Shown here piece by piece: positions 1 to 64,000 of a stretch of DNA of 64,000 nt. Made by a program: the position numbers and the translations under genes. The number at the start of each line of letters is the position of its first letter. Position 1 is the first letter of the stretch. This DNA comes from Rhizobacter sp. AJA081-3 (GTDB lineage Bacteria > Pseudomonadota > Gammaproteobacteria > Burkholderiales > Burkholderiaceae_C), in assembly GCF_017795745.1 (NCBI RefSeq), contig NZ_CP059067.1, positions 2,356,001-2,420,000 of the forward strand. The letters run 5' to 3'. The notes under the pieces are model-generated. The model did no database searches. It saw only the letters and a list, made by a program, of their open reading frames with translations, and was not told where the DNA came from.

Positions 1-528
1 GTCGCCCGGCTGCGCATCGGCATTTCGCTTGACGTGCTTCGGATGCACCAGCCCCAGCGCCACGAGGCCGTAGATCGCCTCGACGGAATCGATGGTGTGG
101 CCGCCGGCGATCGGGATGCCCGCGGCGCGGCACACCGAGGCGCCGCCTTCGAGGATGCGGCCGATGGTCTGCGTGGACAGCACGTTGATCGGCATGCCCA
201 CCAGCGCCAGCGCCATGATCGGGCGGCCGCCCATGGCGTAGACATCGCTGATGGCATTGGTGGCGGCGATGCGGCCGAAATCGTGCGGGTCGTCGACGAT
301 GGGCATGAAGAAGTCCGTCGTCGCGATCAGCGCCTGCTCGTCGTTGAGCTGGTAGACGGCCGCGTCGTCGGCGGTCTCGATGCCCACCAGCAGCTCTTTC
401 GGGATCGGCATCGCGGCCGTGCCCTTGAGGATCTCGGAGAGCAGGCCCGGGGCGATCTTGCAGCCGCAGCCGCCGCCGTGCGACAGCGAGGTCAGGCGGG
501 GTTCGGCGGGTTTTTCGGGTGCGTTCAT
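1..528 (-). CDS. selD: Selenide, water dikinase SelD/SenC (partial, 3' end off window)
   Basis: The gene runs off the left edge, so only about 176 N-terminal residues are visible. It matches selenide, water dikinase, which makes selenophosphate from selenide and ATP. Seen: a Gly-rich loop with catalytic Cys-Gly-Cys-Lys (residues 21-24), an Asp-Asp metal/ATP site (54-55) and the AGGHTID stretch (141-147). The active-site position is Cys; there is no in-frame TGA, so it is not a selenocysteine form. Its ATG overlaps the senB stop by 4 bp (ATGA), placing it as the SenC member of a selenoneine cluster that supplies selenophosphate to SenB. Whether it is also the genome's general SelD for selenoproteins or selenouridine tRNA cannot be seen here. 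Confidence 0.93.
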   Translation of the reverse strand, partial: MNAPEKPAEPRLTSLSHGGGCGCKIAPGLLSEILKGTAAMPIPKELLVGIETADDAAVYQLNDEQALIATTDFFMPIVDDPHDFGRIAATNAISDVYAMGGRPIMALALVGMPINVLSTQTIGRILEGGASVCRAAGIPIAGGHTIDSVEAIYGLVALGLVHPKHVKRNADAQPGD

Positions 529-1505
529 CGTCGGTCTCCGGGGTCGGTGCGTTCTGTCAGTTCGGCCAGCAGGCGGTGCAGCGTGTCGCGTTCGGCCTGC
601 GGCGAGAACAGCGGCGCGCGTTGCGCCACCTGGCGCGTCAAAGCCGGCAGCATATCGGCATCGTCGCGGGCGCGCTCCAGCAGGGTCGCCAGTGCTGCGT
701 CGTCGCCGGGCGAAAAGTAGCCGTCGTAGTCTTCTCCGAGCAGGCCCAGGTTGCCGTCGATGCGCGAGGCCAGCACCGGCGTGCCGCTGCGCACGGCCTC
801 GATGACCACGTGCGCCCCGCCTTCCATCCGGCTCGGGTGTACCAGCACATGGGCCGCCTGGATGCGCCGCCGGGTGGCCGCGTGCGGCAGCGCGCCGAGC
901 CAGCGGTAGTTGGACTGCGCTGCGGCGCGCGCCTGCGCCAGCGCGCCCAGCGCCGGGTCGAGCGCCGCGCCGACATGGTCGAGCAGGATGTCGCTGCGCG
1001 AGGCCAGCCGCTCGGCGGCACGCAGGTAGGAGCGCGGATCCTTCTCCTCGCGCAGGTGGCCCACCATCAGGGCGCGCAGATGGCGCATCGTTCGCGGCAG
1101 CACGCGACGCGCCGGGCAGGACTGCAGCACCACGCGGCAGCGCTCGCGCAAGTCCAGCGGCAGCCGTTCGCAACCCAGTTCATTGAGCACCACGAGGCGG
1201 TCGGCGCGCTGAAGCGAGCCTTGCGCGTCGGCATCGCTGTCGATGTCGCGGTACAGGTCGGTGCCGGTGAGCACCAGCACCAGCGGCCGCTGCGGGTGCG
1301 CGGCGCGCCAGGCTCTCACCGAAGCCGCCGAGCGGCGGGCGTGCAACGCGATCATCAACGCTTCGTCGCCGCCGCGCCACTGGCCCGTCAAGGCAACGTT
1401 GTAAGCTGGACGCAGCAAACGCGACCAACGCTGCGCGGTCTGCCAGTTGCCGTTGTTGGCGTCCGCCAGCGCCGGGGTCACGATCACGATGGATTCACGA
1501 TGCAC
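525..1505 (-). CDS. senB: Selenosugar synthase SenB (GT-B glycosyltransferase)
   Basis: A 326-residue GT-B glycosyltransferase of the kind paired with SenA and SelD. In the known pathway SenB uses UDP-sugar and selenophosphate to make a 1-seleno-sugar, the selenium donor for selenoneine. Seen: an N-terminal Rossmann start (IVIVTPA, 6-12), a GHLREEKDP nucleotide-sugar motif (149-157) and the C-terminal E-x7-E motif (EGGAHVVIEA, about 228-237) typical of GT4-type enzymes. The start is GTG at 1505; no later start keeps the first beta strand. That GTG lies within 6 bp of the divergent senA ATG. The stop overlaps senC by 4 bp. The SenB call rests on fold plus context; from fold alone it would be a generic GT4 glycosyltransferase. 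Confidence 0.9.
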   Translation of the reverse strand: MHRESIVIVTPALADANNGNWQTAQRWSRLLRPAYNVALTGQWRGGDEALMIALHARRSAASVRAWRAAHPQRPLVLVLTGTDLYRDIDSDADAQGSLQRADRLVVLNELGCERLPLDLRERCRVVLQSCPARRVLPRTMRHLRALMVGHLREEKDPRSYLRAAERLASRSDILLDHVGAALDPALGALAQARAAAQSNYRWLGALPHAATRRRIQAAHVLVHPSRMEGGAHVVIEAVRSGTPVLASRIDGNLGLLGEDYDGYFSPGDDAALATLLERARDDADMLPALTRQVAQRAPLFSPQAERDTLHRLLAELTERTDPGDRR

Positions 1506-2723
1506 GTCGCAAGCCTAACGCCAGTGGCACGTCTGGCCCGAGAGGGAAATGCCGATGTCGTCGCCCAGGCGCTGCAAGCCAGCCGGCGCGATACGCTGGC
1601 GACCTTCGCGTTGTACGAGCAGGCGCTGCCGGGCCTGGACGTGCCAAGACGGGGCGAGCTGAACCCGCCGCTGTGGGAACTGGGCCACATCGGCTGGTTC
1701 CAGGAGTACTGGCTGGTGCGCAATCCGCTCCGCGGCCACGGTGCGGCCGCCGACCCCGACGCACCGCGCGGCCGGCCGCTGCGCCCCGACGCCGATGCGC
1801 TCTACAACTCCAGCCGCGTGCCGCACGACTCACGCTGGTCGCTGCCGCTGCCCGATGCGCAGCGCACCCGCGACGAGCTGGTGCGTCAACTGGATTCGAC
1901 GCTGGCGCTGCTGGGCGGCGTCGACGCTGGCGACGACGATTCGCTGTATTTCTACCGCCTCGCCCTGCTGCACGAAGACATGCACCACGAGGCGGCGCTC
2001 TACATGGCGCAGTCGCTGGGCATCGCGATCGACGATCCGCGCTGGCAGGCCACCGCCCTGCCCGCCCCGCCGCCGCCGATCCGCCTGCCCGCCGGGCGCT
2101 GGAAGCTCGGCAGCGAAGCGCGGCGCGGCTTCGCCTTCGACAACGAGCTCGCCGCGCACGAGGTCGAGGTGTCGGCCAGCGCCATCGATGCGCAAGCCGT
2201 GCGCTGGGCCGAGTACCTGCCCTTCGTCGAGGCCGGCGGCTACGGTGACGCGCGCTGGTGGAACGATGCCGGCCAGCGCTGGCTTGCAGAGCACCACGTC
2301 GCCGCGCCGCGATACCTGCGCCAGATCGATGGCACCTGGCAGCACTGGCGACACGGCCGCTGGTTGGCGCTCGACCTCGCCGAAGCAGCCTGCCATCTCA
2401 CGCAGCACGAAGCGCTGGCCTGGTGCCGCTGGGCCGGGCGCCGCCTGCCCGGCGAGGCCGAATGGGAGCGCGCAGCCTTGACCCGGCCCGAGGCGTTCCG
2501 CTGGGGCGACGTGTGGGAATGGACGGCCAGCCCGTTCCAGCCCTTCCCCGGCTTTGCCGCACACCCCTACCGCGACTACTCTGCGCCCTGGTTCGACGGC
2601 AGGCCGGTGCTGCGCGGTGCCTCGTTCATGACGCAGCCGCGCTTGCGCCATCCGCGCTATCGCAACTACTTCCCCGCGTTCCGCAACGACGTGCCGGCCG
2701 GGTTCCGGACCTGTGCGCCGTGA
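1500..2723 (+). CDS. senA: Selenoneine synthase SenA (EgtB-like nonheme iron enzyme)
   Basis: An EgtB-family enzyme of 407 residues (from ATG 1500): an N-terminal DinB-like helical domain carrying the iron ligands (His63 in LGHIGW, and H158-x3-H162-x-E164) and a C-terminal FGE-sulfatase fold (about 197-405) ending GFRTCAP. SenA couples hercynine to the selenosugar from SenB using Fe and O2, forming the C-Se bond of selenoneine. Adjacency to senB and a selD homologue separates it from ergothioneine EgtB. The start is uncertain: ATG 1500 overlaps the senB start region and has no clear Shine-Dalgarno; GTG 1524 is the next option. A much longer upstream open frame is antisense to senB and was ignored. 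egtD follows convergently after 8 bp. Confidence 0.9.
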   Translation: MHVASLTPVARLAREGNADVVAQALQASRRDTLATFALYEQALPGLDVPRRGELNPPLWELGHIGWFQEYWLVRNPLRGHGAAADPDAPRGRPLRPDADALYNSSRVPHDSRWSLPLPDAQRTRDELVRQLDSTLALLGGVDAGDDDSLYFYRLALLHEDMHHEAALYMAQSLGIAIDDPRWQATALPAPPPPIRLPAGRWKLGSEARRGFAFDNELAAHEVEVSASAIDAQAVRWAEYLPFVEAGGYGDARWWNDAGQRWLAEHHVAAPRYLRQIDGTWQHWRHGRWLALDLAEAACHLTQHEALAWCRWAGRRLPGEAEWERAALTRPEAFRWGDVWEWTASPFQPFPGFAAHPYRDYSAPWFDGRPVLRGASFMTQPRLRHPRYRNYFPAFRNDVPAGFRTCAP

Positions 2724-2731
2724 TGCGCGAG

Positions 2732-3694
2732 TCAGCCCGCGGCGAGGAACACCGCGAACCAGCCCTGCGGATCGGTCCAGTGGCGCACGGCGCCGAAGCC
2801 GGCCTCGCGCAGCAAGTCCTCGAAATCCGCCACCGCCCACTTGGCCGAGTTCTCGGTGTGGATGCGCTCGCCGGCGGCGAACTCTCGGCGTCCGCCGTTC
2901 CAGTGCACTGTCACGGCGTGCCGCGCCTGCAGATGCATCTGGATGCGCGAATGCACCGTATCGAAGTGGGCGACGTGTTGCCAGTCACGCACGCGGAAAT
3001 CGGCACCGAGGAGGCGGTTGAGGTGATTCAGCAGGTTGAGGTTGAAGGCTGCGGTCACGCCGAGTTCGTCATCGTAGGCGGCCTCCAGCGTGGCCACCGG
3101 CTTGACCAGATCGACGCCGATCAGCAAGGCGCCGCCAGCCGCCGTGGCCCGCGCGTCGCGCAGCAAGCGCAGTGCTTGCGCAGGCGAGAAATTGCCGATC
3201 GAGGAGCCGGGATAGAACACGAGGCCGCGGCCGTCGACCAGCCGTTCGGGCAGTTGCAGTTGCGCCGAGAAGTCCAGGCCCACGCCGACCATCTGCATCG
3301 CCGGGTGCTCGCGCTGCAGGTGCTGAAGCGAGTCGCGCAGGAAATCCACCGAGATGTCGACCGCCACGTAACGCCGCGGCTCCAGGCGGCCGAACAGGCG
3401 TGCCGCCTTGGCGCAGTTGCCTGCACCCAGGTCGACCATCACCGGGCCGGCGCCTGTGGCGTCGCGCGCGGCCTCGGCCATCGCCGCGCCGTGCACCGCG
3501 AAGATCTCGGCCTCGGTGCGGGTCGGGTAGTACTCCTGCAGCTCGGTGATGGCGTCGAACAGCCGCGAGCCCAGCGGGTCGTAGAAGAACTTCGGCGACA
3601 CGTGGGCCTGCGCCGCGAGCAGGCCGGCAGCCGCCTCGTCGGCCATCGCACGGTCGTCGATCCGGTGAAGCTGGATGAAAGTCGGGGTCTGCAT
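2732..3694 (-). CDS. egtD: L-histidine N(alpha)-methyltransferase EgtD
   Basis: A 320-residue EgtD-type methyltransferase that trimethylates histidine with SAM to give hercynine (histidine betaine), the acceptor used by SenA or EgtB. Seen: the family N-terminal block FFYDPLGSRLFDAI followed by EYYPTRTE (36-61), the SAM-binding DLGAGN (88-93), and the FYPGSSIGNF block shared by EgtD proteins. It is convergent with senA (8 bp gap) and divergent from the TVP38-like gene at 3817. No egtA, egtC or egtE is nearby, so the local product is more likely selenoneine than mycobacterial-type ergothioneine; some ergothioneine could still form if SenA or a distant enzyme accepts sulfur donors. Confidence 0.95.
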   Translation of the reverse strand: MQTPTFIQLHRIDDRAMADEAAAGLLAAQAHVSPKFFYDPLGSRLFDAITELQEYYPTRTEAEIFAVHGAAMAEAARDATGAGPVMVDLGAGNCAKAARLFGRLEPRRYVAVDISVDFLRDSLQHLQREHPAMQMVGVGLDFSAQLQLPERLVDGRGLVFYPGSSIGNFSPAQALRLLRDARATAAGGALLIGVDLVKPVATLEAAYDDELGVTAAFNLNLLNHLNRLLGADFRVRDWQHVAHFDTVHSRIQMHLQARHAVTVHWNGGRREFAAGERIHTENSAKWAVADFEDLLREAGFGAVRHWTDPQGWFAVFLAAG

Positions 3695-3816
3695 CGTAGA
3701 CGGGGGGTGCCGGGCCCCTGCGGCCCTCGGTCCGACTCTAGCAGCGCAACGCGGATACAGTGCCGGGGCCGAACCCCGACCCCTCCTTCAACTGACCCAT
3801 CGACAATCACGCCTTG

Positions 3817-4515
3817 ATGCGCTGGTCCACCACCCACTCGTTGTTTGCCGTGGTCGTGCTCGCGCTGGGGCTTGCCGTGGCCGGCTTGCTCACCGGCAGC
3901 GTGCCTGATCTCACGCAGCGCGAATGGTGGCTTGACCAGCATGCGCAGGGGCTGGCCTGGCAGGGCGAGTCGCCGTGGCTGTTCGCGATCGGCTTCGTGG
4001 CACTGTTCACCGTGCTGGCGGCCTTCACCTTGCCCGGCTGCGCACCGCTGTGCCTGTTCGCCGGCAGCTGCTACGGCGCCGTGGGCGGCACGCTGATCGT
4101 CGGCGCCGCGTCCACGCTGGGAGCGCTGCTGTCCTTTCTCACGGCGAGGCACCTGGCACGCGATCGTGTGGAGCGACGCTTCGGCCATCGGCTGCGCGTG
4201 CTCGACCTGGCAGTCTCCCGCCACGGCTGGCCGTGGGTGTTCTGGCTGCGCCTGGTTCCTGTCGTGCCCTACCCGCTGCTCAACCCTCTGCTCGGCCTGA
4301 GCCGGCTGTCGATGCGCGGTTTCCTGTGGCCCAGCTTCGCCGGGCTGACGATCGGCAGCGTGCCCTATGTGTGGGCCGGCCTCAGCCTGGTGGGCACACT
4401 GCAGACCGGTTCGCCCGACTGGGCCACGCTGGCCGGCGCGGCCACGCTGATGCTCGCCATCACGCTGACCGGCCGGCACTGGATGCAGCGCCGCGGCGCG
4501 GGGGCAGGCGGATGA
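3817..4515 (+). CDS. TVP38/TMEM64 (VTT domain) membrane protein
   Basis: A 232-residue polytopic membrane protein with the VTT/SNARE-associated core: a hydrophobic N-terminal helix (6-25), the FTLPGCAPLCLFAGSCYG block (re-entrant loop region, about 69-88), the GALLSFLTARHLARDRV segment and the LRLVPVVPYPLLNPLLGLS block. The family is related to DedA and is thought to handle lipid or small-ion transport; the substrate is unknown. Start ATG at 3817, with TTG three bases upstream as an alternative. The stop overlaps the ATG of the ATP-grasp gene (ATGA), implying co-expression. It is divergent from egtD over about 120 bp. Confidence 0.82.
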   Translation: MRWSTTHSLFAVVVLALGLAVAGLLTGSVPDLTQREWWLDQHAQGLAWQGESPWLFAIGFVALFTVLAAFTLPGCAPLCLFAGSCYGAVGGTLIVGAASTLGALLSFLTARHLARDRVERRFGHRLRVLDLAVSRHGWPWVFWLRLVPVVPYPLLNPLLGLSRLSMRGFLWPSFAGLTIGSVPYVWAGLSLVGTLQTGSPDWATLAGAATLMLAITLTGRHWMQRRGAGAGG

Positions 4516-5891
4516 CGCCGGTGCCGCGTGTCGGCTGGCTGTTCGCCTACGACTGGGATCGCCTCGCGCTGGAGGCGATCGAGCGCGACGCTGGCCTGGC
4601 GCGATTCGACCATGCCGGCTTCGACCTGTTTTCGTTCCCGAGCAATGCCGCGCTGGTCGGCTTCGACCTCGAACGCTTTGCAGAAAGGCAGGCCGCCCGT
4701 GGCCGGCGAATGGGCTGGCAGGGCGTGCTCTCTCACCACGAGCAGTTCGGCGCATTGGCCGCCGCGCTGGTCGCCGAGCGGCTGGGGCTGCCTGGCGCCA
4801 CACCCGAGTCGGTGATGGCGGCGCAGCACAAGCTGCACGCACGACAGGTGTTGCAGAAGGTGGCCCCCGAGGCCAACGTGGCCAGCCGGGAACTGCCCAC
4901 GCAGTACGGCGAGCCGATTCCCGAGGGCCTGCCGTACCCCAGCTTCGTCAAGCCGGTGAAGGCAGCGTTCTCGGTGCTCGCGCGCCGCGTCGACAGCCGC
5001 GCCGAACTGCAGGCGCACACCCGCTTCGGCCGACGCGAGCTGTGGGTGATCCGGCGCCTCGTGGAGCCCTTCGAACGCGTGTGCAGGGCGCGGCTGCCGC
5101 AGGCCGGCAGCGCACATCGCATGTTGCTGGAGGAGCCGGCGCCGGCACACGCCTCGCAGTACAACCTCGACGGCTGGGTGCAGGACGGCCAGGTGCATGC
5201 GCTGGGCGTGGTCGACGCCATCATGTACCCAGGCACCCAGGCCTTCATGCGCTGGGAACACCCGAGCCGCGCGAGCGATGCCGTGCAGAAGCGCGCGCTG
5301 GACGTGGCGCGCCGCTTCCTCGGCGCCATCGGCTACCGGCATGGCTTCTTCAACCTCGAGTTCTTCCACGACGCGGCCAGCGACCGGCTCACCGTGATCG
5401 AGTGCAACCCGCGGCTGGCCTCGCAGTTCGCCGACCTGTACCGGCGCGTGCAGGGCGTGGATGCGCACGCCATGGCGGTGGCGCTGGCGAGGGGCGAAGC
5501 GCCCGAGCTCGTACCGCGCTGCGAGCCGACGGCCGGCGTGGCGGCAAGCCTGGTGTACCGGACCTTCGACCCGCTGCTTGCATCGCCGCCGCAGCCCGAC
5601 GCGGCGGCCCGCTCGCGCTTCGCCGCGCAGCATCCGCAGGGCCTGCTGTTCGGCTTCCCCAAGCAGGGCCATTCGCTGGCACGCGACTTCAAGTGGACCG
5701 GCAGCCACCGCTACGCCATCGTGCACCTGGGCGCGGCCGACCGCGACGAGCTGCACCACCAGGCCGAGCGCGCCAGCGCGCTGTTCGGCTGGCCCGCCCC
5801 CTACTTCGACCACCCCGGCGAACACGCACCGGCAGCCGCCCCGGCCGCCGACTGGCGCAACCGATTCACCCCCCCTCTCGGAGCCTCCTGA
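4512..5891 (+). CDS. ATP-grasp domain protein of unknown substrate
   Basis: A 459-residue soluble protein with an ATP-grasp fold: the central SFVKPVKAAFSVLARRV strand with a Lys (about residues 141-159) and the metal-binding V-I-E-C-N-P-R motif (about 294-300). ATP-grasp enzymes ligate a carboxylate to an amine or thiol through an acyl-phosphate. The N-terminal ~120 residues do not identify a subfamily. It starts by 4-bp overlap inside the TVP38-like gene and is followed 1 bp later by a YHS lipoprotein, so it lies in a four-gene run. The frame stays open far upstream of 4512, but that part is antisense-like shadow sequence. Substrate and pathway are not known to me. Confidence 0.75.
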   Translation: MTPVPRVGWLFAYDWDRLALEAIERDAGLARFDHAGFDLFSFPSNAALVGFDLERFAERQAARGRRMGWQGVLSHHEQFGALAAALVAERLGLPGATPESVMAAQHKLHARQVLQKVAPEANVASRELPTQYGEPIPEGLPYPSFVKPVKAAFSVLARRVDSRAELQAHTRFGRRELWVIRRLVEPFERVCRARLPQAGSAHRMLLEEPAPAHASQYNLDGWVQDGQVHALGVVDAIMYPGTQAFMRWEHPSRASDAVQKRALDVARRFLGAIGYRHGFFNLEFFHDAASDRLTVIECNPRLASQFADLYRRVQGVDAHAMAVALARGEAPELVPRCEPTAGVAASLVYRTFDPLLASPPQPDAAARSRFAAQHPQGLLFGFPKQGHSLARDFKWTGSHRYAIVHLGAADRDELHHQAERASALFGWPAPYFDHPGEHAPAAAPAADWRNRFTPPLGAS

Positions 5892-5892
5892 C

Positions 5893-6513
5893 ATGACTTC
5901 CACCTTCACCCGACTGCTGCGCCGCTGGGCGCTGCTGGCCTGCCTGGCCCCGCTGGCCCTGGCCTCGCTGGGCGGCTGTTCGGCGATGACGGCACAGAAC
6001 CCGTCCAGCGCGCTGAAGCCGGTCAATGCCGTCGCCGAAGGCGGCGACGATCGCGTCATGCTCAAGGGCGCCGACGTGGTGGCCTATTTCACCCAGAACC
6101 GTTACGTGCAGGGCAACCCGCAGTTCAAGAGCGTGCACGAGGCAGTGACCTTCCGCTTCGCCAACGCCGAGCACAAGGCGCTGTTCGACGCCGCGCCGCA
6201 GAAGTACCTGCCGCAATATGGCGGCTACTGCGCCAACGGCATCGTCTACGGCATCCCCTGGGGCGGAGACGCCGACACCTGGCGCATGATCGACGGCAAG
6301 CTCTACGTCTTCGGCGGCCAGGGCAGCAAGGACGCCTTCGAGCTCGACGTCGCCGCCAACCTGAAGCTCGCCAACCAGTACTGGGCCGAGGAAGTCGCAG
6401 GCAGCAACAGCATCTGGCAGCGCAGCAAGCGGCTGGTGTTCCGCGTGCCGCACTACAAGAACGGCGAGCAACTGGCCAAGGACGTGGCCGCGGCGAAAGC
6501 GAAGAAGGGCTGA
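5893..6513 (+). CDS. YHS domain lipoprotein
   Basis: A 206-residue exported protein. The first 29 residues form a lipoprotein signal (hydrophobic stretch and lipobox SLGGC, Cys29), so it is probably anchored to a membrane facing the periplasm. Residues about 53-110 match the YHS family: DVVAYF, F-x-A-EHKALFDAAP-x-KYLP, then YGGYCA. YHS domains are small, often metal-associated modules found in redox or metal-handling proteins. It begins one base after the ATP-grasp stop and is followed by a DUF547 protein; YHS and DUF547 proteins often sit together in proteobacteria. Function unknown. Confidence 0.85.
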   Translation: MTSTFTRLLRRWALLACLAPLALASLGGCSAMTAQNPSSALKPVNAVAEGGDDRVMLKGADVVAYFTQNRYVQGNPQFKSVHEAVTFRFANAEHKALFDAAPQKYLPQYGGYCANGIVYGIPWGGDADTWRMIDGKLYVFGGQGSKDAFELDVAANLKLANQYWAEEVAGSNSIWQRSKRLVFRVPHYKNGEQLAKDVAAAKAKKG

Positions 6514-6544
6514 CGCCGTGCACCGCTTCAGGAGCCCGGCCCCC

Positions 6545-7372
6545 ATGACACCGTCGACCCACCGCCGCCGCTTGCTGCTGGCCTCGGCCGCTGCCTTGCT
6601 GCTGCCTGCCGCGCGAGCGCAGGCTTTCGACCACGGCCACGCCGCCTGGACGGCGCTGCTGCGCAAGCATGTGGTGCCGCTGCGCGGCGGGCAGGCCTCG
6701 CAGGTCCGCTACGCCGGCATGGCGGCCGATCGCGGCGCGCTGAAGGCCTATCTCGACAGCCTGTCGGCGGTCGGCGAAAGCAGCTTCGCCGCCTTCAGCA
6801 AGGCCCAGCAGATGGCCTTCCTGATCAACGCCTACAACGGCTTCACCGTCGAGCTGATCCTCACGCGCTGGCCCAAGCTCGAGTCGATCAAGGACCTCGG
6901 CTCGCTGCTGCAGAGCCCGTGGAAGCCGAAATGGGTGCCGCTGCTGGGCGGCAAGGTCTCGCTCGACGACATCGAGCACGCGATGCTGCGCCAGCGCGGC
7001 CGCTACGACGACCCGCGCGTGCACTTCGCCGTCAACTGCGCGAGCATCGGCTGCCCGGCGCTGCGCGAGGAGGCCTTCGACGCGGCGCGGCTGGACGCCC
7101 AGCTCGATGAGCAGGCGCTGCGCTTCATGAGCGACCGCACGCGCAACCGTTTCGACGCCGCCGGCGGCCGGCTGCAGGTGTCGAAGATCTTCGACTGGTT
7201 CGGCGAGGACTTCCGCCTCGGCCACCGCGGCATTGCCTCGCTGCCCGCCTTCCTGGCGCGTTACGCCGACGTGCTGGCCGATGCGCCGGCAGATCGCGAG
7301 CGCATCCGCGCCGGCCAGGCCGGCATCGGCTTCCTCGACTACGACTGGAAGCTCAACGACGCCGGCCGCTGA
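6545..7372 (+). CDS. DUF547 domain exported protein
   Basis: A 275-residue exported protein. ATG 6545 follows an AGGAGC ribosome site; a GTG at 6518 is possible but less likely. The N-terminus has a run of basic residues (HRRRLLLA) then a hydrophobic stretch ending ARA-QA, compatible with a Sec or twin-arginine signal peptide. The mature part shows the DUF547 signatures: QMAFLINAYNGFTVELIL (about 94-111), a basic LLGGKVSLDDIEH block, and FAVNCASIGCPALREEAF with two Cys (about 160-177), which may be redox active or bind metal. It is the last gene of the TVP38-ATP-grasp-YHS-DUF547 run and convergent with the methyltransferase at 7386. Biochemical role unknown. Confidence 0.85.
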   Translation: MTPSTHRRRLLLASAAALLLPAARAQAFDHGHAAWTALLRKHVVPLRGGQASQVRYAGMAADRGALKAYLDSLSAVGESSFAAFSKAQQMAFLINAYNGFTVELILTRWPKLESIKDLGSLLQSPWKPKWVPLLGGKVSLDDIEHAMLRQRGRYDDPRVHFAVNCASIGCPALREEAFDAARLDAQLDEQALRFMSDRTRNRFDAAGGRLQVSKIFDWFGEDFRLGHRGIASLPAFLARYADVLADAPADRERIRAGQAGIGFLDYDWKLNDAGR

Positions 7373-7385
7373 GTCGGCGAGCGGC

Positions 7386-8018
7386 TCAGCGCTTGCGCGC
7401 GACGATGCCGATCAGCGCCGAGCGGCCGCGGTGCTGCGTGCCCTCGGTGAGTTCGGCCTCGTAGCTGCGAAGTTCGAGGATCTCCATCCCGGCGAACGAC
7501 TCGCGCAGCATCGCCTCGGTGTACATGTGCGACTCTCGCGGCGGGCCGCCGGTCTTGTTCGCCAGTTGTTCGGGCCGGTAGCCCTGCAGCACCAGCAGCC
7601 CGCCCGGGCGCAAGGTGTCGACCATGTGCGCGAACAGGCGCGCGCGCATCGGCGGATCGGCGAACTGGATGAAGATCGCCGCGACCAGGTCGTAGGCTTC
7701 GCGCGGCCAGGCCAGCGCGTCGCCATCGGCGACGGCGTAGTCGACCGTCACGCCCGCCTGCGCAGCCAGCCGGCGCGCCTTGGCGACGCCCACCGCGGAG
7801 ATGTCGAAGGCATCGACCTTCAGGCCCTGGCGCGCCAGCCACACACTGTTGCGGCCCTCGCCATCGGCCACGCACAACGCCCGGCTTCCCGGCCGCAGCA
7901 GCGCCGCCTGCGCGCGCAGGTACTCATTGGGCTGCTGGCCGAAGATGAATTCGTCGGTGGCGAAGCGCTGGTCCCAGGTGGCGGCGGCGTCTGCAAAGGC
8001 AGATGTTTGCGATGTCAC
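7386..8018 (-). CDS. Class I SAM-dependent methyltransferase (TehB/thiopurine-type)
   Basis: A 210-residue methyltransferase starting at GTG 8018 behind a GGAG site. N-terminal WDQRFATDEFIFGQQPNEYL (about 15-34) resembles small TehB-like and thiol/chalcogen methyltransferases. Motif I is CVADGEGRNSVWLA (about 49-62), with an acidic post-I end (VDAFDIS) and motif III around TLRPGGLLVLQGY. Such enzymes often methylate small toxic thiols, selenium or tellurium species, but the substrate cannot be told from sequence. It lies alone, convergent with the DUF547 gene and divergent from the gene at 8124. Confidence 0.8.
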   Translation of the reverse strand: MTSQTSAFADAAATWDQRFATDEFIFGQQPNEYLRAQAALLRPGSRALCVADGEGRNSVWLARQGLKVDAFDISAVGVAKARRLAAQAGVTVDYAVADGDALAWPREAYDLVAAIFIQFADPPMRARLFAHMVDTLRPGGLLVLQGYRPEQLANKTGGPPRESHMYTEAMLRESFAGMEILELRSYEAELTEGTQHRGRSALIGIVARKR

Positions 8019-8123
8019 GGCGAACTCCAGAAAGTTCCCTGCGCTCGCTTGCGGCAGGTCATCGGAGAACTATACGTCGCCGGGTATAAACGTCTCATCA
8101 ATGGTTTCGCCCTGGAGGCCTTT

Positions 8124-8501
8124 ATGAAGCTCGCTCAATTGATTGTCCTGGCTGCCTGCCTGTCGGCCGGCGGCGTCTTCGCGCAGACCGGCGCGGCGTC
8201 GGGCCCCGGTCCCGGCCCGGCAGCGAGTGCCCCCGGCATGGGCATGGGGATGGGCATGGGCCCGGGTGGCGGGCGCGGCCCGATGAATCGTTGGAGTGGG
8301 GACAACACTCCGGGCTGGACGATGATGACCCCGCAGGAACGCACCGAGCACCAGACCCGCATGCGCTCGATGACCAACTACGACGAGTGCAAGACCTATC
8401 AGGCGCAGCACCACGAGCAGATGATCGCGCGCGCCAAGGAGCGCGGTGCCAAGCCTCTGGCCGCACCTCGGCGCGACCCTTGCGCGAGCCTGAAGCGCTG
8501 A
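8124..8501 (+). CDS. Small exported Met-Gly-rich protein, hypothetical
   Basis: A 125-residue protein with a clear signal peptide (MKLAQLIVLAACLSAGGVFA) and a GGAGG ribosome site 6 bp before the ATG. The mature N-terminus is low complexity: Gly-Pro-Ala, then (Met-Gly)4 and PGGGRGP. The rest is charged and helical (ERTEHQTRMRSMTNYDECKTYQAQHHEQM), with two Cys that could form a disulfide. Met-Gly repeats and the HH-x-QM stretch suggest copper or other metal binding, but this is only a guess. A TATAAA (8085-8090) upstream is a possible -10 element. It precedes the TlpA-like gene by 50 bp. No family recognised. Confidence 0.75.
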   Translation: MKLAQLIVLAACLSAGGVFAQTGAASGPGPGPAASAPGMGMGMGMGPGGGRGPMNRWSGDNTPGWTMMTPQERTEHQTRMRSMTNYDECKTYQAQHHEQMIARAKERGAKPLAAPRRDPCASLKR

Positions 8502-8551
8502 AGCTGTCGTCGCAGCGGTTGGGCGACGTGGCGCAGGCGGCATACTGAGCC

Positions 8552-9367
8552 GTGCTGTCGATCTCGTTGGGCCCCATTTCTCTGCCGCTTGCGCCGCTGC
8601 TGCTGTTGCTGGCCATCGGTTCGGCGTCCTGGTTCTCGGGCCGCCTGGCCGGGCCGGCGCAGTCGCTCGCGGCCGGCAACGCCGTTTTCGGCGCCGGCTT
8701 GGCCGGCTTGCTGACAGCGCGACTCGTTCACCTCGCCCTGCATTTCGACCTGTACGCGGCTTCGCCGCTGTCTGCCCTCGACATCCGCGATGGCGGCTGG
8801 CATGGCTCGGCCGGCATGCTGGCCGGTGTGGCCTGGCTGGCATGGCGGGGCTGGCGGTCTCCTCCATTGCGCCGGCCACTCGGCGGGGGCCTGCTGGCCG
8901 GCGTGCTGTTGTGGACCGGCGGGACGCTGGCGCTGCAGGCGCCGGGCCACGACACGCTGCCCGCGATCGAACTGGTCGCGCTCGACAGCGCAGGTGCCAC
9001 CACGCTGCCCCAGGCGGCGCGCCAGCGGCCCGTGGTGGTCAACCTGTGGGCCAGCTGGTGCGGGCCTTGCCGGCAGGAGATGCCGGTACTCGCGGCAGCG
9101 CAGCAGCGCGAGGCTTCCATCGGCTTCCTGTTCGTCAACCAGGGCGAATCGGCGGCCACCGTGAATGCCTACCTGGCCTCGCAAGGCTTGCCACTGCGCG
9201 AGGTGCTGCTCGACGCACGCTCCGCGCTCGGCCCGGCCGTCGGATCGCGCGGGCTGCCCACCACGCTCTTCTACGACGCGCAGGGCCGCCTCGTCGGCGC
9301 GCACATGGGCGTGCTCAACGCCGCTGCACTCGAAGGCCGCCTGCGCGAGCTGCGCGGCAACCCCTGA
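8552..9367 (+). CDS. Membrane-anchored TlpA-type thiol:disulfide oxidoreductase with Lgt-like N-terminal domain
   Basis: 271 residues, start GTG 8552. The N-terminal half has several membrane helices and an Lgt-like segment (LDIRDGGWHGSAGMLAG, about 75-91) but lacks the rest of a functional prolipoprotein diacylglyceryl transferase. The C-terminal half (about 140-270) is a thioredoxin fold of the TlpA/ResA kind with W-C-G-P-C at about 168-172 and the cis-Pro loop GLPTT. It should face the periplasm and reduce or oxidise disulfides, for example in cytochrome c maturation. It lies between a small exported protein and a methyltransferase. Confidence 0.82.
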   Translation: MLSISLGPISLPLAPLLLLLAIGSASWFSGRLAGPAQSLAAGNAVFGAGLAGLLTARLVHLALHFDLYAASPLSALDIRDGGWHGSAGMLAGVAWLAWRGWRSPPLRRPLGGGLLAGVLLWTGGTLALQAPGHDTLPAIELVALDSAGATTLPQAARQRPVVVNLWASWCGPCRQEMPVLAAAQQREASIGFLFVNQGESAATVNAYLASQGLPLREVLLDARSALGPAVGSRGLPTTLFYDAQGRLVGAHMGVLNAAALEGRLRELRGNP

Positions 9368-9382
9368 TCCAGGACCCGACGC

Positions 9383-10087
9383 ATGATGCCGACCACTGAC
9401 GCTCCGCCGCTGATCGACGACGAACTCGAGGTCCTCGCCGCATTGTTGCCGCTGTCCGATCAGGACATCGTCGAGCTCGGCTGCGGTGCCGCGCGGCTCG
9501 CGCGCGAGCTGCTGGTGCGCTGGCCCGGCAGCCGCGTCACTGGATTGGAGGTGGACGAACGCCAGCATGCCAAGAACATGGCTGCGCCTCAGCAGGGGCT
9601 GCGATTCGTTGCCGGTGCCGCGCAGGCCATACCCTTCCCCGATGCCAGCTTCGACCTGGCGCTGATGCTCAAGTCGCTGCACCACGTGCCGTTGCCGCTG
9701 CTCAGCCAGGCCCTGCGCGAGACCGCCCGCGTGCTGCGCCCGGGCGGCCACCTGTACGTGTCGGAGCCGGTCTACGCCGGGCCGCTCAACGAGCTGGTGC
9801 GCCTGTTCAACGACGAAGGCGTGGTGCGCGCCGCGGCGCAGTCCGCGCTCGACGAGGCCTTGCAGGGCCGCACCTGGGAGCAGGTGGCCGAACGCCGCTT
9901 CGAGACGCCGGTGGCCTTCAAGGACTTCGCCGATTTCGAGCAGCGCATGATGCGGCCGACCTTCGCCGACCACCGCATCGACGATGCCAAGTTGGCCCAG
10001 GTGGGCGCCGCCTTCGCGCCGCACTGCGGCCCGCAGGGCGCGTGCTTCACGCGGCCGATGCACGTGCGGCTGTTGCGCCGCTGCTGA
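9383..10087 (+). CDS. Class I SAM-dependent methyltransferase
   Basis: A 234-residue UbiE/Methyltransf_11-type enzyme: motif I IVELGCGAARLAREL (about 29-43), acidic residue after the second strand (GLEVDE), motif II PFPDASFDLALMLKSLHHV (about 83-101) and motif III LRPGGHLYVSEP. The C-terminal third carries no motif I can use to name the substrate. It starts 15 bp after the TlpA-like gene and is probably co-transcribed with it. It is convergent with the sigma-54 regulator at 10107. Confidence 0.8.
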   Translation: MMPTTDAPPLIDDELEVLAALLPLSDQDIVELGCGAARLARELLVRWPGSRVTGLEVDERQHAKNMAAPQQGLRFVAGAAQAIPFPDASFDLALMLKSLHHVPLPLLSQALRETARVLRPGGHLYVSEPVYAGPLNELVRLFNDEGVVRAAAQSALDEALQGRTWEQVAERRFETPVAFKDFADFEQRMMRPTFADHRIDDAKLAQVGAAFAPHCGPQGACFTRPMHVRLLRRC

Positions 10088-10106
10088 GCCGGCATGCAGC
10101 GGCGGA

Positions 10107-11450
10107 TCAGCGCTCGATATCCAGCTCGCGCAGCTTCCGGTACAGCGTGCGCGGGCTGATGCCCAGGCGCGTTGCCAGCTCGCGCCGGCTGCCATGGTGC
10201 GCCGCCAGCGCCGCGCGCAAGGCCTGTTGCTCGGCATCGTGCAGCGGCGCCTTCGGCTGCGATGGCCAGGCGCCTTCCCTCGCGGCAAGGGCACTGCCCG
10301 GCGCCGCACCCAGCGCCAGGGCACGATCGACGCACGCTGCGGTGATCAGCTCGCCATCGCTCAGCAGCATGGCACGCTCCAGCACGTTGCGCAGCTCGCG
10401 CACGTTGCCAGGGAAGGCGTGCCGCATCAGCCGGCGCAGCGCGGCGGGCGCCAGCGACAGATGGCGTTCGCCGCCCAGTCGCGAGAGCAGCGACTCCACC
10501 AGCAACGGCACGTCCTCGCTGCGATCGCGCAAGGGCGGCAGCGCGATCGGGAAGGTGCTCAGCCGGTAGAACAGATCCTGCCGGAAGCGCCCCTGCGCGA
10601 TCAGCGCCTGCAGGTCGCGGTGCGTGGCCGACACCAGCCGCACGTCGGTTCGGCGCAGTTCGGTGCTGCCCACGCGCCGGTAGGTGCCGCTCTCCAGCAG
10701 GCGCAGCAGCTTGACCTGCACGGCCAGCGGGATGTCGCCCACCTCATCGAGGAACAGCGTGCCGCCGGCGGCCGCCTCCACCAGGCCGGCCTTGGCAGCG
10801 TAGGCCCCCGTGAACGCACCCTTCTCGTGGCCGAAGACCTCGCTCTCGAACAGCGTCTCGGGCAGGCTCGCGCAGTCGACCACGACCAGCGGACGCGAGG
10901 CGCGCGGGCTCGCCTCGTGCACGGCCCGCGCCACCAGCTCCTTGCCGGTGCCCGACTCGCCCAGCAGCAGCACGCTGGCCTCGGACGGTCCGACGCGCGC
11001 GACCAGCTCGAGCATCTCGCGGAAGGCGCGTGATCGCCCGATCAAGCCCTGCGCGGCCGGCTCGCCGCGTGCCACGCGCAGCGGCTCCATCTTCTCGATG
11101 AACCAGGCCTGCCGGCCCTTCGCGTCGCGCAGCGGCACGAGTTCGATGTTGACGTAGGCCTCGCCCTGCGGCGTGTGGTGCAGGTGCATCACGCGTTCGC
11201 GCTGCCCGCTGAGCCGGGCGCGCGCCAGCGGGCAGCTCTCGCCGGCCTGGTCGCAGGGCACGCTGAACTGGTGCGACACCGCGTAGCAGGTGCGGCCGAC
11301 CACCGAGGCTTTCGGGCTGAACTGGCGGCGATAGGCGGCGTTGGCCGCGACGATACGGTAGTGCGCATCGAACAGGATGTGCGGCTCGGGCAGGCCTTCG
11401 AGAAAGGCCACCAACTCCGGCGATGGCGTGGGGTTCTGCGTGCCAGACAC
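10107..11450 (-). CDS. Sigma-54-dependent transcriptional activator with Cys-rich PAS domain
   Basis: 447 residues from GTG 11450, 2 bp after the stop of the FNR-like gene. Order: PAS domain (about 10-125), AAA+ sigma-54 activation domain (about 140-380) with Walker [15 protein letters not shown] loop and GGTLFLDE Walker B, and a C-terminal Fis-type helix-turn-helix ([20 protein letters not shown]). The PAS domain carries three Cys in the pattern C-x10-C-x5-C (within TCYAVSHQF and PCDQAGESC), a pattern seen in PAS sensors that may respond to redox, metal or sulfur. There is no receiver domain, so it senses its signal directly. It is co-transcribed with the FNR-like regulator and faces the cytochrome/rhodanese island. 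No -24/-12 site was convincing in the island, so its target is unknown. Confidence 0.88.
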
Positions 11451-11452
11451 GA

Positions 11453-12187
11453 TCAGGCCGACTCCTGCGCACGCAGCGCTTCGGCCAGGCGAACAGGGTC
11501 GACGCGCGCCTGGCGCGGCGGCAGCAACTCGAGCACGCCGTCGCGGCGCAACTGGCTGACGATGCGGCTGCCGGTCTCGACCGTGATGTCGAGCATGGCC
11601 CCCATCTCCTCGCGCCGCGGCAGCCAGATCAGGCCGGCGGCGTCCGGGTAACGGCAAAGCTGCTCGATCAGCTTGAGCATGCGGCGCCGTGCGGCTCCGG
11701 TGGCGAGATCCGCGACCCAGGCTTCGGCACGCTCGAGCGCCTGCTGCCAGCGGCTCATCAGCTCACGCAGCAACCCGCTCTCGGCTTGCCCGAGTTCGTC
11801 GACCAGCGTGCGCGGAATGCGGCACAGCTGCACGGGCGTGCAGGCCACGGCCTCGTCGGCATAGGGCCGGTTCAGGAGCGCCTCCTGGCCGATCAGCTCG
11901 CCCTGCCCGGCCAGGCGCACGATGCGGCGCACCCCGCCTTCGGTCACGCGCTCGAAACGGACGATGCCGCTGCGCACGGTGTAGACCGCCGCCGCAGACT
12001 CGCCACGCCGGTAAACCGGCTGATCGGCGGCCAGTTGCGGCGCGTCGATATGCGCATGAATGCGGTCGAGCGAAGCGGCGTCGAGCACACCGAACAGCGC
12101 GGTGCGGCGCACCTCGCACTGCTGACACACCCTGGCCTGCGGATGCGGGTCGTGCAAGGCATACAGGGGCCAGGCTTTCGCCAGCAT
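11453..12187 (-). CDS. CRP/FNR-family regulator with FNR-type recognition helix and four Cys
   Basis: 244 residues from ATG 12187; the open frame continues upstream without homology. An N-terminal cyclic-nucleotide-binding-like barrel (about 30-150) is followed by a winged helix. The recognition helix reads TVETGSRIVSQL, with the E-x-x-S-R of FNR, which reads TTGAT half-sites, rather than the R-E-x3-R of CRP. Cys are at 21, 24, 116 and 122; E. coli FNR uses 20, 23, 29 and 122, so an oxygen-sensitive Fe-S cluster is possible but the third ligand would be displaced. Matching TTGAT-N4-ATCAx sites lie at 12406-12419 and 14625-14638. It forms an operon with the sigma-54 activator. Confidence 0.88.
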   Translation of the reverse strand: MLAKAWPLYALHDPHPQARVCQQCEVRRTALFGVLDAASLDRIHAHIDAPQLAADQPVYRRGESAAAVYTVRSGIVRFERVTEGGVRRIVRLAGQGELIGQEALLNRPYADEAVACTPVQLCRIPRTLVDELGQAESGLLRELMSRWQQALERAEAWVADLATGAARRRMLKLIEQLCRYPDAAGLIWLPRREEMGAMLDITVETGSRIVSQLRRDGVLELLPPRQARVDPVRLAEALRAQESA

Positions 12188-12360
12188 CGTGGGCTGCTCC
12201 GTCTGCGCCACTGAGGCGCGATACATCAGTCTACGATGATATTTATCCCGGGGAGCCAAAGCGCCCGGGCGCCCCAGGGACATCGCTGCCAGATGTGCCA
12301 TGGATGCCACAAACGGCAGTGCTTGGCAGCGTCAGGACCGAGGTCATCCGAGCCAAGTCC

Positions 12361-12374
12361 TTGTCAGCAATCAT
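12361..12374. promoter_or_regulatory. Weak FNR-like site upstream of the Rieske gene
   Basis: TTGTC-AGCA-ATCAT matches 7 of 10 informative positions of the FNR consensus TTGAT-N4-ATCAA. Its centre is 45 bp upstream of the better site at 12406. It could be a second operator in the 276-bp divergent region between the FNR-like gene and the Rieske gene, or chance. Confidence 0.3.
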
Positions 12375-12405
12375 GAATGGCCGAGCGCCGGATCAGGCAC
12401 GCATC

Positions 12406-12419
12406 TTGATACCCATCAT
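12406..12419. promoter_or_regulatory. FNR-type binding site between the fnr-like gene and the Rieske gene
   Basis: TTGAT-ACCC-ATCAT matches 9 of 10 informative positions of TTGAT-N4-ATCAA. It lies 45 bp before the Rieske ATG in the divergent region shared with the FNR-like gene. No good -10 box is seen at class II spacing, so it could activate or repress either direction. The rest of 12188-12463 shows no other clear signal. Confidence 0.6.
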
Positions 12420-12463
12420 GGTATCGGCGCACCGCGCCCACCGAACCCCCTGAAAGGCCCCTG

Positions 12464-13078
12464 ATGTCCGACCACACCCTGCCCCTCGTCGAAGCCGCCG
12501 GCATCGACACGCAGCGACGCACCTGGCTCATCGCCACCGGCGCCGCCGGCGGCGCGGCCGCCATCGCCACGGCGGTGCCGTTCGTGGCCAGCTTCGCACC
12601 GAGCGAACGCGCCAAGGCGCTCGGTGCGGCCGTGGAGGTGGACATTTCCGATCTCACCCCGGGTGCGATGAAGACGGTGGAGTGGCGCGGGAAGCCGGTG
12701 TGGGTGGTGCGCCGCACGGCGGAGATGCTCGCTGCCTTGCAGGGCCAGGACGCACACCTGGCCGACCCGCAGTCGGCCAAGGACCAGCAGCCCGAGTACG
12801 CGCGCAATGCCGCGCGCTCGGTGCGGCCCGAGGTGTTCGTCGCCGTGGGCATCTGCACGCACCTCGGCTGCTCGCCGAGCACGGTGCCGGCCGGATCGGC
12901 CAATCCCAGCGTCGGCGCCGACTGGCAAGGCGGCTTCTTCTGCCCCTGCCACGGCTCCACCTTCGACGGCGCCGGCCGCGTGTTCAAGAACAAGCCCGCC
13001 CCCACCAACCTCGAGGTGCCGCCGCATCGCTACCTGAGCGACACGCGCATCGTCATCGGCGAGGACGGCGTGGCATGA
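12464..13078 (+). CDS. Rieske iron-sulfur protein (bc1-type, orphan)
   Basis: 204 residues. An N-terminal membrane helix (about 23-44, with RRTWLIATGAAGGAAA resembling the Tat-type start of PetA) is followed by a Rieske domain with both cluster loops: C-T-H-L-G-C (about 130-135) and C-P-C-H-G-S (about 160-165). In bc1 complexes this subunit passes electrons from quinol to cytochrome c1. Here no cytochrome b or c1 of the bc1 type follows; instead the stop overlaps the CcoG ATG by 4 bp. It is probably a paralogue of the main PetA serving a special electron path. An FNR-type site lies 45 bp upstream. Confidence 0.85.
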   Translation: MSDHTLPLVEAAGIDTQRRTWLIATGAAGGAAAIATAVPFVASFAPSERAKALGAAVEVDISDLTPGAMKTVEWRGKPVWVVRRTAEMLAALQGQDAHLADPQSAKDQQPEYARNAARSVRPEVFVAVGICTHLGCSPSTVPAGSANPSVGADWQGGFFCPCHGSTFDGAGRVFKNKPAPTNLEVPPHRYLSDTRIVIGEDGVA

Positions 13079-14496
13079 ACACCGACAGCAGCGCGGCGGT
13101 GCAGACCGTCTCCCTCTACCAGGCGCACAACAAGATCTACCCGCGCGCCGTGACCGGACGCTTCGTCAACTGGCGCTGGGCGCTGGTGTGGCTGACGCAG
13201 ATCGTCTTCTACGGGCTGCCCTGGCTGAACTGGAACGAGCGGCAAGCCGTGCTGTTCGACCTGGCCAGCCGCCGCTTCTACATCTTCGGCCTGGTGCTCT
13301 ACCCGCAGGATTTCATCTACCTGACGGCGATGCTGCTGCTGGCCGCCTACTCGCTGTTCCTGTTCACCGCCGTGTCGGGGCGGCTTTGGTGCGGCTACGC
13401 CTGCCCGCAGACGGTGTACAGCGAGATCTTCATGTGGGTGGAGCGCCGTTTCGAGGGCGACCGCGCGGCACGCATGAAGCTCGATGCCGCGCCATGGTCG
13501 GCGGCCAAGTTGATGCGCAAGTCGGGCAAGCAGGCCGCCTGGGTGGCCATCGGGCTGTGGACGGGCTTCAGCTTCGTCGGCTACTTCACGCCCATCGTCA
13601 CGCTGGCCGGCGAGGCGATGGCCCTGAGCCTGAGCGGCTGGGAGAGCTTCTGGGTGCTGTTCTACGGCTTCGCCACCTACGGCAACGCCGGCTACATGCG
13701 CGAGCAGGTGTGCAAGTACATGTGCCCCTACGCGCGCTTCCAGAGCGCGATGTTCGACAAGGACACGCTGATCATCACCTACGACAACGCGCGTGGCGAG
13801 CCGCGCGGCTCGCGCTCGAAGAAGGCGGATGCCACCGCGCAGGGCCTGGGAGCCTGCGTCGACTGCAACCTGTGCGTGCAGGTCTGCCCGACCGGCATCG
13901 ACATCCGCAAGGGTCTGCAGTACGAATGCATCGGCTGCGCCGCCTGCATCGACGTGTGCGACGGCGTGATGGACAAGATGGGCTATGCCCGCGGACTGGT
14001 GCGCTACGACACGCAGAACGGCCTGTCGCAGCACCTCACGCGAGGCCAGTTGCTGCGGCGAGTGATGCGGCCACGCGTGCTGGTGTACAGCTCGGTGCTG
14101 CTGCTCATCGCCGCCGGCGTGGCCACCAGCCTGGCGCTGCGCTCTCCCTTCAAGGTCGACGTGGTGCGCGATCGTGCTTCGCTGGCACGCATCGTCGACG
14201 ACGGCTACGTCGAGAACGTCTACCGGCTGCAGATCATGAACGCCACGGAGTCGACGCAGAGCTACCGCGTCACGGCCGATGGCCTTCCAGGCCTCGTGCT
14301 GGCCACGCCGGTGCTGCACCGGCTCGGCCCCACCGAAGCAGGCTGGGTGACGCTGGCGCTGCGCGTGCCGCCCGACACCGCTGCGCGCACGGCCCCCGGC
14401 GCGCACGAAGTGCACTTCGGCATCGAGCGCATGGCCTCGGCGGGCGACAGCGCGCGCAGCGTGCGCGAGAAGTCGACGTTCGTCCTGCCGCGCTGA
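13075..14496 (+). CDS. ccoG: CcoG/RdxA-family membrane ferredoxin (cytochrome c oxidase accessory protein)
   Basis: 473 residues. Membrane helices near 33-52, 80-105, 155-180, 190-212 and 335-355 frame a ferredoxin-like part with two 4Fe-4S motifs: C-x2-C-x2-C-x3-CP (CVDCNLCVQVCP) and C-x2-C-x2-C-x3-CD (CIGCAACIDVCD). Two further Cys pairs occur in GYACP and KYMCPY. The C-terminal ~110 residues are the periplasmic IG-like domain typical of CcoG. CcoG acts in copper delivery to cbb3 oxidase and is usually next to ccoNOP or ccoHIS; here it is coupled to an orphan Rieske gene, so it may serve another electron path. Start ATG 13075 overlaps the upstream stop. Confidence 0.85.
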   Translation: MNTDSSAAVQTVSLYQAHNKIYPRAVTGRFVNWRWALVWLTQIVFYGLPWLNWNERQAVLFDLASRRFYIFGLVLYPQDFIYLTAMLLLAAYSLFLFTAVSGRLWCGYACPQTVYSEIFMWVERRFEGDRAARMKLDAAPWSAAKLMRKSGKQAAWVAIGLWTGFSFVGYFTPIVTLAGEAMALSLSGWESFWVLFYGFATYGNAGYMREQVCKYMCPYARFQSAMFDKDTLIITYDNARGEPRGSRSKKADATAQGLGACVDCNLCVQVCPTGIDIRKGLQYECIGCAACIDVCDGVMDKMGYARGLVRYDTQNGLSQHLTRGQLLRRVMRPRVLVYSSVLLLIAAGVATSLALRSPFKVDVVRDRASLARIVDDGYVENVYRLQIMNATESTQSYRVTADGLPGLVLATPVLHRLGPTEAGWVTLALRVPPDTAARTAPGAHEVHFGIERMASAGDSARSVREKSTFVLPR

Positions 14497-14532
14497 GCGC
14501 CGCGCGGCGTGGCGCCGCCTGGCGCCTCCTGT

Positions 14533-14578
14533 CGCTCAAGCGCATAGCTGAGCGTTGCGCGCGCGCACAGCGCGCGCA
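14533..14578 (+). terminator. Hairpin-rich region after ccoG, possible terminator
   Basis: Two inverted repeats follow the ccoG stop: CGCTCA/TGAGCG (14533-14554) and TGCGCGCG/CGCGCGCA with a 7-nt loop (14556-14578). There is no T-run, so intrinsic termination is uncertain. They mark the boundary before the FNR-controlled promoter of the next operon. Confidence 0.3.
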
Positions 14579-14584
14579 TGGCCC

Positions 14585-14598
14585 TTGATCAGGGGCAA
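14585..14598. promoter_or_regulatory. Partial FNR-type site, 40 bp upstream of main site
   Basis: TTGAT-CAGG-GGCAA has a perfect left half and a partly conserved right half. Its centre is exactly 40 bp upstream of the centre of the 14625-14638 site, near -81 of the inferred start, a plausible auxiliary position. Confidence 0.4.
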
Positions 14599-14624
14599 CA
14601 ACCGTTCGGTTCAGGGCGCAGCGC

Positions 14625-14665
14625 TTGATGCTGATCAGTGTCGGCGACGAGCCGAACCGAATACT
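14625..14665 (+). promoter_or_regulatory. FNR box and class II promoter of the octaheme cytochrome operon
   Basis: TTGAT-GCTG-ATCAG (14625-14638) matches 9 of 10 positions of the FNR consensus. A -10-like AATACT (14660-14665) lies so that the FNR site would be centred near -41.5 of a start at about 14673, the classic class II activation geometry. The octaheme cytochrome ATG is 14712. The regulator at 11453 has an FNR-type recognition helix and could act here, as could a global FNR elsewhere. This suggests induction at low oxygen. Confidence 0.6.
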
Positions 14666-14711
14666 CCTACCTGTATATCGGCCCACTGGGCTCGGACAGA
14701 CTGGAATCACG

Positions 14712-16325
14712 ATGAGAAGAGTTCGAATCAGGCCCCTCCTGGCTCTTGCGGCTGCGCTGGCCCTTCTGGTCTCCCACGCTTCCCCGGCGCAGGAAGCCAA
14801 GTCCGTCAAGCTCGGAACGACGGCGGATCACACCAAGTTCAAGGAACTGCAGCGAGAGTTCAAGTCCGGTCCCGAAGTCACCCAGGCCTGCCTGACCTGC
14901 CACACCGAGGCTGCCGGGCAGATCCACCGCACCAAGCACTGGTCCTGGGAGTTCCTCAACCCGGACAGCCAGCAGCGCCTGGGCAAGAAGAACGTCATCA
15001 ACAACTTCTGCATCTCGGTGCCGTCGAACTATGCGTTCTGCACCAGCTGCCACGTCGGCTACGGCTGGAAGGACGCGAACTTCGACTTCAAGTCGGAGCA
15101 GAACGTCGATTGCCTCGTGTGCCATGACACCACGGGCAACTACAAGAAGCTGCCTGGCCTGGCTGGCAACGTGCTGGCGCAGGACACCGAGATGCCGCCC
15201 GGGTCGGGCAAGATCGTCAAGGGCATCGACCTCGCCAAGGTGGCGCAGAAGGTCGGCAAGAGCAGCCGCGACAACTGCGGTGCCTGCCACTTTTTCGGAG
15301 GTGGCGGCGACGGCGTCAAGCACGGCGACATGGACAGTTCGCTGGCCGCGCCCGACAAGGCTCTGGACGTGCACATGGACGCCTCGGGCCTGGACTTCAC
15401 CTGCGCGGCCTGCCACAAGGCGTCGAGCCACGACGTGGCCGGCAGCCGCTACACGCCCACCGCCAAGGATGCCAAGGGCGCATTGATGCGCGGCCGCGAA
15501 GGCGACGACAAGCGCAACCCCGCCACCTGCACCGCGTGCCACGACCTGAAGCCGCACAAGGGCAAGGCGCGCCTGGACAACCACGCCGCCACACTGGCCT
15601 GCCAGACCTGCCACATCCCGACCATCGCCCGTGGCGGCGTCGCAACCAAGCTGACGTGGGACTGGTCCACAGCCGGCCAGCTGGATGACAAGGGCCAGCC
15701 GATCATCAAGAAGAACGCCAAGGGCCAGGTCGTCTACGACTCGAAGAAGGGCGACTTCACGCTCGGCGAGAACGTGGTGCCCGAGTACGCCTGGTTCAAC
15801 GGCGACGTGCGCTACACGCTGCTGGGCGACAAGATCGATGCTGGCGCCGGCGTGGTGAAGATCAATGCGCTGGGTGGCAGCCCGAACGACGGCAAGTCGC
15901 TGATCTGGCCGATGAAGGTGTTCCGCGGTTCGCAACCCTACGACACCGAGAACCGCACGCTGGTCACGCCGCACACCGCGGGCAACGACGACACCGCCTA
16001 CTGGAAGAACTTCGGCTGGGAGAAGGCCGTCGCCAGCGGCATGCAGGTCAGCGGCGCGCCGTTCAGCGGGAAGCTCGGCTTCGTCAAGACCGAGATGTCG
16101 TGGCCCATCACGCACATGGTCGCGCCGAAGGAAAAGGCACTGGGCTGCACCGACTGCCACACCGCCGCGGGAGGCCGCCTGGCCGGCATCGAAGGCGTCT
16201 ACCTGCCGGCGCGTGACCGCAACGTGCTGATCGATACCGCGGGCTGGGGCCTGGCCCTGCTGACATTTTTCGGGGTGGCCGGCCACGGACTGCTGCGCTT
16301 CGCCAGCCGGCGCCGCACACGCTGA
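14712..16325 (+). CDS. Octaheme c-type cytochrome, tetrathionate reductase (OTR) family, with C-terminal membrane anchor
   Basis: 537 residues: signal peptide (1-26), then eight C-x-x-C-H heme sites starting at Cys60, 110, 134, 189, 231, 273, 297 and 479, and a C-terminal hydrophobic helix (about 505-525) followed by Arg residues, giving a membrane-anchored periplasmic octaheme protein. Heme count and spacing fit the OTR branch of the hydroxylamine-oxidoreductase-like multihemes, whose Shewanella member reduces tetrathionate, nitrite and hydroxylamine in vitro; the true substrate here is unknown. The 180-residue gap between hemes 7 and 8 is heme free. It leads an operon with cytochrome b, monoheme c, a small membrane protein and a rhodanese behind an FNR-type promoter, which favours a sulfur-oxyanion role at low oxygen. 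Confidence 0.88.
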   Translation: MRRVRIRPLLALAAALALLVSHASPAQEAKSVKLGTTADHTKFKELQREFKSGPEVTQACLTCHTEAAGQIHRTKHWSWEFLNPDSQQRLGKKNVINNFCISVPSNYAFCTSCHVGYGWKDANFDFKSEQNVDCLVCHDTTGNYKKLPGLAGNVLAQDTEMPPGSGKIVKGIDLAKVAQKVGKSSRDNCGACHFFGGGGDGVKHGDMDSSLAAPDKALDVHMDASGLDFTCAACHKASSHDVAGSRYTPTAKDAKGALMRGREGDDKRNPATCTACHDLKPHKGKARLDNHAATLACQTCHIPTIARGGVATKLTWDWSTAGQLDDKGQPIIKKNAKGQVVYDSKKGDFTLGENVVPEYAWFNGDVRYTLLGDKIDAGAGVVKINALGGSPNDGKSLIWPMKVFRGSQPYDTENRTLVTPHTAGNDDTAYWKNFGWEKAVASGMQVSGAPFSGKLGFVKTEMSWPITHMVAPKEKALGCTDCHTAAGGRLAGIEGVYLPARDRNVLIDTAGWGLALLTFFGVAGHGLLRFASRRRTR

Positions 16326-16345
16326 AGACGCACGAGGGAACACGA

Positions 16346-16945
16346 ATGACCACCGAACGCATCTACCTCTTCAAGGGCTTCGAGCGCTTCTGGCACTGGG
16401 CACAGGCCGCACTGATCATCTTCATGCTGATCAGCGGCTTCGAAGTGCATGGCAGCTACGAGTTGCTGGGCTACCGTCGGGCAGCGCAACTCCATTCCAA
16501 CGCGGCCTGGGCGCTGATCGGCCTGTGGATCTTCGCGATCTTCTGGCACCTGACCACCGGCGAATGGCGCCAGTACATCCCCACGACCGAGAAGGTCCTG
16601 GCGGTGGCCCGCTTCTATTCGTCAGGCATCTTCAAGGGCGAAGCTCACCCCTACGAGACCACGGCGCAACGCAAGCACAACCCGCTGCAACGACTGACCT
16701 ACCTGGCCATCCTGGTGCTGGTGAGCCCGCTGATCTGGATCACTGGCTGGCTCTATCTCTTCCATGCCGAATGGGCCGCGTGGGGGCTCGGCGGCCTGAA
16801 GCTGGAGTGGGTGGCCTGGGGCCACACGATCGGGGCATTCCTGATGCTGGCCTTCCTGATCAGCCATGTCTACCTGATCACCACAGGCCACACGATCGGC
16901 GCCCAGCTGAAGGCCATGGTCACCGGCTGGGAAGACGCCCATTGA
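16346..16945 (+). CDS. Cytochrome b (b561/Ni-Fe hydrogenase cytochrome b-like), four-helix quinone module
   Basis: 199 residues with four membrane helices (about 14-33, 47-68, 113-138, 152-175). His residues that could bind two b hemes are in FERFWHW, AAQLHSN, FWHLTTG, GHTIGAF and ISHVYL, the usual layout of the cytochrome b561/HyaC family. It starts 20 bp after the octaheme gene and should connect the quinone pool with the periplasmic octaheme and monoheme cytochromes. The family also pairs with hydrogenases, formate dehydrogenase and thiosulfate reductase, so the partner is inferred from context. Confidence 0.85.
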   Translation: MTTERIYLFKGFERFWHWAQAALIIFMLISGFEVHGSYELLGYRRAAQLHSNAAWALIGLWIFAIFWHLTTGEWRQYIPTTEKVLAVARFYSSGIFKGEAHPYETTAQRKHNPLQRLTYLAILVLVSPLIWITGWLYLFHAEWAAWGLGGLKLEWVAWGHTIGAFLMLAFLISHVYLITTGHTIGAQLKAMVTGWEDAH

Positions 16946-16983
16946 ACCTCAAACACACGATCGCGAACCACTGGAGTCTCATC

Positions 16984-17376
16984 ATGAAGTCGACCCGCCT
17001 CATCCCCGCTGCCGCCTTGGCGGCCTTGCTCGCCGCTTCGTTCCCGGCCCAGGCCTACGACGCGGACTGGAAGCGCGGCCGGGTCTACTACCGCAGCGTC
17101 TGCACGGCCTGCCACGTGGCCAGCCCGGTGGGCAGCATCAATCCGAGCACGCGCCTGAAGCTCGAGTGGACGGCCTACCTGAGCGCCGACAAGCATGCCA
17201 AGGGCAAGGAGAAGCTCGGCACGTACTACAGCAAGGCCTACCGCAACAGCATCAAGGCCACCAACAAGGCGGCCGAGAAGTTCATCGACGTGCCGGATGC
17301 CGAGCTTGCCGAAGACGTCAAGGCCTTCCTGATCAAGGGTGCCAAGGACGGCGACGCACCGGCCAGCTGCAGCTGA
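16984..17376 (+). CDS. Small monoheme cytochrome c lacking methionine
   Basis: 130 residues with a signal peptide (1-24, ending AQA) and one heme site C-T-A-C-H (about 40-44). The mature chain has no Met, so the sixth heme ligand cannot be Met; a His in SADKHAKG or a Lys is possible, or the iron is five-coordinate. A lone Cys lies two residues from the C-terminus (ASCS). It is very Lys-rich, suiting docking to acidic partners. It lies 38 bp after the cytochrome b gene and probably shuttles electrons to or from the octaheme protein, or binds a small ligand. Confidence 0.8.
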   Translation: MKSTRLIPAAALAALLAASFPAQAYDADWKRGRVYYRSVCTACHVASPVGSINPSTRLKLEWTAYLSADKHAKGKEKLGTYYSKAYRNSIKATNKAAEKFIDVPDAELAEDVKAFLIKGAKDGDAPASCS

Positions 17377-17405
17377 ACGGCTCGATGGTCATGGGAGCCA
17401 ATGGC

Positions 17406-17726
17406 ATGAGCGTCGCGCCGACCGGGCCTGTCCGCAGGGGCTTCCGCACCGACCACGAGAAGGTCTTCGTGAAGTTGTGGGTCACGCTGCTGTTCTTTGC
17501 CTGGAGCGGCCCCGTGGCCAGTGCCTTGTTCAGGAAGGCGGGGCTGACGGCCATCGACCAAACCCATCTCGAGTCGTTCGAGAAGACCGGCATCGGCTAC
17601 CAGGCCTTCTGGCCCGAGATGCTGGGCGGCTGGGGCCTGAGCCTGCTGTGCGGTGGCGCGTTGCTGCTGGCCTGGTCCGCATGGGTTCGCGACAACGACT
17701 CGACCGAAAAATTCACGCTCATCTGA
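17406..17726 (+). CDS. Small two-helix membrane protein, hypothetical
   Basis: 106 residues from ATG 17406, which has a GGGAG site 8 bp upstream; ATGs at 17385 and 17391 are alternatives. Two hydrophobic helices (about 24-40 and 75-95) flank a periplasm-sized segment with no Cys or heme motif. It lies between the cytochrome c and rhodanese genes and is probably an accessory or anchoring subunit of the cytochrome complex. I recognise no family. Confidence 0.7.
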   Translation: MSVAPTGPVRRGFRTDHEKVFVKLWVTLLFFAWSGPVASALFRKAGLTAIDQTHLESFEKTGIGYQAFWPEMLGGWGLSLLCGGALLLAWSAWVRDNDSTEKFTLI

Positions 17727-17757
17727 GTTCCGAAAACGAATGCAACAGGAGAACACC

Positions 17758-18915
17758 ATGAAGCTCGAGAGACTGTCGCTTGCGGTCGCGCTGGCCGCCT
17801 TCTTGGCGGCGCCGCCCGTGCTGGCACAACAGGCAGCACCGGCCACCGCGGCCACCGCCGTACAAGCCAGGGAGGGTTGGTACCACGCGCTGGTCGACAC
17901 CGCCTTCGTGCGCGCCAACGTCGACATCCCGCCCAAGAAGGGCGTCATGCTGATCGACTCGCGCCCGGCCGCGCGACAGTTCGACCCCGGTCACATCCCC
18001 AGCGCCGTCAACATCCCGGACACGCAGTTCGACAAACAGTCGAGCAAGCTGCCGGCCGACAAGTCCACGCTGCTGATCTTCTACTGCGGCGGCGTCGACT
18101 GCATGCTGAGTCACAACTCCGCCTTCAAGGCGGAAAAGCTGGGCTATAGCAACATCAAGGTCTATGCCGCCGGCATGCCCGAGTGGAAGTCTGCAGGGGG
18201 CGCCGTTTCGGTCTCGATGGCGCACATCAAGAAGCTGGCTGCCGACAAGGAGCCGCACGCGCTGATCGACTCGCGGCCCCGCCGCACGGCCGAGAAGGGA
18301 ATGATTCCCGGCGCCATCAACATTCCGGACACCGAATTCGACAAGCTGGTCGACCAGCTTCCCAAGGACAAGGCGACGCCGCTGATCTTCTACTGCGGCG
18401 GTCTGGAATGCGTGCTGAGCGACAAGTCCGCCGAGAGAGCGCGCAAGCTGGGCTACACGAACGTGACGACCTATCCGGAGGGCCACCCCGAGTGGCTGGC
18501 TGCGCATGGCCAGGCGCCGATTGCCGCTGCCACGGCGGCGGTGGGCGCAAGCCCTGCCGCTGCGCCCGCCGCAGCGCTGGTGCCGGGCAAGGAGAAGGGA
18601 TCGGTCACGGTGGCCTCGTTCCAGCAGGTGTGGAGCACGAACCCCGGCTCGGTGCTGCTGGTCGATGTGCGCGACGCGAAAGAGTTCGCCAACGGCTCGA
18701 TCAAGGGTGCCGTCAGCCTGCCCATCAACGACCTCGAAAAGAAGCTGGGAACCTTGCCCACCGACAAGCCGGTGGTGTTCATCTGCGGCACCGGCGCACG
18801 CTCGGGAGAGGCCTACGACATGGTCAAGCTGTATCGGGCCGAGGTGCAGGCCTTTTTCATCGACGCCGAGGCCAAGTTCCTGGCCGACGGAAGCTACACG
18901 ATGAAGCAAAAGTAG
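17758..18915 (+). CDS. Periplasmic triple-rhodanese protein
   Basis: 385 residues; signal peptide 1-23 (ending VLA-QQ), so periplasmic. Three rhodanese domains follow: about 45-150, 155-265 and 285-385, separated by an Ala-Pro linker (266-285). Predicted catalytic Cys are 110, 213 and 343. The first two loops read Y-C-G-G-x-x-C with a second Cys five residues on; the third is C-G-T-G-A-R-S. Rhodaneses carry sulfane sulfur as a persulfide. Being last in the octaheme operon, it probably supplies or accepts sulfur for the cytochrome reaction, or senses polysulfide. An AGGAG site precedes ATG 17758. Confidence 0.85.
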   Translation: MKLERLSLAVALAAFLAAPPVLAQQAAPATAATAVQAREGWYHALVDTAFVRANVDIPPKKGVMLIDSRPAARQFDPGHIPSAVNIPDTQFDKQSSKLPADKSTLLIFYCGGVDCMLSHNSAFKAEKLGYSNIKVYAAGMPEWKSAGGAVSVSMAHIKKLAADKEPHALIDSRPRRTAEKGMIPGAINIPDTEFDKLVDQLPKDKATPLIFYCGGLECVLSDKSAERARKLGYTNVTTYPEGHPEWLAAHGQAPIAAATAAVGASPAAAPAAALVPGKEKGSVTVASFQQVWSTNPGSVLLVDVRDAKEFANGSIKGAVSLPINDLEKKLGTLPTDKPVVFICGTGARSGEAYDMVKLYRAEVQAFFIDAEAKFLADGSYTMKQK

Positions 18916-18953
18916 AGGCTCCTCGGCTGCGCTGGGGCAGACCGCGCAACGGG

Positions 18954-18983
18954 AACACGCCTTCGATCGACTGAAGGCGCGTT
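18954..18983 (+). terminator. Possible terminator after the rhodanese gene
   Basis: Arms AACACGCCTTC and GAAGGCGCGTT pair at 10 of 11 positions around an 8-nt loop, 38 bp after the rhodanese stop. No T-run follows, so it is a weak or rho-assisted candidate. The rest of 18916-19109 holds an isolated AGGAGG (19026-19031) with no clear gene. Confidence 0.4.
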
Positions 18984-19109
18984 CTGACTCCGACTGCGGC
19001 GGACTCTGGATAGCGTGACTGCTCTAGGAGGATCTAACCGACTACCGTGCTCCGGGTGCGCGAGCCAACGGCCTCTTGTAGGATGGCGTCGCAGCTACTG
19101 AGGATCACA

Positions 19110-19877
19110 TTGAAGCTCGCCACCTGGAACGTCAATTCGCTGTCGGTGCGGCTGCCGCAGCTGCTCGATTGGCTCGCCGTCCATCCGGTCGATGCCATCG
19201 TGCTGCAGGAAACCAAGCTCACCGACGACAAGTTCCCGCACGCGGAGATCGCCGCCGCCGGCTACCGGTCGAGCTGGTTCGGCCAGAAGACCTACAACGG
19301 CGTGGCGCTGCTCAGCCGCGACGAGGCGCTCGAGCCGGTGCGCAACATCCCCGGCTTCGACGACGAGCAGGCCCGCGTCATCGCCGGCACGGTGGGCGGC
19401 TTGCGCGTGATCGGTGCCTATTTCCCGAACGGCCAGGCGCCCGACAGCGACAAGTTCGTCTACAAGATGCGCTGGCTCGATGCGCTGCGCGCCTGGGTGG
19501 CCGGCGAACTCGCGGCCCACCCGCAGCTCGTGCTGATGGGCGACTTCAACATCGCACCGGAAGACCGCGACGTCTACGACCCGGTGGCCTGGGCCGGCCA
19601 GATCCATTGCACGCCGCAGGAGCGCGAACATTTCCGGCAACTGGTGGCGCTCGGCCTGCACGACGCCTTCCGGCTCTTCGAACAGCCGCCGAAGAGCTGG
19701 AGCTGGTGGGACTACCGCAACCTGGCATTCCGCAAGAACCAGGGCCTGCGCATCGACCACATCCTGGTCAGCGAGGCGCTGAAGCCGCGCGTGGCGGCCT
19801 GCACCATCGACAAGCTGCCGCGAAAGAACGAACGCCCGAGCGACCACGCGCCCGTGGTCGTCGAACTCACGGCCTGA
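19110..19877 (+). CDS. xth: Exodeoxyribonuclease III
   Basis: 255 residues of the ExoIII/AP endonuclease family, acting in base-excision repair of abasic sites. Motifs: ATWNVNSL (3-10), LQETK with the catalytic Glu (about 31-35), GAYFPNG, the GDFNIAPED block and the C-terminal RIDHILVS and SDHAPVV with the catalytic Asp-His. The family start MKLATWN points to TTG 19110, which has a GAGGAT site 7 bp upstream; ATG 19083 in the same frame would add nine residues. It is convergent with glnG. Confidence 0.93.
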   Translation: MKLATWNVNSLSVRLPQLLDWLAVHPVDAIVLQETKLTDDKFPHAEIAAAGYRSSWFGQKTYNGVALLSRDEALEPVRNIPGFDDEQARVIAGTVGGLRVIGAYFPNGQAPDSDKFVYKMRWLDALRAWVAGELAAHPQLVLMGDFNIAPEDRDVYDPVAWAGQIHCTPQEREHFRQLVALGLHDAFRLFEQPPKSWSWWDYRNLAFRKNQGLRIDHILVSEALKPRVAACTIDKLPRKNERPSDHAPVVVELTA

Positions 19878-19883
19878 TCGATC

Positions 19884-21374
<1,491 letters not shown>

Positions 21375-21422
21375 GCCCTGCCTGTGGTTGCCGCCCACCC
21401 TGCCCCCACGGAAGATGGAAGC

Positions 21423-22532
21423 TCAGGGCAGCGGGATCACGATCTTGAACTGCGTCCTGCCCGGTTCGCTTTCGCATTCGATCGTGCCCTGATGTTGCTG
21501 CACGAAGGTCTGCGCGAGCGTGAGTCCGAGCCCGGAGCCTCCGTCCCTGCCCGACACCAGCGGGTAGAAGATGTGCTCTCGGATGGACTCGGGCACGCCC
21601 GGGCCGTTGTCCTCGATATGCAATTCCAGTGCCAGACGATAGCGCTGCTTGCCGAGCGTCACCTGACGGGCGATGCGCGTGCGCAGCGTGATGCAGGCGT
21701 CGCCCGAGACGATGCGCTCGGCGAGTGCCTGGGCGGCGTTGTGGGCGATGTTGAGCACCGCCTGGATCAATTGCTCGCGGTCGCCGCGAAAGTCGGGGAT
21801 GGAGACGTCGTAGTCGCGCTCGACCTGCAGCCCGCGCGGAAACTCCGCCAGGATCAGCGAGCGCACCCGCTCGCAGACCTCGTGGATGTTCACGTCGCTC
21901 ACCACGTGGGGCTTGCGGTGCGGCGCCAGCAGCCGGTCGACCAGCGCCTGCAGGCGGTCGGCCTCGTTGATGATGACCTGGGTGTACTCGGTCAGCGCCC
22001 GGCTCTCGACCTCCATCTCGAGCAACTGCGCCGCGCCGCGGATGCCGCCCAGGGGGTTCTTGATCTCGTGGGCGAGGTTGCGGATCAGTTCCTTGTTCGC
22101 CTTGGCCTGGCCGAGCGCGCGTTCCTCGCGATCCTGGCGGGTCTGCTGCTCGATCTCCACCAATTCGAGCAGCACGTGCGGCGTGCCGTCCATCTGGTTG
22201 ACGATGGCATGCACCGGCAAGGCGTCGCCGCCGGTCGGGCCGGGGCGGCGCAGCAGCGCCTCCATGCGGCTGGTGGCGAATTCGTTGCGCGCCACGGCGG
22301 CCACGGTGTCGCGCAGCGTGTGCGCCTCGACGAACCAGTCGAACACCGAGCCGCGCTGCACGCTGCGCCGCGACAGGCCGAGCACGTTCTCGAAGGAGGC
22401 GTTGGCGAAAACGCAGCGCCCGTCGGGCGAGACCACCGCCACCATCGTGGCCAGGTGATCGAAGGCCGCATAGGCCACCGCAGCGTCGGCGCGTGCCCCC
22501 TCGCTGGCGGACGGCTGCGCGGGAGCCTTCAC
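21423..22532 (-). CDS. glnL: Nitrogen regulation sensor kinase NtrB (GlnL)
   Basis: 369 residues without membrane helices: a PAS domain (about 20-125), HisKA with His155 in NLAHEIKNPLGG, and HATPase with the N, G1 (DNGPGVP) and G2 (GSGLGL) boxes. In the family, PII (GlnB) binding switches NtrB between kinase and phosphatase toward NtrC. Start GTG 22532 forms a GTGA overlap with the DUF4124 stop, so it is translationally coupled to that gene. Confidence 0.95.
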   Translation of the reverse strand: MKAPAQPSASEGARADAAVAYAAFDHLATMVAVVSPDGRCVFANASFENVLGLSRRSVQRGSVFDWFVEAHTLRDTVAAVARNEFATSRMEALLRRPGPTGGDALPVHAIVNQMDGTPHVLLELVEIEQQTRQDREERALGQAKANKELIRNLAHEIKNPLGGIRGAAQLLEMEVESRALTEYTQVIINEADRLQALVDRLLAPHRKPHVVSDVNIHEVCERVRSLILAEFPRGLQVERDYDVSIPDFRGDREQLIQAVLNIAHNAAQALAERIVSGDACITLRTRIARQVTLGKQRYRLALELHIEDNGPGVPESIREHIFYPLVSGRDGGSGLGLTLAQTFVQQHQGTIECESEPGRTQFKIVIPLP

Positions 22533-23044
22533 GACGCCGGCAACTTGGAGATCTCGCGCTTGATCGCGGCGATGTCGCTTTCCTTGCGCGCGATGGCAGC
22601 CTTCATCTCGGCGACGCGGTCCAGGTACTTCTGGTAGTTGCGTTCGTCGCCGCGGCGTTCGGGCTCGCCCTTGTTGTAGTCCTTGAGCATCTGCTCGAGC
22701 TGCTCTTCTTCCTTCCTGAGCTCGCCCTCGAGGATGCGCCGGGCGTCGCCGTCGCGGGCGCGCTGCTGCGCGGGTTCGACCTTCGAGTCGGCCGGCCGCG
22801 GGCCGCTGCTGGCCGGCACCGGCGAGCCGGTGCGCGGCCGCTGGCCCTGGATCACGGTGACCGGCGCGCCCTCGATGGTGCGGCAGCCCTTCTCCTTGGC
22901 CTCGGCCGCACTGATCGTGTCGGTGTAGAGCACCGGCGGCCCCGGGCAGCGATAGACCACCGTATTGGCCTGCGCCGCGGCCTGCAGCGGCCACAGCGCG
23001 GCCGCAGTCGTCAGGACCACCAGGCTCGATCGGATACGGTGCAT
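22529..23044 (-). CDS. DUF4124 exported protein between glnA and glnL
   Basis: 171 residues from ATG 23044: a signal peptide (1-24), a short DUF4124-type module (VVYRCPGPPVLYTDTISAAEA with a Cys pair, then GCRTIEG) and a highly charged C-terminal coiled coil (about 95-165). The family is periplasmic and of unknown role. The stop overlaps glnL by 4 bp, so an envelope protein is coupled to a cytosolic nitrogen kinase. It begins 152 bp after glnA, past the terminator. Confidence 0.82.
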   Translation of the reverse strand: MHRIRSSLVVLTTAAALWPLQAAAQANTVVYRCPGPPVLYTDTISAAEAKEKGCRTIEGAPVTVIQGQRPRTGSPVPASSGPRPADSKVEPAQQRARDGDARRILEGELRKEEEQLEQMLKDYNKGEPERRGDERNYQKYLDRVAEMKAAIARKESDIAAIKREISKLPAS

Positions 23045-23150
23045 GCGTCGGACTCCTTGCCTGTCCAACGCCGCAGCAGGGCGTGCAGCCGACAGGCTCA
23101 ACCCGATTGTCGCCCAGCACCGGTGCACGAATGCATGGATGAACCTGCAG

Positions 23151-23176
23151 AAAAAAGGGACGGCCATGGCCGTCCC
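23151..23176 (-). terminator. Intrinsic terminator of glnA
   Basis: On the minus strand a perfect 8-bp GC-rich stem with a 4-nt CATG loop (23157-23176) is followed by six T (23156-23151). It begins 21 bp past the glnA stop and should separate most glnA transcription from the downstream DUF4124-glnL-glnG genes. Confidence 0.88.
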
Positions 23177-23196
23177 TTCGTTCGAGCGGGAAAAGA

Positions 23197-24612
23197 TCAC
23201 AGGGCGTAGTACATGTCGAACTCGACCGGGTGAGTGGTCATGCGGAAGCGAGTCACTTCCTGCATCTTCAGTTCGATGTAGGCGTCGATGTACGAGTCGG
23301 TGAACACGCCACCCTTGGTCAGGAAGGCACGGTCCTTGTCGAGATAGTCGAGCGCCTGGTCCAGGCTGTGGCAGACGGTCGGGATCTTCGCGTCTTCTTC
23401 GGGCGGCAGGTGATACAGGTCCTTCGTCGCGGCTTCGCCCGGGTGGATCTTGTTCTCCACGCCGTCCAGGCCGGCCATCAGCAGTGCGCTGAAGGCCAGG
23501 TACGGGTTGGCGGAAGGATCCGGGAAGCGCGCCTCGATGCGGCGGCCCTTCGGGTTCGGCACATACGGGATGCGGATCGAGGCCGAGCGGTTCTTCGCCG
23601 AATAGGCCAGCTTGACCGGCGCCTCGAATCCCGGCACCAGGCGCTTGTAGCTGTTGGTGCCCGGGTTGGTGATCGCGTTCAGCGCACGGGCGTGCTTGAT
23701 GATGCCGCCGATGTAGTACAGCGCGAACTCGGACAGGCCGGCATAGCCGTCACCGGCGAACAGGTTCTTGCCGTCCTTCCAGACCGACTGGTGCACGTGC
23801 ATGCCCGAGCCGTTGTCGCCGACGATGGGCTTGGGCATGAAGGTCGCGGTCTTGCCGTAGGCGGCAGCGACGTTCGCGATCACGTATTTCTGCAGCTGCA
23901 GCCAGTCGGCGCGTTGCACCAGCGTGCTGAACTTGGTGCCGATCTCCATCTGGCCTGCGTTGGCCACCTCGTGGTGGTGCACTTCGACCGGGATGCCCAG
24001 CGATTCGAGGATCAGGCACATCTCCGAGCGCAGGTCCTGGCCGGCGTCGATCGGGGGCACGGGGAAGTAGCCGCCCTTGACCGACGGACGGTAGCCGTTG
24101 TTGCCGTGCTCGTAGTCCTTGCCGGTGTTCCAGGCGGCTTCCTCGGCCTCGATCTTGACGAAGCAGCCGGACATGTCGACCTGCCAGCGCACGCTGTCGA
24201 AGATGAAGAACTCGGGCTCGGGGCCGAAGTAGGCGGCGTCGCCCAGGCCGCTGGCCTTCATGTAGGCCTCGGCGCGGCGGGCCAGCGAACGCGGATCGCG
24301 CTCGTAGGGCTTGCCGTCGGTCGGGTCGATGACGTCGCAGGTCAGCAGCAGCGTCGGCTCTTCGAAGAACGGGTCGATGTTGGCGGTGTTCGGGTCGGGC
24401 ATGAGCGTCATGTCCGAGGCCTCGATGCCCTTCCAGCCGGCGATCGAGGAACCGTCGAAGGCGTGACCCGAAGTGAACTTGTCTTCATCGAAAGCGGAGA
24501 CAGGCACGGACACGTGCTGTTCCTTGCCGCGGGTGTCGGTGAAGCGGAAGTCGACGAACTTGACCTCGTTCTCCTTCACCATCTTCATCACGTCGGCGAC
24601 GGTCTTGGCCAT
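23197..24612 (-). CDS. glnA: Glutamine synthetase type I
   Basis: 471 residues, the usual length of bacterial GSI. It makes glutamine from glutamate, ammonia and ATP. Seen: N-terminal beta-grasp ([17 protein letters not shown]), the catalytic FDGSSI-x-GW, ATP-site motif NNGYRPS..GGYFP, the [10 protein letters not shown] block, [13 protein letters not shown], and the adenylylation Tyr in DLYHLPPEE. Upstream a sigma-54 promoter (24712-24727) and NtrC site (24811-24827) fit nitrogen control; downstream a strong terminator at 23151-23176. Confidence 0.97.
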
Positions 24613-24711
24613 CAAAGATCTCCTGGCAGGCTGCTTGTGGGATTGGTCGGTAGTCAGGGCCTCAGCCCTGCGGGTAGGGCCCCGGGGGGCCCAAAAAGCG
24701 CACAGGAATGT

Positions 24712-24727
24712 AGCAGAAACCATGCCT
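24712..24727 (-). promoter_or_regulatory. Sigma-54 (-24/-12) promoter of glnA
   Basis: The minus strand reads AGGCATGGTTTCTGCT: the invariant GG and GC are separated by 10 nt and most other positions of TGGCACG-N4-TTGCA agree. Inferred transcription start is about 24701, giving a leader of about 90 nt that includes a GC-rich hairpin (24677-24692). Confidence 0.7.
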
Positions 24728-24810
24728 GCGACCGGCAGACTTCGGCCTGTGTACCTGAGGCAGCTCCCGCGGATGGCCTGAGGCCATCGCTTCGTCCTGG
24801 TGCACCAGAG

Positions 24811-24827
24811 TGCACACTATTGGTGCG
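24811..24827. promoter_or_regulatory. NtrC-type enhancer site upstream of glnA
   Basis: TGCACA-CTATT-GGTGCG matches 10 of 12 informative positions of the NtrC consensus TGCACC-N5-GGTGCA. It is centred about 118 bp upstream of the inferred glnA start, a normal enhancer distance. Further half-sites (GGTGCACC, 24799-24806; CGCACC, 24845-24850) flank it. Confidence 0.65.
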
Positions 24828-24840
24828 CTCATTTGGTGAT

Positions 24841-25662
24841 TCAACGCACCAACTCGGGGCCCAACTTGGCGCCATGGCCGGCCAGGCCGCGGAGCATTTC
24901 GGCGAAGGCCGCCTCCATCGAGTTCGGCTCGCCCTTCACGCCCAGCTCGATGTGCTTGCCCCACTGCGGGTGGTCGACGCTGGGCAGGCTGAACACCTTG
25001 ATGCCGGGGAAGCGCGTCTCGATGTCTTCCATCAGCGGCGTCAGCGTGGCCTCCATGGCACCGAACACGATCACCGACTTCTCGCGCATGCCGACCTGGC
25101 GGCGCAGATGCGCGCAGTGATGGTCGAGCACCCATTCGATCATCGGCCAGGCCATCACCGGAAAGCCCGGCACGAAGAACACGCCGCCCTCGCCCGACGG
25201 CGCATGCAGGCTGAAGCCGGCGATCTTGTTGTAGGGATTCGGGATGATGCGCGCGCCCTCGGGAAACACACCCATGTTCAGGCGGTGCACGTTGTCGTCG
25301 CGGTCGGGCTCATAGGGCAGGCCCTGCTCGGCTGCGACATCGCGCATGCGCTCCAGGATCAGTTCGCGCGCCTGCGGGTGCAACGCCAGCGGAACCCCGA
25401 GCGCACGGCCGGCGCATTGCCGGGTGTGATCGTCCGGCGTGGCGCCGATGCCGCCGCAGGAGAACACCACGTCGCCGCGCTGCGCCGCCGCGAAAGCGTC
25501 GCGCAGGTCGGCAGTGATGCGCTCGGGCTCGTCGCCGACGTAGCGGGCCCACGAGAGCGAGAGCCCGCGCGCGGCGAGCAGGTCGATGACCTTGGGCAGG
25601 TGCTTGTCCTCGCGCTTGCCCGAGAGGATCTCGTCGCCAATGATGATGAGGCCGAAGTTCAT
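24841..25662 (-). CDS. Molybdopterin-binding (CinA N-terminal/MoaB-like) domain protein
   Basis: 273 residues. The N-terminal ~165 residues are a MoCF/CinA-type domain: GLIIIGDEILSGKRED (4-19), GDVVFSCGGIGATPDDHT (about 62-79), then the FFVPGFPVMA block. The C-terminal part has no CinA deamidase domain. In CinA proteins this module is a nucleotide pyrophosphatase; in MogA/MoaB it adenylates molybdopterin. Which applies is unclear. ATG 25662 overlaps the stop of the EI24 gene by 4 bp. Confidence 0.85.
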   Translation of the reverse strand: MNFGLIIIGDEILSGKREDKHLPKVIDLLAARGLSLSWARYVGDEPERITADLRDAFAAAQRGDVVFSCGGIGATPDDHTRQCAGRALGVPLALHPQARELILERMRDVAAEQGLPYEPDRDDNVHRLNMGVFPEGARIIPNPYNKIAGFSLHAPSGEGGVFFVPGFPVMAWPMIEWVLDHHCAHLRRQVGMREKSVIVFGAMEATLTPLMEDIETRFPGIKVFSLPSVDHPQWGKHIELGVKGEPNSMEAAFAEMLRGLAGHGAKLGPELVR

Positions 25663-26531
25663 GGCGGAGGCAGCAGTTCCAGGTCGGGGTGGGTGGGCAA
25701 CGGCGCCGGCGGCGGCGCGGGCGGCGGTGCGGCGGCGGCTTCGGTGCGCAGCGCTTCCAGCGCCGAGAGCGTGAAGTGCGCGAACCACAGTGCCGCGAAC
25801 GCGAACACCAGCGTGTAGATCCAGATCGCCACCGGCACGAGCACCGGCGCGAGCGCCACGAACATCACGCCAGAGGCCCACACCAGCCCCGGCGCGGCGC
25901 CAAGGTAGCCGGTCAGCACGCCCATCGCGAGCAGCGTGGGGCGATGGCGCCGCACGATCTCCAGCCGCTCGTCGCGACTGGCGTGTTCGGACAGCACGTC
26001 GTAGACCAGCACGCGGTAGGTGAGCCAGCCCCAGATCAGCGGCGGGATGACGAGCACCAGCGGCGGCACCAGCCACAGCGGCACCGAGATCACCAGCGCC
26101 AGCAGCGCCACCAGCGTGGCCAGCAGCGAGACGAGGGCGCCCATCCACATCGAGCCGCCGCGCTTGCGTTCGAGCGAGGCGAAGCGGCGCTCGGCCACCA
26201 GGTGCAGCATCGACGGCGTCATCAGGAGGGCCACGCACAGCAGCGCGACGATGACGATCACCGGCGTGGCCAGGAACACCACGATCAGCGGCGCCAGCGC
26301 GGACTTCAGGCCGCTCATGCCGAAGCGATCGAGCCACTCGAACAGCATGGTGACGAGCGACCAGTCCGCCAGCGTGCCGTTGACGGCATCGATGGCCGCG
26401 TCCCAGAACAGGTAGCCCAGGCCGAGCGCGGCCACCACCATCAGCACCAACGGCAGCACCGACAGGGCGATGACGCGCGGGTGCAGGCAGTAGGCCGCCG
26501 CGCGCCAGAAGGAGTCGAGCAGGAGCTTCAT
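25659..26531 (-). CDS. EI24 domain membrane protein
   Basis: 290 residues with about six membrane helices in the EI24/CysZ-like pattern: LLLDSFWRAAAYCLHPRVI at the start, long hydrophobic stretches near 22-45, 78-105, 130-165 and 205-255, and a Pro-Ala-rich cytosolic tail (about 268-290). CysZ, the characterised relative, is a sulfate channel; most EI24 proteins in this group are uncharacterised. It is coupled to the molybdopterin-binding gene by a 4-bp overlap and lies 19 bp after the YVTN propeller gene. Confidence 0.82.
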   Translation of the reverse strand: MKLLLDSFWRAAAYCLHPRVIALSVLPLVLMVVAALGLGYLFWDAAIDAVNGTLADWSLVTMLFEWLDRFGMSGLKSALAPLIVVFLATPVIVIVALLCVALLMTPSMLHLVAERRFASLERKRGGSMWMGALVSLLATLVALLALVISVPLWLVPPLVLVIPPLIWGWLTYRVLVYDVLSEHASRDERLEIVRRHRPTLLAMGVLTGYLGAAPGLVWASGVMFVALAPVLVPVAIWIYTLVFAFAALWFAHFTLSALEALRTEAAAAPPPAPPPAPLPTHPDLELLPPP

Positions 26532-26550
26532 GCAGCCGCCGCCCGCGCCC

Positions 26551-27858
26551 TCAACGCAGGTTGCCGGTGTGGCCGAGCGAGTAGCGGCCCGGTTGCGGCC
26601 AGACGGTCAGCCCGTGCGGCTCGGCACCGACCTTGACCTGCTTGACGTCGCCGCTGGCGGTGTCGAAGCGGTAGATCACGTCGTCGTAGCGCGCGGCGAG
26701 CCACAGGTACTTGCCGTCGGCGCTGACATTGCCCATGTCGGGGCTGCCGCCGCCGGGCACGGCCCAGCGCACGACGACCTTCTCGGTGGCGAAGTCGATC
26801 ACCGACACGCCGCCGTTGCCCAGCCGTGCGCCGTGGATCTTGTGCGAGCCGCGGTTGGCCACGTACAGGCTCTTGCCGTCGCGGCTCGGGTACAGGCCGT
26901 GCGCGCCGAGGCCGGTCTGGATGAAGCCGACCTGTTTGAAGGACTCGCCGTCGACGACATGCACACCGTCGGCATGCATGTCGGCGATGTAGAAGCGCTT
27001 GCCGTCGGGCGAGATGCGGATGTCCTGAGGCATGCCTTTCTCGACGGTGCAGACCTCGGTTTCGCCGGGCTCCCACACCTGGCCGGGCTGGGTGCGCGGC
27101 GCGCCGGGCCTTTCCTTGAAACGCGTGCTGGGCATCTGCAGCTTCAGGTAGCCCAGCACCTTGCGCTCGGCGAGGTCGATCTTCGCGATGGTGCCGGAGA
27201 ACTCGCAGGTGAAGATCGCGAAACGGCCGTCGATCGAGAAGTCCGCGTGGTTGATGCCGGGGCAACCGGGCACGTCGATCGAGTACTGCATCGCCATCGT
27301 CTTGGGGTCGCGGAAGTCCAGGCGCTTGCGCGCTTCGGCGACCACGATCGCCGACTTGCCGTCGGGCGTGGCGTACATGTTGTAGGGGTCGTCCACCATC
27401 ACCGCCTTGCCCGGCTTGCCGGTCTTCGGGTCGATGGGCGTGAGGCTGCCGTCGGTGCGGCCTTCGGCGTTGTTGGTCACCCACAGCGTGCGCAGATCCC
27501 ACGAGGGCACGATGTGCTGCGGCCCGATGCCGACCTTGAACCGGTCGATCACCTTCATCGCGGTCGGATCGACGACATAGACGTCGCCCGAGCGCAGGTT
27601 GGGCACGTAGATGCGCTCCAGGTCATCCTTGAGCGCCGGGCTGATCCTCTCGGCACCCGTCTCACTGTAGACGTTCTTCGGGTTGGGCACCGGCGGCATG
27701 CCTGGCACCGTGTTCACCGCGGGCACCGCGGCGGGCGCGCTGGCCGCCGACGCTGCGCCCTGCGCCTGCACGCCGAGCCAGGCGCCCGCGCTCGCGAGCC
27801 CCGTGACCGCCAGGGCCAGCGCCTGAAGACGGCGAAGATGCAATTTCTTGTTTGCCAT
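26551..27858 (-). CDS. Exported YVTN/YncE-type beta-propeller protein
   Basis: 435 residues from ATG 27858, with a signal peptide (about 1-32) and an Ala-Pro linker. Repeating blades carry the YVTN/NHL-like patterns IYVPNLRSGDVYVVD, LWVTNNAEG, FYIADMHADGVHVVD and LYVANRGSHKI, and Asp-Gly-Lys turns. Such proteins are periplasmic propellers of unknown ligand; some are linked to heme d1 or quinoprotein systems (NirF/N-like). An extra ~10 residues upstream (ATG 27888) are possible. No enzyme motif seen. Confidence 0.82.
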   Translation of the reverse strand: MANKKLHLRRLQALALAVTGLASAGAWLGVQAQGAASAASAPAAVPAVNTVPGMPPVPNPKNVYSETGAERISPALKDDLERIYVPNLRSGDVYVVDPTAMKVIDRFKVGIGPQHIVPSWDLRTLWVTNNAEGRTDGSLTPIDPKTGKPGKAVMVDDPYNMYATPDGKSAIVVAEARKRLDFRDPKTMAMQYSIDVPGCPGINHADFSIDGRFAIFTCEFSGTIAKIDLAERKVLGYLKLQMPSTRFKERPGAPRTQPGQVWEPGETEVCTVEKGMPQDIRISPDGKRFYIADMHADGVHVVDGESFKQVGFIQTGLGAHGLYPSRDGKSLYVANRGSHKIHGARLGNGGVSVIDFATEKVVVRWAVPGGGSPDMGNVSADGKYLWLAARYDDVIYRFDTASGDVKQVKVGAEPHGLTVWPQPGRYSLGHTGNLR

Positions 27859-27897
27859 GGGAAGAATCGAAGTGATGAAGGACGTCACCCGTGATTG

Positions 27898-28728
27898 TCA
27901 ACGAGACCGGGTGCGCTCACGGATGGCCGACACGGATGCTTCGACGATGCGCTCGACGCCGATTCGGCCCAGCGCCACCGTGGCGCGCCGCGGGTCGCCC
28001 GAGACGCCAGGCCGCTCGGCGGGCGTCGAGGCGCGGCCCAGCCACTGCGGCCGCACCAGCGCTTCGTCGGCGGCCAACGCCAGCGCGGTGTCGGCCAGTC
28101 CCGCGTGGGTGCCGATCTCGTCGGCCTTGAAGCCCCGCGCGGCAAGCAATTCGGCATGGCCCTGCCGCGACGCGCGGTAGTACTCGCCGAGCGCGTGCAC
28201 GCGGCACGGTGTGCCGCCGCCGGCCCATTCGCGGTTCAACCTCGCGGCCACGCGCTCCTCGCTCTTCTGGTAGCCGCCGTGGTCACCGAGGAACACCACC
28301 TCGCGAAAGCCGTGGCGTCGAAAGCTGCGCGCCGCGCCTTCCAGCACCGCCTCGAAAGCCGGCTCGGGGATCGAGATGGTTCCGGCGTAACGCATGTGCG
28401 CCACCGGCGGCTCCACGCTGCCTTCGGGCACATAGGCCATCACCGGTGCGACCAGCGCATTGCCCAGTTCGCGTGCGATCAGCTCGGCGAACACCCGGGC
28501 GCGCACGTTGTGCTTGCCCAGCACCATGTGCGGCCCGTTCTGCTCGGTGCCGCCCAGCGGCACGAGGATGGTGGTGGCGCCCGCCGCGATGCGCTCGCGC
28601 AGCTCGGTGGAGGTCAAGGCCTCGAGTTGCACGGCATCGGCCGCCGGCGATCCCCATGCCAGCACGGGCACCAGCCACAGCGCGGCCAGCAGGCCGCGCA
28701 ACACCGACGAGAAACAGGCGTTACTCAT
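27898..28728 (-). CDS. Exported creatininase-family protein with altered metal site
   Basis: 276 residues from ATG 28728, with a signal peptide (about 1-28), which is unusual for creatininase amidohydrolases. The first metal loop reads [16 protein letters not shown] where creatininase has E-Q-H-G-P-H-L-P-x3-D, so one ligand His is Asn and the Asp is His. A GDHGG loop is kept (about 175). The metal set and substrate therefore probably differ. The start lies inside the end of the AIM24 gene (8-bp overlap). Confidence 0.8.
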
Positions 28729-29533
28729 CGTCTCCGCCGAGCACCCCTCCGAGCAGCCCGCCCGCGGCCAGGCCGCCGAGCACCGAGCCCTCTTCGCGGC
28801 TGCCGCCGCGCTGCGGCGCTGCCGCGAACACCCGCGAGGCCAGGCGCGAGAACGGCAGGCTCTGCAGCCACACCGTGCCGGGGCCGCTGACCTTGGCAAA
28901 GAACAGGCCCTCGCCGCCGAACAGCGCCGTCTTGATCTTGCCCACGTACTGGATCTCGAAGCTCACGTTCGGCGTCATCGCCACCAGGCAACCGGTGTCG
29001 ACCAGCAGGGTCTGGCCCGGCTGCAGTTCGCGCCGCACGACGGTGCCACCGGCGTGCACGAAGGCCAGACCATCGCCCTCGAGCTTCTGCATGATGAAGC
29101 CCTCGCCACCGAAGAAGCCGACCGACAGCTTCTGCTGGAAGTGGATGCCCAGCGACACGCCGCGGGCCGCGCACAGGAAGGCGTCCTTCTGGCAGATCAG
29201 CGTGCCGCCGAGCTGGCGCAGATCCATCGGCAGGATCTTGCCCGGGTAGGGTGCAGCGAAGGCCACGCGCTGCTTGGCGTTCACCTGATTGCTGTAGACG
29301 GTCGTGAACAGCGACTCGCCGGTCACCAGGCGCTTGCCCGCGCCGAGCAGCTTTCCGAAGAAGCCGCCCTGCTGCGCGCCGCCGTCGCCGAACACCGTGT
29401 CCATGCCGATGCCGGCATCCATGAACATCAGGCTGCCCGCCTCGCCGACGGCCGCTTCGCCGGGGTCGAGCTCGACCTCGACGAACTGCATCTCCGAACC
29501 CTTGATCTCGTAGTCCACCACATCCATGGCCAT
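28721..29533 (-). CDS. AIM24/TIGR00266 family protein
   Basis: 270 residues: a beta-rich AIM24 domain covering most of the chain ([23 protein letters not shown].., then [19 protein letters not shown] and [21 protein letters not shown]) and a Gly-rich C-terminal tail ([15 protein letters not shown]). The family is widespread and of unknown function; the yeast homologue is mitochondrial and affects cristae. ATG 29533 or 29527. Its end overlaps the creatininase-like gene by 8 bp, so the pair is co-expressed. Divergent from the diguanylate cyclase. Confidence 0.87.
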
Positions 29534-29686
29534 GTGCCCGACTCCTTCTTGAATGAATGTGCACAACGCACTGCACTGCGCAGCGCAATGGCGCCCATTC
29601 TCGCCTACCCCCTAGTTGCATCCCCCCAAAGAGGTAACGCGCAACAGCGAGGTCAAGTCCAGAATTCCGCATCCCCGCGACGCACC

Positions 29687-30901
29687 ATGAGCCTGCACCT
29701 GCCCACCCTGATGACCGTCTGCATCGCCGCGCTGGCCACCTCGGCCGCGGTGATGACGCTGCACGGTCTCACGCAGCGCACCTACCGCGGCTATGGCTGG
29801 TGGGTGGCCGCGCAGTGGCTGCTGGCGCTGGGCTGCCTGCTGCACCTGTTCCGCGACAGCTCGCCGGAACTGCTGCCGCTGGGCAACCTGCTGCTGCTGC
29901 AGTGGCCGATCGTCGTGCTGGCGGGCATGCGCCGCTTCTGCCTTCGCCACGCCTCGCGCGTGCCGCAGTCGCTCGACTGGCTGCTGCTAGCGCTGGTCTA
30001 TCTGGTGTGGCTGGCCACCTGGGCGGCCCACGGCTCGCTGGCCGCCCGCGTGGCCGCCTTTGCGGCGGGCGCCTGCGCGCTCCACCTGTACGGCGCGCTG
30101 ATGCTCTCGCGCATGGCCGAGCTGCGCGAGGGCAGCACGATGAAGCTGCTGGTCTCGGTGGAACTCGCGTCCGCCGCGGTGCAGGCCGTCCGCCTGGGAC
30201 TGGCGCTGTCCGACGGCATCGACGGCGCTGCCGGCGACCGCATGCTGCTGGCCAGCGGCCTGGTGATCGTGGTGTCTTCGCTGGTGATGGTCTACCTCGC
30301 GCTGATGCTGACCAATGAACGGTCCGAAGCGAACCTGCGCGCGATGCATCGCAAGCTGCGCTACCTGGCCGACATCGACGTGCTGACGCGCGTGCCCAAC
30401 CGCCGGCACTTCCACGAACTGGCCGCACGCGTGCTCGACGCCGGCGCTGCGCCGCCGTGCACGCTGATGATGTTCGACGTCGACCACTTCAAGCGCATCA
30501 ACGACCTGCTCGGCCATGCCGCCGGCGACGAGGCGCTGCGCCAGGTGGCGCGCTGCGTGCGCGACTCGCTGCGCACGCCCGACGTGGCCGGCCGCCTGGG
30601 CGGCGACGAGTTCGCCGTGCTGCTGCCCGGCACCGGCATCGACCATGCGATGACGGTAGCCACGCGCATCGTCGCCCGCCTGGCCGACCGCCAGGTCGCG
30701 CCCACGCACGCGCCGCTGAGCCTGAGCTTCGGCATCGTGCAGATGCACGACGGCGAATCGCTCGACGACGCACTGCGCCGTGCCGACCAGGCGCTGTACG
30801 AAGCCAAGCGCCAGGGCCGCAGCCGGGCCGTGGCTGCTTTCGGCCTCGAGGCGCGGCCGGTGTTCGGCGAGAGCCGCTCGCTCGGCCTGACCAGCCTTTG
30901 A
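29687..30901 (+). CDS. Membrane-bound diguanylate cyclase (GGDEF)
   Basis: 404 residues. The N-terminal half has about six membrane helices (1-205) acting as an integral sensor; a short linker leads to a GGDEF domain (about 230-385). The active site is G-G-D-E-F and an inhibitory I-site RTPD lies five residues before it, so it should make c-di-GMP with product inhibition. There is no EAL domain. ATG 29687 is chosen because the first helix starts right after it. It lies alone, 31 bp before the IclR gene. Confidence 0.9.
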   Translation: MSLHLPTLMTVCIAALATSAAVMTLHGLTQRTYRGYGWWVAAQWLLALGCLLHLFRDSSPELLPLGNLLLLQWPIVVLAGMRRFCLRHASRVPQSLDWLLLALVYLVWLATWAAHGSLAARVAAFAAGACALHLYGALMLSRMAELREGSTMKLLVSVELASAAVQAVRLGLALSDGIDGAAGDRMLLASGLVIVVSSLVMVYLALMLTNERSEANLRAMHRKLRYLADIDVLTRVPNRRHFHELAARVLDAGAAPPCTLMMFDVDHFKRINDLLGHAAGDEALRQVARCVRDSLRTPDVAGRLGGDEFAVLLPGTGIDHAMTVATRIVARLADRQVAPTHAPLSLSFGIVQMHDGESLDDALRRADQALYEAKRQGRSRAVAAFGLEARPVFGESRSLGLTSL

Positions 30902-30932
30902 GACCGCCGCGGCCAGGGCGATAGACTGGGGC

Positions 30933-31748
30933 ATGCCCGACATCGCGACCTTGCCCGCCGCAAACGCCAGCGAAGAACGCCCGCGCCCCGGCGACAGCTA
31001 CGTCCAGTCGTTCGCCCGCGGGCTGGCGGTGATCCGCTCTTTCGACGCCCGCGCACCGCAGCAGACGCTGACCGAAGTCGCCCAGCGCACCGGCCTCACG
31101 CGCGCCGGCGCGCGCCGCATTCTGCTCACGCTCGAGGGCCTGGGCTACGTCAGCAGCCAGGGCCGCCAGTTCAGCCTCACGCCGAAGATCCTCGACCTCG
31201 GCTTCGCCTACCTGTCTTCGCTGCCGCTGTGGAACCTGGCCGAACCGGTCATGGAAAAGCTGGTCGAAGAGGTCAAGGAGTCCTGCTCGGCCGCCGTGCT
31301 CGACGGCGCCGACATCGTCTACGTGCTGCGCATTCCCACACACAAGATCATGAGCATCAACCTGGGCATCGGCAGCCGGCTGCCGGCCGCCTGTACCTCG
31401 ATGGGCCGCACGCTGCTCGCCGAACTCGATGCCGCTTCGCTCGACGCCAGGCTCGCCCGCCACCCGCTGGTGGCGCACACGGCCCACACACTGACCGACC
31501 CGGCGCGCTGGAAGGCGGAACTGGCGCGCGTGCGCCAGCAGGGCTGGTGCCTGGTCGACCAGGAGCTCGAAGAAGGCCTGGTGTCTCTGTCGGTGCCGAT
31601 CCGCGACCGCTCCGGCCGCGCCATCGCCGCGATGAACATCAGCGGCCAGGTGGCGCGCACCTCGGCGCGTCACATGGTCGAGCAGTTCCTGCCGCGGCTG
31701 CAGGCCGCGTCGGCACAGATCTCGCAGATGCTGCAGATGAAGCCTTGA
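30933..31748 (+). CDS. IclR-family transcriptional regulator (PcaR/PobR-like)
   Basis: 271 residues: winged helix-turn-helix (about 28-85; LTEVAQRTGLTRAGARRILLTLEGLGYV) and an IclR effector domain (about 100-265) with ACTSMGRTLLA and RQQGWCLVDQELEEGLVSLSVPI. The N-terminal YVQSFARGLAVIRSF is typical of PcaR/PcaU-type regulators of beta-ketoadipate or protocatechuate genes, but no such catabolic genes are nearby, so its targets are unknown. It is followed 22 bp later by a Na/Pi symporter gene. Confidence 0.88.
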   Translation: MPDIATLPAANASEERPRPGDSYVQSFARGLAVIRSFDARAPQQTLTEVAQRTGLTRAGARRILLTLEGLGYVSSQGRQFSLTPKILDLGFAYLSSLPLWNLAEPVMEKLVEEVKESCSAAVLDGADIVYVLRIPTHKIMSINLGIGSRLPAACTSMGRTLLAELDAASLDARLARHPLVAHTAHTLTDPARWKAELARVRQQGWCLVDQELEEGLVSLSVPIRDRSGRAIAAMNISGQVARTSARHMVEQFLPRLQAASAQISQMLQMKP

Positions 31749-31770
31749 GCACCCGCGCCCGGAGACCCGT

Positions 31771-33447
31771 TTGATCCATCTGCTCAACCTGCTCGCCGCC
31801 ATCGCCCTGCTGGTGTGGAGCACGCACCTCGTGCGCACCGGCATGCTTCGCGTGGCCGGCGAGAACCTGCGCGGCGTACTGGCCAAGAGCTTCAGCAACC
31901 GGCTCAGCGCGATGCTTGCCGGCCTGGGCGTGACGAGCCTGGTGCAGTCCGCCACCGCCACCTGCCTGATCGTCGCCAGCTTCGTCGGCAAGGGACTGGT
32001 AGCCACCGGCGCGGCGCTGGCGGTGATGCTGGGCGCCGATGTCGGCTCCGCGATGATGGCGGTGGTCTTCTCGTTCGACCTGTCGTGGCTGTCGCCGCTG
32101 CTGATCTTCGTCGGCGTGGTGATGTTCACCTCGCGGCAGGACACCGGCATCGGCCGCGTCGGCCGCGTGCTGATCGGCCTGGGGCTGATCACGCTGGCGC
32201 TGCAGCTCATCGTCGAGGCGACCACGCCGCTGACGCAGTCGCCCGCCGTGCGCACGCTGCTCGCCTCGCTGCCCAACGAGGTGCTGCTCGACATCGTGGT
32301 CGGCGCGGTGCTCACCGTGCTCTCCTACTCGAGCCTGGCGATCGTGCTGCTCACCGCGACGCTGGCCAGCTCCAGCATCCTGCCGGTCAACGTGGCGCTG
32401 GGTCTGGTGATCGGCGCCAACCTGGGCAGCGGCCTGCTGGCGATGATCGCCACCGGCGGCGCCTCGCCGCAGGTGCGCCGCCTGCCGCTGGGCAACCTGA
32501 TCTTCAAGCTCGCCGGCGCAGCCATTGCCATCCCGCTGCTGCCGCAGGCCCACGTGTGGCTGCAACTCACCGGCGCCGCGGTGCACGAGCAGGTGGTCTG
32601 GTTCCATCTCGGCTTCAACCTTCTGCTGGCCACGCTGTTCATCAGCTTCACCGGCGTGGTGGGCCGGCTCGTCGAGCGCCTGCTGCCCGAGCCGGCGCTG
32701 GGCGCCGATGCCTCGCGTCCACGCCACCTCGACCCGACGGCGCTGGCCACGCCCTCGCTGGCCATCAGCTGCGCGGCGCGCGAGGCGCTGCACCAGGCCG
32801 ACGTGGTGGAGACCATGCTGCGCGGCATCATGCCGGTGATCCGACACAACGACCTCCAGCTGGCCGAGCAGCTGCGCAAGATGGACGACAGCGTCGACGA
32901 GCTGTACTCGGCGATCAAGTTCTACCTGACGCAGATCTCTCGCGAGGCGCTGTCCGAACGAGAGAGCCGCCGCTGGACCGACATCCTGTCGTTCACGATC
33001 AACATGGAGCAGATCGGCGATGTCATCGAGCGCGTGCTGCAGGACGTGGAGGACAAGAAGATCCGCAAGAACCGCAGCTTCTCGGAGGCCGGCCTGGCCG
33101 AGATCAGCCACCTGCACGAGCGCCTGATGGCCAACCTGCGCCTGGGCATGAGCGTGTTCCTCGACGGCCACGTGCGCGACGCCAAGAAGCTGCTGGAAGA
33201 GAAGGCGCGATTCCGCGACCTCGAGCGCGAGTACGCCGCCAGCCACATCGGGCGGCTGCAGGACAACACCGCGCAGAGCATCGAGACGAGCTCGCTCCAC
33301 CTGGACCTCATCAGCGACCTCAAGCGCATCAACTCGCACCTGTGCTCGATCGCCTACCCCATCCTCGACTCGGCCGGCGTGCTGTCGCAGACGCGCATCC
33401 GCCATTCCAAGCTCGCCGAACTGTCGGGCGAAGAACACAAGCCCTGA
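31771..33447 (+). CDS. Na/Pi-cotransporter family protein with PhoU-like C-terminus
   Basis: 558 residues. Two inverted repeats of the NptA/Na-Pi fold occupy about 1-300, with the QSATATCLIVASF and SSLAIVLLTATLASS motifs containing the Q-S-x-T/S-A type signature, then a cytosolic PhoU-like helical domain (about 330-545). Bacterial members such as YjbB export or import phosphate. The start is TTG 31771 behind a GGAG site; no ATG fits. It lies after the IclR regulator and 7 bp before an EamA transporter. Confidence 0.87.
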   Translation: MIHLLNLLAAIALLVWSTHLVRTGMLRVAGENLRGVLAKSFSNRLSAMLAGLGVTSLVQSATATCLIVASFVGKGLVATGAALAVMLGADVGSAMMAVVFSFDLSWLSPLLIFVGVVMFTSRQDTGIGRVGRVLIGLGLITLALQLIVEATTPLTQSPAVRTLLASLPNEVLLDIVVGAVLTVLSYSSLAIVLLTATLASSSILPVNVALGLVIGANLGSGLLAMIATGGASPQVRRLPLGNLIFKLAGAAIAIPLLPQAHVWLQLTGAAVHEQVVWFHLGFNLLLATLFISFTGVVGRLVERLLPEPALGADASRPRHLDPTALATPSLAISCAAREALHQADVVETMLRGIMPVIRHNDLQLAEQLRKMDDSVDELYSAIKFYLTQISREALSERESRRWTDILSFTINMEQIGDVIERVLQDVEDKKIRKNRSFSEAGLAEISHLHERLMANLRLGMSVFLDGHVRDAKKLLEEKARFRDLEREYAASHIGRLQDNTAQSIETSSLHLDLISDLKRINSHLCSIAYPILDSAGVLSQTRIRHSKLAELSGEEHKP

Positions 33448-33454
33448 GGCGAGC

Positions 33455-34312
33455 ATGGCGCTGAGCTGGCCGGTGGTGGCCGCGGTGCTGTTCGGCGCGC
33501 TGCTGCACGCCTCGTGGAATGCGCTCATCAAGGGCGGCACCGACAAGTCGCTGGACACGGCGCTGATCCTCGGGCTGGGCATGGTCGTGGCGCTGCCGGT
33601 GGTGGCCGTCGTCGGCCTGCCGGCGCGCGAAGCCTGGCCCTACCTCGCCGCCTCGATCGTGGTGCACCTGGGCTACTACATCGCGCTGGTCAGCGCCTAC
33701 CGGCATGGCGACCTCGGGCTGACCTACCCGGTGATGCGCGGTCTGGCACCGCTGCTGGTGGCCTGCGCCAGTGCGGCGCTGATCGGCGAGGTGCTGCCCC
33801 TGGCCGCATGGTTCGGCCTGATGGCCATCAGTGTGGGCGTGGTCGGCGTGGGCCTGTCGCGCAGTGCCCTCGGCGGCCACCCCGGCAAGGCGCTGCGCTA
33901 CGCGCTGGCCAACGCCGCGATCATCGCGCTGTACACCGTGATCGACGGCCTGGGCGTGCGCGCCGCGGGCCATGCGCTGAGCTACGTGGCCACCCTTTTC
34001 CTCTTCGAAGGTCTGCCCTACTTCCTGCTCGTCATGTGGCGGCGCGGCGAGCAGCGGCCGCAGGCCTGGCGCTACATGGCCCGTCGCTGGAAGCTCGGGC
34101 TGGCCGGCACCGCCGCCTCGTTCGGCTCCTATGCGATCGCACTGTGGGCCATGACGCAGGCCCCAGTGGCGACCGTGGCGGCGCTGCGCGAAACCTCGGT
34201 GCTGTTCGCCGCCGCGCTGGGCACGCTGTGGCTGAAGGAGGATTTCGGCGCCCTGCGTGCCGCCGGGACCGTGCTGGTGCTGGCCGGCGTGCTGTCATTG
34301 CGTCTGGCTTGA
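33455..34312 (+). CDS. EamA/DMT-family transporter
   Basis: 285 residues with ten predicted membrane helices arranged as two five-helix EamA repeats (about 1-135 and 145-285). Signatures include HASWNALIKG (20-29), YPVMRGLAPLLVA (about 91-103) and LRETSVLFAAALGTLWLKE (about 247-265). Substrate unknown; DMT proteins commonly export metabolites or amino acids. It follows the Na/Pi gene by 7 bp, so may be co-transcribed. A 71-bp gap with no clear signal separates it from the TonB receptor. Confidence 0.85.
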   Translation: MALSWPVVAAVLFGALLHASWNALIKGGTDKSLDTALILGLGMVVALPVVAVVGLPAREAWPYLAASIVVHLGYYIALVSAYRHGDLGLTYPVMRGLAPLLVACASAALIGEVLPLAAWFGLMAISVGVVGVGLSRSALGGHPGKALRYALANAAIIALYTVIDGLGVRAAGHALSYVATLFLFEGLPYFLLVMWRRGEQRPQAWRYMARRWKLGLAGTAASFGSYAIALWAMTQAPVATVAALRETSVLFAAALGTLWLKEDFGALRAAGTVLVLAGVLSLRLA

Positions 34313-34383
34313 CGCATGTCGGCCCCGGGCGGGCCGGAAGCTCCTAGACTGCGCTCACAAGATGGGCTCGGTTGGGGGCACAC

Positions 34384-36759
34384 ATGGAGACTTGGCGCTT
34401 CGAGACGGCGCAGCAGCGGTGGACCATGCTCGCCTGGCCGTTGCTGGCAGGGCTGGCGCTGCCGCCCGCGACCGCTGCCGACGGCGATGCCCGCACGCCC
34501 GTTCCAGTCACGCGGGACGTGGCCGACATGGACATCACCGAGCTGGTGAACGTGCCCGTCTCGCCCTTCGACGTCTCGAGCCATCTCGATCGCGGCTACC
34601 GCGCCTCGAACGCTGTGTCCGCCTCGCGGTTCGATGCCCCGGTGAGCGAGTTGCCATTCGCCATCCAGGCGTTCACGGAGGCCTTCATACGGGACCAGGC
34701 GCCGCGCGACATCCATGACATCGCTCGCTACTCGCCGGGCGTGACCTACCGAAGCAACGACTTCAGCGAAGGCAACGCCAACCTGGCCATCCGCGGCTTC
34801 GCGGTGAGTTCGGTGCCGGGCGGCACGCAGATACTGCGCGACGGCTTCGCCGGCCCCTCGATCTTCGACTTCACCAACATCGCCCGCGTGGAGGTGGTCA
34901 AGGGCCCATCTTCCTTCCTGTACGGGCAGGTGGCACCCGGCGGCATCGTCAACATCATCACCAAGAGCCCGCAACCGCGTTTCGAGGCTTCCGGCCGGGC
35001 CGGGTTCGGCTCGTACGGACAGTACCGCGTCGAGGCCGACGTGACCGGGCCCGTGTCGAGCACGCTGCGCTACCGCCTCGCCGCGTCGCACGACCAGGAC
35101 ATCCACTACTGGGAGCCTTACGACGCACAGTCGCGCAACTTTTCCCCCGCCCTGTGGTGGCAAGCCAGCGAGCGGGTCAGCGTGTCGCTCAAGTACGAGA
35201 ACTTCCGCAAGCTCGAGACCCCGCTGCTGCTGCAGAAGCCGGGCTACGGGCGCCAGCGCGGCATCGTGCCGACGCCATCCGATCCCAACCTGGCCGGCGT
35301 CGACGTGCCGGGCCTGCCGGACACCTGGAACAGCATGTCCGACGTCGACTACCGGCGCAGCGAAAGCGAAGGCCTGAGTGCATGGATCGACTTCACGCTC
35401 GACGATCACTGGCACCTGCGCGGCGCCTATGCGAAGCAGCACTACAGCACGGACATGCTGTTCTCGGGCAACTTCGGCATGCCCGACAACACGACCTTCC
35501 TGCAGGGCCGGCGTCTGCGTGCGCAGGTCTACACCAACAGGGACGAAACCCTCTCGGTCGATGCGGTCGGCCAGTACCGGTTCGGGGCCGCGAGCCTGCG
35601 CGTGCTGCTGGGCGCGCAGCAGGTCCGGCGGCAGTTCGAGAACTGGGCGGCCCAGGCGCCGAACGACCCGGCGCTGGGCAGTGACCCGATCGCCTCGCCC
35701 TTGCCGCTGTGGGATCTGCGCGACCCGTCCACCTGGAATCGCCACGTCACCATCCCGCGCTCGGCGCTAACCGCGAATCCGACGGACCGCCGCTCCGATG
35801 CCGAAGACCGGTCCGTCTATGCCGGCAGCACGCTGGGCCTGCTCGACGATCGGCTGCTGCTGCTGGCCGGCTGGCGCCTGACCCGCACGGCCAACACGGT
35901 CGAGAACCGGCTGACGCAGCGGGTCGACCGGATCGACGCCCGCAAGACCACGCCGCAGTTGGGCGTGCTCTACAAGATCGATCCGGGCCTCGCCGTGTTC
36001 GCCTCGTACGCCGAATCCTTCGTCCCCGGCGCGAGCGTCCTGAACCGCCTCGACGGGACGACGGCCTCCGCCGAACCCAGCGAAGGCAAGGGCTTCGACC
36101 TGGGCTTGAAAAGCGTGCTGCTGGACGGCCGCGTCAGCGGCACGCTGAGCTTCTTCGACCTGCGCAATCGGCGAATCGTCAACGACGTGGCGCGGACGAA
36201 CGCCGCCGGCTCGGTGGAGATCTTCAACCTGCAAAGCGGCGAGCAACGCTCGCGCGGCGTCGAACTGGACCTCACCCTGAAACCCGCGCCACGCTGGCAG
36301 GTCTACCTCTCCTACAGCTACATGGACGCGCGCATCGTCGAAGTCACGGGCCACGACGCCGCGGTGCTGGCGCAGGACCCCGCCACGCTGGATGCCGCGG
36401 GCCAGATCAACTACAAGAACGTGAAGCTGCTGCACGGCGCCAGGCTGCAGATGAGCGCACCGCACCTGGCCAACCTGTGGGCACGCCACGACTTCGGTGC
36501 GGGCCCGCTGGAAGGCGCCTACCTGGGCGGGGGACTCAACATCGTGCGCGACCAGACGCTGCTGCCGGACGGGCCTGCGTCGTCGCGCCAGAGCTACGCG
36601 CTGGTGAATGCGCTGGCAGGCTATGCCTGGCGGGCGAACGGCCGGCCCATGAGCCTGGAGCTGACCGGCAAGAACCTCGGCGGCGCCACCTACCGGCCGT
36701 CGCAGAGCACACGTGCGCGTCCGCGCGAAGTGCTGCTCACGCTGCGGATCACGACATGA
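34384..36759 (+). CDS. TonB-dependent siderophore-type outer-membrane receptor
   Basis: 791 residues: signal peptide (about 1-31), a short TonB-box-like acidic region ([12 protein letters not shown], about 50-61), plug domain (about 80-200; [32 protein letters not shown]) and a 22-strand barrel ending in [14 protein letters not shown] and a terminal beta strand. There is no N-terminal STN signalling domain. ATG 34384 is chosen over TTG 34372. The stop overlaps the YfiR-like gene by 4 bp (ATGA), and that gene overlaps a hybrid kinase, so the receptor is wired to a signalling operon rather than to an ABC importer. Ligand unknown. Confidence 0.9.
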
Positions 36760-37343
36760 AGCAGCGCTCGCTGACCCGCCGAGTCTGCGGGGCCCTGCTC
36801 GGCTGCATGCTCGCCATGCTGCCGCCCCACGGCGGCGCCGGCGCGCAGGACCGGCCCGCCGAGTCCGCGGCGAGGGTGGAAGCCGCATTCCTGCGCAACT
36901 TCGCGCGTTACGTCGGCTGGCCATCGCGCGCGTTCGCCAGCGAGCGCTCGGCCTGGAACATCTGCGTGCTCGGCAACGGCCACTTCGACGGCACGCTGGA
37001 GGAGACCTTCCGGAACCGCACCGAGCAAGGCCGCGCGTTCGAGGTGCTGCGGGCCACCCGGCTGGAGCAGTTGCCGCCGTGCCAGATCATCTTCGTCGAC
37101 CTCGCGCAGGCCACCGATCGCCGGGCCGTGCTGGCCAGGCTCCAGAAGCAGCCGGTGCTGACCGTGGGCAGAGCGCCGGAGTTCCTCGACGAGGGGGGGA
37201 TCGTCCGGCTGCTGGCCGGCGACCGCATCGAGATGAGCATCAACCTCGATCAGGCCCGCGCCGCCTCGCTGACGATCCCCTCGACGATGCTCGAAGTCTC
37301 GCGCGGAGTCCTGGAGAACGGCACGCTGCGGAGGTGGCGATGA
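36756..37343 (+). CDS. YfiR/DUF4154 periplasmic protein
   Basis: 195 residues with a signal peptide (1-30) and the DUF4154 fold: [16 protein letters not shown] (about 41-56), [21 protein letters not shown] with a Cys, [21 protein letters not shown] and [24 protein letters not shown]. YfiR of Pseudomonas is the periplasmic inhibitor of the CHASE8-type cyclase YfiN. Here it lies between an outer-membrane receptor and a kinase with a CHASE8-like domain, with 4-bp overlaps at both ends, so it probably relays a signal from receptor to kinase. Confidence 0.88.
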
Positions 37344-40141
37344 TGCCGCTGCGCTCGCAGGACATTCGCGGCAAGCTCGCGCTGGCGCTCTTCGTCGCGG
37401 CACTGCTGGCATTCATGGCGGCCAGCGGGGCGGTGCTCCTGCTCGAACGCTTCACGCTCGAGATGCGCGCCCGCACCGTCGTCGAGCCCTATGTGCAGCT
37501 GGTTTCCGTGGGCGCGGAGGCCGCCGTGGCCTTCCGCGACACGACGCGGGCGCAGGAAATCCTCGACACCCTGCGCGCCAACGCACAGATCCTCGATGCG
37601 CAGATCGTGCTGGCCGACGGTAGCGAGCTGGCACGCTACCGCGCCCGTGGCCAGACGGCGCCCGAGGACCTGCCACCACGCGCCGACGGCCTGCTGGTGT
37701 CCCAGGACCGGCACACGGTGGACTCGTGGCAAGGCCTGCGCGACGGCGCGCGGCTGCACCTGGTGATGCACCTGGGCGAACTCGAGCGCCAGACACGCGA
37801 TGCCCTGCTCATGATCGCCGCCGGGACGATCGTGCTGCTGACCGTGCTCGCCTTCGGCCTGCGGGCCGCGCTTCAGCGCAGCATCGTCAGCCCGATCGCC
37901 GCGCTCGCCGAGGCCGTCGATCGGGTGCGCACGGGGGCCGACTACGGCCCCCGCGTGCCGGTGGCCGGGGCCGACGAGATCGCCCGGCTGGGCCAGGGCT
38001 TCAACGCGATGCTGCAAGCGATCTCGGAGCGCGAGGGCGAACTGCGCCGGCTGTCGGTCGTGCATCGCGCGGTGCTCGACAACGTGGGCACCGGCATCGT
38101 CTCGGTCGGCCGCGACGGCGTGGTGACGACGTTCAACCGAGCGAGCGAGCGGCTGCTCGGCTACAGCGCCGACGAGGTGGTGGGCAAGCTGACGCCGGCC
38201 ACCTGGCATGACCCGCAGGAAGTGGCCCACCGCGCGCGCGAGCTCACCGATCAGCTGGGCGAGCCCGTCGAGCCCGGCATGGAGGTGTTCTTCGCCCGCG
38301 CGCGCCGCAACCTGCCCGACGAGTCGGAATGGAACTTCATCCGCAAGGACGGCACCCGCGTGCCGGTGCAGCTGACCTTGACGGCCAAACGGGGCGAAGC
38401 CGGCGAGCCGCTCGGCTTCGTCGGCCTCGTGCTGGACCTCACGGAGCGCAAGCAGGCCGAGGCAGCGCAACACCGCTACCAGGTCGAACTCGAGCAGACC
38501 GTGCAGCAGCGCACCGCCGAACTGCGGCTCGCGCGCGATGCTGCCCAGGCGGCCAACCAGGCCAAGAGCGCGTTCCTGGCCAACATGAGCCACGAGATCC
38601 GTACGCCGATGAACGCGATCCTGGGCATGTCGGCCCTGGCCTTGAAGGGCGAGCTCGCGCCGCAGCAGCGCAACTACGTCGGCAAGGCGCATGCCGCGGC
38701 GAAATCCCTGCTCGGGATCATCAACGACATCCTCGACTTCTCGAAGATCGAGGCCGGCAAGCTGCAGCTGGAGTCGATCGCGTTCTCGCTCGACGAGGTG
38801 CTGGCGCAGTTGGTCGACGTGCTCGGCCTGCGCGCCGAGGAGGCGGGGCTGGAACTGTTGCTGGACCTGCCCGCGAATCTGCCGACGGCGTTGCTGGGCG
38901 ATCCGTCGCGGCTCGGGCAGGTGCTGCTCAACCTGGGCAACAACGCCGTCAAGTTCACCGAGCACGGCGAGGTCACCATCGCCGTCGCCGCGCTGTCGTG
39001 CGACGCCAGCTCGGCCCTGCTGCAGTTCGAGGTGCGCGACACCGGCATCGGCATGAGCACCGAGGTGCAGCAGCACCTGTTCGAGTCGTTCTCGCAGGCA
39101 GATGCCTCCACCAGCCGCCGCTACGGCGGCACCGGGCTGGGGCTGGCGATCAGCCGGCACCTGGTGCGGCTGATGGGCGGCGAGCTGCAGGTTGTCAGCA
39201 CGCCGGGGCGTGGCAGCCGCTTCGCTTTCAGCCTGCGATTCGGGTTGCAGGCCGGCGTGGCCGAAGCGGCGCCGCCGGGGATCGGCAGCCAGGCCCTGTG
39301 CGCCGCCCGCGTGCTGATCGTCGACGACGGCGCCGGTGCACGCGAGGTGCTCATGCGGGCCTGCACGGCCCTGGGTCTGCGGCCCGATTCGGTTGCCGAC
39401 ACCGACGACGCCTTGCAGCGCAGGGCGCTGGCCGATGCGAACGGCGCGCCGTACAAGCTTTTGCTGGTCGATGCGAACATGCCGGGCGCGGACGGACTCG
39501 ATTGCGTCGCCACCCTGGCCCGGCAAGCGCCGCCCGCCGCGGCCATCCCGATCTTGCTGATGGTCACGCCGCTGTCGCGCGACGGCGTGCAGGCGCGGCT
39601 GGCCGAGCGACAGATGAAGGTCGGTGCGCTGCTGCTCAAGCCCGTCACACCGGCGAGGCTGGTCGAAGCGGTCAACCGGCTGCTCGTCGATCCGTTCGGC
39701 GGCGCCGCGCACGAGCTTCCCTCCGCACCCGCACCAGCCAAGCCGCACGCCAGCCTGCGCGGCGCACGCATCCTGCTTGTCGAGGACAACGAGACCAATC
39801 AGGAAGTGGCGGTCGCCCTGCTCGGCACCGCCGGCATCGAGGTCAGCGTGGCCGGCAACGGCCAGGAGGCGCTGGACTGGCTGGAGCGCAAGGATTTCGA
39901 TGCCGTGCTGATGGACTGCCAGATGCCGGTGATGGACGGATACGCCGCCACGCGGGCCCTGCGCCGCTCGCCGCAGCGGCAATCGCTGCCGGTCATCGCG
40001 ATGACGGCCAACGCGATGGTCGGTGACCGCGAGGCCGCCCTGGCGTGCGGCATGAACGACCACATCGCCAAGCCGATCGACTTCGAAGAGGTGTTCGCGA
40101 CGCTGGAGCGCTGGGTTCGCCCGGCGGCGCCGCCGGCCTGA
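37340..40141 (+). CDS. Hybrid sensor histidine kinase with CHASE8-like sensor, HAMP, PAS and two receivers
   Basis: 933 residues. Order: membrane helix (about 10-35), CHASE8-like periplasmic domain (about 36-150; [36 protein letters not shown]), second helix (about 155-180), HAMP, PAS (about 235-370), HisKA with His418 in [12 protein letters not shown], HATPase ([20 protein letters not shown]), then receiver 1 (Asp near 710 in [10 protein letters not shown]) and receiver 2 (Asp near 858 in [13 protein letters not shown]). There is no HPt or DNA-binding domain, so the output partner is elsewhere. ATG 37340 overlaps the YfiR stop (ATGA). Confidence 0.9.
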
Positions 40142-40147
40142 GGTCGA

Positions 40148-43038
<2,891 letters not shown>

Positions 43039-44100
43039 TCAGCTGAACAGCCGCCGTGCCGCCGCGGAGCCGGCAGCGAGGTCGCGCGCGGCCAGTTCGT
43101 CATACAGGCGAGTCAACTCGCTGCCGATCACCGCAAAACTCTCGGCGCCCAGCGGGTGGCCGTTGTCGTCGACGATGGCGGCGTCCATGCCCAGCGACAG
43201 CGCCTGCGCGCTGGCCTGCCAGGCGACGAAGGGCTCGCTGGCCGGGTCGGTCTGCGGCACGTCGAAGCTCAGCGTCACGTCGCGCAGCGCAGCCTGGTTG
43301 GGATCGTCGGCCAGCGCCGCCTGGGAGTCGAAGGAGAGCGTCAGCACCGGCGGCGCGCCTTCCTCGGTGCCGGGCAGCACCAGCCGCCCCGGCACCATGC
43401 CCGGCACGAAGCCATGGCGGCCAGCATGCTGCTGGATGTAGCCCACGCTCCAGGCCACCGAACGCGAACTCAGGTGCACGGCGAGTTGCGCATCGTGGTC
43501 GCCGGCGAAGGCGTCGAGCTCGCGCGCGCGCGCCACCACTTCCAGCATGTCGGGAAAGTCAGGCATGGCGCCGATCGCGTCGGCGAAGGCCTGCACCTTC
43601 TGCACGAACTCCGAGTACTCGATCTCGTTGAGGGCACCGCCGCGGTTGGCCAGCTGGACGCCGGCCTGGAACTCGCTGTAGCGCTGGCCGGCCGCGGGCG
43701 GCTCCCATTCGCGGGTGAAGACGTTCAGGCCCTCGATGAAGAAGGGCTTGTTGCCGGCCCGTCGCGTGGACGGCAGGTGCGAAATCGCCATCTCGCCGCT
43801 GACCTGCACCTCGATGGCCAGCATCGCGATCGCATCGATCAGCGAATCGATGCGCGGCACCATGCGGCGCGGTGCACGCACTTCCGCTGGGTCGGCTGCG
43901 GCCAGTTCGGCGCTCGGCGCCGCGTCGAAGCTGGGCTCGACGGCGCCTTCGGCCAGGCCCGGATCGCGCGCCTCGCCCGGCCTGGCCTGCGCCACGCGGC
44001 GCGGCTGCGCGCGGCGCGACTGCCACACGGTGTGCGCGGCCATCGCCACCAGCACCACCGCGCCGAAGAGTGCGAGCGCGACGGTCAGGCTCATGCTCAT
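43039..44100 (-). CDS. zipA: Cell division protein ZipA (C-terminal FtsZ-binding domain family)
   Basis: 353 residues: one N-terminal membrane helix (about 5-25), an Arg-Pro-Ala-rich linker (about 28-85) and a C-terminal ZipA-type domain (about 215-350) that in the family binds the FtsZ tail. The middle region (DSLIDAIAMLAIEVQVSGE) is typical of betaproteobacterial ZipA. ZipA anchors the Z-ring to the membrane. It lies 10 bp after smc and before ligA, the usual order in this order of bacteria. ATG 44100, or 44094. Confidence 0.88.
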   Translation of the reverse strand: MSMSLTVALALFGAVVLVAMAAHTVWQSRRAQPRRVAQARPGEARDPGLAEGAVEPSFDAAPSAELAAADPAEVRAPRRMVPRIDSLIDAIAMLAIEVQVSGEMAISHLPSTRRAGNKPFFIEGLNVFTREWEPPAAGQRYSEFQAGVQLANRGGALNEIEYSEFVQKVQAFADAIGAMPDFPDMLEVVARARELDAFAGDHDAQLAVHLSSRSVAWSVGYIQQHAGRHGFVPGMVPGRLVLPGTEEGAPPVLTLSFDSQAALADDPNQAALRDVTLSFDVPQTDPASEPFVAWQASAQALSLGMDAAIVDDNGHPLGAESFAVIGSELTRLYDELAARDLAAGSAAARRLFS

Positions 44101-44110
44101 CGGGCCTGGC

Positions 44111-47100
44111 TCAGGCCGCCTCGGCCAGGGTGACCGCGGCTTCCATGTCCACCGCGACGATGCGCGAGACGCCCTGCTCCTGCATGGTCACGCCGATCAG
44201 CTGCTCGGCCATCTCCATGGCGATCTTGTTGTGGCTGATGAACAGGAACTGCGTGCCCTGCGCCATCTCCTTGACCAGCTTGGCGTAGCGATCGGTGTTG
44301 GCGTCGTCCAGCGGCGCATCGACCTCGTCGAGCAGGCAGAACGGTGCCGGGTTGAGCTGGAAGATCGCGAACACCAGCGCGATGGCGGTGAGCGCCTTCT
44401 CGCCGCCCGAGAGCAGATGGATGGTGCTGTTCTTCTTGCCCGGCGGCTGCGCCATCACCTGAACGCCGGCGTCGAGGATCTCGTCGCCGGTCATCACCAG
44501 CCTGGCCTGACCGCCACCGAACAGCGTCGGGAACATGCGGCCGAAGTGCTCGTTGACCTGGTTGAAGGTGTTGCCCAGCAGGTCGCGCGTTTCCAGGTCG
44601 ATCTTGTGGATGGCGTCTTCGAGCGTGTTGATCGCCTCAGACAGGTCGGCGTTCTGCGCATCGAGGAAGGTCTTGCGCTCGCGCGCTGCGGTCAACTCGT
44701 CGAGCGCGGCGAGGTTCACCGCCCCCAGCGCAGTGATCTCGCGGTTGATGCGGTCGATCTCGCCCTGCAGGCCGTAGAGCTTGACTCCGCCCGCCTCGAT
44801 GCCGGCCGACAGCGCCTCGAAATCGACGCTGGCGGCGACCAGCTGCTCGAGGTACTGCGCGCCGCCGAGCTGCGCGGCCTGCTCCTCGAGCTGCAACTTG
44901 GTGATGCGATCGCGCAGCGGCTGCAGGCTTTGCTCGTGCGTGAGGCGCTGCTCTTCGGAGCGGCGCATGCGCAGCGTCAGGTCGTCGTACTCGCTGCGCT
45001 TGGCGCCCAGCGCCGCTTCGCGCTCCAGCTTGAGCGCCAGTGCGGTCTGCAGGCCGGCCTGCGCAGCGGCATCGGTGAGCCGCTCCAGCTCGTCGTTCAG
45101 CTGCTGGGCCGAGGCCTCGTTGGTGGCCACCTGCTGCACTGCCGTCTCGATGCTGCGCTGCAGTTCGCCGCGCCGCGCCGCCAGCGAACGCGCGTGGAAC
45201 TGCGCCTCCTGCGACTGCCGCTCCAGCGCGCGCAGCTGCTCGCGCGCCTCGGCCAGCTTGCGCTCGGCGCCGATCACGCCCTCGTCGAGTTCGGCGTGGC
45301 GCTCTTGCGTGGTGGCGAGCTGCATGTCCAGCTCCTCGAACTTCGCCTCGCCGGTCGTGCGGCGCTCGTCGAGTTCTTCGAGCTGGCCGTCGAGCTCGGC
45401 GAGTTCCTCGTCGAGCTGGGCGCGGCGGCTGCTCGTCTGCTCGGCCAGCTGGCTCAGGCGCAGCAGTTCGACCTGCAATTGGTGGGCGCGCGTCTGCGCC
45501 TCGGTGGCGTCACGGCGCACCGCCAGCAGGCGCTGAGAGGCCTCGGTGTAGGCCGCCTCGGCGCGCACCAGCGCGCCGCGCGATTCGTCGGCGATCAGCG
45601 TCTGCGCGCGCAGCTGGCGCTCCAGGTTCTCGATCTCCTGCGCGCGGGCCAGCATGCCGGCCTGCTCGGAGTCGGGCGCGTAGAAGGCCACGGCGAACTG
45701 GCTGACCTGATGTCCCTCGCGGGTCATGATGATCTCGCCGTGCGTCAGCTTGCCCCGCGCGGCCAGCGCCTCGTCGATGCTGGCGGCGGTGTAGACGCCT
45801 TCCAGCCAGTCGTTGAGCAGCGCCTTCAGGCCGGCGTCGCCCAGGCGCAGCAGGTCGCTCAGGCGCGGCAGCGTCTGGTGCGTGTTGGCGATGGCGGCCT
45901 GCGGCGGCGTGTAGAAGGCCAGCTTGGCCGGCGGCGCGTCGTCGGCGAAGGCGCGCACGGTCTCGATGCGGCCGACTTCCAGCGCGTTGAGTCGCTCGCG
46001 CAGCGCCGATTCGAGCGCGGTTTCCCAGCCGGCCTCGATGTGCACCTTGGTCCACAGGCCCTGCAGGCCGTCCAGGCCGTGCCGCGCCAGCCAGGGCTTG
46101 AGCTTGCCCTCGGTCTGCACCTTCTCCTGCAGCGCACGCAGCGCGTCCAGGCGGGCGCTCAGGTCGGCGTGCTTGCCGCTCTCGGCATTGACCTGCTCCT
46201 GCTTCGCGCGGCGCTCCTCGTCGAGCGCGGGCACCTGCTCGCCCAGCTCGTGCAGACGCGCATCGGCCACGCCCTGCGCTTCTTCGGCGGCGGCGAACTG
46301 CAGCTTGAGCTCGCCCAGGCGCTGCATGTCGGGCGAGGCGAGCTGCTGCTTCTCGGCCGCCAGGCGGTCGCGGCGCGCATTGAACTGGCGGCGCTGCTCG
46401 TCGACGTTGCGGCTCTCGGCGGCGAGCAGCTGGATCTGCTGCTGCACCTGCGCCACCACGTTGCGCTGCTCGTTGCTCTTGCCCTGCGCGGCGCGCACGG
46501 CGTCTTCGAGCGAGGGCAGGTTGCCGGACTGCTCTTCGGCCTGAGCGGCCAGCACCTCGCCCTCCTCCTCGGCGGCGGCGATCTGTTCGGCGATCTGGCC
46601 GAGCTCGTCGTCGGCCTGCTGGCGGCGCTCGGCCCACTGCTCGCTCTGCACCTTCAGCTCGACCAGGCGCTGCTCGACGCGCGCACGGCCCTCGACCACG
46701 TAGCGAATGCGCTCCTCCAGCCGGCTCACCTCGAGCGCAGCCTCGGCCAGCAGCCCCTGCGCGCCGTGCAGCTCGTCGCTGGCGGCGTAGTGCGCCTGGC
46801 GGATCGTCTCCAGCTCGGCCTCGCCGTGGCGCAGCTCGGCCGTGCGCGCCTCGAGCGCGTTGGTGGCCTCGAGCACGGCCTTCTTGACGCGCTCTTCCTC
46901 GCTGGCCGCGTCGCGGTGCTTGAGGAACCACAGCTGGTGCAGCTTGAGCTCGCCGCTTTGCTGCAGGCCACGGTACTGCTGGGCCACCTCGGCCTGCTTC
47001 TCGAGCTTCTCGAGGTTGGCGTTGAGCTCGCGCAGGATGTCTTCCACCCGCACCAGGTTCTCGCGCGTGTCCTTCAGCCGGTTCTCGGTCTCGCGGCGGC

Positions 47101-47626
47101 GCTCCTTGTACTTGGAGACACCGGCGGCCTCTTCGAGGAAGAGGCGCAGCTCCTCGGGCTTGGATTCGATGATGCGGCTGATCGTGCCCTGGCCGATGAT
47201 GGCGTAGGCGCGCGGGCCGAGGCCGGTGCCGAGGAACACGTCCTGCACGTCGCGGCGGCGCACCGGCTGGTTGTTGATGTAGTAGCTGCTGGTGCCGTCG
47301 CGTGTCAGCACGCGCTTGACGGCGATCTCGGTGAACTGGTTCCACTGGCCGCCGGCGCGCGCGTCGGCGTTGTCGAACACCAGCTCGACGCTGGCGCGGC
47401 TGGCCGGCTTGCGGTTGCCCGAGCCGTTGAAGATGACGTCCTGCATGGACTCACCGCGCAGTTCGCTGGCCTTGCTCTCGCCCAGCACCCAGCGCACGGC
47501 GTCCATGATGTTGGACTTTCCGCAGCCGTTGGGGCCGACCACACCGACCAGTTGCCCGGGCAACTGGAAGTTGGTGGGCTCGGCAAACGACTTGAAGCCG
47601 GAGAGCTTGATGGAGTTCAGGCGCAT
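44111..47626 (-). CDS. smc: Chromosome segregation protein SMC
   Basis: 1171 residues: N-terminal ATPase half (Walker A GPNGCGKSN, about 32-40), long coiled coil to about 500, hinge (about 510-660; WLARHGLDGLQGLWTKVHIE), second coiled coil (about 670-1010), and the C-terminal ATPase half with the signature LLSGGEKALTAIAL and Walker B FCLLDEVDAPLDD. SMC is the motor subunit of condensin that organises and separates chromosomes. ATG 47626 gives the family start MRLNSIKLSGFKSF; a longer open frame upstream has no homology. Confidence 0.97.
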   Translation of the reverse strand: MRLNSIKLSGFKSFAEPTNFQLPGQLVGVVGPNGCGKSNIMDAVRWVLGESKASELRGESMQDVIFNGSGNRKPASRASVELVFDNADARAGGQWNQFTEIAVKRVLTRDGTSSYYINNQPVRRRDVQDVFLGTGLGPRAYAIIGQGTISRIIESKPEELRLFLEEAAGVSKYKERRRETENRLKDTRENLVRVEDILRELNANLEKLEKQAEVAQQYRGLQQSGELKLHQLWFLKHRDAASEEERVKKAVLEATNALEARTAELRHGEAELETIRQAHYAASDELHGAQGLLAEAALEVSRLEERIRYVVEGRARVEQRLVELKVQSEQWAERRQQADDELGQIAEQIAAAEEEGEVLAAQAEEQSGNLPSLEDAVRAAQGKSNEQRNVVAQVQQQIQLLAAESRNVDEQRRQFNARRDRLAAEKQQLASPDMQRLGELKLQFAAAEEAQGVADARLHELGEQVPALDEERRAKQEQVNAESGKHADLSARLDALRALQEKVQTEGKLKPWLARHGLDGLQGLWTKVHIEAGWETALESALRERLNALEVGRIETVRAFADDAPPAKLAFYTPPQAAIANTHQTLPRLSDLLRLGDAGLKALLNDWLEGVYTAASIDEALAARGKLTHGEIIMTREGHQVSQFAVAFYAPDSEQAGMLARAQEIENLERQLRAQTLIADESRGALVRAEAAYTEASQRLLAVRRDATEAQTRAHQLQVELLRLSQLAEQTSSRRAQLDEELAELDGQLEELDERRTTGEAKFEELDMQLATTQERHAELDEGVIGAERKLAEAREQLRALERQSQEAQFHARSLAARRGELQRSIETAVQQVATNEASAQQLNDELERLTDAAAQAGLQTALALKLEREAALGAKRSEYDDLTLRMRRSEEQRLTHEQSLQPLRDRITKLQLEEQAAQLGGAQYLEQLVAASVDFEALSAGIEAGGVKLYGLQGEIDRINREITALGAVNLAALDELTAARERKTFLDAQNADLSEAINTLEDAIHKIDLETRDLLGNTFNQVNEHFGRMFPTLFGGGQARLVMTGDEILDAGVQVMAQPPGKKNSTIHLLSGGEKALTAIALVFAIFQLNPAPFCLLDEVDAPLDDANTDRYAKLVKEMAQGTQFLFISHNKIAMEMAEQLIGVTMQEQGVSRIVAVDMEAAVTLAEAA

Positions 47627-47693
47627 GGGAGAGCGGTGCCGGTGGCCTGGCTCGAGGGCCCGCGGGCCTTTGCCAAGTCCTTGATTCATATGA

Positions 47694-47714
47694 GAAAACC
47701 CGCGATGACGCGGG
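47694..47714 (-). terminator. Hairpin with short T-run upstream of smc
   Basis: On the minus strand CCCGCG-TCAT-CGCGGG is followed by TTTT. It lies 68 bp before the smc start in the smc direction and about 60 bp before queF on the other strand. It could be a leader attenuator of smc, or a terminator that blocks antisense transcription through queF. The T-run is short, so the call is weak. Confidence 0.4.
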
Positions 47715-47777
47715 CTCTCTTCGGGCCGGGATGATACCATCGCGCCCCCGCCGAAACCCTCTCCAGACGTGACCGCC

Positions 47778-48251
47778 ATGGCCAAGAAAGCTGCCAGCCC
47801 GAGCGCGCCCAAGCAGCGCCCGATGCCGCCCAACCCGCCCACCGCGCCGAGCAAGGAACTGCATGTGTTCCCCAACCCGGCGCCCGGGCGTGACTACGTC
47901 ATCCAGTTCCAGGTGCCGGAATTCACCTGCCACTGCCCGCTGACGGGCCAGCCCGACTTCGCGCACTTCACGATCGACATGATCGCCGACGAACTCTGCG
48001 TCGAGCTGAAGAGCCTGAAGATGTACTTCTGGAGCTACCGGAACGAAGGCGCTTTCCACGAGAAGGTGACCAACGCCATCCTCGACGACATCGTGAAGGC
48101 CACGCAGCCGCGCTTCATCCGCATCACTGCCAAGTGGTACGTGCGCGGCGGCATCTACACCAACGTGGTGGCCGAGCACCGCAAGAAGGGCTGGAAGCCG
48201 CAGCCCCTCGTCGAGTTGCCGGCACACGCTGCGCAGACGGGGATGCTCTGA
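47778..48251 (+). CDS. queF: NADPH-dependent 7-cyano-7-deazaguanine reductase QueF
   Basis: 157 residues, the short (type I) QueF that reduces preQ0 to preQ1 in queuosine tRNA modification. Seen: the catalytic Cys-Asp pair in FTCHCPLTGQPDFA (about 48-61), the E-L-K-S-L-K motif (about 76-81) for NADPH binding, and the FHE block. The first ~25 residues are a Pro-Lys-rich extension. ATG 47778 is preferred to GTG 47769. No preQ1 riboswitch was recognised in the short leader. It is divergent from smc. Confidence 0.95.
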   Translation: MAKKAASPSAPKQRPMPPNPPTAPSKELHVFPNPAPGRDYVIQFQVPEFTCHCPLTGQPDFAHFTIDMIADELCVELKSLKMYFWSYRNEGAFHEKVTNAILDDIVKATQPRFIRITAKWYVRGGIYTNVVAEHRKKGWKPQPLVELPAHAAQTGML

Positions 48252-48273
48252 GCGTGCAACGGATAATCCGCCG

Positions 48274-49464
48274 ATGAATCCGCTGCTGGCGCGCCTGCAC
48301 CCCTACCCGTTCGAGCGCCTGAGGGCGCTGACGCGCGAGATCACACCCAACCCGGCCTTCAAGCCGATTGGCCTGGGCATCGGCGAGCCCAAGCATGCGA
48401 CGCCGGAACTCATCAAGCGCGCGCTGAGCGAGAACCTGCAAGGCCTGGCCAGCTACCCCGCCACCGCCGGCGAGCCGGCGCTGCGCGAGGCCTGCGCCGC
48501 CTGGGTACAGCGCCGCTACGGCGTCACGCTCGACGCCGCCTCGCAGGTGCTGCCCGTCAACGGATCGCGCGAGGCCCTGTTCGCGCTGGCGCAGACAGTG
48601 ATCGACCCGACGAAGCCCGGCGCCACGGTGGTCTGCCCGAATCCGTTCTATCAGATCTACGAAGGCGCAGCCCTGCTCGCCGGGGCGCAGACCGCCTTCG
48701 TCAACAGCGACCCGGCGCGCAACTTCGCCGCCGACTGGGCCAGCGTGCCAGCGGCTGTGTGGGCGCGCACGCAATTGCTCTACGTGTGCTCGCCGGGCAA
48801 TCCGACCGGCGCGGTGATGCCGCTGGCGGAATGGAAGATGCTGTTCGAGCTGAGCGACCGCCACGGCTTCGTGATCACCTCCGACGAGTGCTACTCCGAG
48901 ATCTACTTCCGCGACGAGCCGCCGCTGGGTTCGCTCGAAGCGGCGCAGCAGCTCGGCCGCAAGGACTTCCGCAACCTGGTCGCGCTGACGAGCCTCTCGA
49001 AGCGCTCCAACGTGCCGGGCATGCGCTCGGGCTTCGTGGCGGGCGACGCGGTGATCCTCAAGCAGTTCCTGCTCTACCGTACCTACCACGGCAGTGCCAT
49101 GAGCCCGGTGGTGCAGTCGGCCAGCATCGCCGCCTGGAACGACGAGGTACACGTGGTCGACAACCGCAACCTCTACCGCGCCAAGTTCGCCCAGGTCACG
49201 CCGCTGCTGTCCAGCGTGATGGATGTCGCGCTGCCCGACGCCGGTTTCTACCTCTGGGCCGGCGTGGCCGGCGGCGACGACGTAGCCTTCGCGCTGGACC
49301 TGCTGGCTCAATACAATGTGGCGGTGCTGCCCGGCAGCCTGCTGGCACGCGAGTCCGGCGGCATCAATCCAGGCGCCGGCCGCGTGCGCCTGGCGCTGGT
49401 CGCCGGTGTCGACGAATGTGTCGAAGCCGCCCAGCGCATCGTTTCCTTCATCCAATCCCGCTGA
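48274..49464 (+). CDS. dapC: Succinyldiaminopimelate transaminase DapC
   Basis: 396 residues of the PLP-dependent class I/II aminotransferase family, DapC branch: start MNPLLARLHPYPFERLRAL, substrate loop IGLGIGEPKH (about 32-41), VCSPGNPTGAV (about 171-181), and the PLP-lysine in ALTSLSKRSNVPGMRSGF (about 238-255). It makes N-succinyl-L,L-diaminopimelate in lysine and peptidoglycan synthesis. dapD follows 3 bp after the stop and dapE two genes on, which supports DapC over other aminotransferases. Confidence 0.93.
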   Translation: MNPLLARLHPYPFERLRALTREITPNPAFKPIGLGIGEPKHATPELIKRALSENLQGLASYPATAGEPALREACAAWVQRRYGVTLDAASQVLPVNGSREALFALAQTVIDPTKPGATVVCPNPFYQIYEGAALLAGAQTAFVNSDPARNFAADWASVPAAVWARTQLLYVCSPGNPTGAVMPLAEWKMLFELSDRHGFVITSDECYSEIYFRDEPPLGSLEAAQQLGRKDFRNLVALTSLSKRSNVPGMRSGFVAGDAVILKQFLLYRTYHGSAMSPVVQSASIAAWNDEVHVVDNRNLYRAKFAQVTPLLSSVMDVALPDAGFYLWAGVAGGDDVAFALDLLAQYNVAVLPGSLLARESGGINPGAGRVRLALVAGVDECVEAAQRIVSFIQSR

Positions 49465-49467
49465 CCC

Positions 49468-50289
<822 letters not shown>

Positions 50290-50326
50290 TCGACGGCCAC
50301 GACAAACCAACTCGAGGGGGATTCGC

Positions 50327-51520
50327 ATGAGCTCTGCTGGCGGAAACATGGAACGCGTGCTGCGGCTGATGGCCGAGAAGAACGCGTCCGACGTGTACCT
50401 GTCGGCCAACTCGCCGATCCTCATCAAGATCAACGGCCAGCTGCTGCAGCTGTCGGACCAGCCGCTGACGCATGCGCAGCCGCGTCAATTGCTCGCCGAG
50501 CTGCTGACGCCGACGCAGCTCGAGGAGCTCGAAGACAGCGGCGAGCTGAACATGAGCGTGGGCATCGCCGGAGTCGGCAGCTTCCGGCTCTCGGCGTTCC
50601 GCCAGCGCGGCTCGATCGCGGCGGTGTTCCGCTGCATCCCGGTGGTGATCCCGTCGCTGGAGAGCCTGAACGTCCCGACCATCCTCAACAACCTGATCCT
50701 CGAGAAGCGCGGCCTGATCCTGATGGTGGGCGCCACCGGCACCGGCAAGAGCACCACGCTGGCCTCGATGCTGGAGCAGCGCAACCAGCAGCTGGCCGGG
50801 CACATCCTCACCATCGAGGACCCGATCGAGTTCCTGTTCACCAACAAGAAGTCGGTGGTCAACCAGCGCGAGGTGGGCCGCGACACGCAATCGCTGCAGG
50901 TCGGCCTGAAGAACGCGCTGCGACAGGCACCCGACTGCATCATGATCGGCGAGATCCGCGACCGCGAGACCATGACCTCGGCGATCTCCTACGCGCTGTC
51001 GGGCCACCTGGTGCTGTCGACGCTGCACGCCAACAACAGCTACCACGCGCTCGGCCGGATCCTGTCGTTCTATTCGCCGGAATCCCGCCCCGCCCTGCTG
51101 GCCGACCTCGCCGCCGGCCTGAAGGCGGTGATTTCGCAGCGCCTGGTGCGCGCCGTCGCCGGCGGCCGCGTGCCGGCGGTGGAGGTGATGCTCAACACCA
51201 AGCTGGTTTCCGAACTCATCGAACAGGGCGATTTCAGCGGCGTCAAGGAAGCGATGGAGAAGTCGCTTGCCGAAGGCTCGCAGACCTTCGAGCAGGACCT
51301 GGCGCGCCTGATCACCACCGACATGATCACCCGCGACGAGGGCCTGGCCTACGCCGATTCGCCGACGAACCTGATGTGGCGCCTGCAGAACGACATGTCG
51401 CCGGTGTCGCGCATCCAGCCGAAGAAGGAAGAGAACGACGACCAGCCGACCTTCACCGAGATCCAGCTCGACGTGCGCGACGAGTCGAGCACGATGTCGG
51501 GCATGTTGCGCCCGAACTGA
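50327..51520 (+). CDS. pilU: PilT/PilU-type pilus retraction ATPase
   Basis: 397 residues of the PilT/VirB11 secretion-ATPase family. The N-terminal PAS-like domain ([20 protein letters not shown]..) is followed by Walker [10 protein letters not shown] (about 141-149), the Asp box TIEDPIEF, Walker [10 protein letters not shown] and the His box STLHANN. The long acidic C-terminal tail (about 365-397) is more like PilU than PilT. It should power type IV pilus retraction or modulate PilT. A GAGGGGG site precedes the ATG. Oddly, it lies between dapD and dapE, not in a pil cluster. Confidence 0.88.
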
Positions 51521-51525
51521 AATCG

Positions 51526-52674
51526 ATGAGCCGGACGCTGCATCTCGCCGAACAGCTGATTGCCTGCCGCTCCGTGACGCCGGACGACGGCGGCTGCCAG
51601 CAGTTCATCCGCGAGCGACTGGTGCCGCTGGGCTTCGGCTTCCAGACGATCGTCTCGGGCCCGGACGACTTCCGTGTCACCAACCTGTGGGCTGTGCGCC
51701 GCGGTGCCGATGCGCAGGCGCCGATGCTCGCCTTCGCCGGCCACACCGACGTGGTGCCCACCGGACCGCTGGAGCAGTGGGCGAGCGATCCCTTCGTGCC
51801 CACGCACCGAGGCGGCAGGCTGTACGGCCGCGGCGCCGCCGACATGAAAAGCTCGCTGGCGGCGATGGTCGTGGCCACCGAAGAGTTCGTCGCCGCGCAC
51901 CCTGCGCATCGCGGCTCGGTCGCCTTCCTGCTCACCAGCGATGAAGAAGGCCCGGCCAACGACGGCACGGTGAAGGTCTGCGAATGGCTGCAGGCGCAAC
52001 GCATCAAGCTCGATGCCTGCATCGTCGGCGAGCCGACCTCGGTGGAGCGCCTGGGCGACATGGTCAAGAACGGCCGCCGCGGCTCGCTGTCGGGCAAGCT
52101 CAAGGTCAAGGGCGTGCAGGGCCACATCGCCTACCCGCATCTGGCGAAGAATCCCATCCACGCCGCTGCGCCGGCCCTGGCCGAGCTGGTGGCCATCGAA
52201 TGGGATCGCGGCAACCGCTACTTCCCGCCGACCAGCTGGCAGATGTCGAACGTGCATGCCGGCACCGGCGCGAGCAATGTGATTCCCGGCGAGATGGTGG
52301 TGGACTTCAACTTCCGCTTCTCGACCGAGTCCACGCCCGAGCAGCTGAAGCAGCGCGTGCACGCGCTGCTCGATCGCCATGGCCTGGACTACACGATCGA
52401 CTGGGTGCTCGGCGGCGAGCCCTTCCTGACGCCGGTGGGCTCACTCAGCGAAGCGCTGGTCGGCGCGATTCGCGAAGAGACGGGCATCGACACCGAGCTG
52501 TCGACCACCGGAGGCACCTCCGACGGACGCTTCATCGCGAAGATCTGCCCGCAGGTGATCGAGTTCGGGCCGCTGAACGCGAGCATCCACAAGATCGACG
52601 AGTGGGTCGAAGTGGCCAGCCTCGAGCCACTGAAGAACATCTACCGACGAACCCTCCAGACTCTGCTTGCATGA
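51526..52674 (+). CDS. dapE: Succinyl-diaminopimelate desuccinylase DapE
   Basis: 382 residues, the M20-family length of DapE. It hydrolyses N-succinyl-L,L-diaminopimelate to L,L-diaminopimelate. Di-zinc ligands and catalytic residues are in [12 protein letters not shown] (about 67-78), [14 protein letters not shown] (about 101-114) and [12 protein letters not shown] (about 136-147), with a C-terminal His near residue 353 (NASIHK). ATG 51526 is 5 bp after the pilU stop. The stop overlaps prmB by 4 bp. Confidence 0.97.
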
Positions 52675-53567
52675 AGCTCATCGACCTCATCACCGCGCAA
52701 AGCGCCCGCCTCAAACAGGCGGGCGTTTCGTTTGGCCATGGCACCACCAACGCCTTCGACGAGGCCGCCTGGCTGGTGCTGTTCTCGCTCGGCCTGCCGC
52801 TCGACGCGCTCGAAGAACGTGCCCAGCGCGAGCTGCCCGCCGAGGACCAGGCGAAGGCCGAAGCGCTGGTCACCCGGCGCATCGAGACGCGCCAGCCCGC
52901 TGCCTACCTGACGAAGGAAGCCTGGCTGCAGAACGTGCCCTTCTACGTCGACGAGCGGACGATCGTGCCGCGCTCCTTCATCGCCGAATTGCTCGCGGAT
53001 GCCGAAGGCGAAGGCATCCTGGACGCCTGGCTGACCGACCACACGCACCAGGTGCTCGACCTGTGCACCGGCAATGGCAGCCTCGCGGTGATCGCCGCGA
53101 TGGCCTTCCCCGAGGTGCAGGTGGACGCCGCCGACCTCTCGCAGGACGCGCTCGACGTGGCACGTATCAACGTCGACAGGCACAAGCTCGGCGCGCGCAT
53201 CCGGCTGATGCAGTCGGACCTGCTGAACGCCGTGCGCGGCCCCTATGCCCTGATCCTGTGCAACCCGCCCTACGTCAACAGCGAGAGCATGGCGAAACTG
53301 CCGGCCGAGTACCGCGCCGAGCCGACGTTGGCGCTGGCGGGCGGCGACGACGGAATGGACCTGGTGCGGCGCATCCTGCGCGACGCGCCGGCCCATCTGA
53401 ACGCCGACGGCGTGCTCGTGCTCGAGATCGGCAATGAACGCTGGAACTTCGAGCGCGCCTTCCCGCGCGCCGAGGTCGCCTGGCTGCCCACCAGCGCCGG
53501 CGACGACGAGGTGCTGCTGATGACGCGCGAGGCGCTCGTCAAGCTCGCCCGAACTACCGAGACCTGA
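52671..53567 (+). CDS. prmB: Ribosomal protein L3 N5-glutamine methyltransferase PrmB
   Basis: 298 residues of the HemK/PrmB family. The N-terminal domain (1-100) with the [10 protein letters not shown] motif is followed by a SAM fold: motif [17 protein letters not shown] and the catalytic N-P-P-Y (about 200-203). It methylates a Gln of ribosomal protein L3. PrmB is separated from PrmC by the L-x-D-x-C-T-G-x-G motif I and the [11 protein letters not shown] segment. Coupled to dapE by ATGA. Confidence 0.93.
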
Positions 53568-53571
53568 TTCC

Positions 53572-55521
53572 ATGCTGGTACTGAACGACATCTCGCTGCG
53601 ACGCGGCGTCAAGCTGGTGCTGGACCACACCAGCGTCACGCTGCAACCCGGCGAGAAGATCGGCCTGGTCGGGCGCAACGGCGCCGGCAAGTCCTCGCTG
53701 TTTGCGCTGCTCACCGGCAAGCTGCATTCCGACGGCGGCGACGTGCAAATGCCGCCACGCTGGCAACAGCCCGGTGGCATGGCCGAAGTCGCGCAGGACA
53801 TGCCCGAGACCGAGGAAGGCGCCACCGACTTCGTGCTGCAGGGCGACACGCCGCTGATGCTGGCGCAGCAGCGCCTGGCCGCCGCCGAGGCAGCCGACGA
53901 CGGCCACGAGATCGCCGAGGCGCACCACGCCATCCAGGACGCCGGCGGCTTCGACGCCCGCGCCCGCGCGCAATCGATGCTGATGGGCCTGGGCTTCCGC
54001 AGCGAGCAGCTCGATGCGCCGGTGAACAGCTTCTCCGGCGGCTGGCGCATGCGGTTGCAGCTCGCCCGCGCGCTGATGTGCCCGGCCGAGCTGATGCTGC
54101 TCGACGAGCCGACGAACCACCTGGACCTCGACGCGCTCGTCTGGCTCGAAGCCTGGCTGCAGCGCTACACCGGCATGCTGATCGTCATCAGCCATGACCG
54201 CGAGTTCCTCGACGCGATCACCCGCGTCACGCTGCACCTCGACGAGAACAAGCTGACGCGCTACGGCGGCAACTACACCACCTTCGAGGAGATGCGCGCC
54301 GAGCGCATGGCGCTGCAGCAGGCGAGCTACGCCAAGCAGCAGGAGCGCATGGCGCACCTGCAGAAGTTCATCGACCGCTTCAAGGCCAAGGCCAGCAAGG
54401 CCAAGCAGGCGCAAAGCCGCGTCAAGGCGCTGGCGCGCATGGAGAAGCTCGCGCCGGTGCTCACGGCGAGCGATTTCCAGTTCGAGTTCCGCGAGCCGCT
54501 CTCGCTGCCGAATCCGATGCTGGCGTTCAGCGACCTGGCCTGCGGTTACCGCTCGGAAGACGGCAAGGAGACGCGCATCGTCTCCGGCATCGACCGCTCG
54601 GTGCTCGCCGGCCAGCGCATCGGCATCCTCGGCGCCAACGGCCAGGGCAAGTCGACCTTTGTGAAGACGATCTCGCACGAACTGGCGGCGCTCGCCGGCA
54701 CGATGACCGAGGGCAAGGGCCTGGTGATCGGCTACTTCGCGCAGCAGGAGCTCGACGTGCTCTCGCCCGCCGACGGCCCGCTGATGCACATGGTGCGGCT
54801 GGCGCGCGACATTGGCCCGTCCGCGCGCGAGCAGGAGCTGCGCGACTTCCTCGGCTCCTTCCGATTCGTCGGCGAGATGGTCACGCAGCCGGTGGGCACG
54901 CTGTCCGGCGGCGAGAAGGCGCGCCTGGTGCTGGCCATGCTGGTGTGGCAGCGCCCCAACCTGCTGCTGATGGACGAGCCGACCAACCACCTCGACCTGA
55001 CCACCCGCGAAGCGCTGTCGATGGCGCTCAACGAATTCGAGGGCACCGTGATGCTGGTCAGCCACGACCGTGCGCTGCTGCGCGAGGTCTGCGACGAGTT
55101 CTGGCTGGTCGCCGGAGGCGCGCTCAAGCCCTTCGACGGCGATCTCGACGACTACCAGAAGTGGCTGCTGGAGCAGTCTCGCGAGGCCTCCAAGGCTGCG
55201 TCGGCGCAGTCGCGCAAGCTGCGCGAGGACGCGACACCCAAGCGCAAGGAAGACCGCAAGGCCGCCGCCGCCGCAAGGCAGGCCCGCGCCGACGAGGCCA
55301 AGCCGCTGAAGAAGGAGCTGACGCTGACCGACCATCGCATGCACGTGCTGTTCGGTGAACGCGACAAGCTCGAGGCCTCCATGGCCGACGCCGCAGCGAC
55401 GCCGGAGAAGCTGGCCGAGGCCGGCAAGCGGCTGAAGGCGGTCAACGACGAGATCGACCGGCTCGAAGCGCGCTGGCTCGAGCTGAGCACCCGCATCGAC
55501 GAGATGACGGCGGCGGGCTGA
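53572..55521 (+). CDS. yheS: ABC-F family ATPase YheS
   Basis: 649 residues with two ABC domains and no membrane helices. Walker A motifs are GLVGRNGAGKSS (about 33-44) and GILGANGQGKST (about 351-362); signatures FSGGW and LSGGEK, and Walker B LLLDEPTNHLDLD and LLMDEPTNHLDLT. The linker (RFKAKASKAKQAQSRVKAL) and the C-terminal coiled coil (about 540-645) match YheS more than Uup or EttA. ABC-F proteins act on stalled or special ribosomes. The stop codon lies inside a terminator hairpin. Confidence 0.9.
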   Translation: MLVLNDISLRRGVKLVLDHTSVTLQPGEKIGLVGRNGAGKSSLFALLTGKLHSDGGDVQMPPRWQQPGGMAEVAQDMPETEEGATDFVLQGDTPLMLAQQRLAAAEAADDGHEIAEAHHAIQDAGGFDARARAQSMLMGLGFRSEQLDAPVNSFSGGWRMRLQLARALMCPAELMLLDEPTNHLDLDALVWLEAWLQRYTGMLIVISHDREFLDAITRVTLHLDENKLTRYGGNYTTFEEMRAERMALQQASYAKQQERMAHLQKFIDRFKAKASKAKQAQSRVKALARMEKLAPVLTASDFQFEFREPLSLPNPMLAFSDLACGYRSEDGKETRIVSGIDRSVLAGQRIGILGANGQGKSTFVKTISHELAALAGTMTEGKGLVIGYFAQQELDVLSPADGPLMHMVRLARDIGPSAREQELRDFLGSFRFVGEMVTQPVGTLSGGEKARLVLAMLVWQRPNLLLMDEPTNHLDLTTREALSMALNEFEGTVMLVSHDRALLREVCDEFWLVAGGALKPFDGDLDDYQKWLLEQSREASKAASAQSRKLREDATPKRKEDRKAAAAARQARADEAKPLKKELTLTDHRMHVLFGERDKLEASMADAAATPEKLAEAGKRLKAVNDEIDRLEARWLELSTRIDEMTAAG

Positions 55522-55537
55522 ACAGCCCGCCGCCTTT
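55509..55537 (+). terminator. Terminator overlapping the yheS stop codon
   Basis: A perfect 12-bp stem (arms 55509-55520 and 55523-55534) with a minimal AA loop, followed by TTT. The TGA stop of yheS (55519-55521) lies at the tip of the hairpin, so a terminating ribosome would block its folding. It separates yheS from the ohrR promoter. Confidence 0.65.
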
Positions 55538-55569
55538 CCCTGCATCGGGCAGGGTCATTAGATTGCACA

Positions 55570-55580
55570 CAATTCAATTG
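55570..55580. promoter_or_regulatory. OhrR operator
   Basis: CAATT-C-AATTG is an 11-bp inverted repeat that matches the core of known OhrR operators (CAATT-N-AATTG). It lies 25 bp before the ohrR ATG, where a repressor would cover the promoter of the ohrR-ohr operon. Confidence 0.7.
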
Positions 55581-55604
55581 CCAACTTTCCAATACAGTCT
55601 ATCC

Positions 55605-56093
55605 ATGGCTCGCGCAACCACTCCCGCCGATACCGCCCGCCCGACCGACTGGCTGCAGCTCGACAACCAGCTCTGTTTCGCGCTGTACTCCGCTTCGCTG
55701 GCGATGACGAAGCTGTACAAGCCGCTGCTCGAACCGCTCGGCCTGACCTACCCGCAGTACCTGGCGCTCCTGGTGCTGTGGGAGCGCGACGGCCTGGCTG
55801 TGAACGAGCTCGGCGAACGCCTCTTTCTCGACTCCGGCACGCTGACACCGCTGCTCAAGCGCATGGAGGCCGCCGGTTGGCTGCAGCGCCAGCGTGCCAG
55901 CGATGACGAGCGCCGCGTGATCGTCAGCCTCACCGCCGCAGGCCGTGCGCTCAAGCGCCAGGCCCAGGCCGTGCCGCGCGCGCTGGCCGCCGCCACCGGC
56001 TGCAGCGCCGACGAACTCGTCGCGCTGACCCGCCAACTTCAGCAGCTGCGCACGCAGCTGCTCGATGCCCACCCTGTGTCCCCCACCCACTGA
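55605..56093 (+). CDS. ohrR: MarR-family organic hydroperoxide sensor OhrR
   Basis: 162 residues from ATG 55605, a winged-helix MarR regulator. The reactive Cys is C24 in [13 protein letters not shown], the conserved OhrR peroxide-sensing position. Also present are the recognition region [21 protein letters not shown] and the wing [16 protein letters not shown]. Oxidation of the Cys by organic peroxide releases the repressor. It lies 19 bp before ohr, and an operator-like repeat is upstream. Confidence 0.93.
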
Positions 56094-56112
56094 ACGCACT
56101 GAAGGAAGCACC

Positions 56113-56535
56113 ATGGCCCTCGACAAAGTCATCTACACCGCCCGCGCCACCACCACCGGCGGCCGCGAAGGCACCTCCAAGTCCGACGATGGCAAGCTCA
56201 GCGTCACGCTGGCGCCGCCGAAGGAAATGGGCGGCAACGGCAACGGCACGAACCCCGAGCAGATGTTCGCCGCCGGCTACTCGGCCTGCTTCATGGGCGC
56301 GATGAAGTTCGTCGCCGGCACGCAGAAGAAGGTGGTCCCGGCGGACGCGACCATCACTGCAGAGGTCGGCATCGGCCCGATCCCGGCCGGTTTCGGCATC
56401 CAGGTCGCGATGCAGATCAGCGTGCCGGGCTGGCCGAAGGCCGACACGCAGGCGCTGGTCGATGCGGCGCACAAGGTGTGCCCGTACTCGAACGCCACCC
56501 GCGGCAACATCGACGTGACGCTCACGGTGGTCTGA
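56113..56535 (+). CDS. ohr: Organic hydroperoxide resistance protein Ohr
   Basis: 140 residues, the standard Ohr length. It is a thiol peroxidase that reduces organic hydroperoxides, with catalytic Cys59 (GYSACFMGAM) and resolving Cys123 (KVCPYSNATRGN). In the family lipoylated proteins regenerate it. ATG 56113 gives MALDKVIYTA, preceded by GAAGGAA. It is downstream of its regulator ohrR in a two-gene operon. Confidence 0.96.
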   Translation: MALDKVIYTARATTTGGREGTSKSDDGKLSVTLAPPKEMGGNGNGTNPEQMFAAGYSACFMGAMKFVAGTQKKVVPADATITAEVGIGPIPAGFGIQVAMQISVPGWPKADTQALVDAAHKVCPYSNATRGNIDVTLTVV

Positions 56536-56548
56536 ACGCCCCTGCGAC

Positions 56549-57478
56549 TCAGGCGCGCATCAGCTGGAGCATCAGTTCGATGCGCGCCTGCACCGGCGTC
56601 AGCGTGCCGGCCGACGGCAACTCGTCGCCGCGCTTCATCTGCACCGGGCCATCGAGGCATCGCGTGCTGCGCAGCACCGCCACGCCGGCGTGCTGCGCCT
56701 CGATCAGGGCCGCCTCGAGCGCGTGATGCACGCTCCCGTTGCCGGTACCGGCCAGCACGATCCCCTTCACTCCGGCGGCCACCATCGCCCGCACGACCTC
56801 GCCGCGCGCTGCGGCGTGACTGGTGACGATCTCGACCCAGGGCCAGGGCTGATCCAGCACTGCCAGCCCGATCGCCTCGCCCGCCGGCCAGCCGCGAAGT
56901 CGACGCACCCAGCCCTCCTCGAACCGCGCCACCGGACCGGCCTCGCCCGAGCCGAAGGCATCGACGCGGTAGCTGTGCACCTTGCGCACGTCCCAGGCGG
57001 AATGCACCGTGCCGGCCAGCACGGCCATCACCCCGCGCGCGCCCGGTTCGCGCGCCAGCGTCACTGCATCGAGCAGGTTCTGCGGGCCGTCGCGCAGCAA
57101 GGCGGTGGCCGGCCGCATCGCTGCCGCCAGCACCACCGGCTTGGCCGGCGCGAGCAGACGCTGCAGCAGGTAGGCCGTCTCCTCGAGCGTGTCGGTGCCA
57201 TGGGTGATCACGATGCCCGCGACGCCGTCGTCAGCGAGGTGATGCGCCACCCGGGCAGCCAGCGCGGCCCAGATCGAAAACTCCATGTCTTTGCTGTCGA
57301 GCTGCGCGACCTGTTCGGTGATCAGCGCCACCTCGCGCAGCGCCGGCACGGCTTCGACGAGCGCCTGCACGCCGAGTTGCGCGGCGGTGTAGCCGATGTT
57401 GTCGCCGGCCCGCGCGGCGGTGCCGGCGATCGTGCCCCCGGTGGCCAGCACGGCCACCTTGCGTGCGTCGTTTTGCAT
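56549..57478 (-). CDS. Asparaginase
   Basis: 309 residues of the asparaginase/glutaminase family. First active-site motif ATGGTIAGTA (Thr near residue 15) and second HGTDTLEETAYLL (about 92-104). From ATG 57478 there is no signal peptide, so it is likely cytosolic; an ATG at 57520 would add 14 residues but overlaps regulatory DNA. Hydrolyses L-asparagine to aspartate and ammonia; L-glutamine use is possible. It is divergent from lexA, and the two SOS-type boxes lie 12-46 bp upstream of its start. Confidence 0.92.
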   Translation of the reverse strand: MQNDARKVAVLATGGTIAGTAARAGDNIGYTAAQLGVQALVEAVPALREVALITEQVAQLDSKDMEFSIWAALAARVAHHLADDGVAGIVITHGTDTLEETAYLLQRLLAPAKPVVLAAAMRPATALLRDGPQNLLDAVTLAREPGARGVMAVLAGTVHSAWDVRKVHSYRVDAFGSGEAGPVARFEEGWVRRLRGWPAGEAIGLAVLDQPWPWVEIVTSHAAARGEVVRAMVAAGVKGIVLAGTGNGSVHHALEAALIEAQHAGVAVLRSTRCLDGPVQMKRGDELPSAGTLTPVQARIELMLQLMRA

Positions 57479-57489
57479 TTTTGTGCGAA

Positions 57490-57505
57490 CTGGATGAAAA
57501 TACAG
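57490..57505. promoter_or_regulatory. LexA (SOS) box 1
   Basis: CTGG-ATGAAAAT-ACAG matches the CTGT-N8-ACAG LexA consensus except for one base, with an AT-rich core. It lies in the 76-bp divergent region between the asparaginase gene and lexA, so it can act on both. Confidence 0.75.
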
Positions 57506-57508
57506 CCA

Positions 57509-57524
57509 CTGGACATTCATCCAG
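57509..57524. promoter_or_regulatory. LexA (SOS) box 2
   Basis: CTGG-ACATTCAT-CCAG is a perfect-armed inverted repeat that resembles the SOS box, 19 bp centre to centre from box 1. Two tandem boxes before lexA are also found in E. coli. It deviates from consensus at one base in each arm, so it is probably weaker. Confidence 0.6.
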
Positions 57525-57554
57525 CGACGTCGTCATTCCCGCCCAGGAGACCCC

Positions 57555-58244
57555 GTGCAGGAAAAGCCCAAACTCACCGACCGGCAGCAGCAGATCCTCG
57601 ACCTGGTGCAAAGCGCCATCGAGCGCACCGGCGCCCCGCCCACGCGCGCCGAGATCGCCGCCGAGCTCGGTTTCAAGTCGGCCAATGCAGCCGAGGAGCA
57701 CTTGCAGGCGCTGGCGCGCAAGGGCGTCATCGAACTGGTGGGCGGCACCTCGCGCGGCATCCGCTTGAAGTCTGACACATTGCGTGCGCTCAACGAGTCG
57801 CGCGGCAAGCAGTTCAGCCTGCCGCTGCCCAGCCTGTCGCAGCTCTCCCTGCCGCTGGTGGGCCGCGTGGCAGCCGGCAGCCCGATCCTCGCGCAGGAGC
57901 ACATCGACCAGACCTACCTGCTCGAGGCCAGCATGTTCCCGCGCCGGCCCGACTACCTGCTGAAGGTGCGCGGCATGAGCATGCGCGACGCCGGCATCAT
58001 GGACGGCGACCTGCTCGCCGTGCAGAAGGCGAGCGATGCCAAGAACGGCCAGATCGTGGTGGCGCGGCTGGGCGACGAGGTCACCGTCAAACGCTTCAAG
58101 CGCACCCGCAACGGCATCGAACTGATCCCCGAGAACCCCGACTTCCAGACCATCGTGGTCTCCGCCGACAGAAGCTCGGCGGAAGGTGATTTCGAGCTCG
58201 AGGGCCTGGCGGTCGGCCTGATCCGCAACAACATGATGATGTGA
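57555..58244 (+). CDS. lexA: SOS repressor LexA
   Basis: 229 residues from GTG 57555, with an AGGAGA site. N-terminal winged helix (1-72; [23 protein letters not shown]), linker, then S24 peptidase domain. The self-cleavage site is Ala107-Gly108 (VAAGSP); the catalytic pair is Ser142 (GMSMRD) and Lys179 (EVTVKRF). LexA represses DNA-damage genes and self-cleaves on RecA filaments. Two SOS boxes lie 31-65 bp upstream. Confidence 0.97.
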
Positions 58245-58245
58245 G

Positions 58246-58557
58246 ATGGGCGCTGCGCAGACCATCAAGGCACCCAAGGCGGCGAGCGCTGCCGAGTGCG
58301 AGACGCTCGAGCAACTGCCCAACATCGGCCCGGCCCTGGCGGCCGATCTGCGCCTGATCGGCATCCGAACGCCGGCCGAGTTGCGCGGCAAGGACCCGTT
58401 CGTGCTCTACCAGAAGCTGTGCGCCGCCACCGGCCAGCGGCAGGACCCTTGCGTGCTCGACACCTTCATGGCCGCCACCGACTTCATGCGTGGTGCACCC
58501 GCCGCGCCCTGGTGGAAGTACACGCCGCAGCGCAAGGCGCTGTTCGGCCAGGTCTGA
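58246..58557 (+). CDS. Helix-hairpin-helix (Cdd1/mitomycin-resistance-like) protein
   Basis: 103 residues, start 1 bp after the lexA stop, so it is very likely co-transcribed with lexA. Residues about 18-60 (LEQLPNIGPALAADLRLIGIRTPAELRGKDP) form a helix-hairpin-helix, and the C-terminal LYQKLCAATGQRQDPCVLD with two Cys fits the Cdd1 family, which includes a mitomycin-resistance protein. A DNA-related role in the SOS response is an inference from family and position. Confidence 0.8.
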   Translation: MGAAQTIKAPKAASAAECETLEQLPNIGPALAADLRLIGIRTPAELRGKDPFVLYQKLCAATGQRQDPCVLDTFMAATDFMRGAPAAPWWKYTPQRKALFGQV

Positions 58558-58578
58558 GCGGCGCGTGCCGCCCGGCGT

Positions 58579-60984
58579 TCACTTGCGCGGCTGCAGCACC
58601 AGCGTGTGCTCGGCCGCCCCGCCCCACACCGGCACGTAGTCCACCTTCGCCCAGCGCTCCACGAAGCTGCGGTACAGCGGCGACAACGGGATGCCCGACT
58701 GCCCGGTGGAATGCATGAAGCGCGACTGCGCCGGGTCGCCCAGGTCGTACAGCGCCCGCAGCGACGGGCCGTGTTCGTCGAGGTAGAACTCGCCGGTGGT
58801 CGCGTCGGGCTTCAGCCCCACGCGCGACACGTTGACGGTGTAGGTGTCGCCGCCCATCGGCGCGCGCATCTCGAACCAGGGTGCCAGTGCCTTCACGCGG
58901 CTGAACGGCCGGTGCTCGGAGCGCGCCTGATGCGCGCGGTCCCAGCGCCAGGCAGCCGGGTCCGGCCCCTGCAGCTGTTGCAGTTCGTCGAGCGCGCGGC
59001 TCAGCGCCGCCGCGTTCTGCTGCGCGCAGGTCTCCTCCGCCGGCGTGGCCTTGTCGTCGCACCACCAGGCGCCATTGCCTTCCATCACGGCTTCCAGCGC
59101 ATCGCGATAGGCGCGACCGCCGGCCGCCCAGGACTCTGCACCCATCTCGTCGGCGAACACGCCCTGCGACAGCTGCCGGGCCCAGGCCCAGAAGATCAGC
59201 GGCGCCGCCTTGTCGCCGACCATGCGGCCATCGAATTCGGCCAGTTCGCGCTGCGCCACGGCGGCCAGCGGATGCTCGGATCGGGCCAGGCGCAGCACCG
59301 GCAGCAGCCGCACCGTGGCCAGCGACAGCACGTCGGCATGCATGTCGCGCAGATCGTCGATCGAGTGCTTCGGCTTGGCCTGCAGCATCTGCTCGATGCG
59401 CTGCATGCGATAGGGCGCTGCCCATTCGTTGGTGATGTAGTGCGGGTAGTCGACCGGGTGGATGCGCTGGTTCGCCGTGGCGATCCAGCCACGCGGCGGG
59501 TCGAGCTCGCGTGGCGTCACCGTCGGGTCGAGGAATCCGGCCCAGTCGTAGCGCGCCTCCCAACCAGGCGACGGCACCTGCCCTTTCAGTTCGTTGTCGG
59601 GCTTGCGCAGCGGCACGCGCCCGGCCGAGACCACGCCGATGCGGCCCTCGCGGTCGGCAACCACCATGTTCTGCATCGGCGCGACGTAGCGTGAGGTCGC
59701 CTTGACGAATTCGGGCACCGAGCGGGCCTGCACCATGTCCAGGCTCGCCTCCAGCGTGCCGGGGTCGGGGTCCAGCGCCGTCCAGCGCATCGTCAGGACG
59801 TAACCGGGGCTGCTCGCCGGCCCGGTGAGGCCGCTGGCCACGCCGGCGTCGGAGATGACCGGCCCGTGGCGCGTCGCGCGCACCGTCATCTGCACGTCGG
59901 GCTGGCCCTTGACCTTGATCACCTCCTCGAAGGTCTCGAACTTCTCCCAGCCCTGCGGGGTCTGGTATCGGGTCGGGTCGCCGGGCTGGATCCGTTCCAG
60001 GTAGAGGTCCTGCACGTCCGGCCCGGTGTTGGTGAAGCCCCAGGCGATGTGCTCGTTCTGGCCGAGCACCACCGTCGCCTGGCCGGGCATGGTGGCCCCC
60101 GCCACCTTGAACGCGGGCGTTTCGATGCGCGCGAAGTACCACAGCGCCGGGGCGCTCAGCTTGAGGTGCGGGTCGTTGGCCAGCAGCGCCTTGCCGGTGC
60201 TGGTGTGCGAACCGGCCAGCACCCAGTTGTTCGAGCCGACGCCCTCGATGCCCGACTCCGGCGCGGCACGCAGCGCCTGTGCGCCGAGTTTGCCGTCGAC
60301 CTTGAGCGTGCGGTACATCGCGGCGTAGTCCGCCGTCGCCAGCGGCTTGTCGCCGGGGTACGGCGGGATCAGCTCGTTGATGCGCTCGACCGGCAGGCGC
60401 AGCGACAGGCGCATGCGCTGCAGTTCGGTGCCCCAGTTCCCGCCCAGGTCCCAGGCCATCATGATGGCCCAGGCCAGACTGTCCTGCGGGGTCCAGGGTT
60501 CGGGCTGCAGTCCGAGAATGAGGAACTCGGGCGGACGCGCCTGCATGGCCTGCTGCACGTAGGCGTTGACGCCCTGGCTGTAGGCGACGAGCACGCTGCG
60601 AGCCTGCGGCTCGATGCGCGCCCACTGGGCCGCGGCAGCGCGCTTGACGCCCAGCGCGCGCAGGAAGCGATCGGTCTCCAGGGCCGGCGCACCGAAGGCC
60701 TCGGCGAGGCGACCGGAGGCGATGCGGCGGTGGGTCTCGAGTTGCCACAGGCGGTCCTGCGCATGCACGAAGCCCAGACCGAACGCGGCATCTTCCGCAC
60801 TGCCGGCGCGGACGGTCGGGATGCCGACGCCGTCACGCTCGATGCGCACCTCGCCGGTCGGGCCGCTGAGCTGCACGGTACCGTCCGTCTGCGGCAGCAC
60901 CCGCTGGCGATAGACCAGGTACAAGGCCACCGCTGCGATCGCCAGCAGCACCACCAGCATCAACCCACGCCGCATCCATTGCAT
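58579..60984 (-). CDS. Penicillin acylase family protein (Ntn-hydrolase)
   Basis: 801 residues: N-terminal hydrophobic signal or anchor (about 8-24), then an alpha subunit (about 35-230), spacer, and a beta subunit that should begin at Ser251 (GVG-SNNWVLAG), the autocatalytic nucleophile. Ntn-hydrolases of this family cleave amide bonds in penicillin G, acyl-homoserine lactones or peptides; the substrate here is not determined. It is exported, as expected. It is convergent with the lexA operon, 21 bp after the HHH gene's stop. Confidence 0.93.
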   Translation of the reverse strand: MQWMRRGLMLVVLLAIAAVALYLVYRQRVLPQTDGTVQLSGPTGEVRIERDGVGIPTVRAGSAEDAAFGLGFVHAQDRLWQLETHRRIASGRLAEAFGAPALETDRFLRALGVKRAAAAQWARIEPQARSVLVAYSQGVNAYVQQAMQARPPEFLILGLQPEPWTPQDSLAWAIMMAWDLGGNWGTELQRMRLSLRLPVERINELIPPYPGDKPLATADYAAMYRTLKVDGKLGAQALRAAPESGIEGVGSNNWVLAGSHTSTGKALLANDPHLKLSAPALWYFARIETPAFKVAGATMPGQATVVLGQNEHIAWGFTNTGPDVQDLYLERIQPGDPTRYQTPQGWEKFETFEEVIKVKGQPDVQMTVRATRHGPVISDAGVASGLTGPASSPGYVLTMRWTALDPDPGTLEASLDMVQARSVPEFVKATSRYVAPMQNMVVADREGRIGVVSAGRVPLRKPDNELKGQVPSPGWEARYDWAGFLDPTVTPRELDPPRGWIATANQRIHPVDYPHYITNEWAAPYRMQRIEQMLQAKPKHSIDDLRDMHADVLSLATVRLLPVLRLARSEHPLAAVAQRELAEFDGRMVGDKAAPLIFWAWARQLSQGVFADEMGAESWAAGGRAYRDALEAVMEGNGAWWCDDKATPAEETCAQQNAAALSRALDELQQLQGPDPAAWRWDRAHQARSEHRPFSRVKALAPWFEMRAPMGGDTYTVNVSRVGLKPDATTGEFYLDEHGPSLRALYDLGDPAQSRFMHSTGQSGIPLSPLYRSFVERWAKVDYVPVWGGAAEHTLVLQPRK

Positions 60985-61138
60985 CGCTTTATTCCCCAGC
61001 GTCCAAAGAAACAGCCGCGCAGCTTACGCCAGAGCGTGAAATAGAGGCGCTCTTGCCTGCTTCTCGTTGAGCCACGAGGCCGTGTGCAGGTTCACACTGG
61101 AGTCCACGCCGTCGCCCCCTTGCGCACGGCTTGGCACC

Positions 61139-61585
61139 ATGATCACCAGCCTGCACGAACGCCGCCCTCCCGCCAGCCGCACGCGCCCCGCGCGGCTGGA
61201 GATCTGCCCACCGCAACGAAACCTCTCCTCGCAGGCCTGGTTGTCGCGTGTCAGGTCGTGGCTGTCGGCCGGCTGGAACGGCACGCCGCTTCAGGAGGAT
61301 GTCGGCGTCGACCGATCGCTGGTGCTGGCGGCCGCCCGTCAGGACTTCTTCCAGTCGGTGGTCGACCTCACCCTGCCCGCCGCGGCCAAGCTGCTCGACC
61401 GCATCGAGTTCGCCCGCACGATGCGCGACCTGTGGCACCTGCGTGCCGAGGTGTTCGCGCTCGTTGCGCTCGAGCGCAGCCAGCAGGAGGCCGACCGGCG
61501 CCTGGCGCTGCTGAATCGCCACTTCCCGACGCGCGCGCCGCGTTCCGGTTTTGGCGGCCTGGCAGCCAAGGACATGTGGCCCTGA
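61139..61585 (+). CDS. Hypothetical protein, basic, unknown
   Basis: 148 residues from ATG 61139. The N-terminal ~50 residues are Arg-Pro-rich and disordered-looking; the C-terminal ~90 residues are helical (DRSLVLAAARQDFFQSVVDLTLPAAAKLLDRIE region, then HLRAEVFALVALERSQQEADRRLALLNRHF). No signal peptide or catalytic motif is visible. It lies alone between penicillin acylase and a LysE exporter. Coding bias looks real, but start and function are uncertain; I recognise no family. Confidence 0.6.
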   Translation: MITSLHERRPPASRTRPARLEICPPQRNLSSQAWLSRVRSWLSAGWNGTPLQEDVGVDRSLVLAAARQDFFQSVVDLTLPAAAKLLDRIEFARTMRDLWHLRAEVFALVALERSQQEADRRLALLNRHFPTRAPRSGFGGLAAKDMWP

Positions 61586-61595
61586 GCCACGCCGG

Positions 61596-62234
61596 CTAGC
61601 GCGAACTCAGCGCCAGCTTCAGCCCGAGACCGACGAACATCGCCCCGGCGGCCCGCTGCAGCCAAGGGCCGAAGCGTCCCGCGTCGTCGCGCTTCGCGAG
61701 GCTCGCTGCCGCTCGGCTGGCCAGCAGCGCAACGACCAGGTTCACCCCCGTACCGCCCAGGTTGAACAGCGTGCCCAGCACCACCAGGGCCCCCGCCTGG
61801 CCTGGGGCGCCTGCATCGATGAACTGCGGCAGGAAAGCCAGGAAGAAGAGCGCCACCTTGGGGTTCAGCGCATTCGTCAACGCGCCTTGCCAGAACGGGT
61901 TGCCGCTTCGCGACAGGCGCTCGGGCGCCTGCCCGGCTGTCTCGCGGCGCACGCGCAGCATCGTCAGCCCGGTCCACACCAGGTAGGCGGCGCCAGCCCA
62001 CTTGACCGCGGCGAAGGCCAGATCCGAGGCGGCCAGCAGCGCCGACAGGCCGACGGCGGCGAGCAGCGTGTGGAACAGGCAGCCCGCGCCCACACCGAGC
62101 GCCGCCAGCAGCCCGGCACGCCGCCCGCGCGAGGCCGCGGTGCCTGCGACGAACAGCATGTCCGGGCCGGGCGTCAGGTTCAGCAGCAGCGCGGCGCCGA
62201 CGAACAGCGCGAGGTCGTGGACCGGCAGGCTCAA
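61596..62234 (-). CDS. LysE-family amino acid exporter
   Basis: 212 residues with six predicted helices in the LysE/RhtB fold, including LLLNLTPGPDMLFVAG (about 17-32) with the family N-x-x-P-G-P-D-x-x-x-V motif, a basic loop VRRETAGQ, and the FWQGALTNALNPKVALFFLAFLPQF block (about 113-137). It probably exports amino acids such as homoserine, threonine or lysine. Start TTG 62234 overlaps the DUF1993 stop (TTGA), so it depends on translational coupling. Confidence 0.9.
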   Translation of the reverse strand: MSLPVHDLALFVGAALLLNLTPGPDMLFVAGTAASRGRRAGLLAALGVGAGCLFHTLLAAVGLSALLAASDLAFAAVKWAGAAYLVWTGLTMLRVRRETAGQAPERLSRSGNPFWQGALTNALNPKVALFFLAFLPQFIDAGAPGQAGALVVLGTLFNLGGTGVNLVVALLASRAAASLAKRDDAGRFGPWLQRAAGAMFVGLGLKLALSSR

Positions 62235-62740
62235 GTCAGGCTGCCCAGATAGTCGCCCTTGCCCAGCTCGACGCCGTTGTGGCGCAGCAGCGCGTAGGCG
62301 GTGGTCAGGTGGAAGAAGAAGTTGGGGAGCACGTAGTTCTTCAGGTACGCCTCGCCCTTCATCGTGAGGTTGCCGTCGCGTCGCGGCACGGTGATGTCCT
62401 TCGCCTCGCTGCCGTCGATGGCGTCAGCCGGCACCGAGCGGACGAACTCCAGCGTCTTGCGGATGCGCTCGCGCAGGTCGGCCAGGCTGGCTTCGTTGTC
62501 GTCGAACTTGGGGGCCTCGACGCCGCCCAGGCGTGCCACGCCGAACTTGGCGGCGTCGCAGGCGATCTGGATCTGCTTGAGGAAGGGCAGCATGTCGGGC
62601 GCCAGCCGCGCCGCCATGTACACGGACGGGTCGAATTTCTTCGCCTGGGCGTGTGCCTCGGCCTTGTCCATCCACTGCACGAGGTGGCCGAGCATGCGGG
62701 TGAACACCGGCACGCTGGCCGAATGCATCGAGATCGTCAT
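62231..62740 (-). CDS. DUF1993 domain protein
   Basis: 169 residues from ATG 62740. The family pattern is present: MTISMHSASVPVFTRMLGHL at the start, DMLPFLKQIQIACDAAKFGVARL (about 51-73), and the C-terminal LPNFFFHLTTAYALLRHNGVELGKGDYLG. The fold is a DinB-like helical bundle with scattered His. Function is not known in any member I recall. It starts after a GGAGACATCC leader and overlaps lysE at its stop. Confidence 0.88.
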   Translation of the reverse strand: MTISMHSASVPVFTRMLGHLVQWMDKAEAHAQAKKFDPSVYMAARLAPDMLPFLKQIQIACDAAKFGVARLGGVEAPKFDDNEASLADLRERIRKTLEFVRSVPADAIDGSEAKDITVPRRDGNLTMKGEAYLKNYVLPNFFFHLTTAYALLRHNGVELGKGDYLGSLT

Positions 62741-62842
62741 GGATGTCTCCTGGAAGGGTCTGTACGAAGTCGCCGATCCTAGCGAGACGGCGCCGGGCGT
62801 GCACAATCGACGGGAGAACCCCGCCGCTGCCTGCCCTCGCCC

Positions 62843-63850
62843 GTGAACATCATCATCCTCGACGACTACCAGGATGCCGTGCGCAAGCTACAGTGCGCGG
62901 CGATGCTGGAACCGCTGAACGCCAAGGTCTTCACCAACACCGTCAAGGGCATCGGGCAGTTGTCGATCCGCCTGCGCGACGCCGAGGTGCTGGTGCTGAT
63001 CCGCGAGCGCACGCAGTTCCCGCGGCAGCTGCTCGAAAAGCTGCCCAAGCTCAAGCTGATCGCGCAGACCGGGCGGGTCGGCTCGCACGTCGACATCGAC
63101 ACCTGCACGCGACTGGGCATCGCCGTGGCCGAGGGCGCCGGCTCGCCGACGGCACCCGCCGAGCTCACCTGGGCGCTGATCATGGCGGCGATGCGTCGGT
63201 TGCCGCAGTACATCGGCAACCTCAAGCACGGTGCCTGGCAGCAGTCGGGGCTGAAGGCCGCGTCGATGCCGGCCAACTTCGGCATCGGCACGGTGCTCAA
63301 GGGCCGCACGCTGGGCATCTGGGGCTACGGCAAGATCGGCCAGCTGGTGGCCGGCTACGGCCGCGCCTTCGGCATGAAGGTGCAGGTGTGGGGCAGCGAA
63401 GGCTCGCGCGAGCGCGCCGTGACGGACGGCCATGCCGCCGCGCAGAGCTGCGAGCAATTCTTCGAGAGCAGCGACGTGCTGACGCTGCACCTGCGCCTGC
63501 ACGAGGCCACCCGCGGCATCGTCAAGCACGAAGCCCTGACGCGGATGAAGCCCACCGCGCTGCTGGTCAACACCTCGCGCGCCGAACTGATCGAGGAAGG
63601 CGCACTGGTGGGCGCGCTGAACCGTGGACGCCCCGGCATGGCGGCCGTCGACGTGTTCGAGAGCGAGCCCATTCTCCAGGGCCACCCGCTGCTGCGGCTC
63701 GAGAATGCGGTGTGCACACCGCACATCGGCTATGTCGAGCTCGACAGCTACGAGCTCTACTTCCGGGCGGCGTTCGAGAACGTCATCAATTTCATCCACC
63801 AGAAGCCGACGAACATCGTCAATCCGGACGCGCTGCGCGTGATCCGATGA
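62843..63850 (+). CDS. D-2-hydroxyacid dehydrogenase family protein
   Basis: 335 residues from GTG 62843. NAD-binding motif GIWGYGKIGQLVAGYGRAFG (about 155-174), catalytic Arg in VNTSRAELIEE, Glu in the acidic region near 270, and catalytic His in CTPHIGYVE (about 292-300). The N-terminal part (LDDYQDAVRKL) is typical of the phosphoglycerate/hydroxyacid dehydrogenase-like group. It reduces 2-keto acids or oxidises D-2-hydroxy acids; substrate unknown. Its stop overlaps the ATG of the next gene by 4 bp. Confidence 0.9.
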   Translation: MNIIILDDYQDAVRKLQCAAMLEPLNAKVFTNTVKGIGQLSIRLRDAEVLVLIRERTQFPRQLLEKLPKLKLIAQTGRVGSHVDIDTCTRLGIAVAEGAGSPTAPAELTWALIMAAMRRLPQYIGNLKHGAWQQSGLKAASMPANFGIGTVLKGRTLGIWGYGKIGQLVAGYGRAFGMKVQVWGSEGSRERAVTDGHAAAQSCEQFFESSDVLTLHLRLHEATRGIVKHEALTRMKPTALLVNTSRAELIEEGALVGALNRGRPGMAAVDVFESEPILQGHPLLRLENAVCTPHIGYVELDSYELYFRAAFENVINFIHQKPTNIVNPDALRVIR

Positions 63851-64000
63851 GCGTGGGGGCCGGCCGCGGCGGGCCCGGCGCCGGGCCGCCCCAAGCGGGC
63901 CCGCGCCCCCTCGGGGGGCCGCTCGGCGTACCCGACGAGCGGGGGGCTCGTTGGGCGCTGCTCAGCGGCAACTTCGTCATCGGCTGCGGCGTGATGGTCG
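63847..64000 (+). CDS. MFS transporter (partial, 3' end off window)
   Basis: Only about 51 residues are visible. The C-terminal part (WALLSGNFVIGCGVMV) looks like the first helix of a major facilitator transporter, and the ATG overlaps the dehydrogenase stop (ATGA). The first ~34 residues are Gly-Pro-rich and come from a dispersed GC-rich repeat (63871-63947) read in frame. The true start may lie after the repeat. Family assignment is tentative. Confidence 0.55.
   Translation, partial: MSVGAGRGGPGAGPPQAGPRPLGGPLGVPDERGARWALLSGNFVIGCGVMV
63871..63947. repeat. GC-rich dispersed intergenic repeat of Burkholderiales type
   Basis: The stretch reads as C-rich and G-rich arms (GGCCGCCCCAAGCGGGCC, then CCCCCTCGGGGGG, then CGCTCGG..CGAGCGGGGGG) that can fold into nested hairpins. 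It resembles a repeat scattered through intergenic DNA of Comamonadaceae and related genomes (recall, not a search). Here it overlaps the start of the MFS frame. No second full copy was noticed in the window. Confidence 0.5.

Follow-up and report, generated by a model that had tools for sequence, protein, structure and literature searches.

The four genes at positions 1–3694 of the window, by which we mean the whole 64,000-nucleotide stretch of the Rhizobacter sp. AJA081-3 genome that was analyzed (G000:C1:2356001-2420000, in a host genome of one 5.40-Mb contig), very probably make up a selenoneine biosynthesis locus. The gene assignments rest on sequence, and it is from them that we infer selenoneine production in Rhizobacter sp. 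AJA081-3. The locus is a sound selenoneine set of a known kind that is ordinary in its family, and the surprise is located elsewhere in the genome, in the form of a second SenA-like gene, here termed senA2. The first-pass annotation of this DNA, which had named selenoneine as the product, points the right way but claims too much exclusivity.

Layout of the locus

The locus comprises senC, only the first part of which falls inside the window, together with senB, senA and egtD, and all of the reading frames are intact (Table 1). The full senC gene encodes 354 amino acids (L007:7467-8528) and its end falls 536 bases before the window. The senB and senC genes overlap by 4 bp and are divergent to senA, which in turn converges with egtD across a gap of 8 bp. 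Because senBC are on the minus strand, senA on the plus strand and egtD on the minus strand, the sen genes of the window do not form one operon, and the single-operon reading of the locus is ruled out by the gene strands, which give three transcription units in a compact set. An alternative start of senA is possible at GTG1524, and if this is the true start then 18 bp separate it from that of senB. The word ATGCAC is present at the senA/senB start point in 8 of 69 loci, with that of the window counted. The same four-gene order is found in a congener genome (L061), where the identities are 88% for SenA, 88% for SenB, 96% for SenC and 93% for EgtD, and comparison of the window genome with a sister genome gave dN/dS values of 0.235 for senA, 0.263 for senB, 0.102 for senC and 0.123 for egtD.

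Table 1. Features of the selenoneine locus (window positions) and the second SenA-like gene (genome positions).
Feature	Position	Strand	Details
senC/selD, selenide water dikinase (selenophosphate synthetase)	528->1	minus	first 176 of 354 codons inside window; NF002098 531 bits, TIGR00476 426 bits
senB, selenosugar synthase (Se-glycosyltransferase, GT-B)	525-1505	minus	326 aa; GTG start; TIGR04348 448 bits
senA, non-haem iron selenoneine synthase	1500-2723	plus	407 aa from ATG1500; NF041186 508 bits
egtD, L-histidine N-alpha-methyltransferase (hercynine synthesis)	2732-3694	minus	320 aa; TIGR03438 356 bits
head-to-head senB/senA start region	1500-1524		ATGCAC = senA ATG + opposite-strand senB GTG
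senA2	G000:C1:3359422-3360669 (L148, L178)		416 aa; NF041186 478 bits (cut-off 420)

In several loci (L050, L055, L062, L064, L073 and others) about 20 bp separate the starts of senA and senB, and the intervening sequence contains a TTTATAGC-like stretch. A set of TATA-like words, which was picked after the sequences were seen and to which the window's own copy gives no match, occurs in 22 of 69 loci, compared to 3.8 in shuffled sequences (SD 1.9, maximum 9). The start region is possibly a single two-way −10 element that gives rise to leaderless transcripts. On the other side of the locus, window positions 3814–5891, divergent to egtD, encode a membrane protein with a VTT domain as well as a protein of ATP-grasp-like appearance, the latter having no Pfam match at E ≤ 0.001. 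Homologues of the ATP-grasp-like protein are found near 8 of 101 sen loci, including that of the window, and near 8 of 80 in the titled genome collection.

Identity of the four proteins

The first-pass annotation had recognized a selD homologue, a glycosyltransferase, an EgtB-like enzyme and an EgtD methyltransferase, and each of these four proteins scores above the cut-off of its curated NCBIfam model (299 bits for SelD, NF002098; 300 for SenB, TIGR04348; 420 for SenA, NF041186; and 291 for EgtD, TIGR03438). The EgtB-like protein was read as SenA rather than EgtB, and on this the model scores, the tree and the active-site residues all agree, such that its predicted identity as SenA is strong. 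Its best solved relatives are the SenA chains 8ryz and 8k5i (430 bits), the second of which we take to be V. paradoxus SenA, and OvsA and EgtB follow at 134 and 133 bits, respectively. The best solved relatives of the window SenB are PDB entries 8jjq and 8fbx (354 bits); its K155 lines up with Lys158 of chain 8jjq, and the EGGAHV motif is present. PDB entry 8fbx is V. paradoxus SenB (PMC10702425), and K158 and EGGAHV are the residues of SenB that are stressed in PMC10891094. The window EgtD matches PF10017 at 334 bits and the EgtD structure 4pim at 182 bits. In the titled genome collection the nearest SenB matches are from Roseateles saccharophilus (76%) and other Burkholderiales, several of them titled Rubrivivax.

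The tree that was constructed contains 88 rows (a quick IQ-TREE run with SH-aLRT only, in which the order of the SenA subgroups is weakly supported) and sets five EgtBs apart at 100% support, so that the grouping with EgtB that the first-pass annotation had named as evidence against SenA is absent. The window SenA falls within one starred set, made up of 11 SenAs from sen loci, and the solved SenA 8k5i belongs to a different starred set within the same family. The active site was compared with that of chain 4x8b, which we take to be the EgtB of M. thermoresistibile, with its chain numbering presumably one higher than that used for Tyr377. In this alignment H63, H158, H162 and Y357 of the window SenA fall on chain positions 52, 135, 139 and 378. 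The iron of MthEgtB is held by three histidines and Tyr377 is critical, as described in PMC10903977. In the window SenA, H63, H158 and H162 are taken to be the three-His iron site, and Y357 the equivalent of Tyr377.

Proposed pathway and alternative explanations

In the proposed pathway EgtD would trimethylate histidine to give hercynine, SenC would generate selenophosphate from selenide and ATP, and SenB would transfer the selenium of selenophosphate onto a UDP-sugar to yield a selenosugar. SenA, using iron and oxygen, would then couple the selenosugar to hercynine, and the resulting selenoxide would break down and be reduced to selenoneine. The role of EgtD as the source of hercynine, which had been suggested from the sequence, is borne out by its model score and by the co-occurrence of SenA-like genes and EgtD in SenB-positive genomes (see below). 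Among known systems the comparison is with the sen cluster (senABC) of Variovorax paradoxus DSM 30034, reportedly described by Kayrouz et al. in 2022 and covered in PMC9814287, PMC10702425, PMC10891094 and PMC10903977; the best solved relatives of the window proteins include its SenB (8fbx) and what we take to be its SenA (8k5i). The likeness extends to SenA, SenB and SenC by curated model and to the catalytic residues, and the SenA, SenB and SenC chemistry is that reported for the V. paradoxus enzymes (PMC9814287, PMC10702425, PMC10903977). In the window locus egtD is positioned next to senA, and the genome of the window has a single SelD that is shared with selenocysteine and selenouridine synthesis. 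In the case of the EgtB/EgtD pathway of ergothioneine synthesis, the EgtD enzyme family is the same and an EgtB is encoded elsewhere in the window genome, but the window locus has no egtB and its SenA is under the cut-off of the EgtB model.

A search of the genome for a second selD found none over the cut-off, the window senC being the only one above it and two further matches being weak (51 bits each). SenB is found once over the cut-off, and EgtD is present in a single copy, the egtD of the window. An EgtB is encoded outside the window (565 bits, cut-off 360), and there is no egtD match within 14 kb around its gene (L311). The genome also encodes SelA (577 bits, cut-off 268), with genes for SelB (459 bits, cut-off 242) and formate dehydrogenase adjoining selA, as well as SelU (352 bits, cut-off 220), and no selenate-binding protein was found above the cut-off of TIGR04553 in the genome (106 bits, cut-off 250). 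With one SelD, SelA and SelB, SelU and the sen genes, one selenophosphate supply therefore feeds three selenium uses, where SenC would be shared with the selenocysteine and selenouridine systems. Hence the first-pass view of a self-contained pathway, in the sense of a dedicated one, is not supported, as the sole SelD over the cut-off must also serve SelA and SelU, and because SelA, SelB and SelU are in the same genome, selD by itself is no pointer to selenoneine. Likewise, hercynine from the single EgtD would also be available to the separately encoded EgtB for conversion to ergothioneine, and it can therefore go to two products. Of the proposal that the product is selenoneine rather than ergothioneine, the prediction of selenoneine stands and the exclusivity is unsupported, since EgtB is encoded elsewhere and EgtD is single. 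The presence of one SelD and one EgtD together with the genes for selenocysteine, selenouridine, selenoneine and ergothioneine makes this organism a natural setting for questions of how selenium and hercynine are shared.

It is scarcely credible that the EgtB-like protein is an EgtB, with the locus producing ergothioneine and selD as a chance neighbor. SenA does belong to the EgtB superfamily and the window protein matches the EgtB model TIGR03440 at 220 bits, but this is below the cut-off of 360 whereas the SenA cut-off is exceeded, the protein is apart from the EgtBs in the tree at 100%, a protein that does exceed the EgtB cut-off (565 bits) is encoded elsewhere, and senA adjoins senB in 56 of 86 family loci, with the senA2 type doing so in 5 more. 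The model scores and the tree rule out an EgtB identity for the window SenA. That the locus makes some other selenium compound, for example ovoselenol via an OvsA-type enzyme, is very unlikely. The OvsA selenoxide synthase (PDB 8u41, 8u42, 8ux5) is in the same superfamily as the window SenA by sequence and is related to it at 134 bits, but the match to the SenA chains is far higher (430 bits) and the adjoining methyltransferase is EgtD by curated model; the OvsA type is ruled out on score.

A further explanation is compatible with selenoneine biosynthesis at the locus, namely that the main use of EgtD is in ergothioneine synthesis via the separate EgtB and that the sen genes represent a selenium-conditional branch, and to this we give slightly less than an even chance. 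It fits with the single EgtD of the genome, with the EgtB encoded elsewhere and with the presence of EgtD in 105 of 188 SenB-negative sample genomes, but the sole egtD adjoins senA and the 14 kb around egtB (L311) contain no egtD match.

A second SenA-like protein outside the window

The senA2 gene turned up during the search for an EgtB elsewhere in the genome. The best solved relative of its product is SenA (351 bits), and it scores above the cut-off of the SenA model, but the three-His iron site is incomplete and the catalytic Tyr is replaced: at the positions of H162, Y357, S104 and N389 of the window SenA it has R, Q, P and H, the second His of HxxxH having been replaced by Arg. It is 98.6% identical to its counterpart in the sister genome with a dN/dS of 0.039, which is tighter than for senA, senB, senC and egtD, and its dN/dS against two further congeners is 0.28 and 0.39, so the constraint looks looser over a longer time. 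A decaying pseudogene is disfavored by the value of 0.039 against the sister genome, and a spare SenA by the lost residues. By eye, alkB-like and tungstate-transporter-like genes are located near senA2.

The SenA2 proteins form one clade inside the SenA family (47 tree rows, 100% support), and the 7 of the 47 rows that adjoin senB all keep the three histidines. Forty SenA2 copies located away from senB were first taken from the upper part of a longer match list, and of these 25 are without one or more of the iron histidines and 15 keep all three. Loss of the iron ligands requires 8 changes in the tree, at least 6 of which are forced by starred branches. The cut-off of NF041186 is passed by 8 of 10 other ligand-altered copies that were scanned, and because this makes 9 of 11 altered copies with senA2 that pass a 'selenoneine synthase' model, counts of selenoneine producers from SenA alone would be too high. 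As to what SenA2 might do, weak hints come from selD, which adjoins SenA2 in 6 of 40 loci, all of them SenB-negative, and from EgtD, which in SenB-negative genomes is present in 43 of 54 with a SenA-like gene versus 62 of 134 with neither (p = 4e-5, relatedness ignored). The altered SenA2 would be either a pseudoenzyme or an enzyme whose chemistry has changed. We think it fairly probable that SenA2 represents a widespread clade that derives from SenA and whose catalytic machinery (an iron His, the Tyr377 equivalent, Ser104 and Asn389) was dismantled several times independently while the protein was retained in a non-catalytic or different role, perhaps in binding or sensing hercynine or a product, a level of confidence that was set before the fresh test of 20 copies described below, which went in its favor.

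Residues that separate SenA from its look-alikes

The signature H63-S104-H158-H162-Y357-N389 (window SenA numbering) is intact in all 72 of the SenA-like frames longer than 300 residues in sen regions, and all 72 keep the three histidines (74 frames were found, and the truncated L058 and L059 were dropped). All 71 of the sen-locus proteins compared (64 SenA and 7 SenA2) retain Ser104 and Tyr357, as do 5 of 15 solo copies with three histidines and none of 25 that have lost a ligand; the corresponding numbers for Asn389 are 71 of 71, 11 of 15 and 2 of 25. The solo copies were classed by genome as SenB-positive without senA within 500 bp of senB, SenB-positive with it, and SenB-negative. In the first set of solo copies the signature is intact in 7/9, 0/13 and 0/20 of these classes, respectively, where the 13 are 11 tabulated copies together with those of G090 and G275 (senA is present in their sen loci, L303 and L304), and where the 9 include L170 and L175, which were added by hand because the sen loci of their genomes were known to lack senA and without which the first fraction is 5/7. 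When only solo copies with three histidines are considered, which were not used in picking the other signature positions, it is intact in 7 of 7 from SenB-positive genomes without senA by senB, as opposed to 0 of 10 from the other genomes (p = 5e-5, relatedness ignored).

A fresh test used 20 further copies whose classes were assigned ahead of any look at their residues, and the signature was intact in 4/6, 0/8 and 0/6, respectively (p about 0.003 from the hypergeometric formula by hand, relatedness ignored). Of the four intact fresh copies, two (G168 and G246) are closer to SenA than they are to SenA2. With the inclusion of L173, which was left out of the first set and added later, is not intact and comes from a genome with a locus senA, the totals are 11/15, 0/22 and 0/26, or 0/48 outside the first class (63 copies, 20 of them fresh). 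The exceptions among SenB-positive genomes with no adjacent senA are G202, G205, G110 and G094, and a second SenA-like match is present in the last three but not in G202. An intact catalytic signature is confined almost entirely to copies that are the candidate SenA in a genome with SenB. The signature tells likely selenoneine synthases from their look-alikes, which the current model mostly fails to do, and these look-alikes make up a putative pseudoenzyme family.

Distribution of the sen genes and egtD in the family

The family sample consisted of 299 genomes, of which 111 contain SenB at E ≤ 1e-60 and 110 above the cut-off. Gene order was counted in 101 sen loci, with 10 of the 111 SenB-positive genomes left out, and in 86 of these loci the sequence continues for 5 kb or more on the side of senA. 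Among these 86, egtD is no further than 3 kb from senB in 37, and senA is also there in 25. In the titled genome collection 62 of 80 loci are long enough by the same measure, and 30 of these 62 have egtD within 3 kb, 22 of them together with senA. The combination of sen genes with egtD is an ordinary layout in the family. In the literature searched, to which the 2022 Nature and 2024 Nature Chemistry papers did not belong, no statement on egtD adjoining sen genes was met, which is no proof of absence. Among SenB-positive genomes, EgtD is present in 95 of the 97 that carry a SenA-like gene versus 3 of the 14 that do not (Fisher p = 6e-11, relatedness ignored), where 16 genomes with EgtB-level matches were not classed as SenA-like, a line that was drawn by the analyst.

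Eleven of the 111 SenB-positive genomes, some of them on short contigs, have neither a SenA-like gene nor EgtD (loci L147, L106, L111, L104, L127, L300, L301, L092, L129, L302 and L115), and perhaps such SenB-only genomes use the selenosugar for something else. Inspection of the regions around these 11 loci revealed no extra gene that stood out as common to them. A PhnD-like ABC transporter, as judged by eye, adjoins senB in L092, L147, L300 and L054, and homologues of parts of this transporter are found in the regions of about 50–56 other sen loci. In 21 of the 101 sen loci (L115, L127 and 19 others) the SelD near senB is less than 40% identical to SenC, and in L115 and L127 it lies within an 803-residue frame whose N-terminus appears by eye to be oxidoreductase-like.
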